This document shows positions 1 through 64,000 of a DNA stretch of 64,000 bases, in pieces. Source of the stretch: Simplicispira psychrophila DSM 11588 (GTDB lineage Bacteria > Pseudomonadota > Gammaproteobacteria > Burkholderiales > Burkholderiaceae_C). The position numbers were made by a program, and so were the translations under genes. Each line of letters begins with the position of its first letter. Position 1 is the first letter of the stretch. The notes beneath the pieces are model-generated. The model saw only the letters and a program-made list of their open reading frames with translations, ran no database searches and was not told the origin of the DNA. The stretch covers positions 186,001 through 250,000 of the forward strand of contig NZ_JHYS01000004.1 of assembly GCF_000688255.1 (NCBI RefSeq). The letters run 5' to 3'.

Positions 1-1237
1 TATCCGGGTCCATCAGCAGGTTGATGGCAAAATTTTGCTCGCGGTTGCGTGTGGTCACGCCCCAGACAGCGTTCTTGGCGTGGCCATAGTCCTTGAGCGT
101 TTTGAGCACCGCCGTTTTATCGCGAATTTCGCTGACGCGCGCGTACAGGCTGGGCTCGCCGGGAGACTCGAAGTAAACGAACTGGTTGATCATCAGTTGC
201 GGCACGATGGGGCCACTGATGCGGTAGTAGGTGTGCGCGCCGCTTTGCCAGCTTTCCATCGATTTGCCGTGGCTGCTCCAGAAATCAGCCGGCAACACCA
301 ACATGCCCGCATACAGCAGGTCGTCGTCGGCCAGCACCTTGTCGCTTTGGTAGTCCTCGGCCGGCAGGCCCAGCGCGCGTGCTTTGACACGCATGTTGAT
401 GTCTTTGGACACCAGCACCACCTCGCGTGGTGCGTGTTGTTGGCGCAGGGCTTCGACCACACCCAAAATCTGGTTGTCGGCCTTGCCTTGTGGCAGGCTG
501 CTGGGCAGGTGGTAGTCGAGCGCGGTGGTCTGAAAGAACAGGCAGCCGCCGGCGCTGCGCTGGCCGGTGGAGTCGAGTTTCAGGCCCAGGGCGATGTCGG
601 CGCCGCTGGCACCCGCCAGTGCGTCGAGCGAGCGGCTGATCTGACGAGCATTGCGCGCCACTTCGGTCATGCCTTTTTTGTGCGCGTCCAGTTCTTCCAG
701 CACGATCATCGGCAGGTAGATGTCGTGTTCTTCAAAGCGGAACAGGCTGGTCGGGTCATGCAGCAACACGTTGGTGTCGAGTACAAACAGTTTGGCCAGG
801 CCAGTACCGCGTGCTTTGCGGCTGCGCGCTGGAGCGGCAGCTGCAGCGACAGGCGCAGCCTTTACGGGCGCCCGCGCCGGGGCTGTTGGGGCCGTTATTT
901 TGGCGCTGACGGGAGTGGCTGCAGGGCGGGTATCGCGCGCCATCGCGGGTGCTGCGACGGGCGCTGCCACGGATGCTGGTATCGGCGCGGCGCTGCTGCG
1001 GCGTGATTTGGCGGCCGGCGTGCGTGCAGCAGGTGCTGCGGCGCTCGTCACTGGCCCGTTTTCGCGTGCTACGGAGCGGGCTGTGGCCTCTGGCGTGGGG
1101 ATGGAGGCTTTTACTGCCAAAGGCGATAAAGGCGACGCAGTTTCAGCGGGCGCCTTACGTGTCTGGACGGCCGCGACGTTATAGGCTTCAGGCGCGAGCA
1201 GGGACGCGCGTCGGGTGGGGGCTGGGGGCAGGGGCAT
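1..1237 (-). CDS. PhoH-family protein with N-terminal PIN domain (3' part outside window)
   Basis: The reading frame starts at the ATG at 1237 and runs off the left edge; 412 codons are visible. After an Ala/Pro/Lys-rich, probably disordered leader of about 145 residues comes a PIN-type nuclease domain beginning LFVLDTNVLLHDP, with acidic residues (VLEELD) continuing through VLVSKDINMRVKA. The start of the PhoH region follows (ARVSEIRDKTAVLKTLKDYG). The P-loop ATPase part, which would carry the Walker motifs, lies beyond the window. PIN-PhoH proteins are thought to be RNA helicase/nucleases, which is family knowledge, not shown here. The gene follows bcp on the same strand, but a hairpin terminator lies between them, so it probably has its own promoter. 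Confidence 0.9.
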   Translation of the reverse strand, partial: MPLPPAPTRRASLLAPEAYNVAAVQTRKAPAETASPLSPLAVKASIPTPEATARSVARENGPVTSAAAPAARTPAAKSRRSSAAPIPASVAAPVAAPAMARDTRPAATPVSAKITAPTAPARAPVKAAPVAAAAAPARSRKARGTGLAKLFVLDTNVLLHDPTSLFRFEEHDIYLPMIVLEELDAHKKGMTEVARNARQISRSLDALAGASGADIALGLKLDSTGQRSAGGCLFFQTTALDYHLPSSLPQGKADNQILGVVEALRQQHAPREVVLVSKDINMRVKARALGLPAEDYQSDKVLADDDLLYAGMLVLPADFWSSHGKSMESWQSGAHTYYRISGPIVPQLMINQFVYFESPGEPSLYARVSEIRDKTAVLKTLKDYGHAKNAVWGVTTRNREQNFAINLLMDPD

Positions 1238-1277
1238 GGTGCAAGGGCCTCAGGCTGATGATCTGGTTGCAGATAGC

Positions 1278-1306
1278 AAAAAGCCGCCTGGTCACCCAGG
1301 CGGCTT
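1278..1306 (-). terminator. Rho-independent terminator downstream of bcp
   Basis: Perfect 11-bp inverted repeat, AAGCCGCCTGG at 1281-1291 and CCAGGCGGCTT at 1296-1306, with a 4-base loop. On the minus strand it is followed by a run of five T. It lies about 100 bp after the bcp stop and just before the phoH start. Confidence 0.8.
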
Positions 1307-1408
1307 GGTTGCAAAAAGAGAGCGGTGCGCGGTTCAGCAGCATGGAACCATTATGCATGTCACCGGTGACACGCTGCGCCGGCGTAGAGCGGGGGGCGAG
1401 GGCCGGGT

Positions 1409-1894
1409 TCAGGCCGCCTTTTTCAGGGCGTTGAGCGACTTGACGGCCTTGAGCACTTCTTCAACGTGGCCGGGCACCTTGAGGCCGCGCCATTCGTGGG
1501 TCAGAATGCCTTCTTCGTTGATGAGAAAGGTGCTGCGCTCAATGCCTTTAACCTTTTTGCCGTACATAATTTTGTTTTTCACGACGCCAAACATGTGGCA
1601 CATTTTCTCTTCGGTATCGGCGACCAGCTCAAACGGCAATTCGAGGTTCTGTTTGAAATCGTCGTGCGATTTCATGTTGTCGCGTGACACACCAAACACG
1701 GCGGCGCCGGCTTTCACGAAGTCTTTGTAGTTATCGCGAAATTGCATTGCCTCTGTGGTGCACCCAGGGGTATGATCTTTTGGGTAAAAGTACAAAACCA
1801 TTACTTGGCCCATGTGGGAAGTATTGGATACTCTGAGCCCACCAGTAGCTACGGCTTCGAATTCGGGGAGGAGTTTGTTGACAACGATCGCCAT
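1409..1894 (-). CDS. bcp: Thioredoxin-dependent thiol peroxidase (Bcp/PrxQ peroxiredoxin)
   Basis: This 161-residue peroxiredoxin reduces hydrogen peroxide and organic hydroperoxides in the cytoplasm with electrons from thioredoxin. The peroxidatic cysteine is C45 in HTPGCTTEA. The resolving cysteine found five residues later in E. coli Bcp is absent (position 50 is Met); the only other cysteine is C99 in EEKMCHMFG, so the protein is either one-cysteine or uses C99. The core GVSRDNMKSHDDF and the C-terminal WRGLKVPGHVEEVL are typical. Length is normal for the family. It is transcribed toward phoH and ends in a terminator. Confidence 0.95.
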   Translation of the reverse strand: MAIVVNKLLPEFEAVATGGLRVSNTSHMGQVMVLYFYPKDHTPGCTTEAMQFRDNYKDFVKAGAAVFGVSRDNMKSHDDFKQNLELPFELVADTEEKMCHMFGVVKNKIMYGKKVKGIERSTFLINEEGILTHEWRGLKVPGHVEEVLKAVKSLNALKKAA

Positions 1895-2007
1895 ATAAAT
1901 TTGGATCCTCTGGGTGAAGTCGTTGAAATTCCGGGGGGAATTGGTTGTTCTTATTCTTCAATCCCGCGGCTGCAACCCGAAATTTTACCCCGAAACCCCC
2001 CCTCAAG

Positions 2008-2388
2008 TCAAAGTGGCGGCGCTTCCAAGACCAGCGCGGCGATCACATGGCGCCCTTCTGCGGCCAAAATATTGTAGGTGCGGCACGCCGCATGGGTGTC
2101 CATCGACTCAACCCCAATGCGCTGCGCCATCAGCGGTTGAAGCCATGCCGGTGGGGCAAAACGGGTGCGGGTGCCACTTCCAAAAATCACCAATTCCGCC
2201 TCTAGTGGCGCCAGCTGGGCGAAGTGCTCGGGCGTCAAAGCTTCAAAGCGCGCGCAGGGCCAAGCGATGCGTACGCCGCGTGAACTCAAAATCACGCTCT
2301 CGGTGATTTTTTCGGTGCCCAGGCTGATCCAGCCTGGGCCGTAGCCAGTAATGCTTTGTGCTTCGGGAAGGTCGGCGTGGATTTTCAT
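2008..2388 (-). CDS. Mth938-like domain-containing protein
   Basis: A 126-residue single-domain protein of the Mth938/DUF498 family (relatives include the human complex I assembly factor NDUFAF3); its bacterial function is unknown. Recognisable parts are MKIHADLPEAQSITGYG at the start, SVILSSRGVRIAW, and ELVIFGSGTRTRFAPP, then the C-terminal block GVESMDTHAACRTYNILAAEGR. A TTG 60 bases upstream (2448) would also give an open frame, but a TATAAT lies directly against it at 2449-2454, so the ATG at 2388, where family members begin, is preferred. It is divergent from alaA. Confidence 0.8.
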   Translation of the reverse strand: MKIHADLPEAQSITGYGPGWISLGTEKITESVILSSRGVRIAWPCARFEALTPEHFAQLAPLEAELVIFGSGTRTRFAPPAWLQPLMAQRIGVESMDTHAACRTYNILAAEGRHVIAALVLEAPPL

Positions 2389-2448
2389 GGCGGCTCGCGG
2401 GGAATGTGGTGCGCGCAACTCCGGTCTGGAGGGCGCAACTGTGGTCAA

Positions 2449-2454
2449 ATTATA
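2449..2454 (-). promoter_or_regulatory. Candidate -10 box for the Mth938-domain gene
   Basis: A perfect TATAAT on the minus strand, about 60 bases upstream of the chosen ATG at 2388, in the gap between divergent genes. No convincing -35 hexamer is visible at 17 bases, so this is a weak call. Confidence 0.35.
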
Positions 2455-2518
2455 GGTTTCGCCGCGCTACTCCCGTGTGACGGCAACGCTTTGACCCTGG
2501 CCCCGGCCCTGACTGCGC

Positions 2519-3748
2519 ATGAAACCCATTCTCAAATCCGCCAAGCTCGCCAACGTCTGTTATGACATCCGTGGTCCCATCATGGATGCGGCCAAGCAGA
2601 TGGAGGAAGACGGGCACAAAATCATCAAACTCAACATCGGCAATTTGGCGGTGTTTGGGTTTGACGCGCCCGAAGAAGTGCAGCAGGACATGATCCGCAA
2701 TCTGCCCAATTCGGCCGGTTACTCCGACAGCAAAGGCATTTTTGCCGCGCGCAAAGCGGTGATGCACGAGACGCAAAAGCAGGGCATCAAGGGCGTCACG
2801 CTGGACGACATTTATCTGGGCAACGGCGCCAGCGAGTTGATTGTCATTGCCACCAATGCGCTGCTGGACACCGGTGATGAGTTGCTGCTGCCTTCGCCCG
2901 ACTACCCGCTGTGGACGGCGGCGGCCAGTTTGTCGGGCGGCACGCCGGTGCACTACACCTGTGACGAAGCCAATGGCTGGATGCCCAATTTGGACGACAT
3001 CCGCGCCAAAATCACGCCGCGCACCAAGGGCATCGTGGTTATCAACCCCAACAACCCGACCGGCGCGCTGTATTCCGACGCGCTGCTCAAGTCCATCGTC
3101 GCCATTGCGCGCGAGCACGGTTTGGTGATTTTTGCCGACGAGGTCTACGACAAAGTGTTGTATGACGGCGCGCGCCACACGCCGCTGGCCAGTTTGTCCA
3201 CCGACGTGTTGACCTTGACCTTTAACTCGCTGTCCAAGGCCTACCGCTCGTGCGGCTATCGCGCCGGCTGGATGGTGGTGTCGGGCGACAAAAAGCCGGC
3301 TAAAGACTACATCGAGGGGCTGAACATGCTCTCGAATATGCGCCTGTGCTCCAACGTGCCGGGCCAGTGGGCGATTCAAACCGCTCTCGGCGGGCACCAG
3401 AGCATTGACGAGCTGGTCGGCGAAGGTGGTCGGCTGCGCGTGCAGCGCGATTTGGCGCACCAGTTGATTACGCAAATTCCGGGTGTCACCTGCGTCAAGC
3501 CGCAAGCGGCGCTGTATATGTTTCCGCGCCTCGACCCCGAGATTTACCCGATTGAGGACGACCAGCAGTTCTTTTTAGAAATGCTGCAAGAAACCAAGGT
3601 GATGCTGGTGCAAGGCACCGGTTTTAACTGGCCAGCGCCGGATCACTTTCGCATCGTCTTTTTGCCGCACGAAGCCGATTTGCGCGAAGCGATTCAGCGC
3701 GTCGCCGGCTTTCTCGAAAAATACCGCCGCCGCCACGCCAAGGCTTGA
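2519..3748 (+). CDS. alaA: Alanine-synthesising aminotransferase (AlaA type)
   Basis: A 409-residue fold-type I PLP aminotransferase of the AlaA/YfbQ group, which makes alanine from pyruvate with glutamate as amino donor. It starts SAKLANVCYDIRGPIMDAA, typical of this group. PLP-site residues are PNNPTG (177-182), the aspartate of ADEVY (D207) and the Schiff-base lysine K240 in NSLSKAYRSCGYRAGW. Length is as expected. It is followed after a 99-bp gap, which holds a dispersed repeat, by hom and thrC on the same strand. Related aspartate aminotransferases share the fold, but the N-terminus and motif spacing favour AlaA. Confidence 0.88.
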   Translation: MKPILKSAKLANVCYDIRGPIMDAAKQMEEDGHKIIKLNIGNLAVFGFDAPEEVQQDMIRNLPNSAGYSDSKGIFAARKAVMHETQKQGIKGVTLDDIYLGNGASELIVIATNALLDTGDELLLPSPDYPLWTAAASLSGGTPVHYTCDEANGWMPNLDDIRAKITPRTKGIVVINPNNPTGALYSDALLKSIVAIAREHGLVIFADEVYDKVLYDGARHTPLASLSTDVLTLTFNSLSKAYRSCGYRAGWMVVSGDKKPAKDYIEGLNMLSNMRLCSNVPGQWAIQTALGGHQSIDELVGEGGRLRVQRDLAHQLITQIPGVTCVKPQAALYMFPRLDPEIYPIEDDQQFFLEMLQETKVMLVQGTGFNWPAPDHFRIVFLPHEADLREAIQRVAGFLEKYRRRHAKA

Positions 3749-3787
3749 AAGCGCTCGGTTAAAGCGGCACGTTAATTCACTCATTTT

Positions 3788-3830
3788 TTAATAGCTGCTA
3801 GCGCACGTAAACAGTGGGCTACAGCCTCTT
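3788..3830 (+). repeat. Dispersed intergenic repeat, copy 1
   Basis: AATAGCTGCTAGCGC followed about 15 bases later by GGGCTACAGCCTC, in the alaA-hom gap. Member of the repeat family described in the findings (consensus ATAGCTGCTAGCGC, short spacer, AAGGGCT, AGGC). Confidence 0.75.
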
Positions 3831-3847
3831 TTGACTGGTAATTCTGT

Positions 3848-5182
3848 ATGAAATCGATCCAAGTAGGCTTGTTCGGCATTGGCACCGTAGGCAGCGGCGT
3901 GTTTAACGTACTGCAACGCAACCAGGAAGAAATTTGCCGCCGCGCAGGCCGTGGGATTGAAATCACCATGGTGGCCGACTTGGACACCGCCCGCGCGCAA
4001 AGCTTGGTCGGCCCCGGCGTACAGGTGGTCAGCGACGCGCGCGCCATCATTGCCAACCCGGATATCGACATCGTCGTCGAGCTGATTGGCGGCTACGGCA
4101 TCGCCAAACAACTGGTGCTGGAAGCCATCGCCGCCGGCAAGCACGTCGTGACGGCCAACAAAGCGCTGCTGGCGGTGCACGGCACCGAGATTTTTGCTGC
4201 TGCGTCCGCCAAAGGCGTGATGGTGGCGTTTGAAGCGGCGGTTGCCGGTGGCATCCCCATCATCAAGGCGCTGCGCGAAGGTTTGACTGCCAACCGTATC
4301 CAGTGGCTGGCCGGCATCATCAACGGCACCACCAACTTCATCTTGAGCGAGATGCGCGACAAGGGCATCGACTTTGATGTCGCCCTGCAAGACGCTCAAC
4401 GCTTGGGCTACGCCGAAGCCGACCCGACCTTCGACATCGAAGGCGTGGACGCCGCGCACAAAGCCACGCTGATGTCGGCGATTGCCTTTGGCATTCCGGT
4501 GCAGTTCGACAAAGCCTACGTCGAAGGCATCACCAAGCTGGCAGCCGCTGACATCAAATACGCCGAGCAACTGGGCTACCGCATCAAACTGCTGGGCATC
4601 AGCAAGCGCACCGACGCGGGTGTTGAGCTGCGCGTTCACCCCTGCCTGATTCCGGCCAAGCGCCTGATTGCCAACGTCGAAGGCGCGATGAACGCTGTCG
4701 TGGTCAATGGCGATGCGGTCGGAACCACGCTGTATTACGGCAAAGGTGCTGGCAGTGAGCCGACCGCCAGCGCGGTGATTGCCGATTTGGTCGATATCAC
4801 CCGCCTGCACACCGCCGACCCGCACCACCGCGTGCCGCATTTGGCCTTCCAGCCGCACACGCTAAACGACGCTATGGGCACGCTGCCAGTGCTGCCAATG
4901 AGCGAAGTTGTCACCAGCTACTACCTGCGCCTGCGCGTGGCGGACCAGGCCGGCGTGCTGTCCAAAGTGGCCGGCATTCTGGCCGACGCGGGCATCAGCA
5001 TCGACGCGCTGCTACAGCGTGAAGCCGACGAAATCGGCGGCGAAGGCTCGACGCAAACCGACCTGATCATCCTGACGCACGACACGCGCGAAGGCACGAT
5101 GAACGACGCCATCGCGCAAATGCAAGCCCTGCCGACAGTGCTGGCACCCATCACGCGCATCCGCAAAGAAGAGCTGAACTAA
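3848..5182 (+). CDS. hom: Homoserine dehydrogenase
   Basis: A 444-residue NAD(P)-dependent homoserine dehydrogenase, converting aspartate semialdehyde to homoserine for threonine and methionine synthesis. The Rossmann motif GIGTVGSGV is at 10-18. The family signature region is at NGTTNFILSEM and YAEADPTFDIEGVDAAHK, and a C-terminal ACT domain begins about residue 355 (YYLRLRVADQAGVLSKVAG), implying threonine feedback inhibition. No aspartokinase domain is fused. thrC follows 24 bp downstream, so the two are almost certainly co-transcribed. Confidence 0.96.
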   Translation: MKSIQVGLFGIGTVGSGVFNVLQRNQEEICRRAGRGIEITMVADLDTARAQSLVGPGVQVVSDARAIIANPDIDIVVELIGGYGIAKQLVLEAIAAGKHVVTANKALLAVHGTEIFAAASAKGVMVAFEAAVAGGIPIIKALREGLTANRIQWLAGIINGTTNFILSEMRDKGIDFDVALQDAQRLGYAEADPTFDIEGVDAAHKATLMSAIAFGIPVQFDKAYVEGITKLAAADIKYAEQLGYRIKLLGISKRTDAGVELRVHPCLIPAKRLIANVEGAMNAVVVNGDAVGTTLYYGKGAGSEPTASAVIADLVDITRLHTADPHHRVPHLAFQPHTLNDAMGTLPVLPMSEVVTSYYLRLRVADQAGVLSKVAGILADAGISIDALLQREADEIGGEGSTQTDLIILTHDTREGTMNDAIAQMQALPTVLAPITRIRKEELN

Positions 5183-5206
5183 TCGGGAACAAGGGACTAA
5201 AACGCC

Positions 5207-6634
5207 ATGCTGTACCTCTCCACACGCGGCCACGCCGAGCGCAAACACTTCTGCGACATCTTGCTGGCGGGCCTGGCGCCCGACGGCGGCCTGTACCTGC
5301 CGGTGTCCTACCCGCAGGTGGACGATGCCATGCTGACCCGGCTGCGCAACGTCTACCACCAGCAGGGTTACGCCGAGCTGGCGTTTGAAATCCTCTCGCT
5401 CTACATTGACGACATTCCCGCTGACGACCTGCGCGCGCTGTGCCAAAAAACCTATACCGCCGAAGTGTTTGGCACTGGCGAAATCGTGCCGCTGCGCCAC
5501 CTTGAAAACGGTTTGTGGCTGGAAGCGCTGTCCAACGGCCCCACGCTGGCGTTCAAAGACATGGCGATGCAGCTGCTGGGCAACTTGTTCGAGTACGAAC
5601 TGGCGCGCCGCGGCGAAGAGCTGAACATCTTTGGTGCCACCAGCGGCGATACCGGCAGCGCGGCCGAATACGCCATGCGCGGCAAGCAGGGCGTGCGCGT
5701 CTTCATGACCAGCCCGCATGGCCGCATGAGCGCGTTTCAGCAGGCGCAAATGTTCAGTCTGCAAGACGAGAACATCCACAACATCGCCATTGAAGGCGTG
5801 TTTGACGACTGTCAAGACATCGTCAAAGCGGTTAGCAACGACCACGCGTTCAAGGCGAAATACAAGATTGGCACCGTCAACTCCATCAATTGGGCGCGCC
5901 TCTTGGCGCAGGTGGTTTATTACTTTGCCGGCTACGTGCAGGCGACGGAGCGCAACGACCAAAAAGTCAGCTTCACCGTGCCATCGGGCAACTTTGGCAA
6001 CGTCTGCGCTGGCCACGTGGCGCGCAGCATGGGCTTGCCGATTGACCAATTGGTGGTCGCCACCAACGAAAACGACGTGCTCGATGAGTTCTTTCGCACC
6101 GGCGTGTACCGCGTGCGCGGCAGTGCCGATACGCACGAAACCTCCAGCCCGTCGATGGACATCAGCAAGGCCAGCAACTTTGAGCGCTTTGTGTTTGACC
6201 TGCTGGGCCGTGACGGCGCGCGCGTACAGGCGCTGTTTGGTGAGGCGTTGGCGCGTGACGGTCAATTCGATTTGAGCGCTGACCCTGCCTTTGCCGAAGC
6301 CGCTAAAAAATACGGCTTCGTCAGCGGCAAAAGCACCCACGCCGACCGTTTGGCCACCATCCGCGACACCTTTGAGCGCTTTGGCGTCACCGTGGACACC
6401 CACACCGCCGACGGCGTGAAAGTGGCCCGCGAACACCTGCAAGCCGGTCAGCCGATGCTGGTGCTGGAAACCGCACTGCCGATCAAGTTCGCTGAAACCA
6501 TCGTCGAAGCACTCGGCCACGAGCCTGAGCGCCCGGCCCAATTTGCCGGCATCGAAGCGTTGCCCAAACGCGTGCAGGTGATGGCGTGCGACGTGCAGTT
6601 GGTCAAAGACTACATCGCCCGCCATTGCGATTGA
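5207..6634 (+). CDS. thrC: Threonine synthase
   Basis: A 475-residue PLP enzyme converting O-phosphohomoserine to threonine. The N-terminal MLYLSTRG and the PLP lysine K117 in PTLAFKDMAMQLLG are characteristic, as are the phosphate loop region ATSGDTGSAAEYA and the substrate-binding segment PSGNFGNVCAGHVA. It is the long form used by proteobacteria. It completes the hom-thrC unit; the upstream aspartokinase and aspartate semialdehyde dehydrogenase genes are elsewhere. Confidence 0.96.
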   Translation: MLYLSTRGHAERKHFCDILLAGLAPDGGLYLPVSYPQVDDAMLTRLRNVYHQQGYAELAFEILSLYIDDIPADDLRALCQKTYTAEVFGTGEIVPLRHLENGLWLEALSNGPTLAFKDMAMQLLGNLFEYELARRGEELNIFGATSGDTGSAAEYAMRGKQGVRVFMTSPHGRMSAFQQAQMFSLQDENIHNIAIEGVFDDCQDIVKAVSNDHAFKAKYKIGTVNSINWARLLAQVVYYFAGYVQATERNDQKVSFTVPSGNFGNVCAGHVARSMGLPIDQLVVATNENDVLDEFFRTGVYRVRGSADTHETSSPSMDISKASNFERFVFDLLGRDGARVQALFGEALARDGQFDLSADPAFAEAAKKYGFVSGKSTHADRLATIRDTFERFGVTVDTHTADGVKVAREHLQAGQPMLVLETALPIKFAETIVEALGHEPERPAQFAGIEALPKRVQVMACDVQLVKDYIARHCD

Positions 6635-6759
6635 GGGTTGCGCGCTGGGTCGCCGACGCGTAGCGCAGCAGGTGCGTATGCCAGGGATCCTGTGCGCGCT
6701 TGGGGGCTGTCAAGCGGCGCAAACAATCGGCGCTCCTACGGTCTGCTGCACCTAAATTT

Positions 6760-6776
6760 TGTCGGAGTTTTTTACA
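6760..6776 (+). promoter_or_regulatory. Possible activator site upstream of the sigma-54 promoter
   Basis: Imperfect dyad TGTCGG-N5-TTTACA, centred about 120 bp before the predicted start site of the PEP-CTERM gene. That is the usual distance for an enhancer of a sigma-54 activator. Assigning it to a PrsR-type regulator is a guess from known biology of PEP-CTERM genes. Confidence 0.35.
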
Positions 6777-6859
6777 ACTTCTGCTTTGTCAACGCTGCAG
6801 GTTGCCCACGGAAATCAAAATATCTTTTGAAAACAAGAGGTTATTTATAAAAATTTTTC

Positions 6860-6876
6860 TTGGCACGTTTTCTGCT
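6860..6876 (+). promoter_or_regulatory. Sigma-54 (RpoN) promoter of the PEP-CTERM gene
   Basis: TTGGCACGTTTTCTGCT matches the RpoN consensus TTGGCACG-N4-TTGCW except at one core base (plus the degenerate R). GG (-24) and GC (-12) are exactly 12 bases apart. The predicted start near 6887 gives a leader of about 30 bases containing AAGGAG before the ATG at 6918. Confidence 0.8.
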
Positions 6877-6917
6877 AATTGGTTGTCAACTTCGTTTTAT
6901 CACCCAAGGAGCAAAAA

Positions 6918-7718
6918 ATGACTGATTCCAAAAAACTTCTGTTGGGTCTTGCCCTCTCCAGTGCAGCTCTGCTCAGCCTTCCTGCCCAAGGTATGGCGAT
7001 TTCCTATGGCGGCCAGATAGCAGGCGATGGTTCGGGGCTGACAAGCTCTTTCATTCCCGCCAGCAATATTACGCTGCCAGGATCGGGCTATTTCGTGGAA
7101 ACCTTTGACGCTGCTAGCGCAAGTTTGTTAGCAGCGTTGCCGCCCGATGGCGTTTCCATTCAAGCTGGTTGCTCGGTCAACGCCTCTGGGGCACTGAACA
7201 TCACCACGACAGGCGGCGGTTTTGGCGTGCAGAGTGGCAGTACCTCCAGCGCTGCGGCACCTGCCAATGACACCACCTGTTTTGGCTTTGGCCCTCAGCC
7301 TGGAGGCGGGTTGCCGGCGACAGTCAAAGTGGACTACAGCAGCGTTCTGTCGTCAGGTGTCAAGGTGTCCTATCTCGGCTTGTATTACGGCTCCATTGAT
7401 ACGTACAACGATATCCGCATTTACGACGGTGCTACTCTGCTGCGCACCATTACCGGCACCGAAGTACTGGCAGCTTCCAGCGGCATTTCTGGTAACCAGG
7501 TAGCCCCTGGATCGAATGTGTATGTGAATTTCGCCTTCGCCCCGGATGAGGCCTTTACTGCTTTTGAGTTTCACACCACCAGCGTGGCGTTTGAAGTGGA
7601 TAACATCGTGGTCGGTCTGACCAACCGCCGTGATGTACCGGAGCCGGGGTCGCTGGCACTTCTGGGTGCAGGCCTGCTAGGATTTACCGTCATCCGCCGG
7701 CGCCAGCGCAAGGGCTGA
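6918..7718 (+). CDS. PEP-CTERM sorting-domain secreted protein
   Basis: A 266-residue exported protein. The start is fixed by AAGGAG (6906-6911) six bases before the ATG at 6918; an in-frame upstream codon at 6879 lies inside the promoter region. A signal peptide (KKLLLGLALSSAALLSLPAQ) is followed by a Gly/Ser/Thr-rich body of no recognised enzymatic type. The C-terminus is a PEP-CTERM signal: VPEPGS (240-245), a hydrophobic helix and a basic tail RRRQRKG. In known systems this tail is recognised by an exosortase (EpsH/XrtA family) encoded elsewhere, and the proteins go to the surface or extracellular matrix. No exosortase or exopolysaccharide gene is near. Expression is probably RpoN-dependent. 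Confidence 0.88.
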   Translation: MTDSKKLLLGLALSSAALLSLPAQGMAISYGGQIAGDGSGLTSSFIPASNITLPGSGYFVETFDAASASLLAALPPDGVSIQAGCSVNASGALNITTTGGGFGVQSGSTSSAAAPANDTTCFGFGPQPGGGLPATVKVDYSSVLSSGVKVSYLGLYYGSIDTYNDIRIYDGATLLRTITGTEVLAASSGISGNQVAPGSNVYVNFAFAPDEAFTAFEFHTTSVAFEVDNIVVGLTNRRDVPEPGSLALLGAGLLGFTVIRRRQRKG

Positions 7719-7734
7719 TACAGGTTCTCACCTG

Positions 7735-7754
7735 TGCACGGCGTGCGCCGTGCA
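7735..7754 (+). other. Hairpin after the PEP-CTERM gene
   Basis: Perfect 8-bp inverted repeat TGCACGGC/GCCGTGCA with a GTGC loop, 16 bp after the stop codon. It has no T tract, so it may stabilise the mRNA end rather than terminate. Confidence 0.5.
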
Positions 7755-7785
7755 GACAGCAGCGTCGCAACCGCTGTTTTTTCAT

Positions 7786-7818
7786 ATGCCAGTCAGCGCC
7801 TGCTGACTGGCATTTTTT
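7786..7818 (+). terminator. Strong Rho-independent terminator
   Basis: Perfect 12-bp stem ATGCCAGTCAGC/GCTGACTGGCAT with loop GCCT, ending in six T. It isolates the PEP-CTERM gene from the molybdopterin operon. Confidence 0.92.
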
Positions 7819-7971
7819 ATGGTGCGTCCAGCTTGGGTGCGTTGTGCCTGGGCTGCCGATAAAATTCGGGCCCATGTCCGTCCTCTTTTCATGCCCCTTG
7901 CGCCGCGGCTGCAGCGCATTTCTGGCAAATGCTGACAGCCCTCAACATCAGAGCCATTCCAGGAGGTATGA

Positions 7972-8529
7972 ATGAACGTCGTCGGCTTTGCTGGATTTTC
8001 AGGCAGTGGCAAAACCACGCTGGTCGAACAACTCATTCCCGCGCTGAGCCAGCGCGGCCAGCGCGTCTCGGTGGTCAAGCACGCGCACCATAAATTCGAT
8101 ATCGATCACCCCGGCAAAGACACTTGGCGCCACCGCGCTGCCGGTGCTTTCGAGGTGGTAGCGGCCTCTGATCGGCGCCTGGCCCTGATGCGCGAGTTTG
8201 AGCAGCCGGTGCAACTGAGCGTGCACCAATTGTTGGCCGAGCTGTACCAGGGAGTGGACTGGGTGTTGGTGGAAGGCTTCAAAGAGTGCGATCTGCCCAA
8301 AATTGAAATCTGGCGCGGCCCCGCAGCCAGCTACGCCGTGCGTCCCGCCGGCTATCCGAGTGACCACTTCGTCGTCGCCATCGCCACCGATGCTCCGACC
8401 CAACTGCCCGCGCCGACCCAACTGCCGGTGCTGGACTTGAATGCCCCGGCTGCCATCGCCGACTGGCTGCTGTCCCAGGGCGGGCGCTTTGCCTACGATG
8501 GGGAATTGCATGGAGAGACCTTGACATGA
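7972..8529 (+). CDS. mobB: Molybdopterin-guanine dinucleotide biosynthesis protein MobB
   Basis: A 185-residue GTP-binding protein that assists MobA in attaching GMP to molybdopterin. The P-loop GFSGSGKT is at residues 8-15, and VVKHAHHKFDIDHPGKDTW and DWVLVEGFKECDLPKIE are MobB hallmarks. AGGAGGT lies just upstream of the ATG. Its stop overlaps the moeA start (ATGA). A short insert near the C-terminus repeats APTQLP twice (DAPTQLPAPTQLPVLD). Confidence 0.93.
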   Translation: MNVVGFAGFSGSGKTTLVEQLIPALSQRGQRVSVVKHAHHKFDIDHPGKDTWRHRAAGAFEVVAASDRRLALMREFEQPVQLSVHQLLAELYQGVDWVLVEGFKECDLPKIEIWRGPAASYAVRPAGYPSDHFVVAIATDAPTQLPAPTQLPVLDLNAPAAIADWLLSQGGRFAYDGELHGETLT

Positions 8530-9764
8530 GCGTCCCGATGGCCCCTCGCAAACCTTTGAAGCCACTCGATCAGGCGCTCGCTGAGCTGCTGGCCCAAGCC
8601 ACGCCACTGGCCGGCAGCGACAGCGTAGCTACCTTCGATGCCGATGGCCGCGTGCTGGCGCAGGGCGCCGTCTCGCCCTTGCAGGTGCCGCCGCAAGACA
8701 GCAGCGCCATGGACGGCTACGCCCTGTGCTGCGCCGACGTGGTGCAGGTCGGGGCGGTGCTGCCGGTGTTGCAGCGCATCCCCGCTGGCAGCGTCGGCAC
8801 GGCGTTGCAGCCGGGGACGGTGGCGCGGATTTTTACTGGTGCGTCGATTCCTCCCGGTGCTGACACGGTGCTGATGCAGGAAGACTGCACCGCGCTGGAC
8901 GATGGCAGCGTGCGTATCAACGCTCTGCCGCAATTGCACCAGTGGATTCGTCGCGCGGGTGAAGATATTGCGTTGGGTGCTGAAGTGCTGCGCGCCGGTA
9001 CGCGCTTAACGCCCGCTGAATTGGGCTTGGCAGCCAGCATTGGTTTGGCACAACTGGCGGTAGCCCACCGCCCGCGCGTGGCGCTGTTTTCGACTGGCGA
9101 CGAGCTGGTGATGCCCGGCGAAGTCGCGCCGCAAGACATGCCACCCGGCCACATTTACAACAGCAACCGCTTTTTTTTGCGCGCGCTGCTGCTGCGCTTG
9201 GGCTGCGAAGTGACGGATTTAGGCATCGTCCCCGACCGACGCGATGCGACCATTGAAGCGCTGCGCAGCGCCAGCAGCGGCCACGACTTGATATTGACCA
9301 GCGCTGGCGTGTCAGTCGGCGAAGAAGATCACGTCAAGCCCGCCGTCGAAGCGCTGGGGCGGCTGGACTTGTGGCAAATCGGCATGAAGCCGGGCAAGCC
9401 GTTTGCTTATGGTCGGATTGGGTCGGCGCACTTCATGGGCTTGCCGGGCAACCCGGTGGCCAGCCTGATGACGTTTTTGCTGTTGGTGCGGCCCTTCGTG
9501 CTGCGCTTGCAGGGCGTGGACAACGTCACGCCCGCCACCACGGCTATGCGCGCCGACTTTGCCTGCGCTAAAGCCGACGCGCGCCGCGAATTTTTGCGCG
9601 TGCGGCGCAACGCGACCGGTGGTTTGGATTTGTTCCGCAACCAAAGCTCGGGTGTGCTGACCTCGACCGCCTGGGGCGACGGCGTGGTCGATCACCCCGC
9701 CGGCCAGACCATTGCACCGGGCGATACAGTGCGCTTTATGTCGTTTGCGGAATTGCTGTCATGA
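8526..9764 (+). CDS. moeA: Molybdopterin molybdenumtransferase MoeA
   Basis: A 412-residue enzyme that inserts molybdate into adenylated molybdopterin, the last step of molybdenum cofactor synthesis. Characteristic stretches are PPQDSSAMDGYAL, TGASIPPGADTVLMQEDC, VALFSTGDELVMPGE, HIYNSNRFFLRALL and MKPGKPFAYG with GLPGNPVAS. It overlaps mobB upstream and moaD downstream by four bases each, indicating coupled translation. Confidence 0.95.
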   Translation: MSVPMAPRKPLKPLDQALAELLAQATPLAGSDSVATFDADGRVLAQGAVSPLQVPPQDSSAMDGYALCCADVVQVGAVLPVLQRIPAGSVGTALQPGTVARIFTGASIPPGADTVLMQEDCTALDDGSVRINALPQLHQWIRRAGEDIALGAEVLRAGTRLTPAELGLAASIGLAQLAVAHRPRVALFSTGDELVMPGEVAPQDMPPGHIYNSNRFFLRALLLRLGCEVTDLGIVPDRRDATIEALRSASSGHDLILTSAGVSVGEEDHVKPAVEALGRLDLWQIGMKPGKPFAYGRIGSAHFMGLPGNPVASLMTFLLLVRPFVLRLQGVDNVTPATTAMRADFACAKADARREFLRVRRNATGGLDLFRNQSSGVLTSTAWGDGVVDHPAGQTIAPGDTVRFMSFAELLS

Positions 9765-10015
9765 ACAAAATCACCGTGCGTTACTTTGCCTCCATCCGCG
9801 AGGCCATCGGCCAGGGCAGCGAGTCGGTGGAAACCGCCGCCGCCACGCTGGGCGCGTTGCGCGATGAATTGATCGCCCGGGGCGATGCGTACGCCAGCAG
9901 CCTGGCGCGTGGCAAAGCGGTGCGCATGGCGCTCAATCAGCTGCTGAGTGAGGACGCCGCCGCCCTGACCGATGGGGCGGAAGTGGCGTTTTTCCCACCG
10001 GTTACGGGCGGATAA
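9761..10015 (+). CDS. moaD: Molybdopterin synthase sulfur-carrier subunit MoaD
   Basis: An 84-residue ubiquitin-fold protein that carries the thiocarboxylate sulfur used by MoaE to convert precursor Z to molybdopterin. It ends in the required Gly-Gly (FPPVTGG). It overlaps moeA by four bases. Its partner moaE is about 1 kb downstream, separated by three small genes. Confidence 0.93.
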   Translation: MNKITVRYFASIREAIGQGSESVETAAATLGALRDELIARGDAYASSLARGKAVRMALNQLLSEDAAALTDGAEVAFFPPVTGG

Positions 10016-10077
10016 GCAGGCACGCTGCATTCGTAGGTTGAGTACAACCCAACCTAGAATGCAAATTTATGCTTTTT

Positions 10078-10117
10078 TTGCCTCCAGCCCTTTAAACACG
10101 TGCGCTAGCAGCTATTG
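10078..10117 (-). repeat. Dispersed intergenic repeat, copy 2
   Basis: Minus-strand copy: AATAGCTGCTAGCGC, then ACGTGTTTAAAGGGCTGGAGGC. It sits between convergent moaD and the next gene. Confidence 0.75.
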
Positions 10118-10120
10118 TTT

Positions 10121-10441
10121 TTATTCGGACTCAGGCGGCAAATCTGGACATTGCCACGCCAGCAACTCTGCCAATCGGCTGACGATCCACGTCGCTTCGC
10201 CCGGTGCCATGCCCGACTCGGGCACGCTCAGGCCGGCATGGATGCGGCGCAGGATTTCAAATTCCGATGGGGCTTGGTTGTGGTACAGCGTTTGCGCTTG
10301 CTCGACCAAATGATGGGCGAGGTCTTCGCACAGGCCGTAGCGCTCGCGCACCTCGCTGGGGCTGGCGTGCAGGCGTCCACGTGTGTCGCTGTAAACCGCC
10401 ATGAAGGACGGTGGGACAAAAATCTGGTTGTTGTCTTCCAT
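10121..10441 (-). CDS. Conserved small protein of unknown function
   Basis: A 106-residue acidic, largely helical protein starting MEDNNQIFVPPSFMAVYSD; I do not recognise a catalytic motif. The ATG at 10441 lies 12 bases after the stop of the upstream gene and is preferred to a codon 15 bases earlier that would overlap it. The pair is inserted, on the opposite strand, between moaD and moaE. Short proteins of this type are widespread in Comamonadaceae; that is memory-based and weak. Confidence 0.6.
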   Translation of the reverse strand: MEDNNQIFVPPSFMAVYSDTRGRLHASPSEVRERYGLCEDLAHHLVEQAQTLYHNQAPSEFEILRRIHAGLSVPESGMAPGEATWIVSRLAELLAWQCPDLPPESE

Positions 10442-10452
10442 ACAAATGAGCC

Positions 10453-10707
10453 TCAATCGGGCGTGAACAGGCGCTCAAACCGCGCCTGGTCCGCGTCCAG
10501 TTCAAAAGTCACCAGTTGACCCATCTTCATATCCGACAGCCGGCAGGCGGCAAACAGCGTGGCTTTGCCGGCCAGGTTGAAGTCGGGCAGGTGGATGATG
10601 GCGTAGGGGTGCGGCACGAACGATTGCAGCGCAAACACCGTCGGGTGCAGGTTGCGCGGTGAGGGAAACAGTTTGTAGTGCGGGGTGGTGATTGCTAGGG
10701 CGGCCAT
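10453..10707 (-). CDS. Small hypothetical protein
   Basis: An 84-residue protein with no recognised domain, rich in aromatic residues and proline in the first half (HYKLFPSPRNLHPTVFALQSF) and acidic at the C-terminus. It is translated just ahead of the 106-residue gene, so the two probably form a small operon. Coding potential is supported mainly by position and by the codon bias matching the neighbours. Confidence 0.5.
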   Translation of the reverse strand: MAALAITTPHYKLFPSPRNLHPTVFALQSFVPHPYAIIHLPDFNLAGKATLFAACRLSDMKMGQLVTFELDADQARFERLFTPD

Positions 10708-10789
10708 AAAGTGGAATTTGAACGGGGTAAAGTGCAGCCGATGCTAGCGGCACGCCCGCGCTGGCCAACAAAAAACAAGAAAGGCCTTC

Positions 10790-11020
10790 ATGGCACGCGA
10801 TAAAAATGTATGGGCCGCCAAGGTATTTGGCCTGATCAAAGGTGGTAATGTGGATGGAGCCGTGGCGCAGGTCAAGGTCGCGCCCACGGTGGACGACATC
10901 GTCCGCTTGCAAGGCTTGCTGAGTGCGCTGCCCCAGTCAGCGGTACAGCGCCAGTTGGACAAAATCGTTGAAGAACAACGCGAGTTGCTGGCCGCGCCGC
11001 GTTTGCACCGTTCGCCGTAA
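10790..11020 (+). CDS. Small hypothetical protein upstream of moaE
   Basis: A 76-residue basic protein starting MARDKNVWAAKVFGLIKGG and predicted mostly helical (PTVDDIVRLQGLLSALP). AAGAAAGG precedes the ATG. It ends 11 bases before moaE and is likely co-transcribed with it. No domain is recognised and no link to molybdopterin synthesis can be shown. Confidence 0.6.
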   Translation: MARDKNVWAAKVFGLIKGGNVDGAVAQVKVAPTVDDIVRLQGLLSALPQSAVQRQLDKIVEEQRELLAAPRLHRSP

Positions 11021-11031
11021 GGAGGCGCGCC

Positions 11032-11517
11032 ATGCTACCGCTGCACATTTCCATCCAGATCGCTGATTTCGATGTTTCTGCCGAGTTGGCCGCCTTGCGT
11101 GCCAACGACCTTGGCGTGGGCGCGGTGTGCTGCTTTGTCGGTACGGTGCGTGATCGCAATGGCAGGGACAGCGCGGGAGCCGTGGCGTCGATGGAGCTGG
11201 AGCACTACCCCGGCATGACCGAAAAGTCCATCGAGGCCATGGCGGCTGAGGCTTTCCGGCGCTTTGACATTCTGGGTGCGCGCGTCATCCACCGCGTCGG
11301 CCTGCTAGCGCCGCCGGACCAGATCGTGCTGGTGGCGGTGACCAGCCCGCACCGGGGCGAGAGTTTTCAGGCCTGTGAATTTTTGATGGATTATTTGAAA
11401 ACTCAAGCGCCGTTCTGGAAGAAAGAGCAAACCGCGGCGGGTGCCCACTGGGTGGACGCGCGCATCAGCGACGACGCTGCGCTGGCGCGCTGGGGAATAC
11501 ACGCCAGCAACGCTTGA
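11032..11517 (+). CDS. moaE: Molybdopterin synthase catalytic subunit MoaE
   Basis: A 161-residue catalytic subunit that forms the heterotetrameric molybdopterin synthase with MoaD. Typical segments are GAVCCFVGTVRDRNG, LEHYPGMTEKSIE, HRVGLL, VAVTSPHRGESFQACEFLMDYLK and the lysines of PFWKKEQ. GGAGG lies seven bases before the ATG. The promoter of clpB overlaps its stop codon. Confidence 0.95.
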   Translation: MLPLHISIQIADFDVSAELAALRANDLGVGAVCCFVGTVRDRNGRDSAGAVASMELEHYPGMTEKSIEAMAAEAFRRFDILGARVIHRVGLLAPPDQIVLVAVTSPHRGESFQACEFLMDYLKTQAPFWKKEQTAAGAHWVDARISDDAALARWGIHASNA

Positions 11518-11541
11518 AATCGGGGACGCATTGCCCCAAGT
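11513..11541 (+). promoter_or_regulatory. Heat-shock (sigma-32) promoter of clpB
   Basis: CTTGAAA (11513-11519), 14-base spacer, CCCCAAGT (11534-11541): a close match to the RpoH consensus CTTGAAA-N11-16-CCCCATNT. The -35 box overlaps the moaE stop codon. The clpB ATG is 28 bases beyond the -10 element. Confidence 0.85.
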
Positions 11542-11568
11542 GCAGTGCAATTCAGAGGATCCAGTCAC

Positions 11569-14172
<2,604 letters not shown>

Positions 14173-14190
14173 CGTGGCGTGATGAAAATA

Positions 14191-14231
14191 AGAGCTGACA
14201 GCGCTTGTGGAATAAGGGCTGGAGGCTGTTT
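14191..14231 (+). repeat. Dispersed intergenic repeat, copy 3 (diverged)
   Basis: AGAGCTGACAGCGC, then AATAAGGGCTGGAGGC; diverged copy just after clpB. Confidence 0.55.
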
Positions 14232-14256
14232 TGGCTTGTAAAAGCCCAGCAAAGGA

Positions 14257-14610
14257 ATGGTTTTGAATGATTTTGCTGCGGGCCTGACCCGCTGGTTGGT
14301 TCGAGCGGTGTTATTCACGGCGGGTGTGGTGCTGTTCCTGAGTCTGCTGGCTGCTGCGTTGCTGTTGGGGCTGGTGTGGGCGCTGCGTGCACTGTGGGCG
14401 CGCTTGAGCGGGCGCCCCAACGTGCCGTGGGCCATGCGCTTTGACCCGCGCGACAGTTGGAGCGCCGTCTACCGCACCCAGGCGCGCAAAAAGGCTGGCC
14501 ATGCGTCCACTGCCGACGATGACAGCAAGCCAGCTCGCCGGATGCACGTGCTGCCGGGTGCCGGCGAGATCGTGGACGTGCAGCCGCACGCCCCCCGCCA
14601 GACCTATTGA
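14257..14610 (+). CDS. Small membrane protein of unknown function
   Basis: A 117-residue protein with a strongly hydrophobic stretch at about 16-48, long enough for one or two membrane helices, followed by a hydrophilic tail containing PNVPWAMRFDPRDSW. No enzymatic motif is seen. The ATG sits only one base after AAAGGA, so translation may really begin at the TTG two codons later. It ends 24 bases before the aldehyde dehydrogenase gene and probably shares its transcript. Confidence 0.6.
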   Translation: MVLNDFAAGLTRWLVRAVLFTAGVVLFLSLLAAALLLGLVWALRALWARLSGRPNVPWAMRFDPRDSWSAVYRTQARKKAGHASTADDDSKPARRMHVLPGAGEIVDVQPHAPRQTY

Positions 14611-14634
14611 TGCGCCGCTGTGCCGTCCCCGTGC

Positions 14635-16074
14635 ATGACGTCTGCTGAGCTGCGCGCCCTGTTTGATGCCCAGCACGCGGCCAGCCGTCAGCAGGTGGAT
14701 GTGCCGGTGCTGCTGCGCCGCGAGCGGCTGTTGCGGATGCGCAAGCTGCTGGATGAACACGCGGCCACGCTGTCCGCCGCCGTGGAGGATGACTTTGGCG
14801 TGCGCTCGCCGCGCCTGACCGAAGTGGCCGATTTTTTTGTGTTGCGCCATCTGTTGGCGCACACGTTGCGCCACTTGGCGCGGTGGAGCAAGCCGCAGAA
14901 GGTGCGCACTCCCCTGCATTTGCAGCCGGCGCAGGCCTGGGTGCAGCGCCAGCCGCTGGGCGTGGTCGGTGTGATTGCGCCCTGGAATTACCCGATTCAG
15001 CTGGCGCTGGCGCCGGCCATCACCGCGCTGGCCGCGGGCAACCGCGTGATGATCAAGCCCAGCGAGCTGACGCCCCACACTTCAGCGCAACTGGCCTTGT
15101 TGCTGGGGCAGTTTTTTGCGGCTGACGAGGTGTGTGTGGTGCAGGGCGATGCGGTGGTGGCCAGTGCTTTTGCCGCGTTGCCGTTCGACCATTTGGTGTT
15201 CACCGGCTCGACGGCGGTGGGGCGCAAGGTGGCGCAGGCGGCGGCGGCCAACCTGACGCCGACGACGCTGGAGCTGGGCGGCAAATCGCCGTGCATTGTC
15301 GATGCCGATGCCGACCTGCAGGCGGCGGCACTGAAGATCGCCCATGGCAAATTGTTCAATGGTGGCCAGACCTGCATTGCGCCGGACTATGTGTTGCTAC
15401 CACGCGGCAGCGAGACCGCCTTTGTGCAGGCCTACCGGACGGCGGTAGCGCAGCTGTTTCCGTACATTACCGGTAATCCTGATTACGCCTCGCTGATCAG
15501 TCAGCGCCACCTGGCCCGCTTGCGTCGGATGCTGCAGCAAGCACAAACGCAGGGTGCCCAGGTGCTCAGCATGGACCCGGCGCCGGGCGCTGCGGCGACG
15601 CTGGGTGCGGCCACACTGGATGGTGCCACCAGCCGCCAGATGGCGCCCACGCTGGTGCTGGGCGCCACCCTGGACATGGCGCTGATGCAGGAGGAAATTT
15701 TTGGCCCCATCCTGCCAGTGCTGACCTATGAGCACCTCGACGATGCCATCGCCCATATCAATGCCGGGCCGCGTCCGCTGGCGCTGTACTGGTTTGGCCA
15801 CAACGCCGCTGTGCAGCAAGAGGTGCTGGCGCGCACCGTCAGCGGCGGCGTGACGGTGAATGACACACTCATGCACATCGCCCACGACAACCTGCCGTTT
15901 GGTGGCGTGGGCGACAGTGGCTGGGGCGCTTACCACGCTGAATCTGGCTTCTTGCGCTTTTGTCACCAGAAAGCCGTCATGGCGCCGTCGCGCTGGGCCA
16001 TCGGCTGGCTGTTGTATCCGCCCTATGGCGCGCGCTTTGATCGCGTCATGGGGCTGCTGCGGCGCTGGATGTAG
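14635..16074 (+). CDS. Coniferyl aldehyde dehydrogenase-like protein
   Basis: A 479-residue NAD(P)-dependent aldehyde dehydrogenase of the CalB group. Motifs are APWNYPIQL, the cofactor loop FTGSTAVGRKVA, the general base E213 in LELGGKSPC and the catalytic cysteine C247 in NGGQTCIAPDYV. The last is the CIAPDY variant seen in coniferyl and fatty aldehyde dehydrogenases. A hydrophobic C-terminal helix region (RWAIGWLLYPPYG) suggests membrane contact. A GTG at 14620 is an alternative start. The physiological substrate cannot be told from sequence. Confidence 0.82.
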   Translation: MTSAELRALFDAQHAASRQQVDVPVLLRRERLLRMRKLLDEHAATLSAAVEDDFGVRSPRLTEVADFFVLRHLLAHTLRHLARWSKPQKVRTPLHLQPAQAWVQRQPLGVVGVIAPWNYPIQLALAPAITALAAGNRVMIKPSELTPHTSAQLALLLGQFFAADEVCVVQGDAVVASAFAALPFDHLVFTGSTAVGRKVAQAAAANLTPTTLELGGKSPCIVDADADLQAAALKIAHGKLFNGGQTCIAPDYVLLPRGSETAFVQAYRTAVAQLFPYITGNPDYASLISQRHLARLRRMLQQAQTQGAQVLSMDPAPGAAATLGAATLDGATSRQMAPTLVLGATLDMALMQEEIFGPILPVLTYEHLDDAIAHINAGPRPLALYWFGHNAAVQQEVLARTVSGGVTVNDTLMHIAHDNLPFGGVGDSGWGAYHAESGFLRFCHQKAVMAPSRWAIGWLLYPPYGARFDRVMGLLRRWM

Positions 16075-16260
16075 CGCCACCGCCAGCGGGGTGGCCCTGG
16101 GCCTGCGGATTTGTGACTTTATCGACCAGACTTTCTGGTGCCGCGTGGGGGTGGAATGCCCGATAGAGTCCCTGCATGGCCCTGTCCGCTAGGAGGAAAA
16201 ATCCATTTGCGGCGACAATGCCGCTCCATTTTGTTTTTTTCCGTTTCCGCTCGATTTTCC

Positions 16261-16779
16261 ATGTCTGATATCCAGGTTCGTCCCGCTACGCTTCGCGATG
16301 CCAAAGCCATTGCCCAGATCCATACCCTTTCTGCCCAGAGCGCCTACCAAGGCATCGTGCCGGAAGACCAACTGAAATCCATGTCCGTGGACAAACGCCA
16401 GGCCTACTGGCGCGAAGCCATCGAGTACTGCGAGCCGCAAGTGCAGGTCGCCGTCGAGGACGAAAAGATCGTCGGCTTTGTCGGCTACGACCGCTCGCGC
16501 GATGAAAAATCACGCCCCACCACCGGAGAAATCTGGGCCATCTACGCCGCGCCCACCCACTGGGACAAGGGCGTGGGCTTGGCGCTGTGGGACGCGGCGC
16601 GTGATGGTCTGGCCGAAGAAGGCTGCACCAACGTCACCGCTTGGGTGCCGCTGCGCAACGAGCGCGCTATCCGCTTTCACGAACTCGCTGGCTTCAAGCG
16701 CGAAATGACCACCGCCAAAACGGCCGTGGTTGGCAGCGCCAAGATCGAAGAAGTGCGTCTGAAACGTTCCTTAAACTGA
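16261..16779 (+). CDS. GNAT-family N-acetyltransferase
   Basis: A 172-residue acetyl-CoA-dependent acetyltransferase. After MSDIQVRPATLRDAKAIAQIH comes the GNAT core: VEDEKIVGFVGYD, EIWAIYAAPTHWDKGVGLALWDAA (the acetyl-CoA loop, with DKGVG in place of the commoner Q/RGxGxG) and VPLRNERAIRFHELAGFKRE. The substrate is unknown. The methyltransferase gene begins 14 bases downstream, so the two are probably translated from one message. Confidence 0.85.
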   Translation: MSDIQVRPATLRDAKAIAQIHTLSAQSAYQGIVPEDQLKSMSVDKRQAYWREAIEYCEPQVQVAVEDEKIVGFVGYDRSRDEKSRPTTGEIWAIYAAPTHWDKGVGLALWDAARDGLAEEGCTNVTAWVPLRNERAIRFHELAGFKREMTTAKTAVVGSAKIEEVRLKRSLN

Positions 16780-16793
16780 AAGAAGCTATCCCC

Positions 16794-17942
16794 ATGATTG
16801 AATGGAACGAACAGGGCGAGGTGCGCTCAGCGCGCTGGCGTTCCGAAAGCGGTGCTGCAGCGCCGCGCCGCGTCGAACTGGCCAAAGACACTTTGTCGGC
16901 CGACTCGGCCTATCGCTTTGCCTGTGCTGGCACCGCCATGCTGTGGCGCAGCGATTTTCAGAACGCCCGCCTGATGCTGCAAGCCTTGCAGCGCCGCATT
17001 GAAGACAAGCCGCCTAAATCGGCTGCCCGCGCTGCCGCCAAAATTGCCGCCTCTACGCCCGAAGAGGTGTTCCATCTGCACCGCCAAGCGCAGTCGCAGC
17101 GCGCCCGCTCGCTCGGTACGCTAGTGATTCGGGTGGAGGGCGACTACAGCATCAAGCTGCGCCGTGCGCCGGATTGGAAAGAAGCCCTCACCGAAGCCTG
17201 GGGGCCCGCTACCGGCGAGGCGCAGGTGGTGTCGCTGCGCGAGCTGCTCGGCGTGGTCGGCGCGCACGAATGGCGCAAGAAGGGCGTGGAGATTGCTGCG
17301 CTGGGCGACGAGCCGAACAACCGCATTCACCCGCATTACGGCGTGTTCTCGCCGGTGCGCGGCGAATACATCGACTTGGTCGCCAAAGCGCCGCTGCCGT
17401 CGAAAGAGTTGGCATTTGACATCGGTACCGGCACCGGCGTGCTGGCGGCCGTGCTGGCGCGCCGGGGCGTGCGCCGCATCGTCGCGACAGAAAACGCACC
17501 GCGCGCGTTGGCCTGCGCCAAAGACAACCTCAAGCGCCTGGGCGTGGCCGGGCAAGTCGAGCTGCAGGACGTGGACTTGTTCCCCGCCGGTCAGGCGCCG
17601 CTGGTGGTGTGTAACCCACCGTGGGTGCCAGCGCGCCCCAGTTCGCCGATTGAACACGCGATCTACGACGAAGGCAGCCAAATGTTGCGCGGCTTTTTGT
17701 CGGGCTTGGCAGCGCATCTGGCGCCCAAGGGCGAAGGCTGGCTGGTGTTGTCGGACTTGGCCGAGCACCTGGGTCTGCGCACGCGCGAGCAATTGCTGGC
17801 GTGGATCGCTGAAGGCGGCCTGCGCGTCATTGAACGTCACGACGTGCGCCCCGAGCACGCCAAAGCCACCGAAGGCGGCGATGCCCTGGCGACAGCGCGG
17901 GCCGCCGAAGTCACCTCGCTGTGGCGTCTGGCGGCTGTTTAA
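16794..17942 (+). CDS. Class I SAM-dependent methyltransferase
   Basis: A 382-residue protein. The first half lacks recognised domains; the second half is a Rossmann methyltransferase with motif I AFDIGTGTGVLAAVLARRGV and the motif VVCNPPWVP. NPPW/Y motifs are typical of enzymes methylating planar nitrogens in nucleic acids or glutamine, so it resembles PrmC/HemK-like enzymes, but the N-terminal part differs and no target is assigned. The ATG at 16794 follows the GNAT stop by 14 bases. Confidence 0.8.
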   Translation: MIEWNEQGEVRSARWRSESGAAAPRRVELAKDTLSADSAYRFACAGTAMLWRSDFQNARLMLQALQRRIEDKPPKSAARAAAKIAASTPEEVFHLHRQAQSQRARSLGTLVIRVEGDYSIKLRRAPDWKEALTEAWGPATGEAQVVSLRELLGVVGAHEWRKKGVEIAALGDEPNNRIHPHYGVFSPVRGEYIDLVAKAPLPSKELAFDIGTGTGVLAAVLARRGVRRIVATENAPRALACAKDNLKRLGVAGQVELQDVDLFPAGQAPLVVCNPPWVPARPSSPIEHAIYDEGSQMLRGFLSGLAAHLAPKGEGWLVLSDLAEHLGLRTREQLLAWIAEGGLRVIERHDVRPEHAKATEGGDALATARAAEVTSLWRLAAV

Positions 17943-17972
17943 GCGCTAGCAGCTAGCCTACAACGCCTAACG

Positions 17973-18005
17973 GCCAGACAGCGCAAGTTGTCTGGCTATT
18001 TTTTT
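17973..18005 (+). terminator. Rho-independent terminator after the methyltransferase
   Basis: GCCAGACA (17973-17980) pairs with TGTCTGGC (17989-17996), followed by TA and seven T. Confidence 0.8.
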
Positions 18006-18037
18006 GATAGCTAGTGCCGCACGTCTTATAAGGGTTT
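18006..18037 (+). repeat. Dispersed intergenic repeat, copy 4 (diverged)
   Basis: GATAGCTAGTGCCGCACGTC then TTATAAGGGTTTGCGG, just before dusC. A further piece, AGCGCTAGCAGCTA, is at 17942-17955, on the other side of the terminator. Confidence 0.5.
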
Positions 18038-18055
18038 GCGGTCGATTTGACCAAA

Positions 18056-19006
18056 ATGACCCTGCTGCTCGCCCCGATGGAGGGCCTCCTTGATTTTGTG
18101 TTGCGCGACGTGCTGACCCGCGTCGGCGGCGTGGATCGCTGCGTGTCTGAATTCATCCGCATCACCGACACGTTGCTGCCGGACCGGGTGTTTTACCGCT
18201 ACCTGCCCGAGCTGCACCACGGTGGCCGCACGCTGGCCGGCACGCCGGTGCGGGCGCAGCTGCTGGGCTCCGACCCGGTGACCATGGCCGACAACGCGGC
18301 GCATCTGGCGGCGCTGGGGCCCGAGGGCATCGATCTGAACTTTGGTTGTCCGGCCAAGGTGGTCAATCGCCACGGCGGCGGTGCGGCGCTGCTGAAGGAG
18401 CCGGAGCGCATCGCCACGCTGGTGGCCGCCGTGCGCCGCGCGGTGCCAGCGCATTTACCGGTGTCGGCCAAGATGCGCCTGGGGTTTAACGACACCTCGC
18501 TGGCGCTGGAATGCGCGCTGGCGATGCAGGCTGGCGGTGCCTGCGAAATCGTCGTCCACGCCCGCACCAAGCTGGACGGCTACCGCCCGCCGGCGTATTG
18601 GGAGCAGATTCCGGCGATTCGCGCCGCCGTGTCGGTGCCGGTAGTGGCGAATGGCGAGATTTGGACGGTGCAAGACGCGCAGCGCTGCCGCGAAGTCTCC
18701 GGCTGCGACGCGCTGATGTTGGGGCGTGGCATGGTGGCTGATCCGGGTTTGGCGTGGGCGATTCGCGCTGCGGATGGAGCGCAATCTGTGGCGGTGGAGT
18801 GGCCTGATGTATTGCCGCATCTGGCCGATTTCTGGCGCTTGGTCTGCCGCGATTTGGAGCCGCGCCAGCGCGCTGGGCGCTTGAAACAGTGGCTCAATTT
18901 GATGCGCCGGCGCTTCCCTGAAGCGGAGTTGGCGTTTCAGCAAGTGCGCACGCTGACCGATGACGATGCGGTCAGCGCTTGGTTGCAGGCGGCGCAGCGG
19001 CGTTAA
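18056..19006 (+). CDS. dusC: tRNA dihydrouridine synthase DusC
   Basis: A 316-residue FMN enzyme reducing uridine in the tRNA D-loop (U16 by homology with E. coli DusC). It begins [20 protein letters not shown]. The catalytic cysteine is C98 in [19 protein letters not shown], and FMN/substrate residues include [14 protein letters not shown] and ANGEIW. ATG at 18056 is preferred over a TTG three codons upstream. Its last 35 bases overlap the convergent rluE gene. Confidence 0.92.
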
Positions 19007-19613
19007 TCGGGTTGGCGGGTACATCCACTTCCCGCCACTGCCCCGGTGCCAATTCCCCCAAGCTCCACGGCCCGATGCGGGCGCGCACCAAGCGCAGCGT
19101 CGGTAGGCCGACGGCAGCCGTCATGCGGCGCACTTGGCGGTTGCGGCCTTCGGTGATCACCAGTTCTAGCCAGTGTGTCGGAATGTTTTGCCGAAAGCGC
19201 ACCGGTGGATGGCGCGGCCACAATTCCGGCGGCGGCTCTAGCAAACGGGCTTCGGCGGGCAGCGTTGGGCCATCGTTGAGCAACACGCCGCGCTGCAACT
19301 GCTGCAACTGCGCTTCGGTCGGTGTGCCTTCAACCTGTACCCAATAGGTTTTGGCCAGCTTGTGGCGTGGCTCGGCAATGCGCGCTTGCAGCTGGCCGTC
19401 GTTGGTCAACAGCAGCAAGCCTTCGCTGTCGCGATCCAAACGTCCCGCCGGATAGACGCCGGGCACCTCGACAAAATCTTTCAGCGTGGCGCGACCGGCC
19501 TCGTCGTTGAACTGCGTCAGCACATCAAACGGCTTGTTCAGCAGCAGCAGGCGCGGGGTGGCGGGCGGGGCTTTGGCTACGCGCCGTGCCGGTGGCCGGC
19601 GCTCAAATTTCAA
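18972..19613 (-). CDS. rluE: 23S rRNA pseudouridine synthase RluE-type
   Basis: A 213-residue RsuA-family pseudouridine synthase without an N-terminal S4 domain, as in RluE (23S rRNA U2457). The catalytic aspartate is D60 in [42 protein letters not shown] and [18 protein letters not shown] are family blocks. The 3' end is convergent with and overlaps dusC; the 5' end overlaps panC by 11 bases, so rluE probably follows panC on one transcript. Confidence 0.9.
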
Positions 19614-20445
19614 GGTTGTCTATCAAGCGCGTGTTGCCCAGCCGTGCCGCGCCCAGCACCACCAGCGCGTCGCCGGCGTTGGGGGTTTGCAGGTCGCTGC
19701 GGCGGCGCACGGTCAGGTAGTCCGGCTGCCAGCCGCGCGCCGTCAGGGCTTTCAGGGCGGATTGCTCCAGCGCGGGCAAGTGCTTGGGCAGTTCGTGCGC
19801 CAGCGCGGCTTCGCCCAGTTGCCGCAGCGCCAGCGACAGTTGCACCGCCTCGGCGCGTTCGGCTTCGCTCAAATATCCATTGCGCGAACTCAGCGCCAGC
19901 CCGTCGTCGGCGCGCTGCGTCGGCCCAGCGACGATGTCGATCGGCAGCGCAAACTGCTGCGCCATGCGCCGCAGCACCATCAGTTGCTGGTAGTCCTTCT
20001 GGCCAAACACGGCCGTGCCGGCGCTTTTGCCGGCAAACACGGCGCAAAACAGCTTCATCACCACCGTGCACACGCCGGTAAAAAAGCCGGGGCGAAACTG
20101 ACCTTCCAGGATGTCGGCCAGCAGCGGGTCGGGCTGCAGCTTGAAGGTTTGCGGCTCGGGATACAGGTCGCTTTCGCGAGGCGCAAACACCACGTCGCAG
20201 CCGGCGGCTTCAAGTTGCACGCAGTCGGCCTCCCAGGTGCGCGGGTAGCTGTCAAAGTCCTCGTGCGGCAGAAACTGCAGGCGGTTGACAAAAATGCTGA
20301 CCACCGTGGCGTCGCCCAACGGCTTGGCCTGGCGCACCAGCGCCAAATGGCCGGCGTGCAGGTTGCCCATCGACGGGACAAACGCCGGGTGGGCAGCAGT
20401 CGCCAAAGCGGCGCGCAGTTCGGGAAGGGTGCGAGCGATATGCAT
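19603..20445 (-). CDS. panC: Pantothenate synthetase
   Basis: A 280-residue enzyme joining pantoate and beta-alanine with ATP to give pantothenate. The nucleotidyltransferase motif is at [14 protein letters not shown], with [10 protein letters not shown] (where most homologues have NPxQF) and [15 protein letters not shown] downstream and SSRNGYLS near the end. The ATG at 20445 gives the standard [10 protein letters not shown] start; nine upstream codons are open but unlikely. It lies downstream of panB with a dispersed repeat between. Confidence 0.94.
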
Positions 20446-20473
20446 ACGAAAACCAGGAAAGCAATAAATCAAA

Positions 20474-20515
20474 AATAATAGCTGCTAGCGCACGTATCTA
20501 AAGGGCTAGCGGCCT
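20474..20515 (+). repeat. Dispersed intergenic repeat, copy 5
   Basis: AATAGCTGCTAGCGCACGTA then TCTAAAGGGCTAGCGGCC, in the panB-panC gap. Nearly identical to the reverse complement of copy 7. Confidence 0.8.
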
Positions 20516-20536
20516 AAAAAGCTATAAAAGTCCGTT

Positions 20537-21424
20537 TTACCAAGCGTGCAGCGCGTTGTCCGGGAAGCTGCCGCCCTTGACCGCACGCACATAGGCCTCC
20601 ATGGCGCCGCGCACGCTGGCGGCGTCGTCCATGAAGTTGTGGACAAATTTGGCCATCTTGCCCAGGTTCATGCCCAGCATGTCGTGCAGCACCAGCACTT
20701 GGCCGGCGGTGCCGTTGCCGGCGCCAATACCAATCGTCTGGCAGTGCGTCAGGTCGTTGGTCAACTCGGTCGCCAGCTGCGCCGGCACCATTTCCAGCAC
20801 CAACATCGCGGCGCCGGCGTCCTGCAGATCGCGCGCTTGGCGGCGCAAGGTTTGCGCGGCTTGGTCGGTTTTGCCTTGGACGCGGTAGCCGCCCAGCGCG
20901 TGCACGGTTTGCGGTGTCAGCCCCAAATGGGCGCAGACCGGAATGCCGCGCTCGACCAAAAAGCGCACAGTTTCCGTCGTCCAGCCGCCGCCTTCGAGCT
21001 TGACCATGTGCGCGCCGGCCTGCATCAAGGCAGCGGCGCTGCGCAGCGCTTGCTCTTTCGACTCGTGGTAGCTGCCAAATGGCAAATCGGCCACCAGCCA
21101 CGCGGTGCCCTGCACGCGGTTGAGGCCGCGCGCCACGCTTTCGGTGTGGTAAATCATGGTGTTGAGCGACACGCCGACGGTGCTGGGCAGGCCTTGGCAG
21201 ACCATGCCAAGCGAGTCGCCAATCAGCAGGCATTCGACGCCGGCGGCATCGGCGACGGCGGCAAACGTGGCGTCATACGCCGTCAGCATGGTGATTTTGT
21301 CGCCGGCCTCGCGCATTTGTTGCAGGCGCGGCAGGCTGACCGGGCGGCGCTGGGGCAGGGGGGAGGCGGGCGGCAGGGTACCGTAAGGCGTGGCGTGGGT
21401 GGCTGTGTGGGGGGGGGTGATCAT
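20537..21424 (-). CDS. panB: 3-methyl-2-oxobutanoate hydroxymethyltransferase
   Basis: A 295-residue enzyme making ketopantoate from alpha-ketoisovalerate and methylene-tetrahydrofolate, the first committed step to pantothenate. Characteristic blocks are [45 protein letters not shown] and [20 protein letters not shown] purine-rich AAAGGG precedes the ATG. With panC it forms a panBC unit on the minus strand. Confidence 0.95.
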
Positions 21425-21580
21425 GGTGCCCTTTGGCTCAAAGTCCAGGAATGCGCAGTCTAAGTCAGAGATAGCGTGTTGAACAATGCGCTGGCGTCTT
21501 ACAACGGCATGGGTTGTTTCGTCAGTGCGGCCCGCCTAGCGTTGGCTATGGTGGACGTTCATACTTCATAGGAGCTTTAA

Positions 21581-21739
21581 ATGCCACAAAACACCAAAGA
21601 CAGCAACGGCGGCAAAAACCATCCCGTCAAAGATACGGGCGCCAAGGACGCCAAACGCTCCGACAAGGGCGCAGCCGACCAAAAATCTGGCTCTCCCACA
21701 GGTTCACAGAAAAAAGGCGAGAAAAAAACAACGCCTTAA
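21581..21739 (+). CDS. Very small lysine-rich hydrophilic protein
   Basis: A 52-residue open frame, MPQNTKDSNG... ending KKGEKKTTP, with AGGAG six bases before the ATG. It has no hydrophobic core and is dominated by Lys, Gly, Ser and Asp, so it is probably disordered. Function is unknown; low-complexity basic proteins of this kind occur in stress responses, but that is only suggestive. It stands alone between divergent panB and the convergent Cys-rich gene. Confidence 0.6.
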   Translation: MPQNTKDSNGGKNHPVKDTGAKDAKRSDKGAADQKSGSPTGSQKKGEKKTTP

Positions 21740-21750
21740 CTGCGCAAGCG

Positions 21751-21771
21751 AAAAAGCTCCCGACAGGGAGC
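21751..21771 (-). terminator. Terminator of the Cys-rich protein gene
   Basis: GCTCCC/GGGAGC stem with GACA loop; on the minus strand it is followed by five T. It is about 100 bp past the stop of the gene that ends at 21873. Confidence 0.65.
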
Positions 21772-21872
21772 CAAAAAGCATAAAGGGGTGTCAGCTGCCG
21801 GCCCTATTTGAGCGCATGAGATGTTCCGGGCCAGCAGTATCGGCGCACCCACAGGCTAAGACACTAAGATAT

Positions 21873-22205
21873 TCATGCTGCTGCCATCTTGCGGCACTCC
21901 TCAGCGCATCTGAAGCAGGCTTGAGCGCATTGCTGACAATGATCCATATTGTGTTTTGCGCATTCGTCGCCACAAGATTGGCATATATCGGCGCACAAAG
22001 CGCAGATGGCTTGGCTGTGTTCACTGCCGCGTGACATCGCTGCCGCAGCCAGCGCACAGATTTGAGCGCAATCCATGTCAGTGGCTATGCAATGCGCCAT
22101 CATTTTCACGTCCGTCTCTTGTAGACAGGAAGCCGCACAGTAGTTACAGGCTACTGCGCACGCATTGCATGCCTCTATGCAAGCGTTAAATTTTTTGGTT
22201 TGCAT
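21873..22205 (-). CDS. Four-helix-bundle copper-storage-like protein (Csp/DUF326 type)
   Basis: A 110-residue protein with 19 cysteines, mostly spaced CxxC, CxxxC or CxxCxxxC along predicted helices (C9, 13, 16, 20, 23, 27, 39, 46, 50, 68, 71, 75, 78, 82, 90, 93, 97, 100, 104). This is the pattern of Csp proteins, whose helix-bundle core is lined with thiols that bind many Cu(I) ions. There is no signal peptide, so it is cytosolic like Csp3. AGGAGA precedes the ATG at 22205; an upstream in-frame codon would place the ribosome site inside the coding region. No CueR-type operator was recognised upstream. Confidence 0.88.
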   Translation of the reverse strand: MQTKKFNACIEACNACAVACNYCAASCLQETDVKMMAHCIATDMDCAQICALAAAAMSRGSEHSQAICALCADICQSCGDECAKHNMDHCQQCAQACFRCAEECRKMAAA

Positions 22206-22470
22206 TGAATTCTCCTGAGTTGCGGGCTCATGAAAGTACAAGCCCGCCCTGATGTTCTCTGGATTACTTCACGGCAGGGTGTAGGTTTGAATGCCATCTT
22301 TCCGTAATACTGTGAAGTCTCATAGACATTACCTAGCGTTAATGAATAGCTCCCCACCCTATCGGGGAAAAGCGGTGTGATTTTAAAATAATGCAAGTCA
22401 TAGCTTATGTTGGCTCGCGCGCCATCCCTTTGATTTCTGGGGTGCAGCGAAGCCGGTATGCTTGTCGCCC
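22206..22470. other. Intergenic region between the Cys-rich gene and nadC
   Basis: 265 bp, AT-richer than the genes on each side, carrying the divergent promoters. Imperfect inverted arms CTTCACGG (near 22267) and CTGTGAAG (near 22311) flank part of the Cys-rich gene's upstream region and could be a regulator site. Nothing else is recognised. Confidence 0.4.
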
Positions 22471-23340
22471 ATGACCTATTTCGCAGAAAAAACCGACAAC
22501 TCCCTGCTCTCTCAGGTGCTGCTGGACGTGGCGCGTGCGCTGCAAGAAGACCTGGGGGGCGGCGACCTTACCGCCGGCTTGATTGATCCTGCGCGCAGCG
22601 TGCGTGCCCGCGTGTTGGCGCGCGAGAGTGCCGTGCTGTGCGGCGCGCCCTGGGCCGAAGCCGCCTTGCGCGCGCTCGACCCCAACGTGCGCCTGACCTG
22701 GCATGTGGCCGAAGGCCAGCGCTGCAGCACCGATCAGGTGGTGCTGGAGATCGACGGCAACGCGCGTGCGCTGCTCTCCGCCGAGCGCACCGCGCTGAAT
22801 TTTTTGCAGCTGCTCAGTGCCGTGGCAACCAAGACGGCGACCTATGTGGAGGCGGTGGCCGGCACAAGCGCGCAGATCGTCGATACGCGCAAAACCCTGC
22901 CCGGTCTGCGTCTGGCGCAAAAATATGCCGTGCGCATGGGCGGTGGCACCAACCACCGCATCGGCCTGTTTGACGCGGTGCTGATCAAAGAAAACCACAT
23001 TGCAGCGGCCGGTGGCGTGGCGGCAGTGCTGCGCGCCACGCAGGCGGTGGCTGCGAAAGCGCAGTTCATCGAGATCGAGGTTGAAACCCTGGCGCAACTG
23101 CAAGAGGCGCTGGACGCCGGCGCCAAGATGGTGCTGCTGGACAACATGCCGCTGGCCACGCTGCACGAAGCGGTGCGCCTGAACGCCGGCCGGGCCATTC
23201 TCGAAATCTCGGGCGGCGTGACGCTGGACGGTCTGCGCGCCCTTGCAGAAACTGGCGTGGACCGCATCTCTATTGGTGGCCTGACCAAGGATGTCAAGGC
23301 CACCGACTTTTCCATGCGCCTGGAGGACTTTGCCGGATGA
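22471..23340 (+). CDS. nadC: Nicotinate-nucleotide pyrophosphorylase (carboxylating)
   Basis: A 289-residue quinolinate phosphoribosyltransferase, forming nicotinate mononucleotide. Landmarks are [14 protein letters not shown], the substrate-binding [34 protein letters not shown] with NHR, LIKENHI and [13 protein letters not shown] at 22471 gives MTYFAEK; a TTG nine bases earlier is possible. Its TGA overlaps the nadA ATG, so quinolinate made by NadA is used by the next product of the same transcript. No nadB is present. Confidence 0.95.
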
Positions 23341-24455
23341 ACACCACCATCGCCATCAAGGAAGTGGAGTATGAGCAGCCGCAGGGCAGCGCCGTGTGCA
23401 GCACCAAATACGCCTGGGCGCGTGTGCCGCCGGAACTGACGCAGGCTGATCGCGTCGCCACCAAGGACAAAATCCGCCGCCTGCTGAAAGAAAAAAATGC
23501 CGTTATGGTGTCGCACTACTACGTGCACCCGGACTTGCAGGATTTGGCTGAAGAAACCGGCGGCATCGTCAGCGACTCGCTGGAGATGGCGCGCTTTGGC
23601 CGCGACCACGCCGCGCAGACGCTGATCGTCTCGGGGGTGCGCTTCATGGGCGAGACGGCCAAAATCCTGTCGCCCGAAAAAACCATTCTGATGCCGGATC
23701 TGGATGCGACCTGCTCGCTGGATCTGGGCTGCCCGGTGGACGAGTTTTCTGCTTTTTGCGACCAGCACCCCGACCGCACCGTGGTGGTGTATGCCAACAC
23801 CAGCGCGGCGGTGAAGGCGCGTGCCGACTGGCTGGTGACGTCCAGCTGCGCGCTCGACATCGTCAGCGCATTGAAGGCCGCTGGGCAAAAAATTCTCTGG
23901 GCACCCGACCGCCATTTGGGTGGCTACATCCAGCGCGAAACCGGCGCCGACATGGTGATGTGGAACGGCGCCTGTATCGTCCACGACGAATTCAAGGCGT
24001 TTGAGCTGCAAGCGCTGATGCAGGAACACCCCGGCGCCAAAGTGCTGGTGCACCCTGAGTCGCCCGAAGATGTGATCGCGCTGGCCGATGCCGTGGGCTC
24101 CACCTCGGCCATCCTCAAGGCGGCGCAGACGATGGATGCGCGCGAATTCATCGTTGCCACCGATGCCGGCATGATGCACAAACTGCGCACGCTGAACCCG
24201 GGCAAAGTCTTCCTCGAAGCCCCCACCGCCGGCGACAGCGCTACCTGCAAAAGCTGCGCCAATTGCCCGTGGATGGCGATGAACGGCTTGGCCGGCGTGC
24301 TGCAGGTGCTGGAACACGGCAACAATGCTGTCCATGTCGATGCCGCCCTGATCCCGCGCGCACGCCAGCCGATTGACCGTATGCTGGCCTTCACAGCGGC
24401 CCTCAAAAGCGGCCAACCTGTCGCCGGCCTGCTGCCGCATCTGGGCGCTGCCTGA
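23337..24455 (+). CDS. nadA: Quinolinate synthase
   Basis: A 372-residue [4Fe-4S] enzyme condensing iminoaspartate with dihydroxyacetone phosphate. Substrate and cluster regions seen are [59 protein letters not shown] and the C-terminal [17 protein letters not shown], providing the conserved cluster cysteines. It overlaps nadC by four bases. Confidence 0.95.
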
Positions 24456-24460
24456 TTGAA

Positions 24461-24512
24461 ATGCTATAAATTTAATAGCTATAAGCGCTTTATGCATAAG
24501 CCCTAGACTCTG
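24461..24512 (+). repeat. Dispersed intergenic repeat, copy 6
   Basis: AATAGCTATAAGCGC, then GCATAAGCCCTAGACTC, right after nadA. A diverged copy. Confidence 0.55.
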
Positions 24513-24539
24513 TTTTCATTTAAAACTAGAAGCTGCTCC

Positions 24540-25961
24540 ATGACCGCTCGACAAGCCCCCGCCCGCGCCCATTCGCACGCCGCACTGCACCGCTTTGTGC
24601 AAGCCCAAACTGCTTCCAAATTGGCCGACAGACTGTGGGCCTGGGCGCAGAACGAACCCGAGCTGATGGCCGATTTGCAACTGTGGGCTGCCAGCGAGGA
24701 CCCGCTGGCGATGCGCGCGGCTATCACCGAGCTGCTCAAAGACGAACGCCAATGGCTGGAACGTGTACCTGTCAATCGCTACGCCCAGCGCGCCGCTCAA
24801 GTGCTGGCGCAGCTATCGCCCTGGCTGCAGCGCGATCCGGCGGTGTTGCTGGACTTGTGCGCGCACGCGCTGCACGCGCTGTATGACGTGGCGGTGCGCG
24901 CCGACGACAGCGAGGGCGAGCTGGCCGACATCAGCGAGGCGCTGCTGGCGCTGCTGCTGCAGGCACTGCGCGCTGCGCCGCCCCCAGGCGACTGGCTGGA
25001 ATGCTGGTGGGCATTGGCCCTGGCCGACCCCTGGGAGATGTGGGACGAAGGCGTGGTGCTGGCGGCGGCTGGAACGGCGGTGCGGGCCTGCTACCACGCC
25101 CGCGCCCAGGCCGACTGGCAGGGCTGGAAACAGGTGCACAGCACCTCCGTCCCCAGCGCCACCGACAATGAGCGCAGCCTGTTGCGCTACCGCTACCTGG
25201 TCAGCCTGCGCAGCCAAGGCGATGCCCAGGCCGTCACCGCTGCTATGACCGACAGCCTGCAGCAGCCGGCCGAATTTGTCGAGCTGGTGCAGTGGTGCCA
25301 GGCCCAGGGCTGGCACGACCAGGCCCTGCACTGGGCCCAGGCCGGCACCGCGCGCTACCCGAATGACAAGCCGTGCGAAAGCCAACTGTTGCAGTGCTAC
25401 CAGCAGCAGGGCGACCACGCCGCCGCTTTGCCGCTGCTGCGCCGGCGCCTGCAGGCCCAGCCCGCTGCCAGCACCTACAGTGCCGTGCTCGACACCGCAG
25501 AGCGCGCCGGCCACGACCGCGCCGCCTACCGGGCCGAACTGTTTGACTGGATCGAGCAGCGCGAAGTCGAAGAAATGGAACGCCAGCGCAAAAGCCCGTT
25601 CCGCCAGCGCGACGCCCTGATTGGCCGGCGGGTTAGCGTACAAATCAACTGGCATCTGGCCGAGGGCACTATCGATGCCGCCCTGGCGCTGGCCTTGGCG
25701 CCCGGCACCCAGTGCGACATGCACACGCTGCAAGCGCTGGCCCAGCAACTGCCCCCTGCGCAAGACGCTGCCGCTGTCGAGTTGCTGCTGCGCGTCTTCC
25801 CCACCGTTATGGCTGTGGCTGCCTCGCCCTACACCGAAGCGCTGGAACTGGTACGCACCATCACCGCCCGCATGGACTCGGTACAAAAAACCGTCTGGCT
25901 GGCCACTCTGCGCGCGCAATACAAACCCAAGCGCAATTTCGTTTCTGGGCTGCCGTCGTAA
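24540..25961 (+). CDS. Large helical-repeat protein of unknown function
   Basis: A 473-residue cytoplasmic protein, Ala/Leu/Trp/Gln-rich and almost wholly helical; the segment 230-330 reads like TPR-type repeats (EFVELVQWCQAQGWHDQALH, ALHWAQAGTARYPND). The stretch LYDVAVRADDSEGELADISEAL resembles DUF6880-type proteins found C-terminal to SWIM zinc fingers, but no SWIM motif is present here. That resemblance is from memory and uncertain. There is no signal peptide or catalytic motif. It lies between nadA and pabBC, 26 bases ahead of the latter, so it may share a transcript with it. Confidence 0.65.
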   Translation: MTARQAPARAHSHAALHRFVQAQTASKLADRLWAWAQNEPELMADLQLWAASEDPLAMRAAITELLKDERQWLERVPVNRYAQRAAQVLAQLSPWLQRDPAVLLDLCAHALHALYDVAVRADDSEGELADISEALLALLLQALRAAPPPGDWLECWWALALADPWEMWDEGVVLAAAGTAVRACYHARAQADWQGWKQVHSTSVPSATDNERSLLRYRYLVSLRSQGDAQAVTAAMTDSLQQPAEFVELVQWCQAQGWHDQALHWAQAGTARYPNDKPCESQLLQCYQQQGDHAAALPLLRRRLQAQPAASTYSAVLDTAERAGHDRAAYRAELFDWIEQREVEEMERQRKSPFRQRDALIGRRVSVQINWHLAEGTIDAALALALAPGTQCDMHTLQALAQQLPPAQDAAAVELLLRVFPTVMAVAASPYTEALELVRTITARMDSVQKTVWLATLRAQYKPKRNFVSGLPS

Positions 25962-25987
25962 GGCGCCACCTTGCGGCAGCCGTGCCC

Positions 25988-27772
25988 ATGCGTACCACCA
26001 TCGACTTTGCCGACCCGCACCACCGCACCGCGCCGCGCCTGCGCCACACTTTCACCGCACCGCGCCAGCTGCTGATCGCTACGCAACCGAACCAAGTCCG
26101 CGCCGTGTTGGCGGCCGTCCAAGCCGCCGCCGAGCAAGGCGCCTGGTGCGTTGGCGCCCTGAGCTACGAAGCCGCCAGCGCCTTTGACCCTGCATTGCGC
26201 ACGCATCCTGCTGATGGTCCACTGGCCTGGTTTGCTGTTTACGACGCGCCGCAGCCGTGGGCGGCGTGCGCAGCCGATACGATGCACGCTCCTACGCTGC
26301 ACTGGCACACGCTGCCTGAGCGCACCGCCTTCGATGCCGCCGTGGCAAACATCCACCACTCCATCGCCGCTGGGGAGTACTACCAAGTCAACTACACCGC
26401 GCAGACCGAGGCCAGTGTCCAAGACGGTGGCCCGCACACTGCCAGTGCGTTGTTTGCAGCGCTGCAACGCGCCCAGCCGAGGGGCTATGCAGCGCTGTTG
26501 GACATGGGTGATCGCCAAGTGCTGTCGGTTTCGCCCGAGCTATTTTTTGATTGGCATAGCAATCCAGAAAGCGGTAAAAGCGGCAGCATCCTCACCCGTC
26601 CGATGAAAGGCACCGCCCCGCGCGGCGCCACGCCCGAGCAGGATGCCGCCCAAGCCGCCGCCCTGCGCGCCAGCCCGAAAGAGCGTGCCGAGAACGTGAT
26701 GATTGTCGATTTGCTGCGCAACGACCTGTCGCGCATCGCTGAGCCCTTCAGCGTGCGAGTGCCGGTGCTGTTCCACACCCAAGCGCTGCCAGCGGTTTGG
26801 CAAATGACCTCGGACGTACAAGCCCGTACCCGTCCCGGCACCACACTGGCCGACGTCTTCGCCGCGCTGTTCCCCTGCGGCTCCATCACCGGCGCGCCCA
26901 AAGTGCGCGCCATGCAGGCTATCGCCCAGCTCGAACCCGGCCCACGCGGTATCTACTGTGGCGCCTTGGGCGTGGTGCGTCCAGACCCACAGGCCGGACC
27001 CGGCGCCATCCGCGCAACCTTCAACGTGCCGATCCGTACGCTGGTGCTGCACGGCGCGCAAGTACGCTGCGGTATTGGCAGCGGCGTTACTTCAGGCGCC
27101 GAGGCCGACGCCGAATGGCGCGAGTGGCAACACAAACGCGCCTTTGCCGTGCGCGCCAGTGCGCCGTTTGACCTGTTGGAAACGCTGGCGCTGCACGACG
27201 GGCAATGGCGCCACCGTGTCGATCATTTAGAGCGCTTGCAGCGCGCTGCTACGCACTTCAACTACCCGTTGGATACCGCCACCGTGCAGCACTGCCTGCA
27301 AGCATTGGCCGAGGCTCACCCGCACGGCCCGTGGCGTGTGCGCTTGTTGCTGGATGCAGCAGGTCAGCCGCGCGCCGAAGCCTTTGCCTTGCAGCCCACG
27401 GCCACTCCGGTACGACTGCAACTGGCGACACGCCCGTTGGTCGAAGCACACAGCGAATTCGTCCGCCACAAAACCAGCCGCCGCGCGCACTACGCCCCGT
27501 TCGCACCCACCGCACCCGGCGTATTCGACACCGTGCTGTGGAACGAGGAAGGCGAAATCACCGAAAGCACTTTCGGCAATCTCGCCATGCTGCTGGATGG
27601 CCGCTGGGTCACACCGCCGCTGTCGTGCGGCCTGCTGCCCGGTGTGGGCCGCGCGGTGGCGCTGTGCGAAGGCCGGGTGCACGAGGCGGTGGTGCGGCTG
27701 CAAGACCTGCCGCGCGTGCAAGGCTGGGCGTTTATCAACAGCCTGCGTGGGTGGTTGGCGGCCGTTTTGTAG
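25988..27772 (+). CDS. pabB: Fused aminodeoxychorismate synthase component I / aminodeoxychorismate lyase
   Basis: A 594-residue fusion. Residues 1-380 are a chorismate-binding PabB domain: EYYQVNYT, LSVSPELFF, the ADC-synthase signature PMKGT with K207 (anthranilate synthases have Ala there), ENVMIVDLLRNDLSRIA and PCGSITGAPKVRAM. Residues about 390-594 are a class IV aminotransferase/lyase (PabC): lysine K495 in RHKTSRRAHY, EITESTFGNLAM and PLSCGLLPGVGRA. Together they would carry out both steps from chorismate to p-aminobenzoate, given a separate glutamine amidotransferase (PabA). An open frame extends upstream inside the previous gene, but ATG at 25988 is the natural start. Confidence 0.92.
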   Translation: MRTTIDFADPHHRTAPRLRHTFTAPRQLLIATQPNQVRAVLAAVQAAAEQGAWCVGALSYEAASAFDPALRTHPADGPLAWFAVYDAPQPWAACAADTMHAPTLHWHTLPERTAFDAAVANIHHSIAAGEYYQVNYTAQTEASVQDGGPHTASALFAALQRAQPRGYAALLDMGDRQVLSVSPELFFDWHSNPESGKSGSILTRPMKGTAPRGATPEQDAAQAAALRASPKERAENVMIVDLLRNDLSRIAEPFSVRVPVLFHTQALPAVWQMTSDVQARTRPGTTLADVFAALFPCGSITGAPKVRAMQAIAQLEPGPRGIYCGALGVVRPDPQAGPGAIRATFNVPIRTLVLHGAQVRCGIGSGVTSGAEADAEWREWQHKRAFAVRASAPFDLLETLALHDGQWRHRVDHLERLQRAATHFNYPLDTATVQHCLQALAEAHPHGPWRVRLLLDAAGQPRAEAFALQPTATPVRLQLATRPLVEAHSEFVRHKTSRRAHYAPFAPTAPGVFDTVLWNEEGEITESTFGNLAMLLDGRWVTPPLSCGLLPGVGRAVALCEGRVHEAVVRLQDLPRVQGWAFINSLRGWLAAVL

Positions 27773-27978
27773 GTCGGGTTAGCGCAGCGTAAGCCGACGT
27801 TTCTCTCGTGCAAGCTGTCGGGTTACGCCCTACTTCAATACTTCAATACTTCATATCAAATCAGCCTATAGCCCTTTAGATACGTGCGCTAGCAGCTCTT
27901 TATTTGATAGTACGTAATGGGCTTGCCGGTACGCCCCGGATAATCCGCAGCAGACTTCACCCCCCAAGGAGACCGCGC
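27773..27978. other. Intergenic region before the restriction-modification island
   Basis: Holds a short hairpin (GTCGGGTTAGCGC region, 27774-27800), three imperfect 8-bp tandem units TACTTCAA at 27831-27852, then dispersed repeat copy 7. The hsdR promoter must lie here but no clear -35/-10 pair is visible. Confidence 0.45.
27854..27909 (-). repeat. Dispersed intergenic repeat, copy 7, with inverted ends
   Basis: The core reads AGCTGCTAGCGCACGTATC then TAAAGGGCTATAGGC on the minus strand. It is bounded by perfect 8-bp inverted ends TATCAAAT (27854-27861) and ATTTGATA (27902-27909), so this copy may show the full 56-bp element. Confidence 0.78.
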
Positions 27979-30771
27979 ATGACACCCGAGGCCAAGGCCC
28001 GCCAAGCCATCGACGAGCAACTGACCCAAGCTGGCTGGGTGTTGCAAGACCTGCGGGCGCTCAACTTGGGCGCGGGCTTGGGCGTGGCGGTGCGCGAATA
28101 CCCCACCGACAGCGGGCCAGCCGATTACGTGCTGTTTGTGGGCCGCGCTGCCGTGGGCGTGATCGAGGCCAAGCGCGACGATGCGGCCACCCATCTGATC
28201 GCCACCGAGCGCCAGACCGAGCGCTACGCCAGCGCCACCCTCAAATGGCGCAAAGACCGCACGCCGCTGCCGTTTTTGTTTGAGGCCACCGGCCAAGTTA
28301 TCCGCTTTACCGATGGCCGCGACCCGGCGCCGCGCTCGCGTGAGCTGTTCCATTTTTTGCGCCCTGACACGCTGGCCGAATGGCTGGCCCAGCCCGCCAA
28401 GCCATCCGCTACGCTGCGCGCCCGCCTCAAGAACAACATGCCCGCGCTGCACGCCGAGCGCCTGCGCGACTGCCAGGTCAGCGCCGTCACCGGGCTGGAA
28501 AACTCGCTGGCGCTGAACCAGCCGCGCGCTTTGGTGCACATGGCGACCGGCTCGGGCAAGACCTTTACCGCCATCACCAGCATCTACCGCCTGCTGAAAT
28601 TTGGCGGTGCCAAGCGCATTTTGTTTTTGGTGGACACGCGCAACTTGGGCAAACAGGCGCACCAAGAATTCATGCAGTACTCGCCGCCCGATGACGCGCG
28701 CAAGTTCACCGAGCTGTACAACGTGCAGCGCCTCGCCAGCAGCGCCATCGACCCGCACGCGCAGGTGTGCATCAGCACCATCCAGCGCATGTATTCCATC
28801 CTGAGCGGCGAGAGCATCGACCCTGCGGCCGAAGACCTGTCCTTGAACGAAGTGCAGCAAAGCGCCAGCCAGACCAAGCTGGTGCGCTACAACGCCGCCA
28901 TTCCTATCGAGACCTTTGATTTCATCGTCATCGACGAGTGCCACCGCAGCATTTACAACCTGTGGAAGCAGGTGCTGGATTACTTTGATGCCTTCTTGAT
29001 TGGCCTGACGGCCACGCCCGACCGGCGCACACTGGGGTTTTTTAACGAAAACATCGTGGCCCAATACAGTTACGAGCAATCGGTGGTCGATGGCGTCAAC
29101 GTTGGCTACAACGTGTTTTTGATCGAGACCGACATCACGCAGCAAGGCGCAGCGCTGCAAGCCAAAGAATGGGTTGACCACCGCGACCGCGCCACGCGCA
29201 AAAAGCGCTGGGCCGAGACCGAAGACGACACCGCCTACAGCGGCAAAGAGCTGGACCGCTCGGTGGTCAACCCCAGCCAGATTCGCCAAGTGATTCAGGC
29301 GATGAAAACCGCTGTCGCCACACACATCTTTCCCGAGCGCAAAGAGGTGCCGAAAACTCTCATCTTTGCCAAGACCGACAGCCATGCCGACGACATCATC
29401 CAGATGGTGCGCGAGGTGTATGGCGAGGGCAACGCCTTCTGCAAAAAGGTCACCTACAAAGCCGAGGACGACCCGGACAGCACGTTGGCGAGTTTTCGCA
29501 ACGACTACCACCCGCGCATCGCCGTCACCGTGGACATGATTGCCACCGGCACCGACATCAAACCGCTCGAAGTGCTGCTGTTTATGCGCGACGTGCGCAG
29601 CCGGGGCTATTACGAGCAAATGAAAGGCCGGGGCGTGCGCAGCTTGGATGCGGATGGGCTCCAGCGGGTCAGCGCCAGCGCCCCCGGTGCCAAAGACCGT
29701 TTTGTGCTGATTGACGCGGTCGGCGTAGAAAAATCGCTGAAAACCGAAAGCCGTCCGCTGGAGAAAAAACCCAGCGTGGCGCTGAAAGACCTGCTGCAAG
29801 GCGTGGCGCTGGGCCACCGCGACGACGACACCCTGCTCAGTCTGGCCAACCGCTTGGTGCGGCTGAACAAGCAGTTGGACGACAAGGCCAAGGCGCGCAT
29901 CGAAACCACCGCCGGTGGCAGCAGCGTGGTCGAACTGGCGCAGGGGCTGATGGGCGCTATCGATGCCGATGGCATTGCGCAAACCGCGCTGGCCACGGCG
30001 CAGGCGCAGGGCATTACGCGCAGCGAAGACACTCTCACGCCAGACGAACTGCAAGCCGCCCGCAGCGTGCGCGTGGCGGCGGCCTGCGCGCCGTTTGATG
30101 CGCCCGAACTGCGCGACGAGTTAGAAAACGCCCGCCGCGAGCGCGAGCAGATCATCGACCACATCAACCTCGACACCGTCACCTTTGCTGGCTACAGCGA
30201 ACAGGCGGTGCAGCAAGCGCAGCAGGCGATTGACGCTTTTGCCGCCTACATTGCGCAGCACAAAGACGAGATTGCCGCGCTGGGCTTTTTTTACGACCAG
30301 CCCTACCAGCGCCGCGCGCTCACCATTGATTTGATTGAAGCGCTGCACCAGCAGTTGGCCAAGCCGCCGCTGATGCTGACCACCGAGCGCCTGTGGAGCG
30401 CTTACGCCCGCGTGCAGGGCAGCCAGGTCAAACCGATCAGCACCCAGCGCCAGTTGACCGACATCGTGGCTTTGGTGCGCTACGCCTTGGGGCTGAATGC
30501 CGAGCTGGCGCCGTTTTCTGACCAAGTGGACAAGCGCTTTTCCGACTGGATTTGGCGCCACAACAGCCAGCGCGCCAGCGCCTTCACGCCCGAACAAACC
30601 GAATGGTTACGCCAAATGAAAAACCACATCGCCGCCAGCGGCAGCATCGGCCGCGCCGACTTTGACTACGCCGAGTTGGCCCATCACGGCGGTTTGCAAC
30701 GGGTTTGGGCGGTGCTGGGCAAGGAGTTGGATGGATTGATGGCGGAAATGAATGAGGAGTTGGTGGCGTGA
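27979..30771 (+). CDS. hsdR: Type I restriction enzyme R subunit (HsdR)
   Basis: A 930-residue motor/nuclease subunit that translocates and cuts unmodified DNA. The N-terminal PD-(D/E)xK nuclease shows D49 (GPADYVLF) and E63-x-K65 (GVIEAKRD). The SF2 helicase core has ATGSGKT (189-195), DECH (319-322) and LTATPDRRT, then the second RecA lobe with MIATGTDIKPLE and QMKGRGVR. The C-terminal region from about 650 resembles the EcoEI-type HsdR tail. It is shorter than EcoKI HsdR, normal for the EcoEI group. AAGGAG lies seven bases before the ATG. Its stop overlaps the GTG start of hsdS. Confidence 0.95.
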   Translation: MTPEAKARQAIDEQLTQAGWVLQDLRALNLGAGLGVAVREYPTDSGPADYVLFVGRAAVGVIEAKRDDAATHLIATERQTERYASATLKWRKDRTPLPFLFEATGQVIRFTDGRDPAPRSRELFHFLRPDTLAEWLAQPAKPSATLRARLKNNMPALHAERLRDCQVSAVTGLENSLALNQPRALVHMATGSGKTFTAITSIYRLLKFGGAKRILFLVDTRNLGKQAHQEFMQYSPPDDARKFTELYNVQRLASSAIDPHAQVCISTIQRMYSILSGESIDPAAEDLSLNEVQQSASQTKLVRYNAAIPIETFDFIVIDECHRSIYNLWKQVLDYFDAFLIGLTATPDRRTLGFFNENIVAQYSYEQSVVDGVNVGYNVFLIETDITQQGAALQAKEWVDHRDRATRKKRWAETEDDTAYSGKELDRSVVNPSQIRQVIQAMKTAVATHIFPERKEVPKTLIFAKTDSHADDIIQMVREVYGEGNAFCKKVTYKAEDDPDSTLASFRNDYHPRIAVTVDMIATGTDIKPLEVLLFMRDVRSRGYYEQMKGRGVRSLDADGLQRVSASAPGAKDRFVLIDAVGVEKSLKTESRPLEKKPSVALKDLLQGVALGHRDDDTLLSLANRLVRLNKQLDDKAKARIETTAGGSSVVELAQGLMGAIDADGIAQTALATAQAQGITRSEDTLTPDELQAARSVRVAAACAPFDAPELRDELENARREREQIIDHINLDTVTFAGYSEQAVQQAQQAIDAFAAYIAQHKDEIAALGFFYDQPYQRRALTIDLIEALHQQLAKPPLMLTTERLWSAYARVQGSQVKPISTQRQLTDIVALVRYALGLNAELAPFSDQVDKRFSDWIWRHNSQRASAFTPEQTEWLRQMKNHIAASGSIGRADFDYAELAHHGGLQRVWAVLGKELDGLMAEMNEELVA

Positions 30772-32279
30772 ATAAATTACCTGATGGATGGAGGCTTACA
30801 ACTCTCGGAGATCTATTAGTTGCAGTCGTTGGAGGAGGAACGCCACCACGAAATATGCCTGCTTACTTTAATGGAACCATTCCTTGGTTTACTGTTAAAG
30901 ATATGAAATCTTTGAGGCCATCTGATGCGCAAGAACACATTACAGAGGCTGCAATACTAAACAGTGCAACTAATTTAGTTCCTGCAAATACATTAATTGT
31001 TGCGACGAGGATCGCGTTAGGTCGCGCAATACGACCTAAGGTAAAGTGTGCTATTAATCAGGATTTAAAAGCGATTTTTCCTGCCAAAGGTATTGATGTC
31101 GAGTTTCTCTTGTATTGGATCGAAGCTCATGCGCGCTATATTCAAAACCTGGGTTCTGGAACTACCGTAAGTGGCATTCGACTTGAAGCATTGCATGGAC
31201 TGCCCTTATTTCTTCCTCCGCAAACCGAACAAACCCGCATCGTCGCCAAACTCGAAGAGCTGCTCTCCGACCTCGATGCTGGCGTGGCGGAATTGAAAGC
31301 GGCGCAAAAGAAGCTCACGCAATACCGCCAATCGCTGCTGAAAGCGGCAGTCGAAGGTGCACTGACGGCAGAGTGGCGCCAGCACAACCCGCCGCAAGAA
31401 ACCGGCGCGCAACTGCTGGAGCGCATCCTCACCGAGCGCCGCGCCCGCTGGGAAGCCAAGCAACTCGCCAAGTTTGCAAGCCAAGGCAAAGCCCCGCCCA
31501 AAGACTGGGAAAGTAAATACCCCGCAGCGGTAGCTCCTGACGTGGCAGGTTTGCCGGAATTGCCGCACGGGTGGGTGTGGAGTTCGATAGGCCAGTGTTT
31601 TCATGTCGCTGTAGGAGCGACTCCAAGCCGAAAAGAACCCAGTTACTGGGGCGGTGACATACCTTGGGTAAGTTCTGGTGAAGTGCGGTTTTCACGCATC
31701 ACTGGAACCAGAGAAATGATTGCAGAGGCAGGACTGAATAATAGTAGTACACATATTAATCCCATCGGTAGTGTGCTTCTTGGAATGATTGGCGAGGGAA
31801 AAACACGCGGTCAAGTTGCCATACTTGATGTGGAGGCTGCAAATAATCAAAACTGCGCTGCAATCTGGGTTGCTGAAACTGGGATTGCGTCAGAGTATGT
31901 TTATTACTGGCTATGGTCGCAGTATGAGCAAACCCGAAAAGGCAGTAGTGGAAACAATCAGCCTGCATTAAATAAATCCATTGTTGAGCGTATTCCGTTT
32001 CCTTTGCCTCCACTGGATGAAGTCAATGTGATTGCTGAGGCCGTTGATAGCGCTTTGGAAAGTACTTCAATGCAAGAGCGCGCGATTGAAATCAGCCTCA
32101 AACAATCCACCGCCCAACGCCAAAACATCCTGCGCGCCGCGTTCTCCGGCCAGCTCGTCCCGCAAGACCCCAGCGACGAACCGGCGAGCAGGCTGCTGGA
32201 GCGCATTCGCACCGAGCGCGCCGCGCAAGCGTCCGTGCCCAAGGTGCGCAAGGCGCGTGCGGTCAAGGGGGTTGCATGA
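30768..32279 (+). CDS. hsdS: Type I restriction-modification specificity subunit (HsdS)
   Basis: A 503-residue subunit determining the bipartite target sequence of both methylation and restriction. GTG start overlapping the hsdR stop; GAGGAG precedes it. Two target-recognition domains (about 1-145 and 265-425) are each followed by a conserved helical spacer: KLEELLSDLDAGVAELKAAQ (about 159-178) and a matching C-terminal helix with LKQSTAQRQNILRAAFSG. Both recognition domains begin with the same logic (LPDGWRLTTLGDL, LPHGWVWSSIGQC) and are visibly AT-richer than the spacers, a sign of exchange between strains. The recognised sequence cannot be predicted here. Confidence 0.94.
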   Translation: MNKLPDGWRLTTLGDLLVAVVGGGTPPRNMPAYFNGTIPWFTVKDMKSLRPSDAQEHITEAAILNSATNLVPANTLIVATRIALGRAIRPKVKCAINQDLKAIFPAKGIDVEFLLYWIEAHARYIQNLGSGTTVSGIRLEALHGLPLFLPPQTEQTRIVAKLEELLSDLDAGVAELKAAQKKLTQYRQSLLKAAVEGALTAEWRQHNPPQETGAQLLERILTERRARWEAKQLAKFASQGKAPPKDWESKYPAAVAPDVAGLPELPHGWVWSSIGQCFHVAVGATPSRKEPSYWGGDIPWVSSGEVRFSRITGTREMIAEAGLNNSSTHINPIGSVLLGMIGEGKTRGQVAILDVEAANNQNCAAIWVAETGIASEYVYYWLWSQYEQTRKGSSGNNQPALNKSIVERIPFPLPPLDEVNVIAEAVDSALESTSMQERAIEISLKQSTAQRQNILRAAFSGQLVPQDPSDEPASRLLERIRTERAAQASVPKVRKARAVKGVA

Positions 32280-32779
32280 GCCAAGACAAGAAACCAGAAG
32301 CGGGCCTGAATGCCATCCCACCAGCGCCAGAGGCCACGCCCTTGCTGTCGGAACTGCGCCAACTGATTGATGAGGCGCGCCACTCGGCTGTGGTGGCGGT
32401 GAATGCCGGCCTGACGCTGTTGTATTGGCGCGTGGGCCAACGCATCCGTGTGGAGGTGCTGGGCGGCGAACGCGCTGGCTATGGAGAAGAAATTGTCTCC
32501 ACACTGTCGCGACAATTAGCGTGGAGCCATTTTCGAGAGCTTATTTATCTGCAAGACCCGCTGGTCCGCGACTTCTACGCCGAAATGTGCCGCATCGAGC
32601 GCTGGAGTGTGCGCACTCTGCGCGAGCGGGTGGGTTCGATGCTGTTTGAGCGCACGGCGCTGTCAAAAAGGCCGGACGAATTGATCAGGCTAGAGTTGGA
32701 CGCGCTGCACGCCCACCCGCCGCATCACCGAACATCACGACGTTCATTGCGTTCAAAAACTCCCGAGGCCACAACATGA
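32276..32779 (+). pseudogene. Truncated DUF1016/YhcG-type PDDEXK nuclease family protein
   Basis: A 167-residue open frame. Residues about 20-75 match the DUF1016 N-terminal domain (LRQLIDEARHSAVVAVN, LLYWRVGQRI, GYGEEIVSTLSRQL). This joins directly to the later family block AWSHFRELIYLQDPLVRDFYAEMCRIERWSVRTLR, skipping the roughly 30-40 residues that normally lie between. The protein then stops at ELIRLELDAL plus a 24-residue basic tail, so the C-terminal PD-(D/E)xK nuclease domain is missing. The internal join is in frame, perhaps from recombination between two similar STLSRQL-like segments. ATGA overlaps link it to hsdS and to the ATPase gene, so it is still translated in the chain and may be a functional small protein rather than dead. 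Confidence 0.75.
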
Positions 32780-33969
32780 AGATTGAAACCATCCGCCTGC
32801 GCAATTTCAAAGCGTTCCGCGAAGTCAACCTGACCGATCTGCCGGGCTTTTTGGTGGTCGTGGGAGCCAATGGCACCGGAAAAACCACGCTGTTCGATGT
32901 GTTCGGTTTTTTGCATGACTGTCTGAAAGGCAACGTGCGCTCGGCGCTGGACAAGCGGGGGCGCTTTCGGGAGGTGTTGAGCCGGGGGTGCGATCCTGAG
33001 AAGGACGCGATCATGGTCGAGCTCCAGTACCGCATGGAAATCACCGGTAAAGAGCGGCTGGTGACTTACTCAGTCGAAATCGGCGAAGTCAACGGCCAGC
33101 CGGTGGTGTTGCGCGAGGTGCTGCGCTACAAGCGTGGCCGCCATGGAAAACCGTTCCATTTCCTCAACTTCGCCCAAGGAGAGGGCTATGCCATCGTCAA
33201 CGAAGGTGATTTCACCCTGCCCGATGACCAGTTAGAACGTGAAACCCAGAAAGTCTCGCCCGACGCTTTGGCGATCAAAGGGCTGGGTCAGTTCGAGCGC
33301 TTCAAGGCTGCCAATGCGTTTCGCCAGCTGATTGAGCACTGGTACGTGTCGGACTTTCACATCAGCGCGGCGCGTGGTCGCAAGGATGCGTCTGGCGATT
33401 CGGAGCATCTGAGTGAATCGGGTGACAACCTGCCGTTGGTGGCGCGCAGGCTATACGAGCAATACCCGGCAGTGTTTCAGCGCATTTTGGACACCATGGC
33501 CCGGCGTGTACCGGGGGTGTCGGGTGTCGAGCCACTGCTGCTGGACGATGGCTACCTGACCTTGCGTTTCCAAGACGGTTCGTTCAAAACACCGTTTCTG
33601 GATCGCTACGTCTCGGACGGCACGATCAAGATGTTTGCCTATCTGGTGCTGCTGCACGACCCCAGCCCTCACCCGCTGTTGTGCGTAGAAGAGCCTGAGA
33701 ACCAGCTCTACCCCACGCTGATGGGGGCCTTGGCCGAGGAGTTTCGCTCTTATGCACACCGAGGCGGTCAGGTCTTTGTCTCCACCCACTCGCCTGATTT
33801 TTTGAACGCCATTGAGTTGGAAGAGGCCTGCTGGCTGGTCAAGCGGGACGGCTACACCGAGGTTCACCGTGCCAAGGACAACCCACAGGTGGCTGCGTAC
33901 ATGGCTGATGGGGATCAGCTAGGTTATCTCTGGAAAGAAGGGTTTTTTGATGGTGCGGATCCGCGATGA
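32776..33969 (+). CDS. ABC/AAA-type ATPase of a putative two-gene defence module
   Basis: A 397-residue SMC/RecF-like ATPase. It opens MKIETIRLRNFKAFREVNL, with Walker A GANGTGKT at 30-37. The ABC-type signature is YVSDGTIKM (278-286), Walker B with catalytic glutamate LLCVEEPENQLYP (301-313), and the H-loop STHSPDFL with H338. The insert between carries no recognised domain. The architecture matches AAA15-type ATPases that pair with TOPRIM or HNH effectors in defence systems such as PARIS, OLD/Gabija and Septu. It overlaps the DUF1016 remnant and the next gene by four bases each, inside the hsd operon. The role in defence is inference from fold and context. Confidence 0.85.
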   Translation: MKIETIRLRNFKAFREVNLTDLPGFLVVVGANGTGKTTLFDVFGFLHDCLKGNVRSALDKRGRFREVLSRGCDPEKDAIMVELQYRMEITGKERLVTYSVEIGEVNGQPVVLREVLRYKRGRHGKPFHFLNFAQGEGYAIVNEGDFTLPDDQLERETQKVSPDALAIKGLGQFERFKAANAFRQLIEHWYVSDFHISAARGRKDASGDSEHLSESGDNLPLVARRLYEQYPAVFQRILDTMARRVPGVSGVEPLLLDDGYLTLRFQDGSFKTPFLDRYVSDGTIKMFAYLVLLHDPSPHPLLCVEEPENQLYPTLMGALAEEFRSYAHRGGQVFVSTHSPDFLNAIELEEACWLVKRDGYTEVHRAKDNPQVAAYMADGDQLGYLWKEGFFDGADPR

Positions 33970-34541
33970 AAGAGCTTGTCTTTTTGGTCGAAGGTGAGGC
34001 AGAGCGCTGCCTGCTGGACACCTTTTTGCCGCGTGTTTTGCCCGAGGGAGTAGGCCATCGTGTCATTCCGTTTCAGGGCAAGCAAGACATGGAAAAGCGC
34101 ATGAATATGCGGATCCGGGGCTACCTCAACCCACAGGCGCGCTTCATTGTTCTGCGCGATCAGGACAGCCACACCGACTGCATTGCGCTCAAGCGCTCCC
34201 TGCAAGAGCGCTGCGCTGGTACGCAGCGAGAGGCGCATTGTCTGGTGCGAATCGCCTGCACCGAGTTGGAGACGTTTTACTTGGCGGACTTGGCTGCGGT
34301 GGGGCAGGGGCTGGGTATCTCAGGACTGGATCGCTACCAGTCACAGCGCAAATTTCGCGATCCGGATCGCCTTGGTAGCCCAAGCCGTGAACTCAGTGCA
34401 TTGACGAAGAACCGCTACGAGAAGCGCGACGGGTCGGCGCGGATTGGCCAGCACTTGGCGCTAGAAAACACCCGCTCCCCCAGTTTTCACCACTTTGTTG
34501 CCGGGATCCGGCGCCTGAGCGCGCAATTGCTGGACGCTTGA
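33966..34541 (+). CDS. DUF4276-family TOPRIM-like partner protein
   Basis: A 191-residue protein starting MKELVFLVEGEAERCLLDTF. The VEGEAE stretch (E9) and the acidic pair D65/D67 in FIVLRDQDSHTDC are arranged like the Glu and DxD metal-binding residues of TOPRIM domains, suggesting a nuclease or nicking effector. The block ACTELETFYLADL followed by SRELSALTKNRYEKRDGS is typical of DUF4276 proteins. It is translationally coupled to the ATPase (ATGA) and ends against hsdM. By analogy with AriB in PARIS it could be the toxic effector held by the ATPase; catalytic activity is unproven. Confidence 0.8.
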   Translation: MKELVFLVEGEAERCLLDTFLPRVLPEGVGHRVIPFQGKQDMEKRMNMRIRGYLNPQARFIVLRDQDSHTDCIALKRSLQERCAGTQREAHCLVRIACTELETFYLADLAAVGQGLGISGLDRYQSQRKFRDPDRLGSPSRELSALTKNRYEKRDGSARIGQHLALENTRSPSFHHFVAGIRRLSAQLLDA

Positions 34542-34552
34542 ATGATTTTTTT

Positions 34553-36067
34553 ATGAACGCTTCCTCCCTCATCCAGAAAGTCTGGAATTTTTGCCACACG
34601 CTGCGCGACGACGGTGTCGGCTATGGCGACTATCTCGAGCAGCTGACCTATCTGCTGTTCCTGAAAATGGCGCACGAATACGCACAAGAACCGTACAAGC
34701 GCGAGACGCATATCCCCACCAACTACGATTGGGCCACGTTGCGCCGCCAGACCGGCGAGCCGCTGGAGACGCAGTACCTGGCCACGCTGCATCGGCTGGG
34801 CCAAGAGCCGGGGATGCTGGGTGCGATTTTTTTCAAGGCGCAAAACAAGATTCAAGACCCGGCCAAACTCAGCCGCTTGGTGCAGTTGATCGATGCAGAA
34901 AACTGGGTTGGCATGGACGCCGACACCAAGGGCGATTTGTACGAAGGGCTGCTGCAAAAGAACGCCGAAGACACTAAGAGTGGCGCCGGCCAATACTTCA
35001 CGCCGCGCGCGCTGATCCAAGCCATGGTGGCCTGTATGCAGCCCGAGCCGCTCAAGACGATTGCCGACCCGGCCTGCGGCACCGGTGGATTTTTTCTGGT
35101 GGCCAATGAGTGGCTGAACGGCACTGGCGACTGGCTGCGCCAGCACGCTGATGGGCTGGATTACGCACCGCCCCGGCTAAACGCACGGCAGGCGGCATTT
35201 TTGCGCGACGAAACTTTTTATGGCAACGAGATCGTGCCGGGCACGCGCCGCCTGTGCCTGATGAACTTGTTTCTGCACAATATTGGCGAACTGGTCGGTG
35301 AGCCAGCGGTGGAGCGTACCGATGCGCTGATTGCCGAGCCTCGGATACGCGTCGATTACGTGCTGGCGAATCCACCGTTTGGCAAGAAAAGCAGCATGAC
35401 CATCACCAACGCCGAGGGCGAAGAAGACCGCGACGCGCTGACCTATGAGCGCCAAGATTTTTGGGAAACCACCAGCAATAAACAGCTCAATTTTTTGCAG
35501 CACATCGTCAGCATGTTGAAGGTGACCGGCAAAGCGGCGGTGGTGTTGCCCGACAACGTGCTGTTTGAAGGCGGCGCGGGCGAGAAGATTCGCAAAAAGC
35601 TGCTGGAGACCTGCGACGTCCACACCGTGCTGCGCCTGCCAACGGGTATTTTTTATGCCCAAGGGGTTAAGGCCAACGTGGTGTTTTTTGATGCCCGGCC
35701 CAAGGATGGTCGGGTGCAGACGAAGGGCATTTGGTTTTACGACTTGCGTACCAATCAGCGTTTCACACTGAAGACGCGGCCTTTGAAGCTGGACGATTTA
35801 CGTGATTTCATTGCCTGCTACCACCCGCAAAATCGCCACGAACGGGTCGAGACGGAGCGCTTCAAGTTCTACCCTTATGAAGCGCTGGTGGCGCGGGATA
35901 AGGCCAGTCTGGATATTTTTTGGCTCAAGGACGACAGCCTAGACAACCTGCAAGACTTGCCGCCGCCGGATGTGTTGCAGCAAGAAATCATTGAGCACCT
36001 GGAGGCGGCATTGGCGGCGTTTCGTGACGTAGCGGCAGGGCTGCCCAAATCGGCAGCATCAATTTGA
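34553..36067 (+). CDS. hsdM: Type I restriction-modification DNA methyltransferase subunit (HsdM)
   Basis: A 504-residue N6-adenine methyltransferase subunit. The N-terminal helical domain (MNASSLIQKVWNFCHTLRDDG) is followed by SAM motif I DPACGTGGFF (from D172) and catalytic motif IV NPPF (273-276), with KGDLYEGLLQKNAEDTKSGAGQYFTPR between the two domains. ATG at 34553 is preferred; a TTG at 34538 overlapping the previous stop would add five residues. It is the last gene of the island, which is unusual: hsdM is normally next to hsdS, but here three genes intervene. Confidence 0.94.
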   Translation: MNASSLIQKVWNFCHTLRDDGVGYGDYLEQLTYLLFLKMAHEYAQEPYKRETHIPTNYDWATLRRQTGEPLETQYLATLHRLGQEPGMLGAIFFKAQNKIQDPAKLSRLVQLIDAENWVGMDADTKGDLYEGLLQKNAEDTKSGAGQYFTPRALIQAMVACMQPEPLKTIADPACGTGGFFLVANEWLNGTGDWLRQHADGLDYAPPRLNARQAAFLRDETFYGNEIVPGTRRLCLMNLFLHNIGELVGEPAVERTDALIAEPRIRVDYVLANPPFGKKSSMTITNAEGEEDRDALTYERQDFWETTSNKQLNFLQHIVSMLKVTGKAAVVLPDNVLFEGGAGEKIRKKLLETCDVHTVLRLPTGIFYAQGVKANVVFFDARPKDGRVQTKGIWFYDLRTNQRFTLKTRPLKLDDLRDFIACYHPQNRHERVETERFKFYPYEALVARDKASLDIFWLKDDSLDNLQDLPPPDVLQQEIIEHLEAALAAFRDVAAGLPKSAASI

Positions 36068-36117
36068 TATAAAAAGCGCCTCAAGCCCTTATGGGGTATG
36101 CGCTTTAAGCTATCAAA
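36068..36117 (-). repeat. Dispersed intergenic repeat, copy 8
   Basis: Minus strand: ATAGCTTAAAGCGC then CATAAGGGCTTGAGGCGC. Inner arms AAAGCGC/GCGCTTT make a hairpin between the convergent hsdM and acyltransferase genes and might serve as a shared terminator. Confidence 0.65.
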
Positions 36118-36120
36118 AAA

Positions 36121-36990
36121 TTAAAAGCCCTTTGTAGTGTGTTCGGCCAGTACCTGTGTGATGGTCTGGTCTTTGTCTTGCCAGATGCCGTTCAGCCAAG
36201 TTTGCAGTTGGCTGCGCTGGCGGGCGTTGGTTTGCAGCAGTTCGGGCGGGATCGGGTGCTGTTGCACCTGCACCACCACGTTGCCCAGCCGCCCGCACAG
36301 AGCGTCGATGAAGGTGGGCACTTTGCCCGGATAAATGATGGTCACATCGACCAGGCTGGTGAACAGCTCGCCCATGGTGCCCAACGCCATGCCCATGCCA
36401 CCGGCCTTGGGCAGCAATAGGTGGTGGTACGGTGGCTGCTGCTCGGCGTGTTTGGCCGCAGTGAAGCGCGTGCCTTCGGCAAAGCTCATCACTGAGGTCG
36501 GCAGCAGGCGAAACTTTTCGCAGGCCTGGCGCGCGTCGCGCAGGTCTTTGCGGGCACTGCCGCCGCCGCTGCCCCGGCGCATGAACGGAAAGTCCAGCGC
36601 CCACCATGCCAGCCCCAGAAAGGGCACGTAGATCAGTTCTTTTTTCAGGAAGAACTTGAGCATCGGGATGCGCCGGTTCAGCACGCGCTGGATGACGACG
36701 ATGTCCACCCAGCTTTGGTGGTTGCAGGTCACCAAGTACCAGCCGTCAGGGCGCAGGCCCTCCAGGCCGGTGATCTGCCAGGCGCCTGGATTGACGCTGC
36801 GCAGCCAGAAGCTGTTGATGTCAATCCAGGTGGCCGAGATGCCGATCAGCACGCGGTCCAGTACACGGCGCACCGGCTTGAACGGCAGTAGCAGTTTGAG
36901 CAAAGCAAATGGCACCATCAGCCCGCAAAACAGCAGGGTGTTGAGCACCAGAATCAGAGAGGCAAAGCAGAACTTCAGGGCAGCAAGCAT
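36121..36990 (-). CDS. Lysophospholipid acyltransferase family protein (YihG-like)
   Basis: A 289-residue inner-membrane acyltransferase of the PlsC superfamily. The N-terminal hydrophobic helix region (FASLILVLNTLLFCGLMVPF) is followed by the catalytic HX4D box in CNHQSWVDIVV and the glycerophosphate-binding FAEGTRFT. The NHQSWVD form and length match YihG/LptA-type acyltransferases that remodel phosphatidylglycerol or lysophosphatidate. It is convergent with hsdM, so it marks the right edge of the defence island. Confidence 0.87.
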   Translation of the reverse strand: MLAALKFCFASLILVLNTLLFCGLMVPFALLKLLLPFKPVRRVLDRVLIGISATWIDINSFWLRSVNPGAWQITGLEGLRPDGWYLVTCNHQSWVDIVVIQRVLNRRIPMLKFFLKKELIYVPFLGLAWWALDFPFMRRGSGGGSARKDLRDARQACEKFRLLPTSVMSFAEGTRFTAAKHAEQQPPYHHLLLPKAGGMGMALGTMGELFTSLVDVTIIYPGKVPTFIDALCGRLGNVVVQVQQHPIPPELLQTNARQRSQLQTWLNGIWQDKDQTITQVLAEHTTKGF

Positions 36991-37031
36991 GGGCGCGCAG
37001 GAACAGGCCGGGAGGGCAGTTTTTAAGTGTT

Positions 37032-37073
37032 TTTGGCCTCTAGCGCTGATGGGATAAGCGCTAGTAGCTACTG
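37032..37073 (-). repeat. Dispersed intergenic repeat, copy 9
   Basis: Minus strand: AGTAGCTACTAGCGC then ATCAGCGCTAGAGGCC, between hemL and the acyltransferase gene. Confidence 0.65.
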
Positions 37074-37076
37074 TTT

Positions 37077-38364
<1,288 letters not shown>

Positions 38365-38381
<17 letters not shown>

Positions 38382-39312
38382 GGGGAGGCTGTGCAAAGCC
38401 GTCGGCAGACGGCGGGTCAAGGGGTGCGCTGGCGGGTGCTTCGCTTGCGTCTTCATCGCCGGGTTCGGCCCAGAACATGCGGTCAGGTACCACATGGCCC
38501 ATGCCGGGGCGAAAGCCGCCATCCAGGCAGCGGTCTAGATAGCTTAATGCCTCATTGCAGGCTTCGCCCAAGTCGCTGCCACAAGCCAGCAGCGCGGCCA
38601 GGGCGGCCGACAAGGTGTCGCCGGCGCCGGTGAAAGTGGCATCAAACAGTTCAAAGGGGCTGTTGTTGACAACGCTCAAGGGCGAGGCCAGCACGTTGTC
38701 GACGAACTGTCCGGGCAGGGGGATGCCGGTGACGAGGGTGAAGGGCGTGCCCAGTTCAGCGGCTGCAGCGGCCAAGTCGCGTGCGCTGGGGCTGTGGTCG
38801 TGGCTCCAGTCGGGCAGCAGCCAGCGCCACAGGGTGCTATGGTTGCCGACCAACAGAGTGGTTTGCGGCAATAACAGCGCGCCGAAGGCATCCAGATACG
38901 GGTCGATCAGGCTGTCTTGCCACCACGACAGGTTGGGCATGTAGCTGATGACCGGCAGGTCGGTGTAGTCGGTGGTGAGCGCGGCAATGGCGCTGATGTT
39001 CTCGGGGCTGCCGACAAAACCCACCTTAATGGCTTGTATCGGGACATCTTCCAGCACGGCGCGGGCCTGTTCGGCGACGGCTTCGTCATCAAAGCTGTAG
39101 TGGTCGAAAATTTGCGTGGTATCGCGGATGTAAGCGCCGGTGACGACCGCCACTGGATGCCCACCGACGGAGGCAATGGTGGCGATGTCGGCCGTCAGTC
39201 CGCCAGCGCCGCTGGGGTCGCAGGCGTTAAATACCATCACGCAGGCCGGATTGGCAGTTTCGTCGGCTGCATCCAAAGGGTTGTTGGGCGTATTGGTAAG
39301 CGTTTGTGTCAT
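38365..39312 (-). CDS. thiD: Hydroxymethylpyrimidine/phosphomethylpyrimidine kinase
   Basis: A 315-residue ribokinase-fold kinase acting in thiamine pyrophosphate synthesis. [21 protein letters not shown] and the C-terminal anion hole [17 protein letters not shown] are diagnostic. A Pro/Ala/Asp-rich C-terminal extension of about 30 residues overlaps hemL. No TPP riboswitch is visible upstream. The homologue in Burkholderiales often sits next to hemL, as here. Confidence 0.88.
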
Positions 39313-39406
39313 GAATCCGTCCCCGTGGTAATGGTGGCATGGAAACGGCAGGCAGCTGTGATGACTGGATACAATCGTTGCATTCTACGTGAAGGCCCAT
39401 TAAGCT

Positions 39407-39580
39407 GTGACACCGTCTAAAACCTGGATATGTTTGATTTGTGGTTGGATTTATGACGAGGCTGCGGGTTCTCCCGCGCACGGCATCGCACCCCACACTG
39501 CATGGGAGCAGGTTCCCGCAAGCTGGACCTGTCCTGAATGTGGTGCTGGCAAAGAAGAATTCGAAATGATCGAGATTTAA
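39407..39580 (+). CDS. Rubredoxin
   Basis: A 57-residue iron-sulfur electron carrier; the GTG start at 39407 follows an in-frame stop immediately upstream, so no earlier start exists. GAAGG lies upstream. The Fe(Cys)4 site is C9 and C12 (ICLICGW) plus C42 and C45 (TCPECGAG). The sequence WIYDEAAGSPAHGIAPHTAW is typical of betaproteobacterial rubredoxins. It is divergent from thiD and lies just upstream of pilG, an arrangement common in Burkholderiales. Confidence 0.93.
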   Translation: MTPSKTWICLICGWIYDEAAGSPAHGIAPHTAWEQVPASWTCPECGAGKEEFEMIEI

Positions 39581-39612
39581 ATCGCAGCCAAGCATCTGCG
39601 ATTTTATTTTAT
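39579..39612 (+). terminator. Terminator or attenuator between rubredoxin and pilG
   Basis: AAATCGCAG (39579-39587) pairs with CTGCGATTT (39596-39604), followed by TATTTTAT. It overlaps the rubredoxin stop. Partial read-through would set the rubredoxin to pilG ratio. Confidence 0.65.
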
Positions 39613-39642
39613 CCCACCCCACCCCCGGAGCACTGAAAATCA

Positions 39643-40038
39643 ATGACAACCGGCGTTTCTTTTAAAGTTCTCGTGGTCGATGACAGTAATACCATTCGCC
39701 GCAGTGCAGAGATTTTTCTCAAGCAGGGCGGGCATGAGGTGATGTTGGCCGATGATGGTTTCGATGCCTTGGCAAAAGTCAATGATTATGAGCCGCAGCT
39801 GATTTTTTGCGATATTTTGATGCCAAAACTCGATGGTTATCAGACATGCGCCATTATCAAAAGAAATGAGCGATTTGCCAATACGCCGGTAGTTATGCTG
39901 TCTTCCAAGGACGGTGTTTTTGATAAAGCCCGTGGCCGTATGGTAGGTTGTCAGGAATATCTGACCAAGCCATTTACAAAAGATCAATTGCTGCAGGCTG
40001 TGCAGCAATTTGTTAATAATAAGCAAGGAACATTATAA
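39643..40038 (+). CDS. pilG: Twitching motility response regulator PilG
   Basis: A 131-residue stand-alone receiver domain. The phosphorylation site is D57 in LIFCDILMPKLDGYQT, with the acidic pair in VLVVDDSNTIRRS and the lysine in YLTKPFTKDQL. In Pseudomonas PilG is phosphorylated by ChpA and promotes type IV pilus extension. First gene of the Pil-Chp set; its stop overlaps the pilH ATG by one base (TAATG). Confidence 0.92.
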   Translation: MTTGVSFKVLVVDDSNTIRRSAEIFLKQGGHEVMLADDGFDALAKVNDYEPQLIFCDILMPKLDGYQTCAIIKRNERFANTPVVMLSSKDGVFDKARGRMVGCQEYLTKPFTKDQLLQAVQQFVNNKQGTL

Positions 40039-40403
40039 TGTCTATCCAAAAAGTTCTGGTGGTTGACGACTCGAAAACAGAGTTGATGTATTTGACCGAC
40101 TTGCTGCAGAAAAAGGGGATGCAGGTGCGTACTGCAGAAAATGCGGAAGAAGCCTTTCGCCGGTTGGCAGAAGAAAAGCCTGATCTGATCTTGATGGACG
40201 TGGTCATGCCGGGTCAAAATGGTTTTCAACTCACCCGCGCCATTACCCGTGATCCTTTGTACGCCGATGTGCCGATCATCATGTGTACCAGTAAAAATCA
40301 GGAAACGGACCGTGTCTGGGGGATGCGCCAAGGCGCGCGTGGTTACATCACCAAGCCGGTCAATGCAGTTGAATTGCAAGCCAAGATTGATGCCTTGAGC
40401 TGA
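40038..40403 (+). CDS. pilH: Twitching motility response regulator PilH
   Basis: A 121-residue receiver domain with VLVVDDSKTELMYL, phosphorylation site D54 in LILMDVVMPGQNGFQ and YITKPVNAVEL. In the Pil-Chp model it counters PilG and helps pilus retraction or acts as a phosphate sink. AAGGAA lies eight bases upstream of its ATG, inside pilG. Confidence 0.92.
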   Translation: MSIQKVLVVDDSKTELMYLTDLLQKKGMQVRTAENAEEAFRRLAEEKPDLILMDVVMPGQNGFQLTRAITRDPLYADVPIIMCTSKNQETDRVWGMRQGARGYITKPVNAVELQAKIDALS

Positions 40404-40418
40404 AGCTCTGCACGCTCC

Positions 40419-40946
40419 ATGGCCAACCGCGAAGCACTTCGAGAGCTCCAGATACGTCTTGCCAGCCGCCTGCAGGCTGCGAGAACGGAGGGCTTGTCCG
40501 TCTCTTCCTGGCTGGCGATCGAGTCGGCTGGGAAGTTCTATTTATTGCCACTGGCCCACGCCGGCGAGATTTTTCCGCGCTCTGTTGTGCAGCCCGTGCC
40601 GTATACCCAAAAATGGTTTCTGGGCGTGGCCAATCTGCGTGGCGGTCTGGTCGGTGTGATTGATCTGGCCGGCTTGCTCGGGCAAGCGCAGCAACGCACC
40701 GAGCAAGCCATGGCAGAGACCAGCTTGCTGTCTCTGAATGCGGCTCTGGAGGTGAATGCTGCGCTGCTTATTGATCGCTTGGCAGGCTTGCGCGGCACCG
40801 ATGCCTTTGTGTCTTCCGAGCCCCCCGCAGAGGACGCACCGGTTTTTTTTGGTACGACCTATCTTGATTCCAGCGGCACCCGCTGGCAGGAGCTGGATTT
40901 GCAGGCCCTGTCCCAACATCCCGCATTTTTGAGCATCCGTGCTTGA
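40419..40946 (+). CDS. pilI: CheW-like adaptor protein PilI
   Basis: A 175-residue CheW-domain protein linking the receptor PilJ to the kinase ChpA. Recognisable regions are FYLLPLAHAGEIFP and the CheW core WFLGVANLRGGLVGVIDLAGLLG. It follows pilH by 15 bases and precedes pilJ by 20. Confidence 0.9.
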   Translation: MANREALRELQIRLASRLQAARTEGLSVSSWLAIESAGKFYLLPLAHAGEIFPRSVVQPVPYTQKWFLGVANLRGGLVGVIDLAGLLGQAQQRTEQAMAETSLLSLNAALEVNAALLIDRLAGLRGTDAFVSSEPPAEDAPVFFGTTYLDSSGTRWQELDLQALSQHPAFLSIRA

Positions 40947-40966
40947 GTTCCCTGTAAGGCTGCACC

Positions 40967-43258
40967 ATGTCTGTCGTGAAACAATTCGGAAAATTTTTCG
41001 GCCGTGCCCCGCAAGCATCGGCGGCCGGGGTCAATTTCCCCGCAGCCATGGGCCACGATGCCCTCGCCGATGAAGCCCTGGATGCGTCGCAATTGCGCAG
41101 CCCCTATCCGGGCGATGCCTTGAACAGTGTGCAGGGCGAACCGAGTGCCTATGGCGCCGATTCCCTTTTGCCGGACGCCGAGCCGGACGCCGATACCGTT
41201 TCTTTGCCGCTGCTGGGACGCGGTACGGCCGGCAGTCTGCAAAAACGCCTGCTGGTGCTGCTGGCGATTGGCGTTGTGGTGCTGGCCTTGATTGCTGGCT
41301 GGGTGCTGCAGCAGGCCGATCGGGCTGCGCAGCAACTGGCGGCTACCGGTCAGTCCCTGATGCAGTCGCAGCGTTTGGCCAAATCGGTGTCACAGGCGCT
41401 GGTGGGCAGTCCGCAGGCGTTCCCTGACGTGGTCGAAAGCTCGGGCGTGCTGGCGCGTAACGTGCGCGCGCTGAACGCGGGGGATGCGGAGCTGGGTGTA
41501 CAGGCTTTGGGTGAAGCGTTTCAGAGCGATCTGACGGCCATCACGCCGCTGATGGAGCGCGCCGAGCGCAACGCCAGCATGGTGATGGGACAGCAAAAAA
41601 TTCTGACCCGGGTGGGTGATGCCCTGCGCACCATCAACCGCCAATCGGCAGAACTGCTGGAGATCGCTGAAACGGTGTCTTCCTTGAAGCTGCAGCAAAA
41701 CGCCTCGGTCGCCGAGATTTCTGCCGCCGGCCAGTTGGTCATGCTGACCCAGCGCATCGGTAAATCAGCCAACGAATTCCAGACCACCGAAGGCGTGAGC
41801 CCCGAGGCGGTATTTTTGCTGGGCAAAGACTTGAACGCGTTCAAGGAAATCGCCCAAGGCCTGCTCGATGGCAGCGCCGAGCAGCATTTGACCGCCACCA
41901 AAGACCTGCAGACGCGCGAGCAATTGGGTGCTTTGATCAAGTTGTACGAAGAAACACGCACACAGGCCGGCGCCATTCTGGGCAACCTGCAGGGGCTGGT
42001 GTCGGCGCGCGAAGCGCAAACCTCCATCCTCGCCGATAGCGAGCCACTGCGCCGCCAGATGGAGGGCTTGCAAAGCAAGCTCTCCGCCCAGACCGGCATG
42101 GGTGCGGGCCAGTTTGCGGCTCTGCTGTTGGCCGGCTTGTTCGTGTTGTTGTGCGGTGTCGGTATCTCGCGGGTGCAGTTGCTCGACAGCCGGGGGCGCC
42201 AGAAAGTGGCTGAGTTGCAACACCGGGATGCCCAGCGCCAAGAGCATGAGGCCAAGCGCGTCAACGATGCCAACCAAGCGGCCATTTTGCGTCTGATGAA
42301 CGAATTGCAGTCGGTGGCCGAGGGCGATCTGACCCAGGAAGCCACCGTGACCGAAGACATCACCGGCGCCATTGCCGACTCGGTCAACTACACGGTGGAA
42401 GAGTTGCGACAACTGGTCGGCAGCGTGCAAAACACGGTGACCCGGGTGGCACACACCACCGCCCAGGTCGATAGCACTTCGACTGAATTGCTGGCGGCCT
42501 CGACTGAGCAACTGCGCGAGATTCGCGAAACTGGCCGCTCGGTGCTGGACATGGCCTCGCGTATCAATGTGGTGTCGTCCCAGGCGCAAGAGTCCGCTGC
42601 CGTGGCTCGCCAGTCGCTGCAGGCGGCAGATACTGGTTTGCAGGCGGTACAAAACGCGATTGGTGGTATGAATTCCATCCGCGATCAGATCCAGGATACC
42701 TCCAAGCGCATCAAGCGGCTGGGCGAATCGTCACAAGAGATTGGCGAAATCACTGAACTGATTTCTGACATTACCGAGCAGACCAACGTGTTGGCGCTGA
42801 ACGCCGCCATCCAGGCCGCTTCGGCTGGTGAGGCCGGACGCGGCTTTTCGGTGGTGGCGGAAGAAGTGCAGCGACTGGCGGAGCGCTCCGCTGATGCCAC
42901 GCGCCAGATTTCTGCGCTGGTGAAGGCCATTCAGACCGACACCCAGGACGCTGTGGCCGCCATGGAGCGCTCCACGCAAGGGGTGGTTGAAGGCGCGCGC
43001 CTGTCGGACAGCGCCGGTACCGCCCTGTCTGAAATTGACTTGGTGTCACGCCGCCTGGCCGATCTGATTGAGCAAATTTCCACTTCCACGTCGCACGAGG
43101 CCACCATGGCCAACGAAGTGGCTGAGAACATCCAGCATATTTTTGCGGTGACCGAGCAGACCGGCGAAGGCACCCGCAGCACGGCGCAGCAGGTGCGTGA
43201 ACTCTCCCACATGGCGGAAGAACTGCGCCAGTCGGTGGCTCGGTTCAAGATTGCCTGA
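40967..43258 (+). CDS. pilJ: Methyl-accepting chemotaxis protein PilJ
   Basis: A 763-residue membrane receptor of the Pil-Chp pathway. A cytoplasmic N-terminal tail of about 85 residues precedes membrane helix 1 (about 92-112, [20 protein letters not shown]); a helical periplasmic sensor with two PilJ-type repeats follows; helix 2 is at about 380-400. A HAMP-like linker leads to the signalling domain, whose hairpin tip is [20 protein letters not shown]. The four-helix periplasmic part is thought to sense pilin or surface contact. Confidence 0.93.
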
Positions 43259-43302
43259 CGCCCTGAATAACGAACGGGCTCTGTGCAGCCGGGAACGAAT
43301 CC

Positions 43303-50133
<6,831 letters not shown>

Positions 50134-50165
50134 GCCGGGCTGCTGACCCAGCCTGCCGTCCTCCT

Positions 50166-50200
50166 CCCCAGGGCCGCTTTGTGCGGCCCTGGGGCTTTTT
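50166..50200 (+). terminator. Strong Rho-independent terminator after chpA
   Basis: Perfect 12-bp stem CCCCAGGGCCGC/GCGGCCCTGGGG with loop TTTGT, then C and five T. Closes the Pil-Chp operon. Confidence 0.93.
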
Positions 50201-50299
50201 GGCGGCACAAAGTCAGCCTAAAAGCAACAGAAAAAATGTTGCATCTGGCGCCTGAGCCACCGGGCAGAGAGGGCACAGGTTGGCCGTTAAAATTGGTGA

Positions 50300-50899
50300 A
50301 TGTCTGCCGCTATATCCACCCCCAACCTGACGCACCATTTCCTCATTGCGATGCCGGGCCTGGAAGACGCTGCCTTTGCGCGCAGTGTGATTTATGTGTG
50401 TGAACACAGCCCGCGCGGCGCGCTCGGGCTGATCATCAACAAACCCACCGACATCACCCTCCCGAGTCTTTTTGAGCGCATCGAGCTCAATTTTGGCCGC
50501 GCAGATCTGCGCGAGACGCCGGTTTTTTTGGGTGGGCCGGTGCAGACCGAACGCGGTTTTGTCTTGCACGACCCGATGCGCGGTGCCGACGAGGCCAGCG
50601 AAGAATCAGGCTATGCCTCGACCCTGCGCATTCCCGGCGGGTTGGACATGACCACCTCCAAGGACGTGCTGGAAGCCCTGTCCTCAGGCGCCGGCCCGCA
50701 CCGCGTGCTGGTCACGCTGGGTTACGCGTCGTGGGGCGAGGGCCAGCTCGAATCCGAACTGGCAGAAAACAGCTGGCTCACGGTGGAGGCCGATATGGGG
50801 CTGATTTTTGATACCCCGGTGGCCGAGCGCTACGACGGCGCCTTGGGCCTGCTGGGATTGCAGGCTTGGCGCCTGGCACCACAGGCGGGACACGCATGA
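50300..50899 (+). CDS. YqgE/AlgH family protein
   Basis: A 199-residue protein of the YqgE/AlgH family, whose biochemical function is unknown. HHFLIAMPGLEDAAFARSVIYVCEH, GALGLIINKP, PVFLGGPVQTERGFVLH and VLVTLGYASWGEGQLE are conserved landmarks. As in most proteobacteria it is coupled to ruvX, here by an ATGA overlap. The ATG at 50300 fits the usual N-terminus. Confidence 0.92.
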   Translation: MSAAISTPNLTHHFLIAMPGLEDAAFARSVIYVCEHSPRGALGLIINKPTDITLPSLFERIELNFGRADLRETPVFLGGPVQTERGFVLHDPMRGADEASEESGYASTLRIPGGLDMTTSKDVLEALSSGAGPHRVLVTLGYASWGEGQLESELAENSWLTVEADMGLIFDTPVAERYDGALGLLGLQAWRLAPQAGHA

Positions 50900-51318
50900 C
50901 GGCGCCGCAGTCCGTCCCCGTCCCCGTACCAGACCACTTGCAGAGTTTTCTGGCCCTGGACTTGGGCCTCAAGCGCACCGGTGTCGCCGTTGGCAACCGT
51001 CTGCTGCGCAGCGCCACACCGCAGGCCACCATCCGCGCTGAGGGCGACGCGCGTTTTGCCCAAGTGGCTGCGCGTTTGGCTGAATGGCAGCCCGAGGCGC
51101 TGGTCATCGGCGTGCCCTACCACCCCGACGGCGCCAGCCACGAGAACACCGCGCGCGCGCTGAAGTTTGCGCGCCAACTGCGCGGGCGCTTTGGTCTGCC
51201 GGTGTTCGAGGTGGATGAGCGCTATAGCACCACCGAAGCCCTGGCCGGCGGCGCGCGCGACGCCGACGCGGCCTCGGCCTGCATCATCTTGGAACAGTTT
51301 TTGAGGAATCTTTCATGA
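50896..51318 (+). CDS. ruvX: Holliday junction resolvase-like RuvX (YqgF)
   Basis: A 140-residue RNase H-fold protein implicated in 16S rRNA 5' processing and named as a putative Holliday junction resolvase. FLALDLGLKRTGVAVGN carries the first catalytic Asp; VIGVPYHPDG and VFEVDERYSTTEA supply the others. ATG at 50896 overlaps the yqgE stop; its own stop overlaps the pyrR start. Confidence 0.93.
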   Translation: MTAPQSVPVPVPDHLQSFLALDLGLKRTGVAVGNRLLRSATPQATIRAEGDARFAQVAARLAEWQPEALVIGVPYHPDGASHENTARALKFARQLRGRFGLPVFEVDERYSTTEALAGGARDADAASACIILEQFLRNLS

Positions 51319-51845
51319 CCGCTCCCCTTTCCGCCAGCGCCGCCCGTGCTGGTAGCCTGGTGCTCGACGCCGAGGCCTTGTACGGCGAACTGCTGCGCGG
51401 CGTACGCAGCCTGCGCACGCTGGACACGCGCTTGGCTGGCATTGCCTCGGGCGGTGCCTGGCTGGCTGAGCGTCTGCAGCACGACCTGGGACTCGACGGC
51501 GCCGCCGGTGTGCTGTCTTCGGCCATGCACCGTGACGACTTTGCCCAGCGCGGCCTGAGCGCCAGCGCCCAGACCACGCTGCCATTTGACGTCAACGGTG
51601 CCGATATCTTGCTGCTGGACGACGTGCTCTACACCGGCCGCACTGTGCGCGCCGTGCTCAACGAGCTGTACGACTATGGCCGTCCAGCGCGCGTGCGTCT
51701 GGCGGTGCTGGTCGATCGCGGTGGGCGCGAACTGCCGGTGCAGGCCGACTTTGCCGCCGCACGCGTGGCGCTGCCTGGCACCCAATCGCTGGCACTGGCG
51801 CGCACCGACGCTGGCGCCTTCCATTTCCAGATTTGCGAGGTTTGA
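51315..51845 (+). CDS. pyrR: PyrR-like uracil phosphoribosyltransferase/regulator
   Basis: A 176-residue type I phosphoribosyltransferase with the PRPP loop ILLLDDVLYTGRTVRAVLN and the N-terminal block RSLRTLDTRLAGIASGGAWLAERL. In Bacillus PyrR regulates pyr mRNA by attenuation; in Pseudomonas-type pyrR-pyrB-pyrC' operons its regulatory role is less clear. It precedes pyrB by three bases. No leader with PyrR-binding loops is seen, as the gene is inside an operon starting at yqgE or earlier. Confidence 0.9.
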   Translation: MTAPLSASAARAGSLVLDAEALYGELLRGVRSLRTLDTRLAGIASGGAWLAERLQHDLGLDGAAGVLSSAMHRDDFAQRGLSASAQTTLPFDVNGADILLLDDVLYTGRTVRAVLNELYDYGRPARVRLAVLVDRGGRELPVQADFAAARVALPGTQSLALARTDAGAFHFQICEV

Positions 51846-51848
51846 TCC

Positions 51849-52811
51849 GTGCTGCACCAGCGCAACCCCCAACTCAATACCCATGGCGAGCTGCTTCACC
51901 TGCTGTCCATCGAGGGTCTGCCGCGCGACATCGTCACGCACATCCTCGACACGGCCGCCAACTTTGTCTCGGTGAACGACCGCGAGGTCAAGAAAGTGCC
52001 GCTGCTGCGCGGCAAAAGCGTCTTCAACCTGTTTTTTGAAAACAGCACCCGCACGCGCACGACGTTCGAGATTGCCGCCAAGCGCCTGTCGGCCGATGTG
52101 CTGAACCTCGACATTGCGCGTAGCTCGGCCAGCAAGGGCGAGTCGCTGCTCGACACCATCGCCAACCTGTCGGCCATGGCGGCCGATCTGTTTGTGGTGC
52201 GCCACAGCGAATCGGGCGCCCCGTATCTGATCGCCCAGCATGTGGCGCCGCACGTCCACGTCATCAACGCCGGCGACGGGCGCCACGCCCACCCGACGCA
52301 GGGGCTGCTGGACCTGTACACCATCCGACACTACAAAAAAGACTTCAGTAACCTGACCGTGGCCATCGTCGGTGATGTGCTGCACTCGCGCGTGGCGCGC
52401 TCGGACATCCACGGCCTCACCACCTTGGGCTGCGCCGAAGTGCGCGTGGTCGGGCCGCGCACCCTGGTGCCGGCAGATATGGCGCCGATGGGCGTGCGCG
52501 TCTGCCATACGTTGGAAGAGGGCATCAAGGACGCCGACGTGATCATCATGTTGCGCCTGCAAAACGAGCGCATGAACGGGGCCTTGCTGCCGTCCAGCCA
52601 GGAGTATTTCAAGAGCTTTGGCCTGACGCCCGAGAAGCTGCAACTGGCCCAACCCGATGCCATCGTCATGCACCCCGGCCCGATCAACCGCGGCGTCGAG
52701 ATCGACTCGGCCGTGGTCGATGGTCCGCAAAGCGTGATCCTGCCGCAGGTCACTTTCGGCATTGCCGTGCGCATGGCGGTGATGTCGATCATCGCCGGCA
52801 ACGAGGCATGA
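51849..52811 (+). CDS. pyrB: Aspartate carbamoyltransferase catalytic subunit
   Basis: A 320-residue enzyme forming carbamoyl-aspartate, the committed step of pyrimidine synthesis. The carbamoyl phosphate motif is [38 protein letters not shown] and [13 protein letters not shown] follow. GTG start three bases after pyrR. No pyrI regulatory subunit is present, consistent with the class that assembles with a PyrC' partner encoded next. Confidence 0.95.
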
Positions 52812-52814
52812 TTG

Positions 52815-52866
52815 CTATTTATTTAGTAGCTATTGGCGCTTGTTGCATAAGCGCTAGAGGCTCATT
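52815..52866 (+). repeat. Dispersed intergenic repeat, copy 10
   Basis: AGTAGCTATTGGCGC then GCATAAGCGCTAGAGGCTC, in the 67-bp pyrB-pyrC' gap. Confidence 0.65.
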
Positions 52867-52878
52867 TGGCATAAAACC

Positions 52879-54177
52879 ATGAAGATACTCATCCAGAACG
52901 GCCGCGTCATTGATCCCGCCAGCGGCTTTGACCAGATCTGCGACATTGCGCTGGCGGCGGGTCGCATCATGGGCATGGATCGGGTCGCGCCCGACTTTGC
53001 GCCGCACCGCGTCATTGACGCAACCGGCTGCATCGTGCTGCCGGGTTTGGTCGATTTGGCGGCGCGCCTGCGCGAGCCCGGTTATGAGCACGAAGGCATG
53101 TTGGAGTCAGAAATGGCTGCCGCCGTCGCCGGTGGTGTCACCAGCCTGGTCTGCCCGCCCGACACCGACCCGGTACTGGACGAGCCCGGCTTGGTCGAAA
53201 TGCTGAAATTTCGCGCGCAAAAGCTGCACCAGGCGCGCCTGTTCCCGCTCGGCGCACTGACGCGTGGTCTGGCCGGCGAAGTGCTGACCGAAATGCTGGA
53301 GCTGACCGAGTCCGGCTGCGTCGGTTTTGGCCAAGCCGAAGTGCCGCTGGTCAGCACCCAGGTGCTGCAACGCGCGCTGCAATACGCCGCCACCTTTGGC
53401 TATACCGTCTGGCTGCGCCCGCAAGAGCTGTACTTGGGCAAAGGCGTGGCCGCCAGCGGTGCGCTGGCCACACGGCTGGGGCTATCGGGCATTCCGGTGG
53501 CGGCAGAAACCATTGCCTTGCACACGATTTTTGAGCTGCTGCGTAGCACCGGCGCCCGCGTCCATCTGTGCCGCATCAGCAGCGCCGCGGGTATCGAGCT
53601 GGTGCGCGGCGCCAAGGCGCAAGGCTTGAACGTGACCTGCGACATCAGCATCAACACGCTGCACCTGACGGAAAACGACATCGGCTTCTTCGACAGCCGC
53701 GCCCGCCTGACGCCACCGCTGCGCCAGCAACGCGACCGCGACGCCCTGCGCGCGGCGCTGCTAGACGGCACGGTGGACGCGCTGGTGTCTGACCACACGC
53801 CGGTCGATGCAGACGCCAAGACGCTGCCGTTCGCCGAGGCCGAGCCGGGTGCCACCGGGTTGGAGTTGTTGCTCAGCCTCGCGCTGAAGTGGTCGCAAGA
53901 CAGCGGCGCGCCGTTGGTGCGTGCGCTGGCTGTCGTGACCAGTGCGCCGGCGCAGGTGCTGGGCAGTGCGCTGGGAACGCTGCAGGCCAGCGTCGGCCAG
54001 TTGGTCGAGGGCGGTGTGGGTGATGTCTGCATCTTCGATCCGAACGGCGCCTGGACGGTGCGGGATGACACGCTGCGCAGCCAGGGCAAGCACACGCCGT
54101 TCACCGGCTACGAGCTGCCGGGGCGGGTGCGGTGTACGTTGGTGGGTGGGCAGATGGCCTTTGAACGGTCCGCCTGA
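52879..54177 (+). CDS. pyrC': Dihydroorotase-like protein (PyrC', probably non-catalytic)
   Basis: A 432-residue amidohydrolase-fold protein clearly of the dihydroorotase family (GLVDLAARLREPGYEHEG, SDHTPVDADAKTLPFAEAEPG). The metal-binding HxH that should occupy positions 61 and 63 is Ala and Arg, and the expected His-containing segment in the middle reads WLRPQE. The catalytic Asp region (VSDHTPV) is retained. This matches PyrC' of Pseudomonas, an inactive homologue needed for assembly of aspartate carbamoyltransferase. An active dihydroorotase is then expected elsewhere. It follows pyrB on the same strand. Confidence 0.9.
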   Translation: MKILIQNGRVIDPASGFDQICDIALAAGRIMGMDRVAPDFAPHRVIDATGCIVLPGLVDLAARLREPGYEHEGMLESEMAAAVAGGVTSLVCPPDTDPVLDEPGLVEMLKFRAQKLHQARLFPLGALTRGLAGEVLTEMLELTESGCVGFGQAEVPLVSTQVLQRALQYAATFGYTVWLRPQELYLGKGVAASGALATRLGLSGIPVAAETIALHTIFELLRSTGARVHLCRISSAAGIELVRGAKAQGLNVTCDISINTLHLTENDIGFFDSRARLTPPLRQQRDRDALRAALLDGTVDALVSDHTPVDADAKTLPFAEAEPGATGLELLLSLALKWSQDSGAPLVRALAVVTSAPAQVLGSALGTLQASVGQLVEGGVGDVCIFDPNGAWTVRDDTLRSQGKHTPFTGYELPGRVRCTLVGGQMAFERSA

Positions 54178-54526
54178 GTTTGGCGCTGGTGCTGTTGCGC
54201 ACTAGCGCGCTCTTTGCTGAGGGCGGGGGCCGCGCAAACTCGCTGCGCTCAAACAGCGCGCGGCCCTGATCCGCCTGAAGCTGCGCTCCTCGGCGCAGCC
54301 AGACGGGGGTTGAGGAGATGGACAGCCAACAGCCGAAAAGCCACCCTGCCATCACGGCCAGCGGCGCTGAATACGCCACTGCGCTGTTGACATCTCCGGG
54401 GGCATCAAGCATTCAAAAACAATAGCTGCAACCGCAAGTATCCATTCGATTTCAGGTGGCTTTCTATCGGGAACCCTATAAATACGTGCGGTATACGCTC
54501 ACTTTTTAGATGGCCACCGACACCTC
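54178..54526. other. Non-coding region with a long hairpin and repeat pieces
   Basis: About 350 bp without a convincing gene. It contains a 9-bp perfect hairpin arm pair GGGCCGCGC (54227-54235) and GCGCGGCCC (54258-54266), too T-poor to be a classical terminator. Near 54417-54512 are broken pieces of the dispersed repeat (AACAATAGCTGC; the reverse complement of AAATACGTGCGGTATACGC). Weak open frames on both strands lack ribosome sites and recognisable domains. Confidence 0.5.
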
Positions 54527-54655
54527 GCGCTTCGCGCGCAAAGGTCATGACGTGGTCTAGTTCGGCGCGGATGCCGATCCCTTCAGCGACGGCGTGGGTC
54601 AGCAAGGTCTGGCCATTGGCCAAACGCAGGATGTAGAGAAACTCTGAGTCGCGCA
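54527..54655 (-). pseudogene. Fragment of an ABC-transporter ATPase gene (C-terminal domain, fbpC-like)
   Basis: On the minus strand this encodes SEFLYILRLANGQTLLTHA...GIRAELDHVMTFAREA, closely matching the last 45 or so residues of the intact ATPase ending at 62525 (SEFLYTLRLASGQTLLAHV...GIRAELDHVVTFAREA). Seven residues are deleted in the middle and the matching stop codon is gone. Only the tail of the C-terminal accessory domain is left; there is no ATPase core. It is the remnant of a second copy or a duplicated piece. Confidence 0.85.
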
Positions 54656-55030
54656 ATGTGAAGCCCATCGCGGTTGTGGTGACCTTTTTGTAGATAGCGT
54701 GCGAATGGCCCGTTATGCCCCGTTATGCCCCGTTGCGGCCACTCGCTGCTTGCCCACCAATGTCAGGAATGCTGCGATAGCTGCCCTTCAACGTGGCAAA
54801 GTGCTGAGGCAACAGGCTCCTGCGAGCGAAGACGTGTGCGTCGACATCGTTTTACGTGTTCTATTGAAAAATAGGATGGCACAAATTAGCTATATGGTTC
54901 GCCGCCACTGTTCATGAAGTGAAAAATTAATCTTGTCTGATGAGTTCGTTTTACTACCAGATTCGATCATTTGAGATGCTTACCCCCGTGAAACCAATCG
55001 CACTGTAGATAGGAAATTTCCTCTTGTTAA
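54656..55030. other. Gene-free region left of the LysR gene
   Basis: About 375 bp, AT-rich to the right, with no supported gene. It holds nearly three tandem copies of the 10-mer ATGCCCCGTT at about 54706-54735. An open frame of 72 codons at 54699-54917 has no ribosome site or recognisable domain and is not called. Confidence 0.5.
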
Positions 55031-55945
55031 TCAGTCAGGAGCATTCCCCGACAAAAGTCCTTGTACCTCGGCAATAAGTTCTACCAAAAGGTCAGCAACC
55101 AAGCGCACCCGCGGCGAGCGCCGGACATCGGGGTGCACGACCAGCCAGAGCTGTCGCAATGTCGAATCAACTGGTGCAGGCACAGAACACAAACCGCTGT
55201 CGTTTACCGCGAGAAAATGCGGGAGCACCGCTACACCTAGTCCCGAGCGCGCCGCATTGAGCAAGGCCGCAAGGTCATTACTCCGGAAGATGAAACGTCG
55301 TCCGTTAGCGATGCGATTGAGCCATTGCTGCTGCGCTACCTGACGCAGGCTCTCGTCATAGCCGAGAAACTCCCAATCTGCCTCAGGCTGCGTTGTATAT
55401 CCATGAGCGGCATAGAGCCCGTAGCTCAATTCGCCAATAGAACGTGCGGTCAGCCCTGGCGCCGATGGCCGTGATAAGCGGATAGCTAGATCAGCTTCGC
55501 CTCTGGCGAGATGTGCATCACGGATATCACCGACGATTTCCAAATTGATATTCCGCCATCGTTCTCGCATTGCAGCCAGACGCGGCACAAGCAAATGGCT
55601 GGCAAGAACAGGCGGTGCTGATACCCGGACGGTGCCGTGCAATGAAGAAACTCCCAAAGCTGCCCGCGCAAACCCCTGAGCTTCATCATCAAGCCGGCTA
55701 GCTTGGGTGACCAGCGTCTCTCCCTCCTGCGTCAATGACCAGGCTTTAGGCAAGCGATCAAAGAGCTTGATGCCAAGTGACAGTTCTAGGGCCTCGACCC
55801 GTCTAGCTACTGTCGAGTGTTCGACCTTGAGTAACCTTGCCGTCCCTGAAAGGCTGCCGATGCGCGCCAATTCAAGAAAGTAGCGAATGTCGTCCCATTG
55901 CAGGCGGCGGAGCTCACCGTTAATGCTATCTGTGTTTTTTTGCAC
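55031..55945 (-). CDS. LysR-family transcriptional regulator
   Basis: A 304-residue regulator. The winged helix-turn-helix is at WDDIRYFLELARIGSLSGTARLLKVEHSTVARRVEALE, followed by a LysR substrate-binding domain (VRVSAPPVLASHLLVP, RGEADLAIRLSRPSAPGL, GVAVLPHFLA). No ATG is available near the start; GTG at 55945 is chosen because the alternative TTG at 55960 touches the operator-like palindrome. It is divergent from a quinone oxidoreductase gene, the classic arrangement for a LysR regulator and its target. The effector is unknown. Confidence 0.88.
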   Translation of the reverse strand: MQKNTDSINGELRRLQWDDIRYFLELARIGSLSGTARLLKVEHSTVARRVEALELSLGIKLFDRLPKAWSLTQEGETLVTQASRLDDEAQGFARAALGVSSLHGTVRVSAPPVLASHLLVPRLAAMRERWRNINLEIVGDIRDAHLARGEADLAIRLSRPSAPGLTARSIGELSYGLYAAHGYTTQPEADWEFLGYDESLRQVAQQQWLNRIANGRRFIFRSNDLAALLNAARSGLGVAVLPHFLAVNDSGLCSVPAPVDSTLRQLWLVVHPDVRRSPRVRLVADLLVELIAEVQGLLSGNAPD

Positions 55946-55959
55946 AGTAGATGCTAGCA

Positions 55960-55981
55960 ATTTGAGAATTGATAGTCAAAT
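55960..55981. promoter_or_regulatory. LysR-type operator between divergent genes
   Basis: Perfect palindrome ATTTGA-N10-TCAAAT, containing T-N11-A spacing, midway between the LysR gene and the oxidoreductase gene. It lies just upstream of a TATAAG-like -10 near 55989. Confidence 0.65.
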
Positions 55982-56029
55982 TTGATAAATATAAGATTCG
56001 CTGGCCCGTTCAAAGACCAGGAAAACAAA

Positions 56030-57037
56030 ATGCCAAAGCTTGAATCCGTCCTTGACTCCTCAGCCGCTTCCCAGATTGTCATCCGCCAATATGGTGATGC
56101 ATCGGCACTGACCGCAGTTGAGGTTTCGCTTCCACCGCCAGCAGCCGGCGAAATCCGCGTACGCCATACCGCTATCGGTGTGAACTATGTCGACATCTAC
56201 CATCGGACCGGCCTCTACGCGCTGCCAGCGTTGCCGGCAGTTCTTGGTGTCGAGGCGGCCGGGGTCATTGAAGCCCTTGGGCCGAATGTCGATAGTTTGC
56301 ATGTCGGCCAACGTATCGCCTACGCCGGGCTACCTACCGGTAGCTATGCCAGCGCCCGCAACCTGCCAGCCTGCAAGGCCATCCCACTGCCTGACGACGT
56401 CGCCGACGATGCAGTTGCCAGCCTACTTTTGCGGGGCATTACCGCCCACATGTTGCTGACCTACGTTTATCCCCTGAAAGCCGGCGATACCGTACTCGTG
56501 CACGCTGCTGCGGGTGGCCTTGGATTGGTCCTCGTCCAGTGGGCAAAATCGATGGGCGCCCGCGTTATAGGCACGGTCAGCACGCAAGCAAAGGCGGAAT
56601 TGGCGATCGAACACGGCCTCGACCACGCCATACGCTATCGAGCAGAAGACTTCGTTGCGGCTGCGAAAGCTCTGACCGATGGGCAAGGCGTCGATTACGC
56701 CATTGATGGCATTGGTGGCAAGACGCTGATTGACAGCTTAGGTTGCGTGCGACCCTACGGCATGATCGCCAGTGTCGGGCAGGTGGCAGGCGACCCCGGT
56801 CCGCTTGATATTGCATTGCTCGGCCCAGCGCGTTCAGTAGCTCTCTCACGACCAGGGGTCATGCGTTTCATGACAGATAGGGCACGTTATCGAGAAGGCG
56901 CGCTAGCCACCATCAGGCAGTTACAAAATGGCCTGCGTCCAACCATCGACGCGATCATGCCCTTAAGCCAAGCAGAACAAGCACATCGTAGATTGGAGTC
57001 CGGCGCAACCGTCGGTTCCGTCCTCCTGCGCCCCTAA
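56030..57037 (+). CDS. NADPH:quinone oxidoreductase family protein
   Basis: A 335-residue zinc-independent medium-chain dehydrogenase of the QOR (zeta-crystallin-like) group. It shows GVNYVDIYHRTGLY, the nucleotide-binding VLVHAAAGGLGLVLVQWAK and GKTLIDSLGCVRPYG; zinc-binding cysteines of alcohol dehydrogenases are absent. Such enzymes reduce quinones or enals with NADPH. AGGAAAA precedes ATG 56030 and an upstream TTG at 55982 is unlikely. First gene of a five-gene accessory block controlled, it seems, by the LysR protein. Confidence 0.88.
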   Translation: MPKLESVLDSSAASQIVIRQYGDASALTAVEVSLPPPAAGEIRVRHTAIGVNYVDIYHRTGLYALPALPAVLGVEAAGVIEALGPNVDSLHVGQRIAYAGLPTGSYASARNLPACKAIPLPDDVADDAVASLLLRGITAHMLLTYVYPLKAGDTVLVHAAAGGLGLVLVQWAKSMGARVIGTVSTQAKAELAIEHGLDHAIRYRAEDFVAAAKALTDGQGVDYAIDGIGGKTLIDSLGCVRPYGMIASVGQVAGDPGPLDIALLGPARSVALSRPGVMRFMTDRARYREGALATIRQLQNGLRPTIDAIMPLSQAEQAHRRLESGATVGSVLLRP

Positions 57038-57058
57038 TTCATAAATTCGAGGTTATCG

Positions 57059-57343
57059 ATGTTATTTCTCATCCTGCTTGACTACGTGCGCCCTTTGGCC
57101 GAAGTTGAACTTCACATCGCCGAGCATCGCGCATTTCTGACCCACCATTACGCGGCGGGCCACTTTTTACTTTCGGGAAGGAAAGAGCCCCGGACTGGTG
57201 GCGTCATTCTCGCCCGGGCCACCTCGTTGGACGAGGTGACGCAATGGATTGCCGACGACCCCTTTCGTAAGTCCGGAGTCGCGAGTTACGAAATCATTGC
57301 TTGGGAAGCAACCATGGTAGCGGAAGGTATGCCGAAATTCTGA
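57059..57343 (+). CDS. YciI family protein
   Basis: A 94-residue ferredoxin-like-fold protein of the YciI family: MLFLILLDYVRPLAEVELHIAEHRAFL with the conserved histidine region, LLSGRKEPRTGGVIL and the FRKSGVASYEIIAW tail. Some relatives act as hydrolases or dehydrochlorinase-like enzymes, but function here is open. It follows the oxidoreductase by 21 bases with a GAGG ribosome site and is very likely co-transcribed. Confidence 0.87.
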   Translation: MLFLILLDYVRPLAEVELHIAEHRAFLTHHYAAGHFLLSGRKEPRTGGVILARATSLDEVTQWIADDPFRKSGVASYEIIAWEATMVAEGMPKF

Positions 57344-57574
57344 CAGCGAGAGGTCGGCCAATGACAAATTTTGCACAGCCGATCAGCCACGTGGGTGCGA
57401 CGACAAACGCAGCGCTACTTTGTGCTACCCGATAGAGTCTATTCATGCTTGGCGCATTTATCCTAATCTTGTTTTTTCGTAGTATTTCATTTTCTTCCAT
57501 GCGGAATACGATCGCGGCATATTATTAACTCAAAGTCTCATCGCGAGCATGGACTGTATTGAAGAGGAGTCGTC

Positions 57575-58057
57575 ATGAAATCCAATCACTTATTGCCGGT
57601 TGCAATCGAAGCGTTGTCGGCTTCAATTCGGACTGTACCCTCGAATTACCCGCAAGAATTCGCCAAACGAATGCATGGCAGGGAAAAGCGGCCGCTGGGA
57701 TCTTTGTTTGGTATCGATAACTTCGGTGTAAATCTGACCATGCTGCTCCCAGGTGCGATCTCCGCACTCCGCCATGGCCATTCACGTCAAGACGAGTTTG
57801 TCTATGTGCTTCAAGGCACTCCAACACTGCGCACCGATGAGGGCGACACCCTACTGGCACCCGGCATGTGCGCAGGTTTCCCAGCGAGAACGGGCAACGG
57901 ACATCAATTGCTGAACCTCTCCAATGAAGAGTGCGTCTATCTCGAAGTTGGCGACCGTTCGAGTGGAGACGAGGTGTATTACCCCGATGACGATCTGCAG
58001 GCGATTTTGCTAGACGGGCGTTGGCAGTTCACCCATAAGGACGGGACTCCTTACTGA
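57575..58057 (+). CDS. Cupin-domain protein
   Basis: A 160-residue single-domain cupin. Motif 1 is ALRHGHSRQDEFVYVLQG, with two histidines and a glutamate for metal binding; motif 2 (GMCAGFPARTGNGHQLLN) supplies another histidine. AGAGGAG lies upstream of the ATG. Cupins of this type can be dioxygenases, isomerases or sensors; no substrate can be named. Separated from YciI by 231 bp, so it may have its own promoter. Confidence 0.82.
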   Translation: MKSNHLLPVAIEALSASIRTVPSNYPQEFAKRMHGREKRPLGSLFGIDNFGVNLTMLLPGAISALRHGHSRQDEFVYVLQGTPTLRTDEGDTLLAPGMCAGFPARTGNGHQLLNLSNEECVYLEVGDRSSGDEVYYPDDDLQAILLDGRWQFTHKDGTPY

Positions 58058-58087
58058 TTTTTAGATTGCACTTCAATGGAATAAAAA

Positions 58088-58399
58088 ATGACAGTTTTTC
58101 GCGCCAAAGATTTCAGTGCCGAGCGAGCTTGGGATTCACTCGATATTGCACAAATGAACGGCATCTCCGTTCGCATGCATTGGACGGATCAGCCCTACAG
58201 CTGGCATGTCAACGATGGACAAGAGGTATTTGCAATACTTGATGGGCAGGTACAAATGCATGTCAGGCGGGCAGACCAAAAGGAAGTATTCGATTTACAG
58301 ACCGGTGACGTTTTTTTTGCTGACGTTGGTTGCGAGCACTTAGCTTATCCGCAGGGTGAGGCACGTATTTTGGTAGTCGAACACGTCGGATCTAAATAA
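58088..58399 (+). CDS. Small cupin-domain protein
   Basis: A 103-residue cupin starting MTVFRAKDFSAERAWDSLD; the barrel includes SWHVNDGQEVFAILDGQVQM and GDVFFADVGCEHLAYPQG. Histidines at the usual metal positions are partly kept (H in SWHVND and CEHLAYP). It is 30 bases after the previous cupin and on the same transcript. It is followed by insertion-sequence debris, so the right end of the block is a breakpoint. Confidence 0.8.
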   Translation: MTVFRAKDFSAERAWDSLDIAQMNGISVRMHWTDQPYSWHVNDGQEVFAILDGQVQMHVRRADQKEVFDLQTGDVFFADVGCEHLAYPQGEARILVVEHVGSK

Positions 58400-58464
58400 C
58401 TGGCGAGCCTCAACATTCGTCGAAAAAGACAAGTGCTGATGAATCCTGGGGCGTGTTATTAAAG

Positions 58465-58657
58465 TCAATGGAGCCATTTCATGGCGCCCACCAAGCAGGC
58501 GATGCTGAGAAAGCGGGAATCAAGTTTCTCATAGCGCGTTGCCACACTTCGGTAGACTTTCATATGCTGAAACAGGTTCTCCACCAAATGGCGCGCCCGG
58601 TACTTGAGCGTATCAAACGCTCTTTTTTCTTTGAGATTGGCCTTGGGTGGAATGACT
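58465..58657 (-). pseudogene. C-terminal remnant of an IS5/IS427-type transposase
   Basis: On the minus strand 63 codons before a TGA read PPKANLKEKRAFDTLKYRAR, then LVENLFQHMKVYRSVATRYE and a final ACLVGAMKWLH, the typical tail of IS5-family DDE transposases (catalytic glutamate in LVENLF, RVATRYEKL-like block). The rest of the gene is missing; the break coincides with the left inverted repeat of the 58658-58853 element. Confidence 0.82.
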
Positions 58658-58853
58658 CATCCCATTACACACAACTCATAGCTGCGTGCGGGCAAAGTGG
58701 GTAGCCGCTCGGCCAACAGCACCGAACGTGCGTTCAGGCGCGGATCGCCCAGCTTCAAGGTCTTGAATTCGTCTTGCGCCCAGCGCATGAAAGGCCTGCC
58801 TGAATGAAAAAGTGCCTATGGGAGCGCATCGGGGAGTTGTGTGTAATGGGATG
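58658..58853 (-). mobile_element. 196-bp MITE-like derivative of an IS4-family element
   Basis: Bounded by perfect 20-bp inverted repeats CATCCCATTACACACAACTC (58658-58677 and complement at 58834-58853). Inside, on the minus strand from ATG 58788, is the start of an IS4/Tn5-like transposase (MRWAQDEFKTLKLGDPRLNA), which runs straight into the left repeat, so the centre of the gene is deleted. No matching target duplication is seen. It abuts the IS5-type remnant. Confidence 0.8.
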
Positions 58854-58862
58854 GGGTTAGGG

Positions 58863-58893
58863 AGGCTGCCTCAACTTTTAGGCAGCCTTGTTT
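58863..58893. terminator. Possible terminator hairpin
   Basis: AGGCTGCCT (58863-58871) pairs with AGGCAGCCT (58880-58888). T-rich sequence follows only on the plus strand; the nearest coding gene is the minus-strand metallo-hydrolase ending at 58896. Confidence 0.45.
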
Positions 58894-58895
58894 CA

Positions 58896-59804
58896 TTAGA
58901 ACTTCATGGACTCACCATCTTCAGGAATCATCACCCGATCCTGAATTTTGTTTTCTTGCACAAAGGCGCGCAATTCCTTGCGGCTGAGCGACATGTGGTT
59001 CACGACATCCATATGTACAGCCACGATGGCCGCCTTGGGCGCTGCCTTGGTGGCCTGTAGGGTGTCCTGCTTGCCCATGATGATGGGATGCTCCTCAAAA
59101 CCACTCATGAGCGCGCTTCCCGTGTTCAGGATCACCACGTCTGGCTTGTGCTGCTTCAATGCTTGATCCACTTCCTGGCGCCATACGGTGTCGCCGGCGA
59201 CATAGACCGTTTTGGCTTTGGGCGCAGAAAACACGACGCCCATGACGGGGCCCATTGCTTCAGCACGTGCAGGGTCTGCAAACCACAAATCACTGCCGTG
59301 CTGGCCACCGGTCTTGCTCAGTTTCACGCCGTTGAACGTGGTTGTGCCCTTGAGGACACGCACATCCTTGAAGCCTTGACCCCGAATTGTTTTGGCATCC
59401 ACGTCGTTTTGCACAAACACCGGCATGTTCTTAGGAATCTGCTGTTGCGCAGCTTCGTCCCAGTGATCTGTGTGGGTGTGGGTCACCACGACGGCTTCGA
59501 CGCTATTCAACACGTCATCGACCGAGAAAGGCAGGTCTGCCAATGGGTTGCGCAACTCGCTGCGGTAGGTGCCTGGAAAGCCCGGGAAGGCGCCCTTGGG
59601 TGAGAGCATGGGATCGACCAGAAACGTAGTGCCTGAGAAATCGATCTTGACGGTGGCATTTCGTATCAGCTGGACTGTGACAGCGTCGGCTACAGGCGTT
59701 GTAGCTGCAAAAGAGCTGGTGCCGGAGTAGGCTGTGCCGCAGGCGACAAGCAGTGCGATGCCACCCAGGGCTACGGCACTGCGCAAAGGGTTAAAGACTT
59801 TCAT
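58896..59804 (-). CDS. MBL-fold metallo-hydrolase, predicted lipoprotein
   Basis: A 302-residue protein. The signal sequence ends in the lipobox LLVACG (Cys 22), so it is probably anchored to a periplasmic membrane face. The beta-lactamase-fold metal motif is VVTHTHTDHWDE; further histidines are in SKTGGQHGSD and VHMDVVNHM, and an acidic ligand in VYVAGDTVW. The arrangement is like UlaG-type hydrolases. The substrate is unknown. ATG at 59804 follows a purine-rich site. It is divergent from an AraC/GlxA-type regulator which may control it. Confidence 0.86.
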   Translation of the reverse strand: MKVFNPLRSAVALGGIALLVACGTAYSGTSSFAATTPVADAVTVQLIRNATVKIDFSGTTFLVDPMLSPKGAFPGFPGTYRSELRNPLADLPFSVDDVLNSVEAVVVTHTHTDHWDEAAQQQIPKNMPVFVQNDVDAKTIRGQGFKDVRVLKGTTTFNGVKLSKTGGQHGSDLWFADPARAEAMGPVMGVVFSAPKAKTVYVAGDTVWRQEVDQALKQHKPDVVILNTGSALMSGFEEHPIIMGKQDTLQATKAAPKAAIVAVHMDVVNHMSLSRKELRAFVQENKIQDRVMIPEDGESMKF

Positions 59805-59970
59805 GGGGGTTTCCTTTTCAATCATTTGCTGATGGCGCGCAATGGAGATTTCCGTTTTGCGTTGGGGTCAATTTTGCGGATGGACAGGGTTTTGCACCAT
59901 TGGCCCAAATGACATCCATAGATATAATTGGGCCATTCTTTCTTTATTGAAACTTGTTTCTGGAGACTCC

Positions 59971-60966
59971 ATGCAGCCCGTCCGTGTCGCAGTGCTTGCT
60001 TTCGAGGGTGTCAGCCTTTTTCACCTTTCGGTGCCGGGCATCGTGTTCGGCGTGGCGCCAGCACCCAGCGGACTGCCGCCGTACGAAGTGCGGTACTGCG
60101 CGCCGACGCCCGGCCGTGTGCGCTGCGACCAAGGCATGGAGATTGAGGTGCCAGGCGGCCTTGACGCTATGGACGATGCCGACCTTGTCATTGTTCCTGC
60201 GTGGAACCATCCCGAAGACGTTGCCCCCGCTGTTCTGACCGATGCACTGCGCAACGCCCACACTCGCGGTTCCCAGGTTGTCGGCCTGTGCCTGGGCGCC
60301 TTCGTGCTGGGGGATGCAGGCTTGTTGGACGGGCGCCGCGCGACGACCCATTGGGCCTGTCGTGACCTCTTTGCCGAGCGCTTTCCGCTGGCTCACTTCC
60401 TCCCGGACGTGCTGTATGTGGACGACGACAACATCATGACGTCTGCCGGGACGGTCGCTGCGATTGACTGCTGCCTGAACCTTGTGCGTCAGCGTCATGG
60501 CGCGGACGTTGCCAACCGCGTGGCGAGGCTGCTGGTGACTCCGCCGCACCGCCAAGGCGGACAGGCGCAATACATCGAGCAGCCGGTGCCTGCACTGCCC
60601 AGCGAGAACCGTTTACCGGGCGTGCTGGAGTGGGCACGCGAGCATTTGTCAGAGCCGCTGTCGCTGGATGCACTGGCCGACATAGCGCGCATGAGTCGGC
60701 GAACCTTCACCCGACGTTTTCGTGAGGCCACGGGCACTACCTTCGTCAAGTGGCTGGCTGCCGAGCGGATTGTGCGGGCGCAGCAGTTGCTGGAAACCAC
60801 GGATTTGTCGATGGAGCGCGTTGCGACCGAGGTGGGCTTTGGCGCCGCGCTGTCCCTGCGTCAGCACTTTGCAAGTCAGCTACACACTTCACCCTCTGCA
60901 TATAGGCGTCTCTTTTGTGAACGCCAACAAGGCGCTTTGAACGCCCCGATCACCAGAGATAGCTGA
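59971..60966 (+). CDS. GlxA-family AraC-type transcriptional regulator
   Basis: A 331-residue regulator made of a DJ-1/PfpI-like N-terminal domain (about 1-190; VVGLCLGAFVLGDAGLLDGR carries the nucleophile-elbow cysteine position) and a C-terminal pair of AraC helix-turn-helix motifs (LSLDALADIARMSRRTFTRR and LETTDLSMERVATEVGFGAA). The TGGAGA before ATG 59971 fixes the start; an upstream open extension is ignored. The likely target is the divergent metallo-hydrolase gene. Confidence 0.88.
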   Translation: MQPVRVAVLAFEGVSLFHLSVPGIVFGVAPAPSGLPPYEVRYCAPTPGRVRCDQGMEIEVPGGLDAMDDADLVIVPAWNHPEDVAPAVLTDALRNAHTRGSQVVGLCLGAFVLGDAGLLDGRRATTHWACRDLFAERFPLAHFLPDVLYVDDDNIMTSAGTVAAIDCCLNLVRQRHGADVANRVARLLVTPPHRQGGQAQYIEQPVPALPSENRLPGVLEWAREHLSEPLSLDALADIARMSRRTFTRRFREATGTTFVKWLAAERIVRAQQLLETTDLSMERVATEVGFGAALSLRQHFASQLHTSPSAYRRLFCERQQGALNAPITRDS

Positions 60967-61152
60967 CAGAAAGTCATGCCGCATCGAATGAGCTGTTGAG
61001 GTATGTGCGGACGCTCCAGTGCCAAGCTCGAATCGATGGACTGGCGCAGGGAGCGCGCATGGGCGCTGTAGTAATGGCCATGCCCCAATCCAGAGGGCGG
61101 CGGTAAGCACCTCTCGCCTGCAGATGGGGCCGTTGCTATGCTCAGTCGATAT

Positions 61153-61250
61153 AAAAAATCATAGCTAATAGCGCTCGTATTTATTGGTTTTCAGATGTTT
61201 TTTATATTGAACTCCAATAAGAGCACGCGCTAGTAGCTCACTTTTTAGAT
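61153..61250. repeat. Dispersed intergenic repeat, two inverted copies (11 and 12)
   Basis: ATAGCTAATAGCGCTCGTA (from 61162, plus strand), and AGCACGCGCTAGTAGCT (about 61222-61238), the opposite orientation, 60 bp apart. The rest of the 297-bp gap 60967-61263 shows no gene. Confidence 0.6.
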
Positions 61251-61263
61251 GACGGCTTATTTT

Positions 61264-62430
61264 TTACGCCGGTGTTAGCGCCCATTCGACCCGGTTGCGC
61301 CCAGCGGTTTTGCCACGGTAAAGGGCTTCGTCGGCTTGCCGCATGGCTTCTTCGAAAGCATGCGTACCCGTGAATGGGTGCGACATCCCAATCGTGATCG
61401 TGCAGCGCAAAGGATGGTCGATGCCGGTGACGCAGAGCACCTGATTTTCGATGGCTGCGCGCAAGCGCTCCGCCAAGTGCAGGGCTTCCTGAGCGTCGAT
61501 ATCCAGGCAGATGGCGACAAACTCTTCTCCGCCAATACGGCTTGCCAGGTCGCCACTGCGCACCGTGGTACGTAGTACCTTTGCCACCTGACACAGCAGC
61601 GCATCTCCGGTGGGGTGGCCATAGGTATCGTTGACGTGCTTGAAGTGGTCGATGTCCAAAATCAACAAGTGCGCAGGCATGGCTTTGCGGGAATTGAAAT
61701 GCCGCTGCAGCCTTTCTGTCAGCCCACGGCGGTTGCGTAACTGCGTCATCGGATCGCGCGCAGCCACGTCGCGCAGCTCATCCGTCAGGCGGCGCAGCAC
61801 CAGCCACACCATGGATGGCGGCAACACCGTGGCCAGCGAGGACATATAGATGTAGAACACCATCTGAAAATTCCGATCCATCTGCAATGCCTCCAAACCG
61901 CCATCCAGCAGCTTCCAGAGCTTGAGTGCGTTGAGCACGCAGATGCCGCTGATGAGGAGAGCAAAAAATACCATTTCTCCATATAAATCTTTGGCAAAGG
62001 TGCGCACGCCATAGACCACGGTGAGAGTCATGGCGAAGAAAAGCAGTGCCGCCATGCCTGACAGCATGGCGTAACGGGCGACCGGGCCCAGGCTCCATTG
62101 CACCAGTACTTGCGCCGCAGCGTACGCCACGGAAAATGCGACCAGTGGACGCCACCAAGGGAAGGAATACCCAAAAAAACGCATGGCACCCAACCAATAG
62201 GCAATGGGCGCGGCCAAGGTGAGGATGTGATTGAACACACTCATCACGCTCCAAGCGGGGCCTCCTTCTATCAGTTGCAGCGCATAGGCCAAACCCAAGA
62301 GGAGGTTGCCTAAGGCAAATAAATCCATCCCCATTTTGTTGCCCTGCAGGCGTTTGCCGATAAGCAAAAACATCACCGAAAAGCACAGCAAGTGCGCGCA
62401 CAGCATGCCAACAAGAATAGTTGCAACCAT
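61264..62430 (-). CDS. Membrane-bound diguanylate cyclase (GGDEF)
   Basis: A 388-residue protein. Six or so membrane helices occupy residues 1-215 without a recognised sensor name. The catalytic domain follows: LLILDIDHFKHVNDTYGH, then the active-site loop GGEEF at 300-304, with the inhibitory-site RxxD (RSGD, 291-294) five residues before it. It is therefore expected to make cyclic di-GMP and be product-inhibited. GAGGT precedes the ATG. No EAL domain. A link to the type IV pilus or matrix genes in the window is possible but unshown. Confidence 0.92.
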   Translation of the reverse strand: MVATILVGMLCAHLLCFSVMFLLIGKRLQGNKMGMDLFALGNLLLGLAYALQLIEGGPAWSVMSVFNHILTLAAPIAYWLGAMRFFGYSFPWWRPLVAFSVAYAAAQVLVQWSLGPVARYAMLSGMAALLFFAMTLTVVYGVRTFAKDLYGEMVFFALLISGICVLNALKLWKLLDGGLEALQMDRNFQMVFYIYMSSLATVLPPSMVWLVLRRLTDELRDVAARDPMTQLRNRRGLTERLQRHFNSRKAMPAHLLILDIDHFKHVNDTYGHPTGDALLCQVAKVLRTTVRSGDLASRIGGEEFVAICLDIDAQEALHLAERLRAAIENQVLCVTGIDHPLRCTITIGMSHPFTGTHAFEEAMRQADEALYRGKTAGRNRVEWALTPA

Positions 62431-62524
62431 GGAGACCTCAATGGGGGCAAGGAGAGGCTGATTGTCCGGTGTAACGGCGGGTAATCAAGCCGGGCAATCC
62501 CCGGTAGCGCTGGTTTTGCGCTTT

Positions 62525-63592
62525 TTACGCCTCACGCGCAAAGGTCACCACATGGTCCAGCTCAGCGCGGATACCAATCCATTCGCCGACGGCGTGATCG
62601 TGGTGGCTGGGGACATGGGCCAGCAAGGTCTGGCCGCTGGCCAGGCGCAGGGTGTAGAGAAATTCCGAGCCGCGAAACGCCTTGCGCACAATTTGCGCCT
62701 GCACCTTGGATGCATCGTCGTGCACGATGTCGTCGGCGCGCAGCAGGATGTCACATTCGCCACCAGGGTAGAGCGAGGGCAGGGGGCATTCGGTCATGTT
62801 GGACAAATCGCCCAGCGGGGTGTGTACCACCACCCCTGCCGGCAGCTGCTCCAGCGTCGCCGGGGCGAAGACGCCGTGGCCGATGAAGTCGGCGACAAAA
62901 CGCGTGTCTGGGCGGTGGTACAGCGTGTACGCATCGTCCCACTGGTGCAGCGTGCCCTGGTGCATCACGCCGATCACGTCGCCAATGGCAAAGGCTTCCA
63001 GCTGGTCGTGCGTGACAAACAGGGCGGTGGCGCCGGCGGCCTTCAAAATGCCGCGCACCTCGTGTGCCAGGCGCTCGCGCAAATCGACATCGAGATTCGA
63101 GAACGGCTCGTCCAGCAGCATCAGTTGCGGGCGCGGCGCCAGGGCGCGTGCCAGTGCCACGCGCTGCTGCTGGCCACCGGACAATTCGTGTGGAAAGCGC
63201 GCTTCGCTACCTTCCAGCCCGACCAGGTGCAGCACTTCGGCCACGCGCGTGGCTTGTTCAGCGCGCGGCAGTTGGTGGATGCCAAACGCCACGTTGCGGC
63301 CGACGCTCAGGTGCGGAAACAGGGCGTAGTCCTGGAACACCATGCCGATACGCCGCTCTTCCGGTGCCAGGCTGTGCTGTGGCCCGCCAACCAGTTGCTT
63401 ATTCAAGTGGATGCTGCCGGCGCTGACCGGCTCCAAGCCGGCGACGGCGCGCAACAGGGTGGTTTTGCCGCATCCCGACGGCCCAATCAGCACACCGATT
63501 TGCCCGGCGCGCAGGCCAAAGTTGGCGTTGTGTACCGCAGCTTGCGCCTGACCGGCGTAGTGCACTTCCAATTCAGAGACGGCTAAATACAT
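62525..63592 (-). CDS. fbpC: ABC transporter ATP-binding protein (FbpC-like)
   Basis: A 355-residue ATPase of the iron(III)/spermidine/thiamine importer group. Walker A GPSGCGKTT, Q-loop FQDYALFPHL, signature LSGGQQQRVALARAL, Walker B LMLLDEPFSNLD and the H-loop FVTHDQ are all present; the C-terminal TOBE-type domain ends TFAREA. It is divergent from the permease gene at 63690, with which it probably forms an Fbp-type importer. Ferric iron is the likeliest substrate by family, but not certain. A fragment of a second copy is at 54527-54655. Confidence 0.87.
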   Translation of the reverse strand: MYLAVSELEVHYAGQAQAAVHNANFGLRAGQIGVLIGPSGCGKTTLLRAVAGLEPVSAGSIHLNKQLVGGPQHSLAPEERRIGMVFQDYALFPHLSVGRNVAFGIHQLPRAEQATRVAEVLHLVGLEGSEARFPHELSGGQQQRVALARALAPRPQLMLLDEPFSNLDVDLRERLAHEVRGILKAAGATALFVTHDQLEAFAIGDVIGVMHQGTLHQWDDAYTLYHRPDTRFVADFIGHGVFAPATLEQLPAGVVVHTPLGDLSNMTECPLPSLYPGGECDILLRADDIVHDDASKVQAQIVRKAFRGSEFLYTLRLASGQTLLAHVPSHHDHAVGEWIGIRAELDHVVTFAREA

Positions 63593-63614
63593 AGGGTGCT
63601 GATTGTAGGAGGGT

Positions 63615-63639
63615 GTGAATGCGTAAAATTCGCATTTAC
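63615..63639. promoter_or_regulatory. Inverted repeat in the divergent fbpC/fbpB promoter region
   Basis: GTGAATGCG-N7-CGCATTTAC, nine-base arms with one mismatch, between the divergent transporter genes; the spacer is TAAAATT, which could double as a -10. It does not look like a standard Fur box. Confidence 0.5.
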
Positions 63640-63689
63640 CTGCATGGGCCTTGTGTCTGCAGCCAATTTTTTACCACCGAGTTTTTCCC

Positions 63690-64000
63690 TTGCCACGCTT
63701 TTTTGCTGCCCTGCGCTCCCTTCCGCTGATCGCACTGGCCGGCCTGCTGGCCTTGCCGGTGCTGGCTTTGTTGGCATCGTGGTTGCCGTGGGGCCAGGCG
63801 GATGTCTCCAGCGGCGCCATCCTGCGCGAGATGGCCTCTACGGTGCTGCCCGGCTACCTCTGGACGACGCTGTGGCTGGGCCTATGGGTGGCGGTCGGCG
63901 CAGCGGTGGTCGGCACGGCGACGGCGGCGGCCGTTACGCTCTTTGAGTTTCCGGGGCGGCGCCAGCTGGAATGGCTACTTCTGTTGCCGCTGGCGATGCC
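63690..64000 (+). CDS. fbpB: ABC transporter permease (FbpB-like), cut by the window end
   Basis: The first 103 codons of a membrane permease. Helix 1 (LPLIALAGLLALPVLALLASW) and helix 2 (TTLWLGLWVAVGAAVVGTAT) are followed by VTLFEFPGRRQLEWLLLLPLAMP, typical of FbpB/ThiP-type permeases. The start is uncertain: TTG at 63690 is used because it gives a plausible N-terminus; another TTG in frame is at 63651. It is divergent from the ATPase gene. Confidence 0.82.
   Translation, partial: MPRFFAALRSLPLIALAGLLALPVLALLASWLPWGQADVSSGAILREMASTVLPGYLWTTLWLGLWVAVGAAVVGTATAAAVTLFEFPGRRQLEWLLLLPLAM

Follow-up and report, generated by a model that had tools for sequence, protein, structure and literature searches.

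A probable enhancer-dependent sigma-54 promoter of the PEP-CTERM regulon in Simplicispira psychrophila and the helical phasing of elements of its kind

Introduction

The closest precedent is the cis-element that Haft et al. (2006; PMC1569441) described for PEP-CTERM genes. In the part of their text available to us, they set out a motif 1, a motif 2 and a PrsK/PrsR/PrsT profile, and give the spacer between the motifs only as a mean of 62.8 with an s.d. of 10.6. A second precedent is pepA of Aquincola tertiaricarbonis, for which the accessible portion of the report (PMC9850573) gives a −24/−12 element TGGCAC/CTGCTT, dependence on RpoN1 by RT–PCR, a start mapped by primer extension and a predicted enhancer upstream. 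A review (PMC7057263), in its available section, states that IHF often helps the DNA to loop at sigma-54 promoters, citing NifA and Pu.

The element analysed here lies in a 64,000-nucleotide stretch of the S. psychrophila DSM 11588 genome (contig NZ_JHYS01000004.1, positions 186,001 to 250,000; hereafter the window) and is a member of the kind predicted in 2006; neither the upstream element nor the link to PrsK/PrsR is new. Like the element in the available text of Haft et al., it combines a 17-nt motif ending in TTTACA with a 17-nt −24/−12 motif, has a spacer inside their 32–92 nt range, and is intergenic before a single PEP-CTERM gene in a genome that encodes PrsK, PrsR and PrsT. The present analysis adds phased spacer peaks and IHF enrichment to that account, the accessible text of which contains neither 'periodic' nor 'IHF', and 'helical' in the reference list only. 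With Aquincola pepA, as far as that report was available, it shares a PEP-CTERM gene with a −24/−12 element, and a PepA-family gene in this genome lies under the same element; however, the window gene is of the Npun_F0296 type and is known here from sequence alone. As at nifH and Pu, enhancer, bend site and −24/−12 element would lie within one stretch, whereas the link between IHF and PrsR consists here of consensus matches.

Neither phasing nor IHF was found for the PEP-CTERM element in the open-access literature searched: PEP-CTERM with sigma54 and IHF returned nothing, PEP-CTERM with helical, promoter and spacer returned Haft et al. (2006) alone, and PEP-CTERM with 'integration host factor' returned papers that, by title, concern Geobacter biofilms and fly gut symbionts. 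To the extent of these searches, phasing and IHF enrichment are undescribed for this element.

A probable two-motif promoter before a PEP-CTERM gene

The features of the region, in window coordinates, are as follows.

6760–6776, + strand: motif 1, probable PrsR enhancer site, TGTCGGAGTTTTTTACA, matching the description of the motif in the available text of Haft et al. (2006)
6777–6860, + strand: spacer of 84 nt, on a peak (mean 84.9) of the phased distribution described below
6831–6843, + strand: IHF-like site AAACAAGAGGTTA, one mismatch from WATCAANNNNTTR, which we take to be the IHF consensus; offset −30 from TGG, weak by itself
6860–6876, + strand: motif 2, predicted sigma-54 −24/−12 promoter, TTGGCACGTTTTCTGCT; composite score by PWM 41.7 (99% point of the null, 15.2)
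6906–6911, + strand: ribosome-binding site AAGGAG, read from the sequence
6918–7718, + strand: gene for a PEP-CTERM protein of 266 aa that has an exosortase-dependent surface protein domain of the Npun_F0296 type
7632–7703, + strand: PEP-CTERM sorting signal, PF07589 match
7786–7813, + strand: terminator-like hairpin with a T tail, intrinsic type, 12 pairs

Both motifs fall in the intergenic interval from the end of the preceding open reading frame, at 6634, to the ATG at 6918. Within motif 2 the GG occupies 6862–6863 and the GC 6874–6875, and 41 nt follow before the ATG, in agreement with an earlier note on this sequence that had placed a −24/−12 site about 42 bp upstream of the start codon. 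The two 17-mers are separated by 83 nt, and motif 1 lies 84 nt from TGG. Placed from the −12 element, the +1 of the gene would be at about 6887, so the centre of motif 1 falls at about −119 and the distance of about 120 bp from the predicted start given for the upstream element in the same note is correct. Its description of that element as a dyad holds for the outer TGT/ACA and fails for the inner CGG/TTT, which are asymmetric, and we rejected a strict dyad.

The strict pattern TTGGCAC-N5-[CT]TGCT, the strict pattern TGTCGG-N5-TTTACA and the composite of both elements each occur once in the 64 kb, counting both strands; from base composition, TGTCGG-N5-TTTACA would be expected by chance 0.004 times per window and 0.2 times per genome. 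The gene downstream exceeds the cut-offs of NF050191 (61.2 bits, cut-off 29), TIGR02595 (29.5 bits, cut-off 16) and PF07589 (31.9 bits, cut-off 20.7), which bears out its earlier assignment to the PEP-CTERM proteins. The terminator-like hairpin at 7786–7813 suggests that it forms a single-gene unit; the region holds five terminator-like sites, against 2.0 in shuffles.

The regulon and its machinery in the genome

Three genes in this genome match PF07589, and both elements lie upstream of all three, with 0, 1 and 1 mismatches in motif 1 and spacers of 84, 84 and 62 nt. A scan before the PEP-CTERM genes other than the one in the window, a test set beforehand, thus found both elements at the remaining two: TGTCGGCCTTTCTTACA with CTGGAATGTTTCTTGCT, 84 nt apart, on C8, and TGTCGGAAAATTTTTCA with CTGGCACGGTTGATGCA, 62 nt apart, on C10. 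With a PWM trained solely on the 124 composites of the genome_contigs loci, the three promoters scored 41.7 (window), 31.4 (C8) and 36.6 (C10), all above the maximum of 17.4 reached by 591 random window stretches (99% point 15.2); taken together, the two elements provide the handle on the rest of the regulon that the earlier note had seen in them. The C10 protein is PepA (NF033554, 152.7 bits, cut-off 80).

The genes prsK, prsR and rpoN, for which that note had proposed a search, are present, together with prsT. PrsK (TIGR02916, 739.7 bits), PrsR (TIGR02915, 709.2 bits) and PrsT (TIGR02917, 688.6 bits) all exceed their cut-offs, and their genes are adjacent, on one strand, on C1 with an EpsB-type glycosyltransferase gene. 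PrsR contains GAFTGA. An exosortase (256.5 bits) is encoded on C1 about 28 kb from prsR, and rpoN is on C12 (408.3 bits, cut-off 277.35).

We put the probability at about 0.93 that the window element belongs to the PEP-CTERM regulon as a sigma-54 promoter that depends on an enhancer. On this reading PrsK would phosphorylate the NtrC-like regulator PrsR, which would bind motif 1 (6760–6776); the DNA between motif 1 and the promoter would loop, probably bent by IHF at a site some two to three helical turns upstream of −24; PrsR, through its AAA+ domain, would open the sigma-54 RNA polymerase complex at 6860–6876; and the PEP-CTERM surface protein gene (6918–7718) would then be transcribed alone. 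The computed basis comprises the elements and their position, their recurrence at three of three PEP-CTERM genes, their tendency to occur in genomes with PrsR, the phased spacers and the excess of IHF consensus matches in them. That PrsR and IHF bind at the window promoter, that its DNA loops, that it depends on RpoN and that a signal induces it, we infer.

Co-occurrence with PrsR and alternative explanations

Among 60 relatives, 13 have PEP-CTERM proteins, and PrsR exceeds its cut-off in 10 of these 13 but in none of the 47 that lack them. Eleven of the 60 have the exact composite at a spacer of 55–85 nt, namely all ten with PrsR and one further genome, G040. Across the order (250 genomes, spacers of 24–116 nt) the composite is present in 56 genomes, 47 of the 58 with PrsR and 9 of the 192 without it (Fisher p = 5e-31), and 11 of the 58 PrsR-positive genomes have no exact composite. 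This distribution supports, at the level of sequence, the earlier note's proposal of control by RpoN with PrsK/PrsR.

A sigma-54 promoter at this position could instead be driven by another enhancer-binding protein (NtrC-, NtrX- or AtoC-like), with PrsR a fellow traveller. At least 23 matches to the PrsR model are found in the genome, nearly all of them other sigma-54 activators, and the nine genomes with the composite but no PrsR above threshold include G040, in which the best match reaches 387.6 bits against a cut-off of 502.6. Such other activators, however, occur in all 60 relatives, whereas the exact composite is confined to the 11 named above, and we consider control by one of them very unlikely. 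Less likely again is that most transcription of the gene at 6918 starts from a housekeeping sigma-70 promoter within the AT-rich stretch 6820–6860: one sigma-70-like site does overlap the spacer there (6827–6854), but it has only 9 of 12 matches, with 0.5 such sites expected by chance in shuffles, and this explanation leaves the conserved composite and its co-occurrence with PrsR unaccounted for.

The bare core TGGCAC-N6-TGC occurs at 144 places in the genome, against 69 for the backward pattern; a bare −24/−12 scan is useless for finding the regulon, and it is the combination with motif 1 that counts. Motif 1 at one mismatch or fewer has 13 sites in the genome (backward control, 7), of which three are the PEP-CTERM promoters. 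None of the other ten is convincing as a regulon member, and the sole one with a good −24/−12 element downstream, C7:57702, lies inside a 398-codon open frame. The only exact TGTCGG-N5-TTTACA in the 3.6-Mb genome is the window copy. When the three spacer ranges are pooled, the composite is found at 149 places in the 250 genomes, against one for the backward pattern, a specificity sufficient to find the regulon across genomes without annotation. A chance −24/−12 match beside an unrelated AT-rich hexamer pair, in favour of which the abundance of the bare core and the ten motif 1 sites away from PEP-CTERM genes could be cited, is the least likely explanation of all and is refuted, as far as sequence allows, by the position of the sole exact motif 1 at the window promoter, by the single, intragenic −24/−12 partner among those ten sites and by the count of 149 against one.

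PEP-CTERM matches in four genomes (G000, G013, G019 and G029) number 25, of which 18 were examined (3/3, 6/7, 3/4 and 6/11, respectively). Fifteen of the 18 genes scored above the 99% null point, G029_2890 among them with a poor motif 2, and three gave no high composite score. One of the three, G013_C40b, does carry an exact composite and was missed because this lies inside the longer open frame used for scoring. The open frame of G013_C9 ends without a PEP motif, so its PEP-CTERM match may be spurious.

Within the genus, PEP-CTERM proteins, PrsR and the composite coincide in the same 3 of 26 genomes (G000, G013 and G019), as if the trio had been acquired or lost together.

Helical phasing of the spacer

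The 149 places in the 250 genomes (104, 28 and 17 from the three spacer ranges) have spacers that fall into clusters with means of 51.8 (n = 16), 62.8 (65), 73.9 (24), 84.9 (22), 96.6 (17) and 106.7 (3), apart from one place at 30 and one at 42; the window spacer of 84 nt sits on the 84.9 peak. A fit to the clusters gave 11.14 nt per step. The Rayleigh R was 0.742 at a period of 11.22, against a null maximum of 0.293 in 1,000 draws of uniform spacing, and 0.719 when one place per genus and spacer was retained; at exactly 10.5 it was 0.636, and bootstrapping over genera gave a period of 10.98–11.5. The spacing between enhancer and promoter is thus helically phased, at about 11.1 bp per turn, which suggests that motif 1 stays on one face of the DNA. 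Enhancers that act from one face of the helix are familiar from NtrC.

Support for the phasing from other classes rests on the alpha- and gamma-titled subsets of the loci, of which 19 of 20 and 20 of 20, respectively, lie within 2.5 nt of the predicted peaks, with 42% expected; at least one genome is common to the loci and the 250 genomes, since the composites of L155 and G202 are identical. Second, relaxed copies of motif 1 upstream of the 197 composites described below amount to 33 and are weakly phased (R 0.44 at 11.0). The natural spacers yield a rule that predicts an inactive promoter when the enhancer is shifted by half a turn and an active one when the shift is a whole turn.

The composites of G040, a genome 96% complete with 67 PEP-CTERM matches and the subthreshold PrsR match given above, are in phase, and its congeners G090 and G175 carry PrsR.

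IHF-like sites in the spacers

The spacers of both other PEP-CTERM promoters in this genome contain exact matches to the IHF consensus, TAAACCATTGATT at −42 on C8 and TAATGCATTGATT at −31 on C10. In a sample of 197 unique composites (124 + 29 + 24 + 20), which overlaps the 149 places used for phasing, 35 spacers have an exact match in one or the other orientation and 162 have none, whereas 100 dinucleotide shuffles gave 1.8 on average and never more than 5; with one mismatch allowed, the count is 106 against 30 in shuffles (maximum 40). Exact matches number 2.98 per kb in the spacers. The flanks, which are less AT-rich, have 0.11 per kb (the 60 nt before motif 1) and 0.08 per kb (the 80 nt after −12). 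The patterns that define a composite fix TGTC, TTTACA, TGGCA and TGC, so the letter frequencies at those positions are as they are by construction.

In one orientation the exact sites lie at −31 to −33 (15) and −42 to −44 (6), and in the other at −18 to −20 (7), −29 to −31 (5), −35 (1) and −47 (1); they are stepped by about 11, as the spacers are. The IHF-like site of the window, at −30, shares its orientation with the exact sites at −29 to −31 and −18 to −20. These matches suggest that IHF probably bends the DNA between motif 1 and the promoter. If so, genes for the floc and biofilm matrix would respond to IHF levels and in that way to growth phase.

Composites before other genes

By a simple pattern, 127 of the 197 composites precede a PEP-CTERM-like open reading frame. 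In another 22 the locus ends too soon, and the remaining 48 include several PEP-CTERM variants that the pattern misses. In ten Sphingomonadales-type loci (L162, L172, L178, L179, L180, L197, L226, L231, L239 and L240, of which L239 is named only Pseudomonadota), no obvious open reading frame follows the composite, the spacer of which is 64 or 65 nt long. All but L231, the hairpin of which differs, have a leader of about 30–40 nt and then a GC-rich hairpin, with stems that are typically GAGGCGGG/CCCGCCTC, their letters changed yet paired, and a loop around CTGGTCTCC.

Folding each hairpin recovered the long stem in seven of these nine (L162, L172, L178, L180, L226, L239 and L240), with L179 and L197 giving another hairpin; z-scores ran from −2.3 to −4.2 against mononucleotide shuffles. 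A MAFFT alignment of the nine hairpin regions was poor in the stems. No Rfam family scored above its gathering score in the hairpin region of the ten loci; Pseudomonas P11, the only family to appear at one locus scanned under a lax threshold, was rejected (E 0.54; 14.5 bits, where the gathering score is 70). The convergent gene reads as a Grx4-type glutaredoxin in seven of the ten loci, and both of the seven that were checked exceeded the cut-off of TIGR00365 (NCBIfam). The hairpin is a candidate sRNA.

Uncharacterised proteins with Tat-like N-termini are encoded directly under a composite in different bacteria (L129:5570–6193, − strand; L254:1711–2403, + strand; L286:1717–2151, + strand). Those of L129 and L254 form one family of 208–231 aa with 32% identity and RRRFT near the N-terminus, for which no NCBIfam or Pfam match was found; the N-terminus of the L286 protein resembles theirs.

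A wider proposal joins two parts: a tripartite, rigidly phased enhancer, in which PrsR site, IHF bend and promoter would keep a fixed register, so that natural spacers report an in-cell helical repeat of about 11.1 bp per turn, and a regulon that would extend beyond PEP-CTERM proteins to a structured trans-acting RNA in Sphingomonadales and a Tat-exported family. For the two parts jointly we see the odds as even. The phased tripartite enhancer, as read from the composites, is strongly supported; the extension beyond PEP-CTERM is suggested by promoter matches with a conserved hairpin or open reading frame after them. The targets other than PEP-CTERM genes may include unknown components of the exosortase and matrix system.

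Short or distant open reading frames follow composites at a few further loci. In two Thiobacillus loci (L130:3005–3247, + strand; L200:2080–2316, + strand) a membrane-protein-like frame of 79–81 aa lies under the composite, and the frame after it is presumably argJ. Two genomes of the same genus (L256:1709–1924, + strand, and L269) have a conserved, cysteine-containing frame of 72 aa under a composite whose spacer is 98, and in L154 and L209 a composite with a spacer of 75 stands about 280 nt before a frame for an ABC transporter ATPase.
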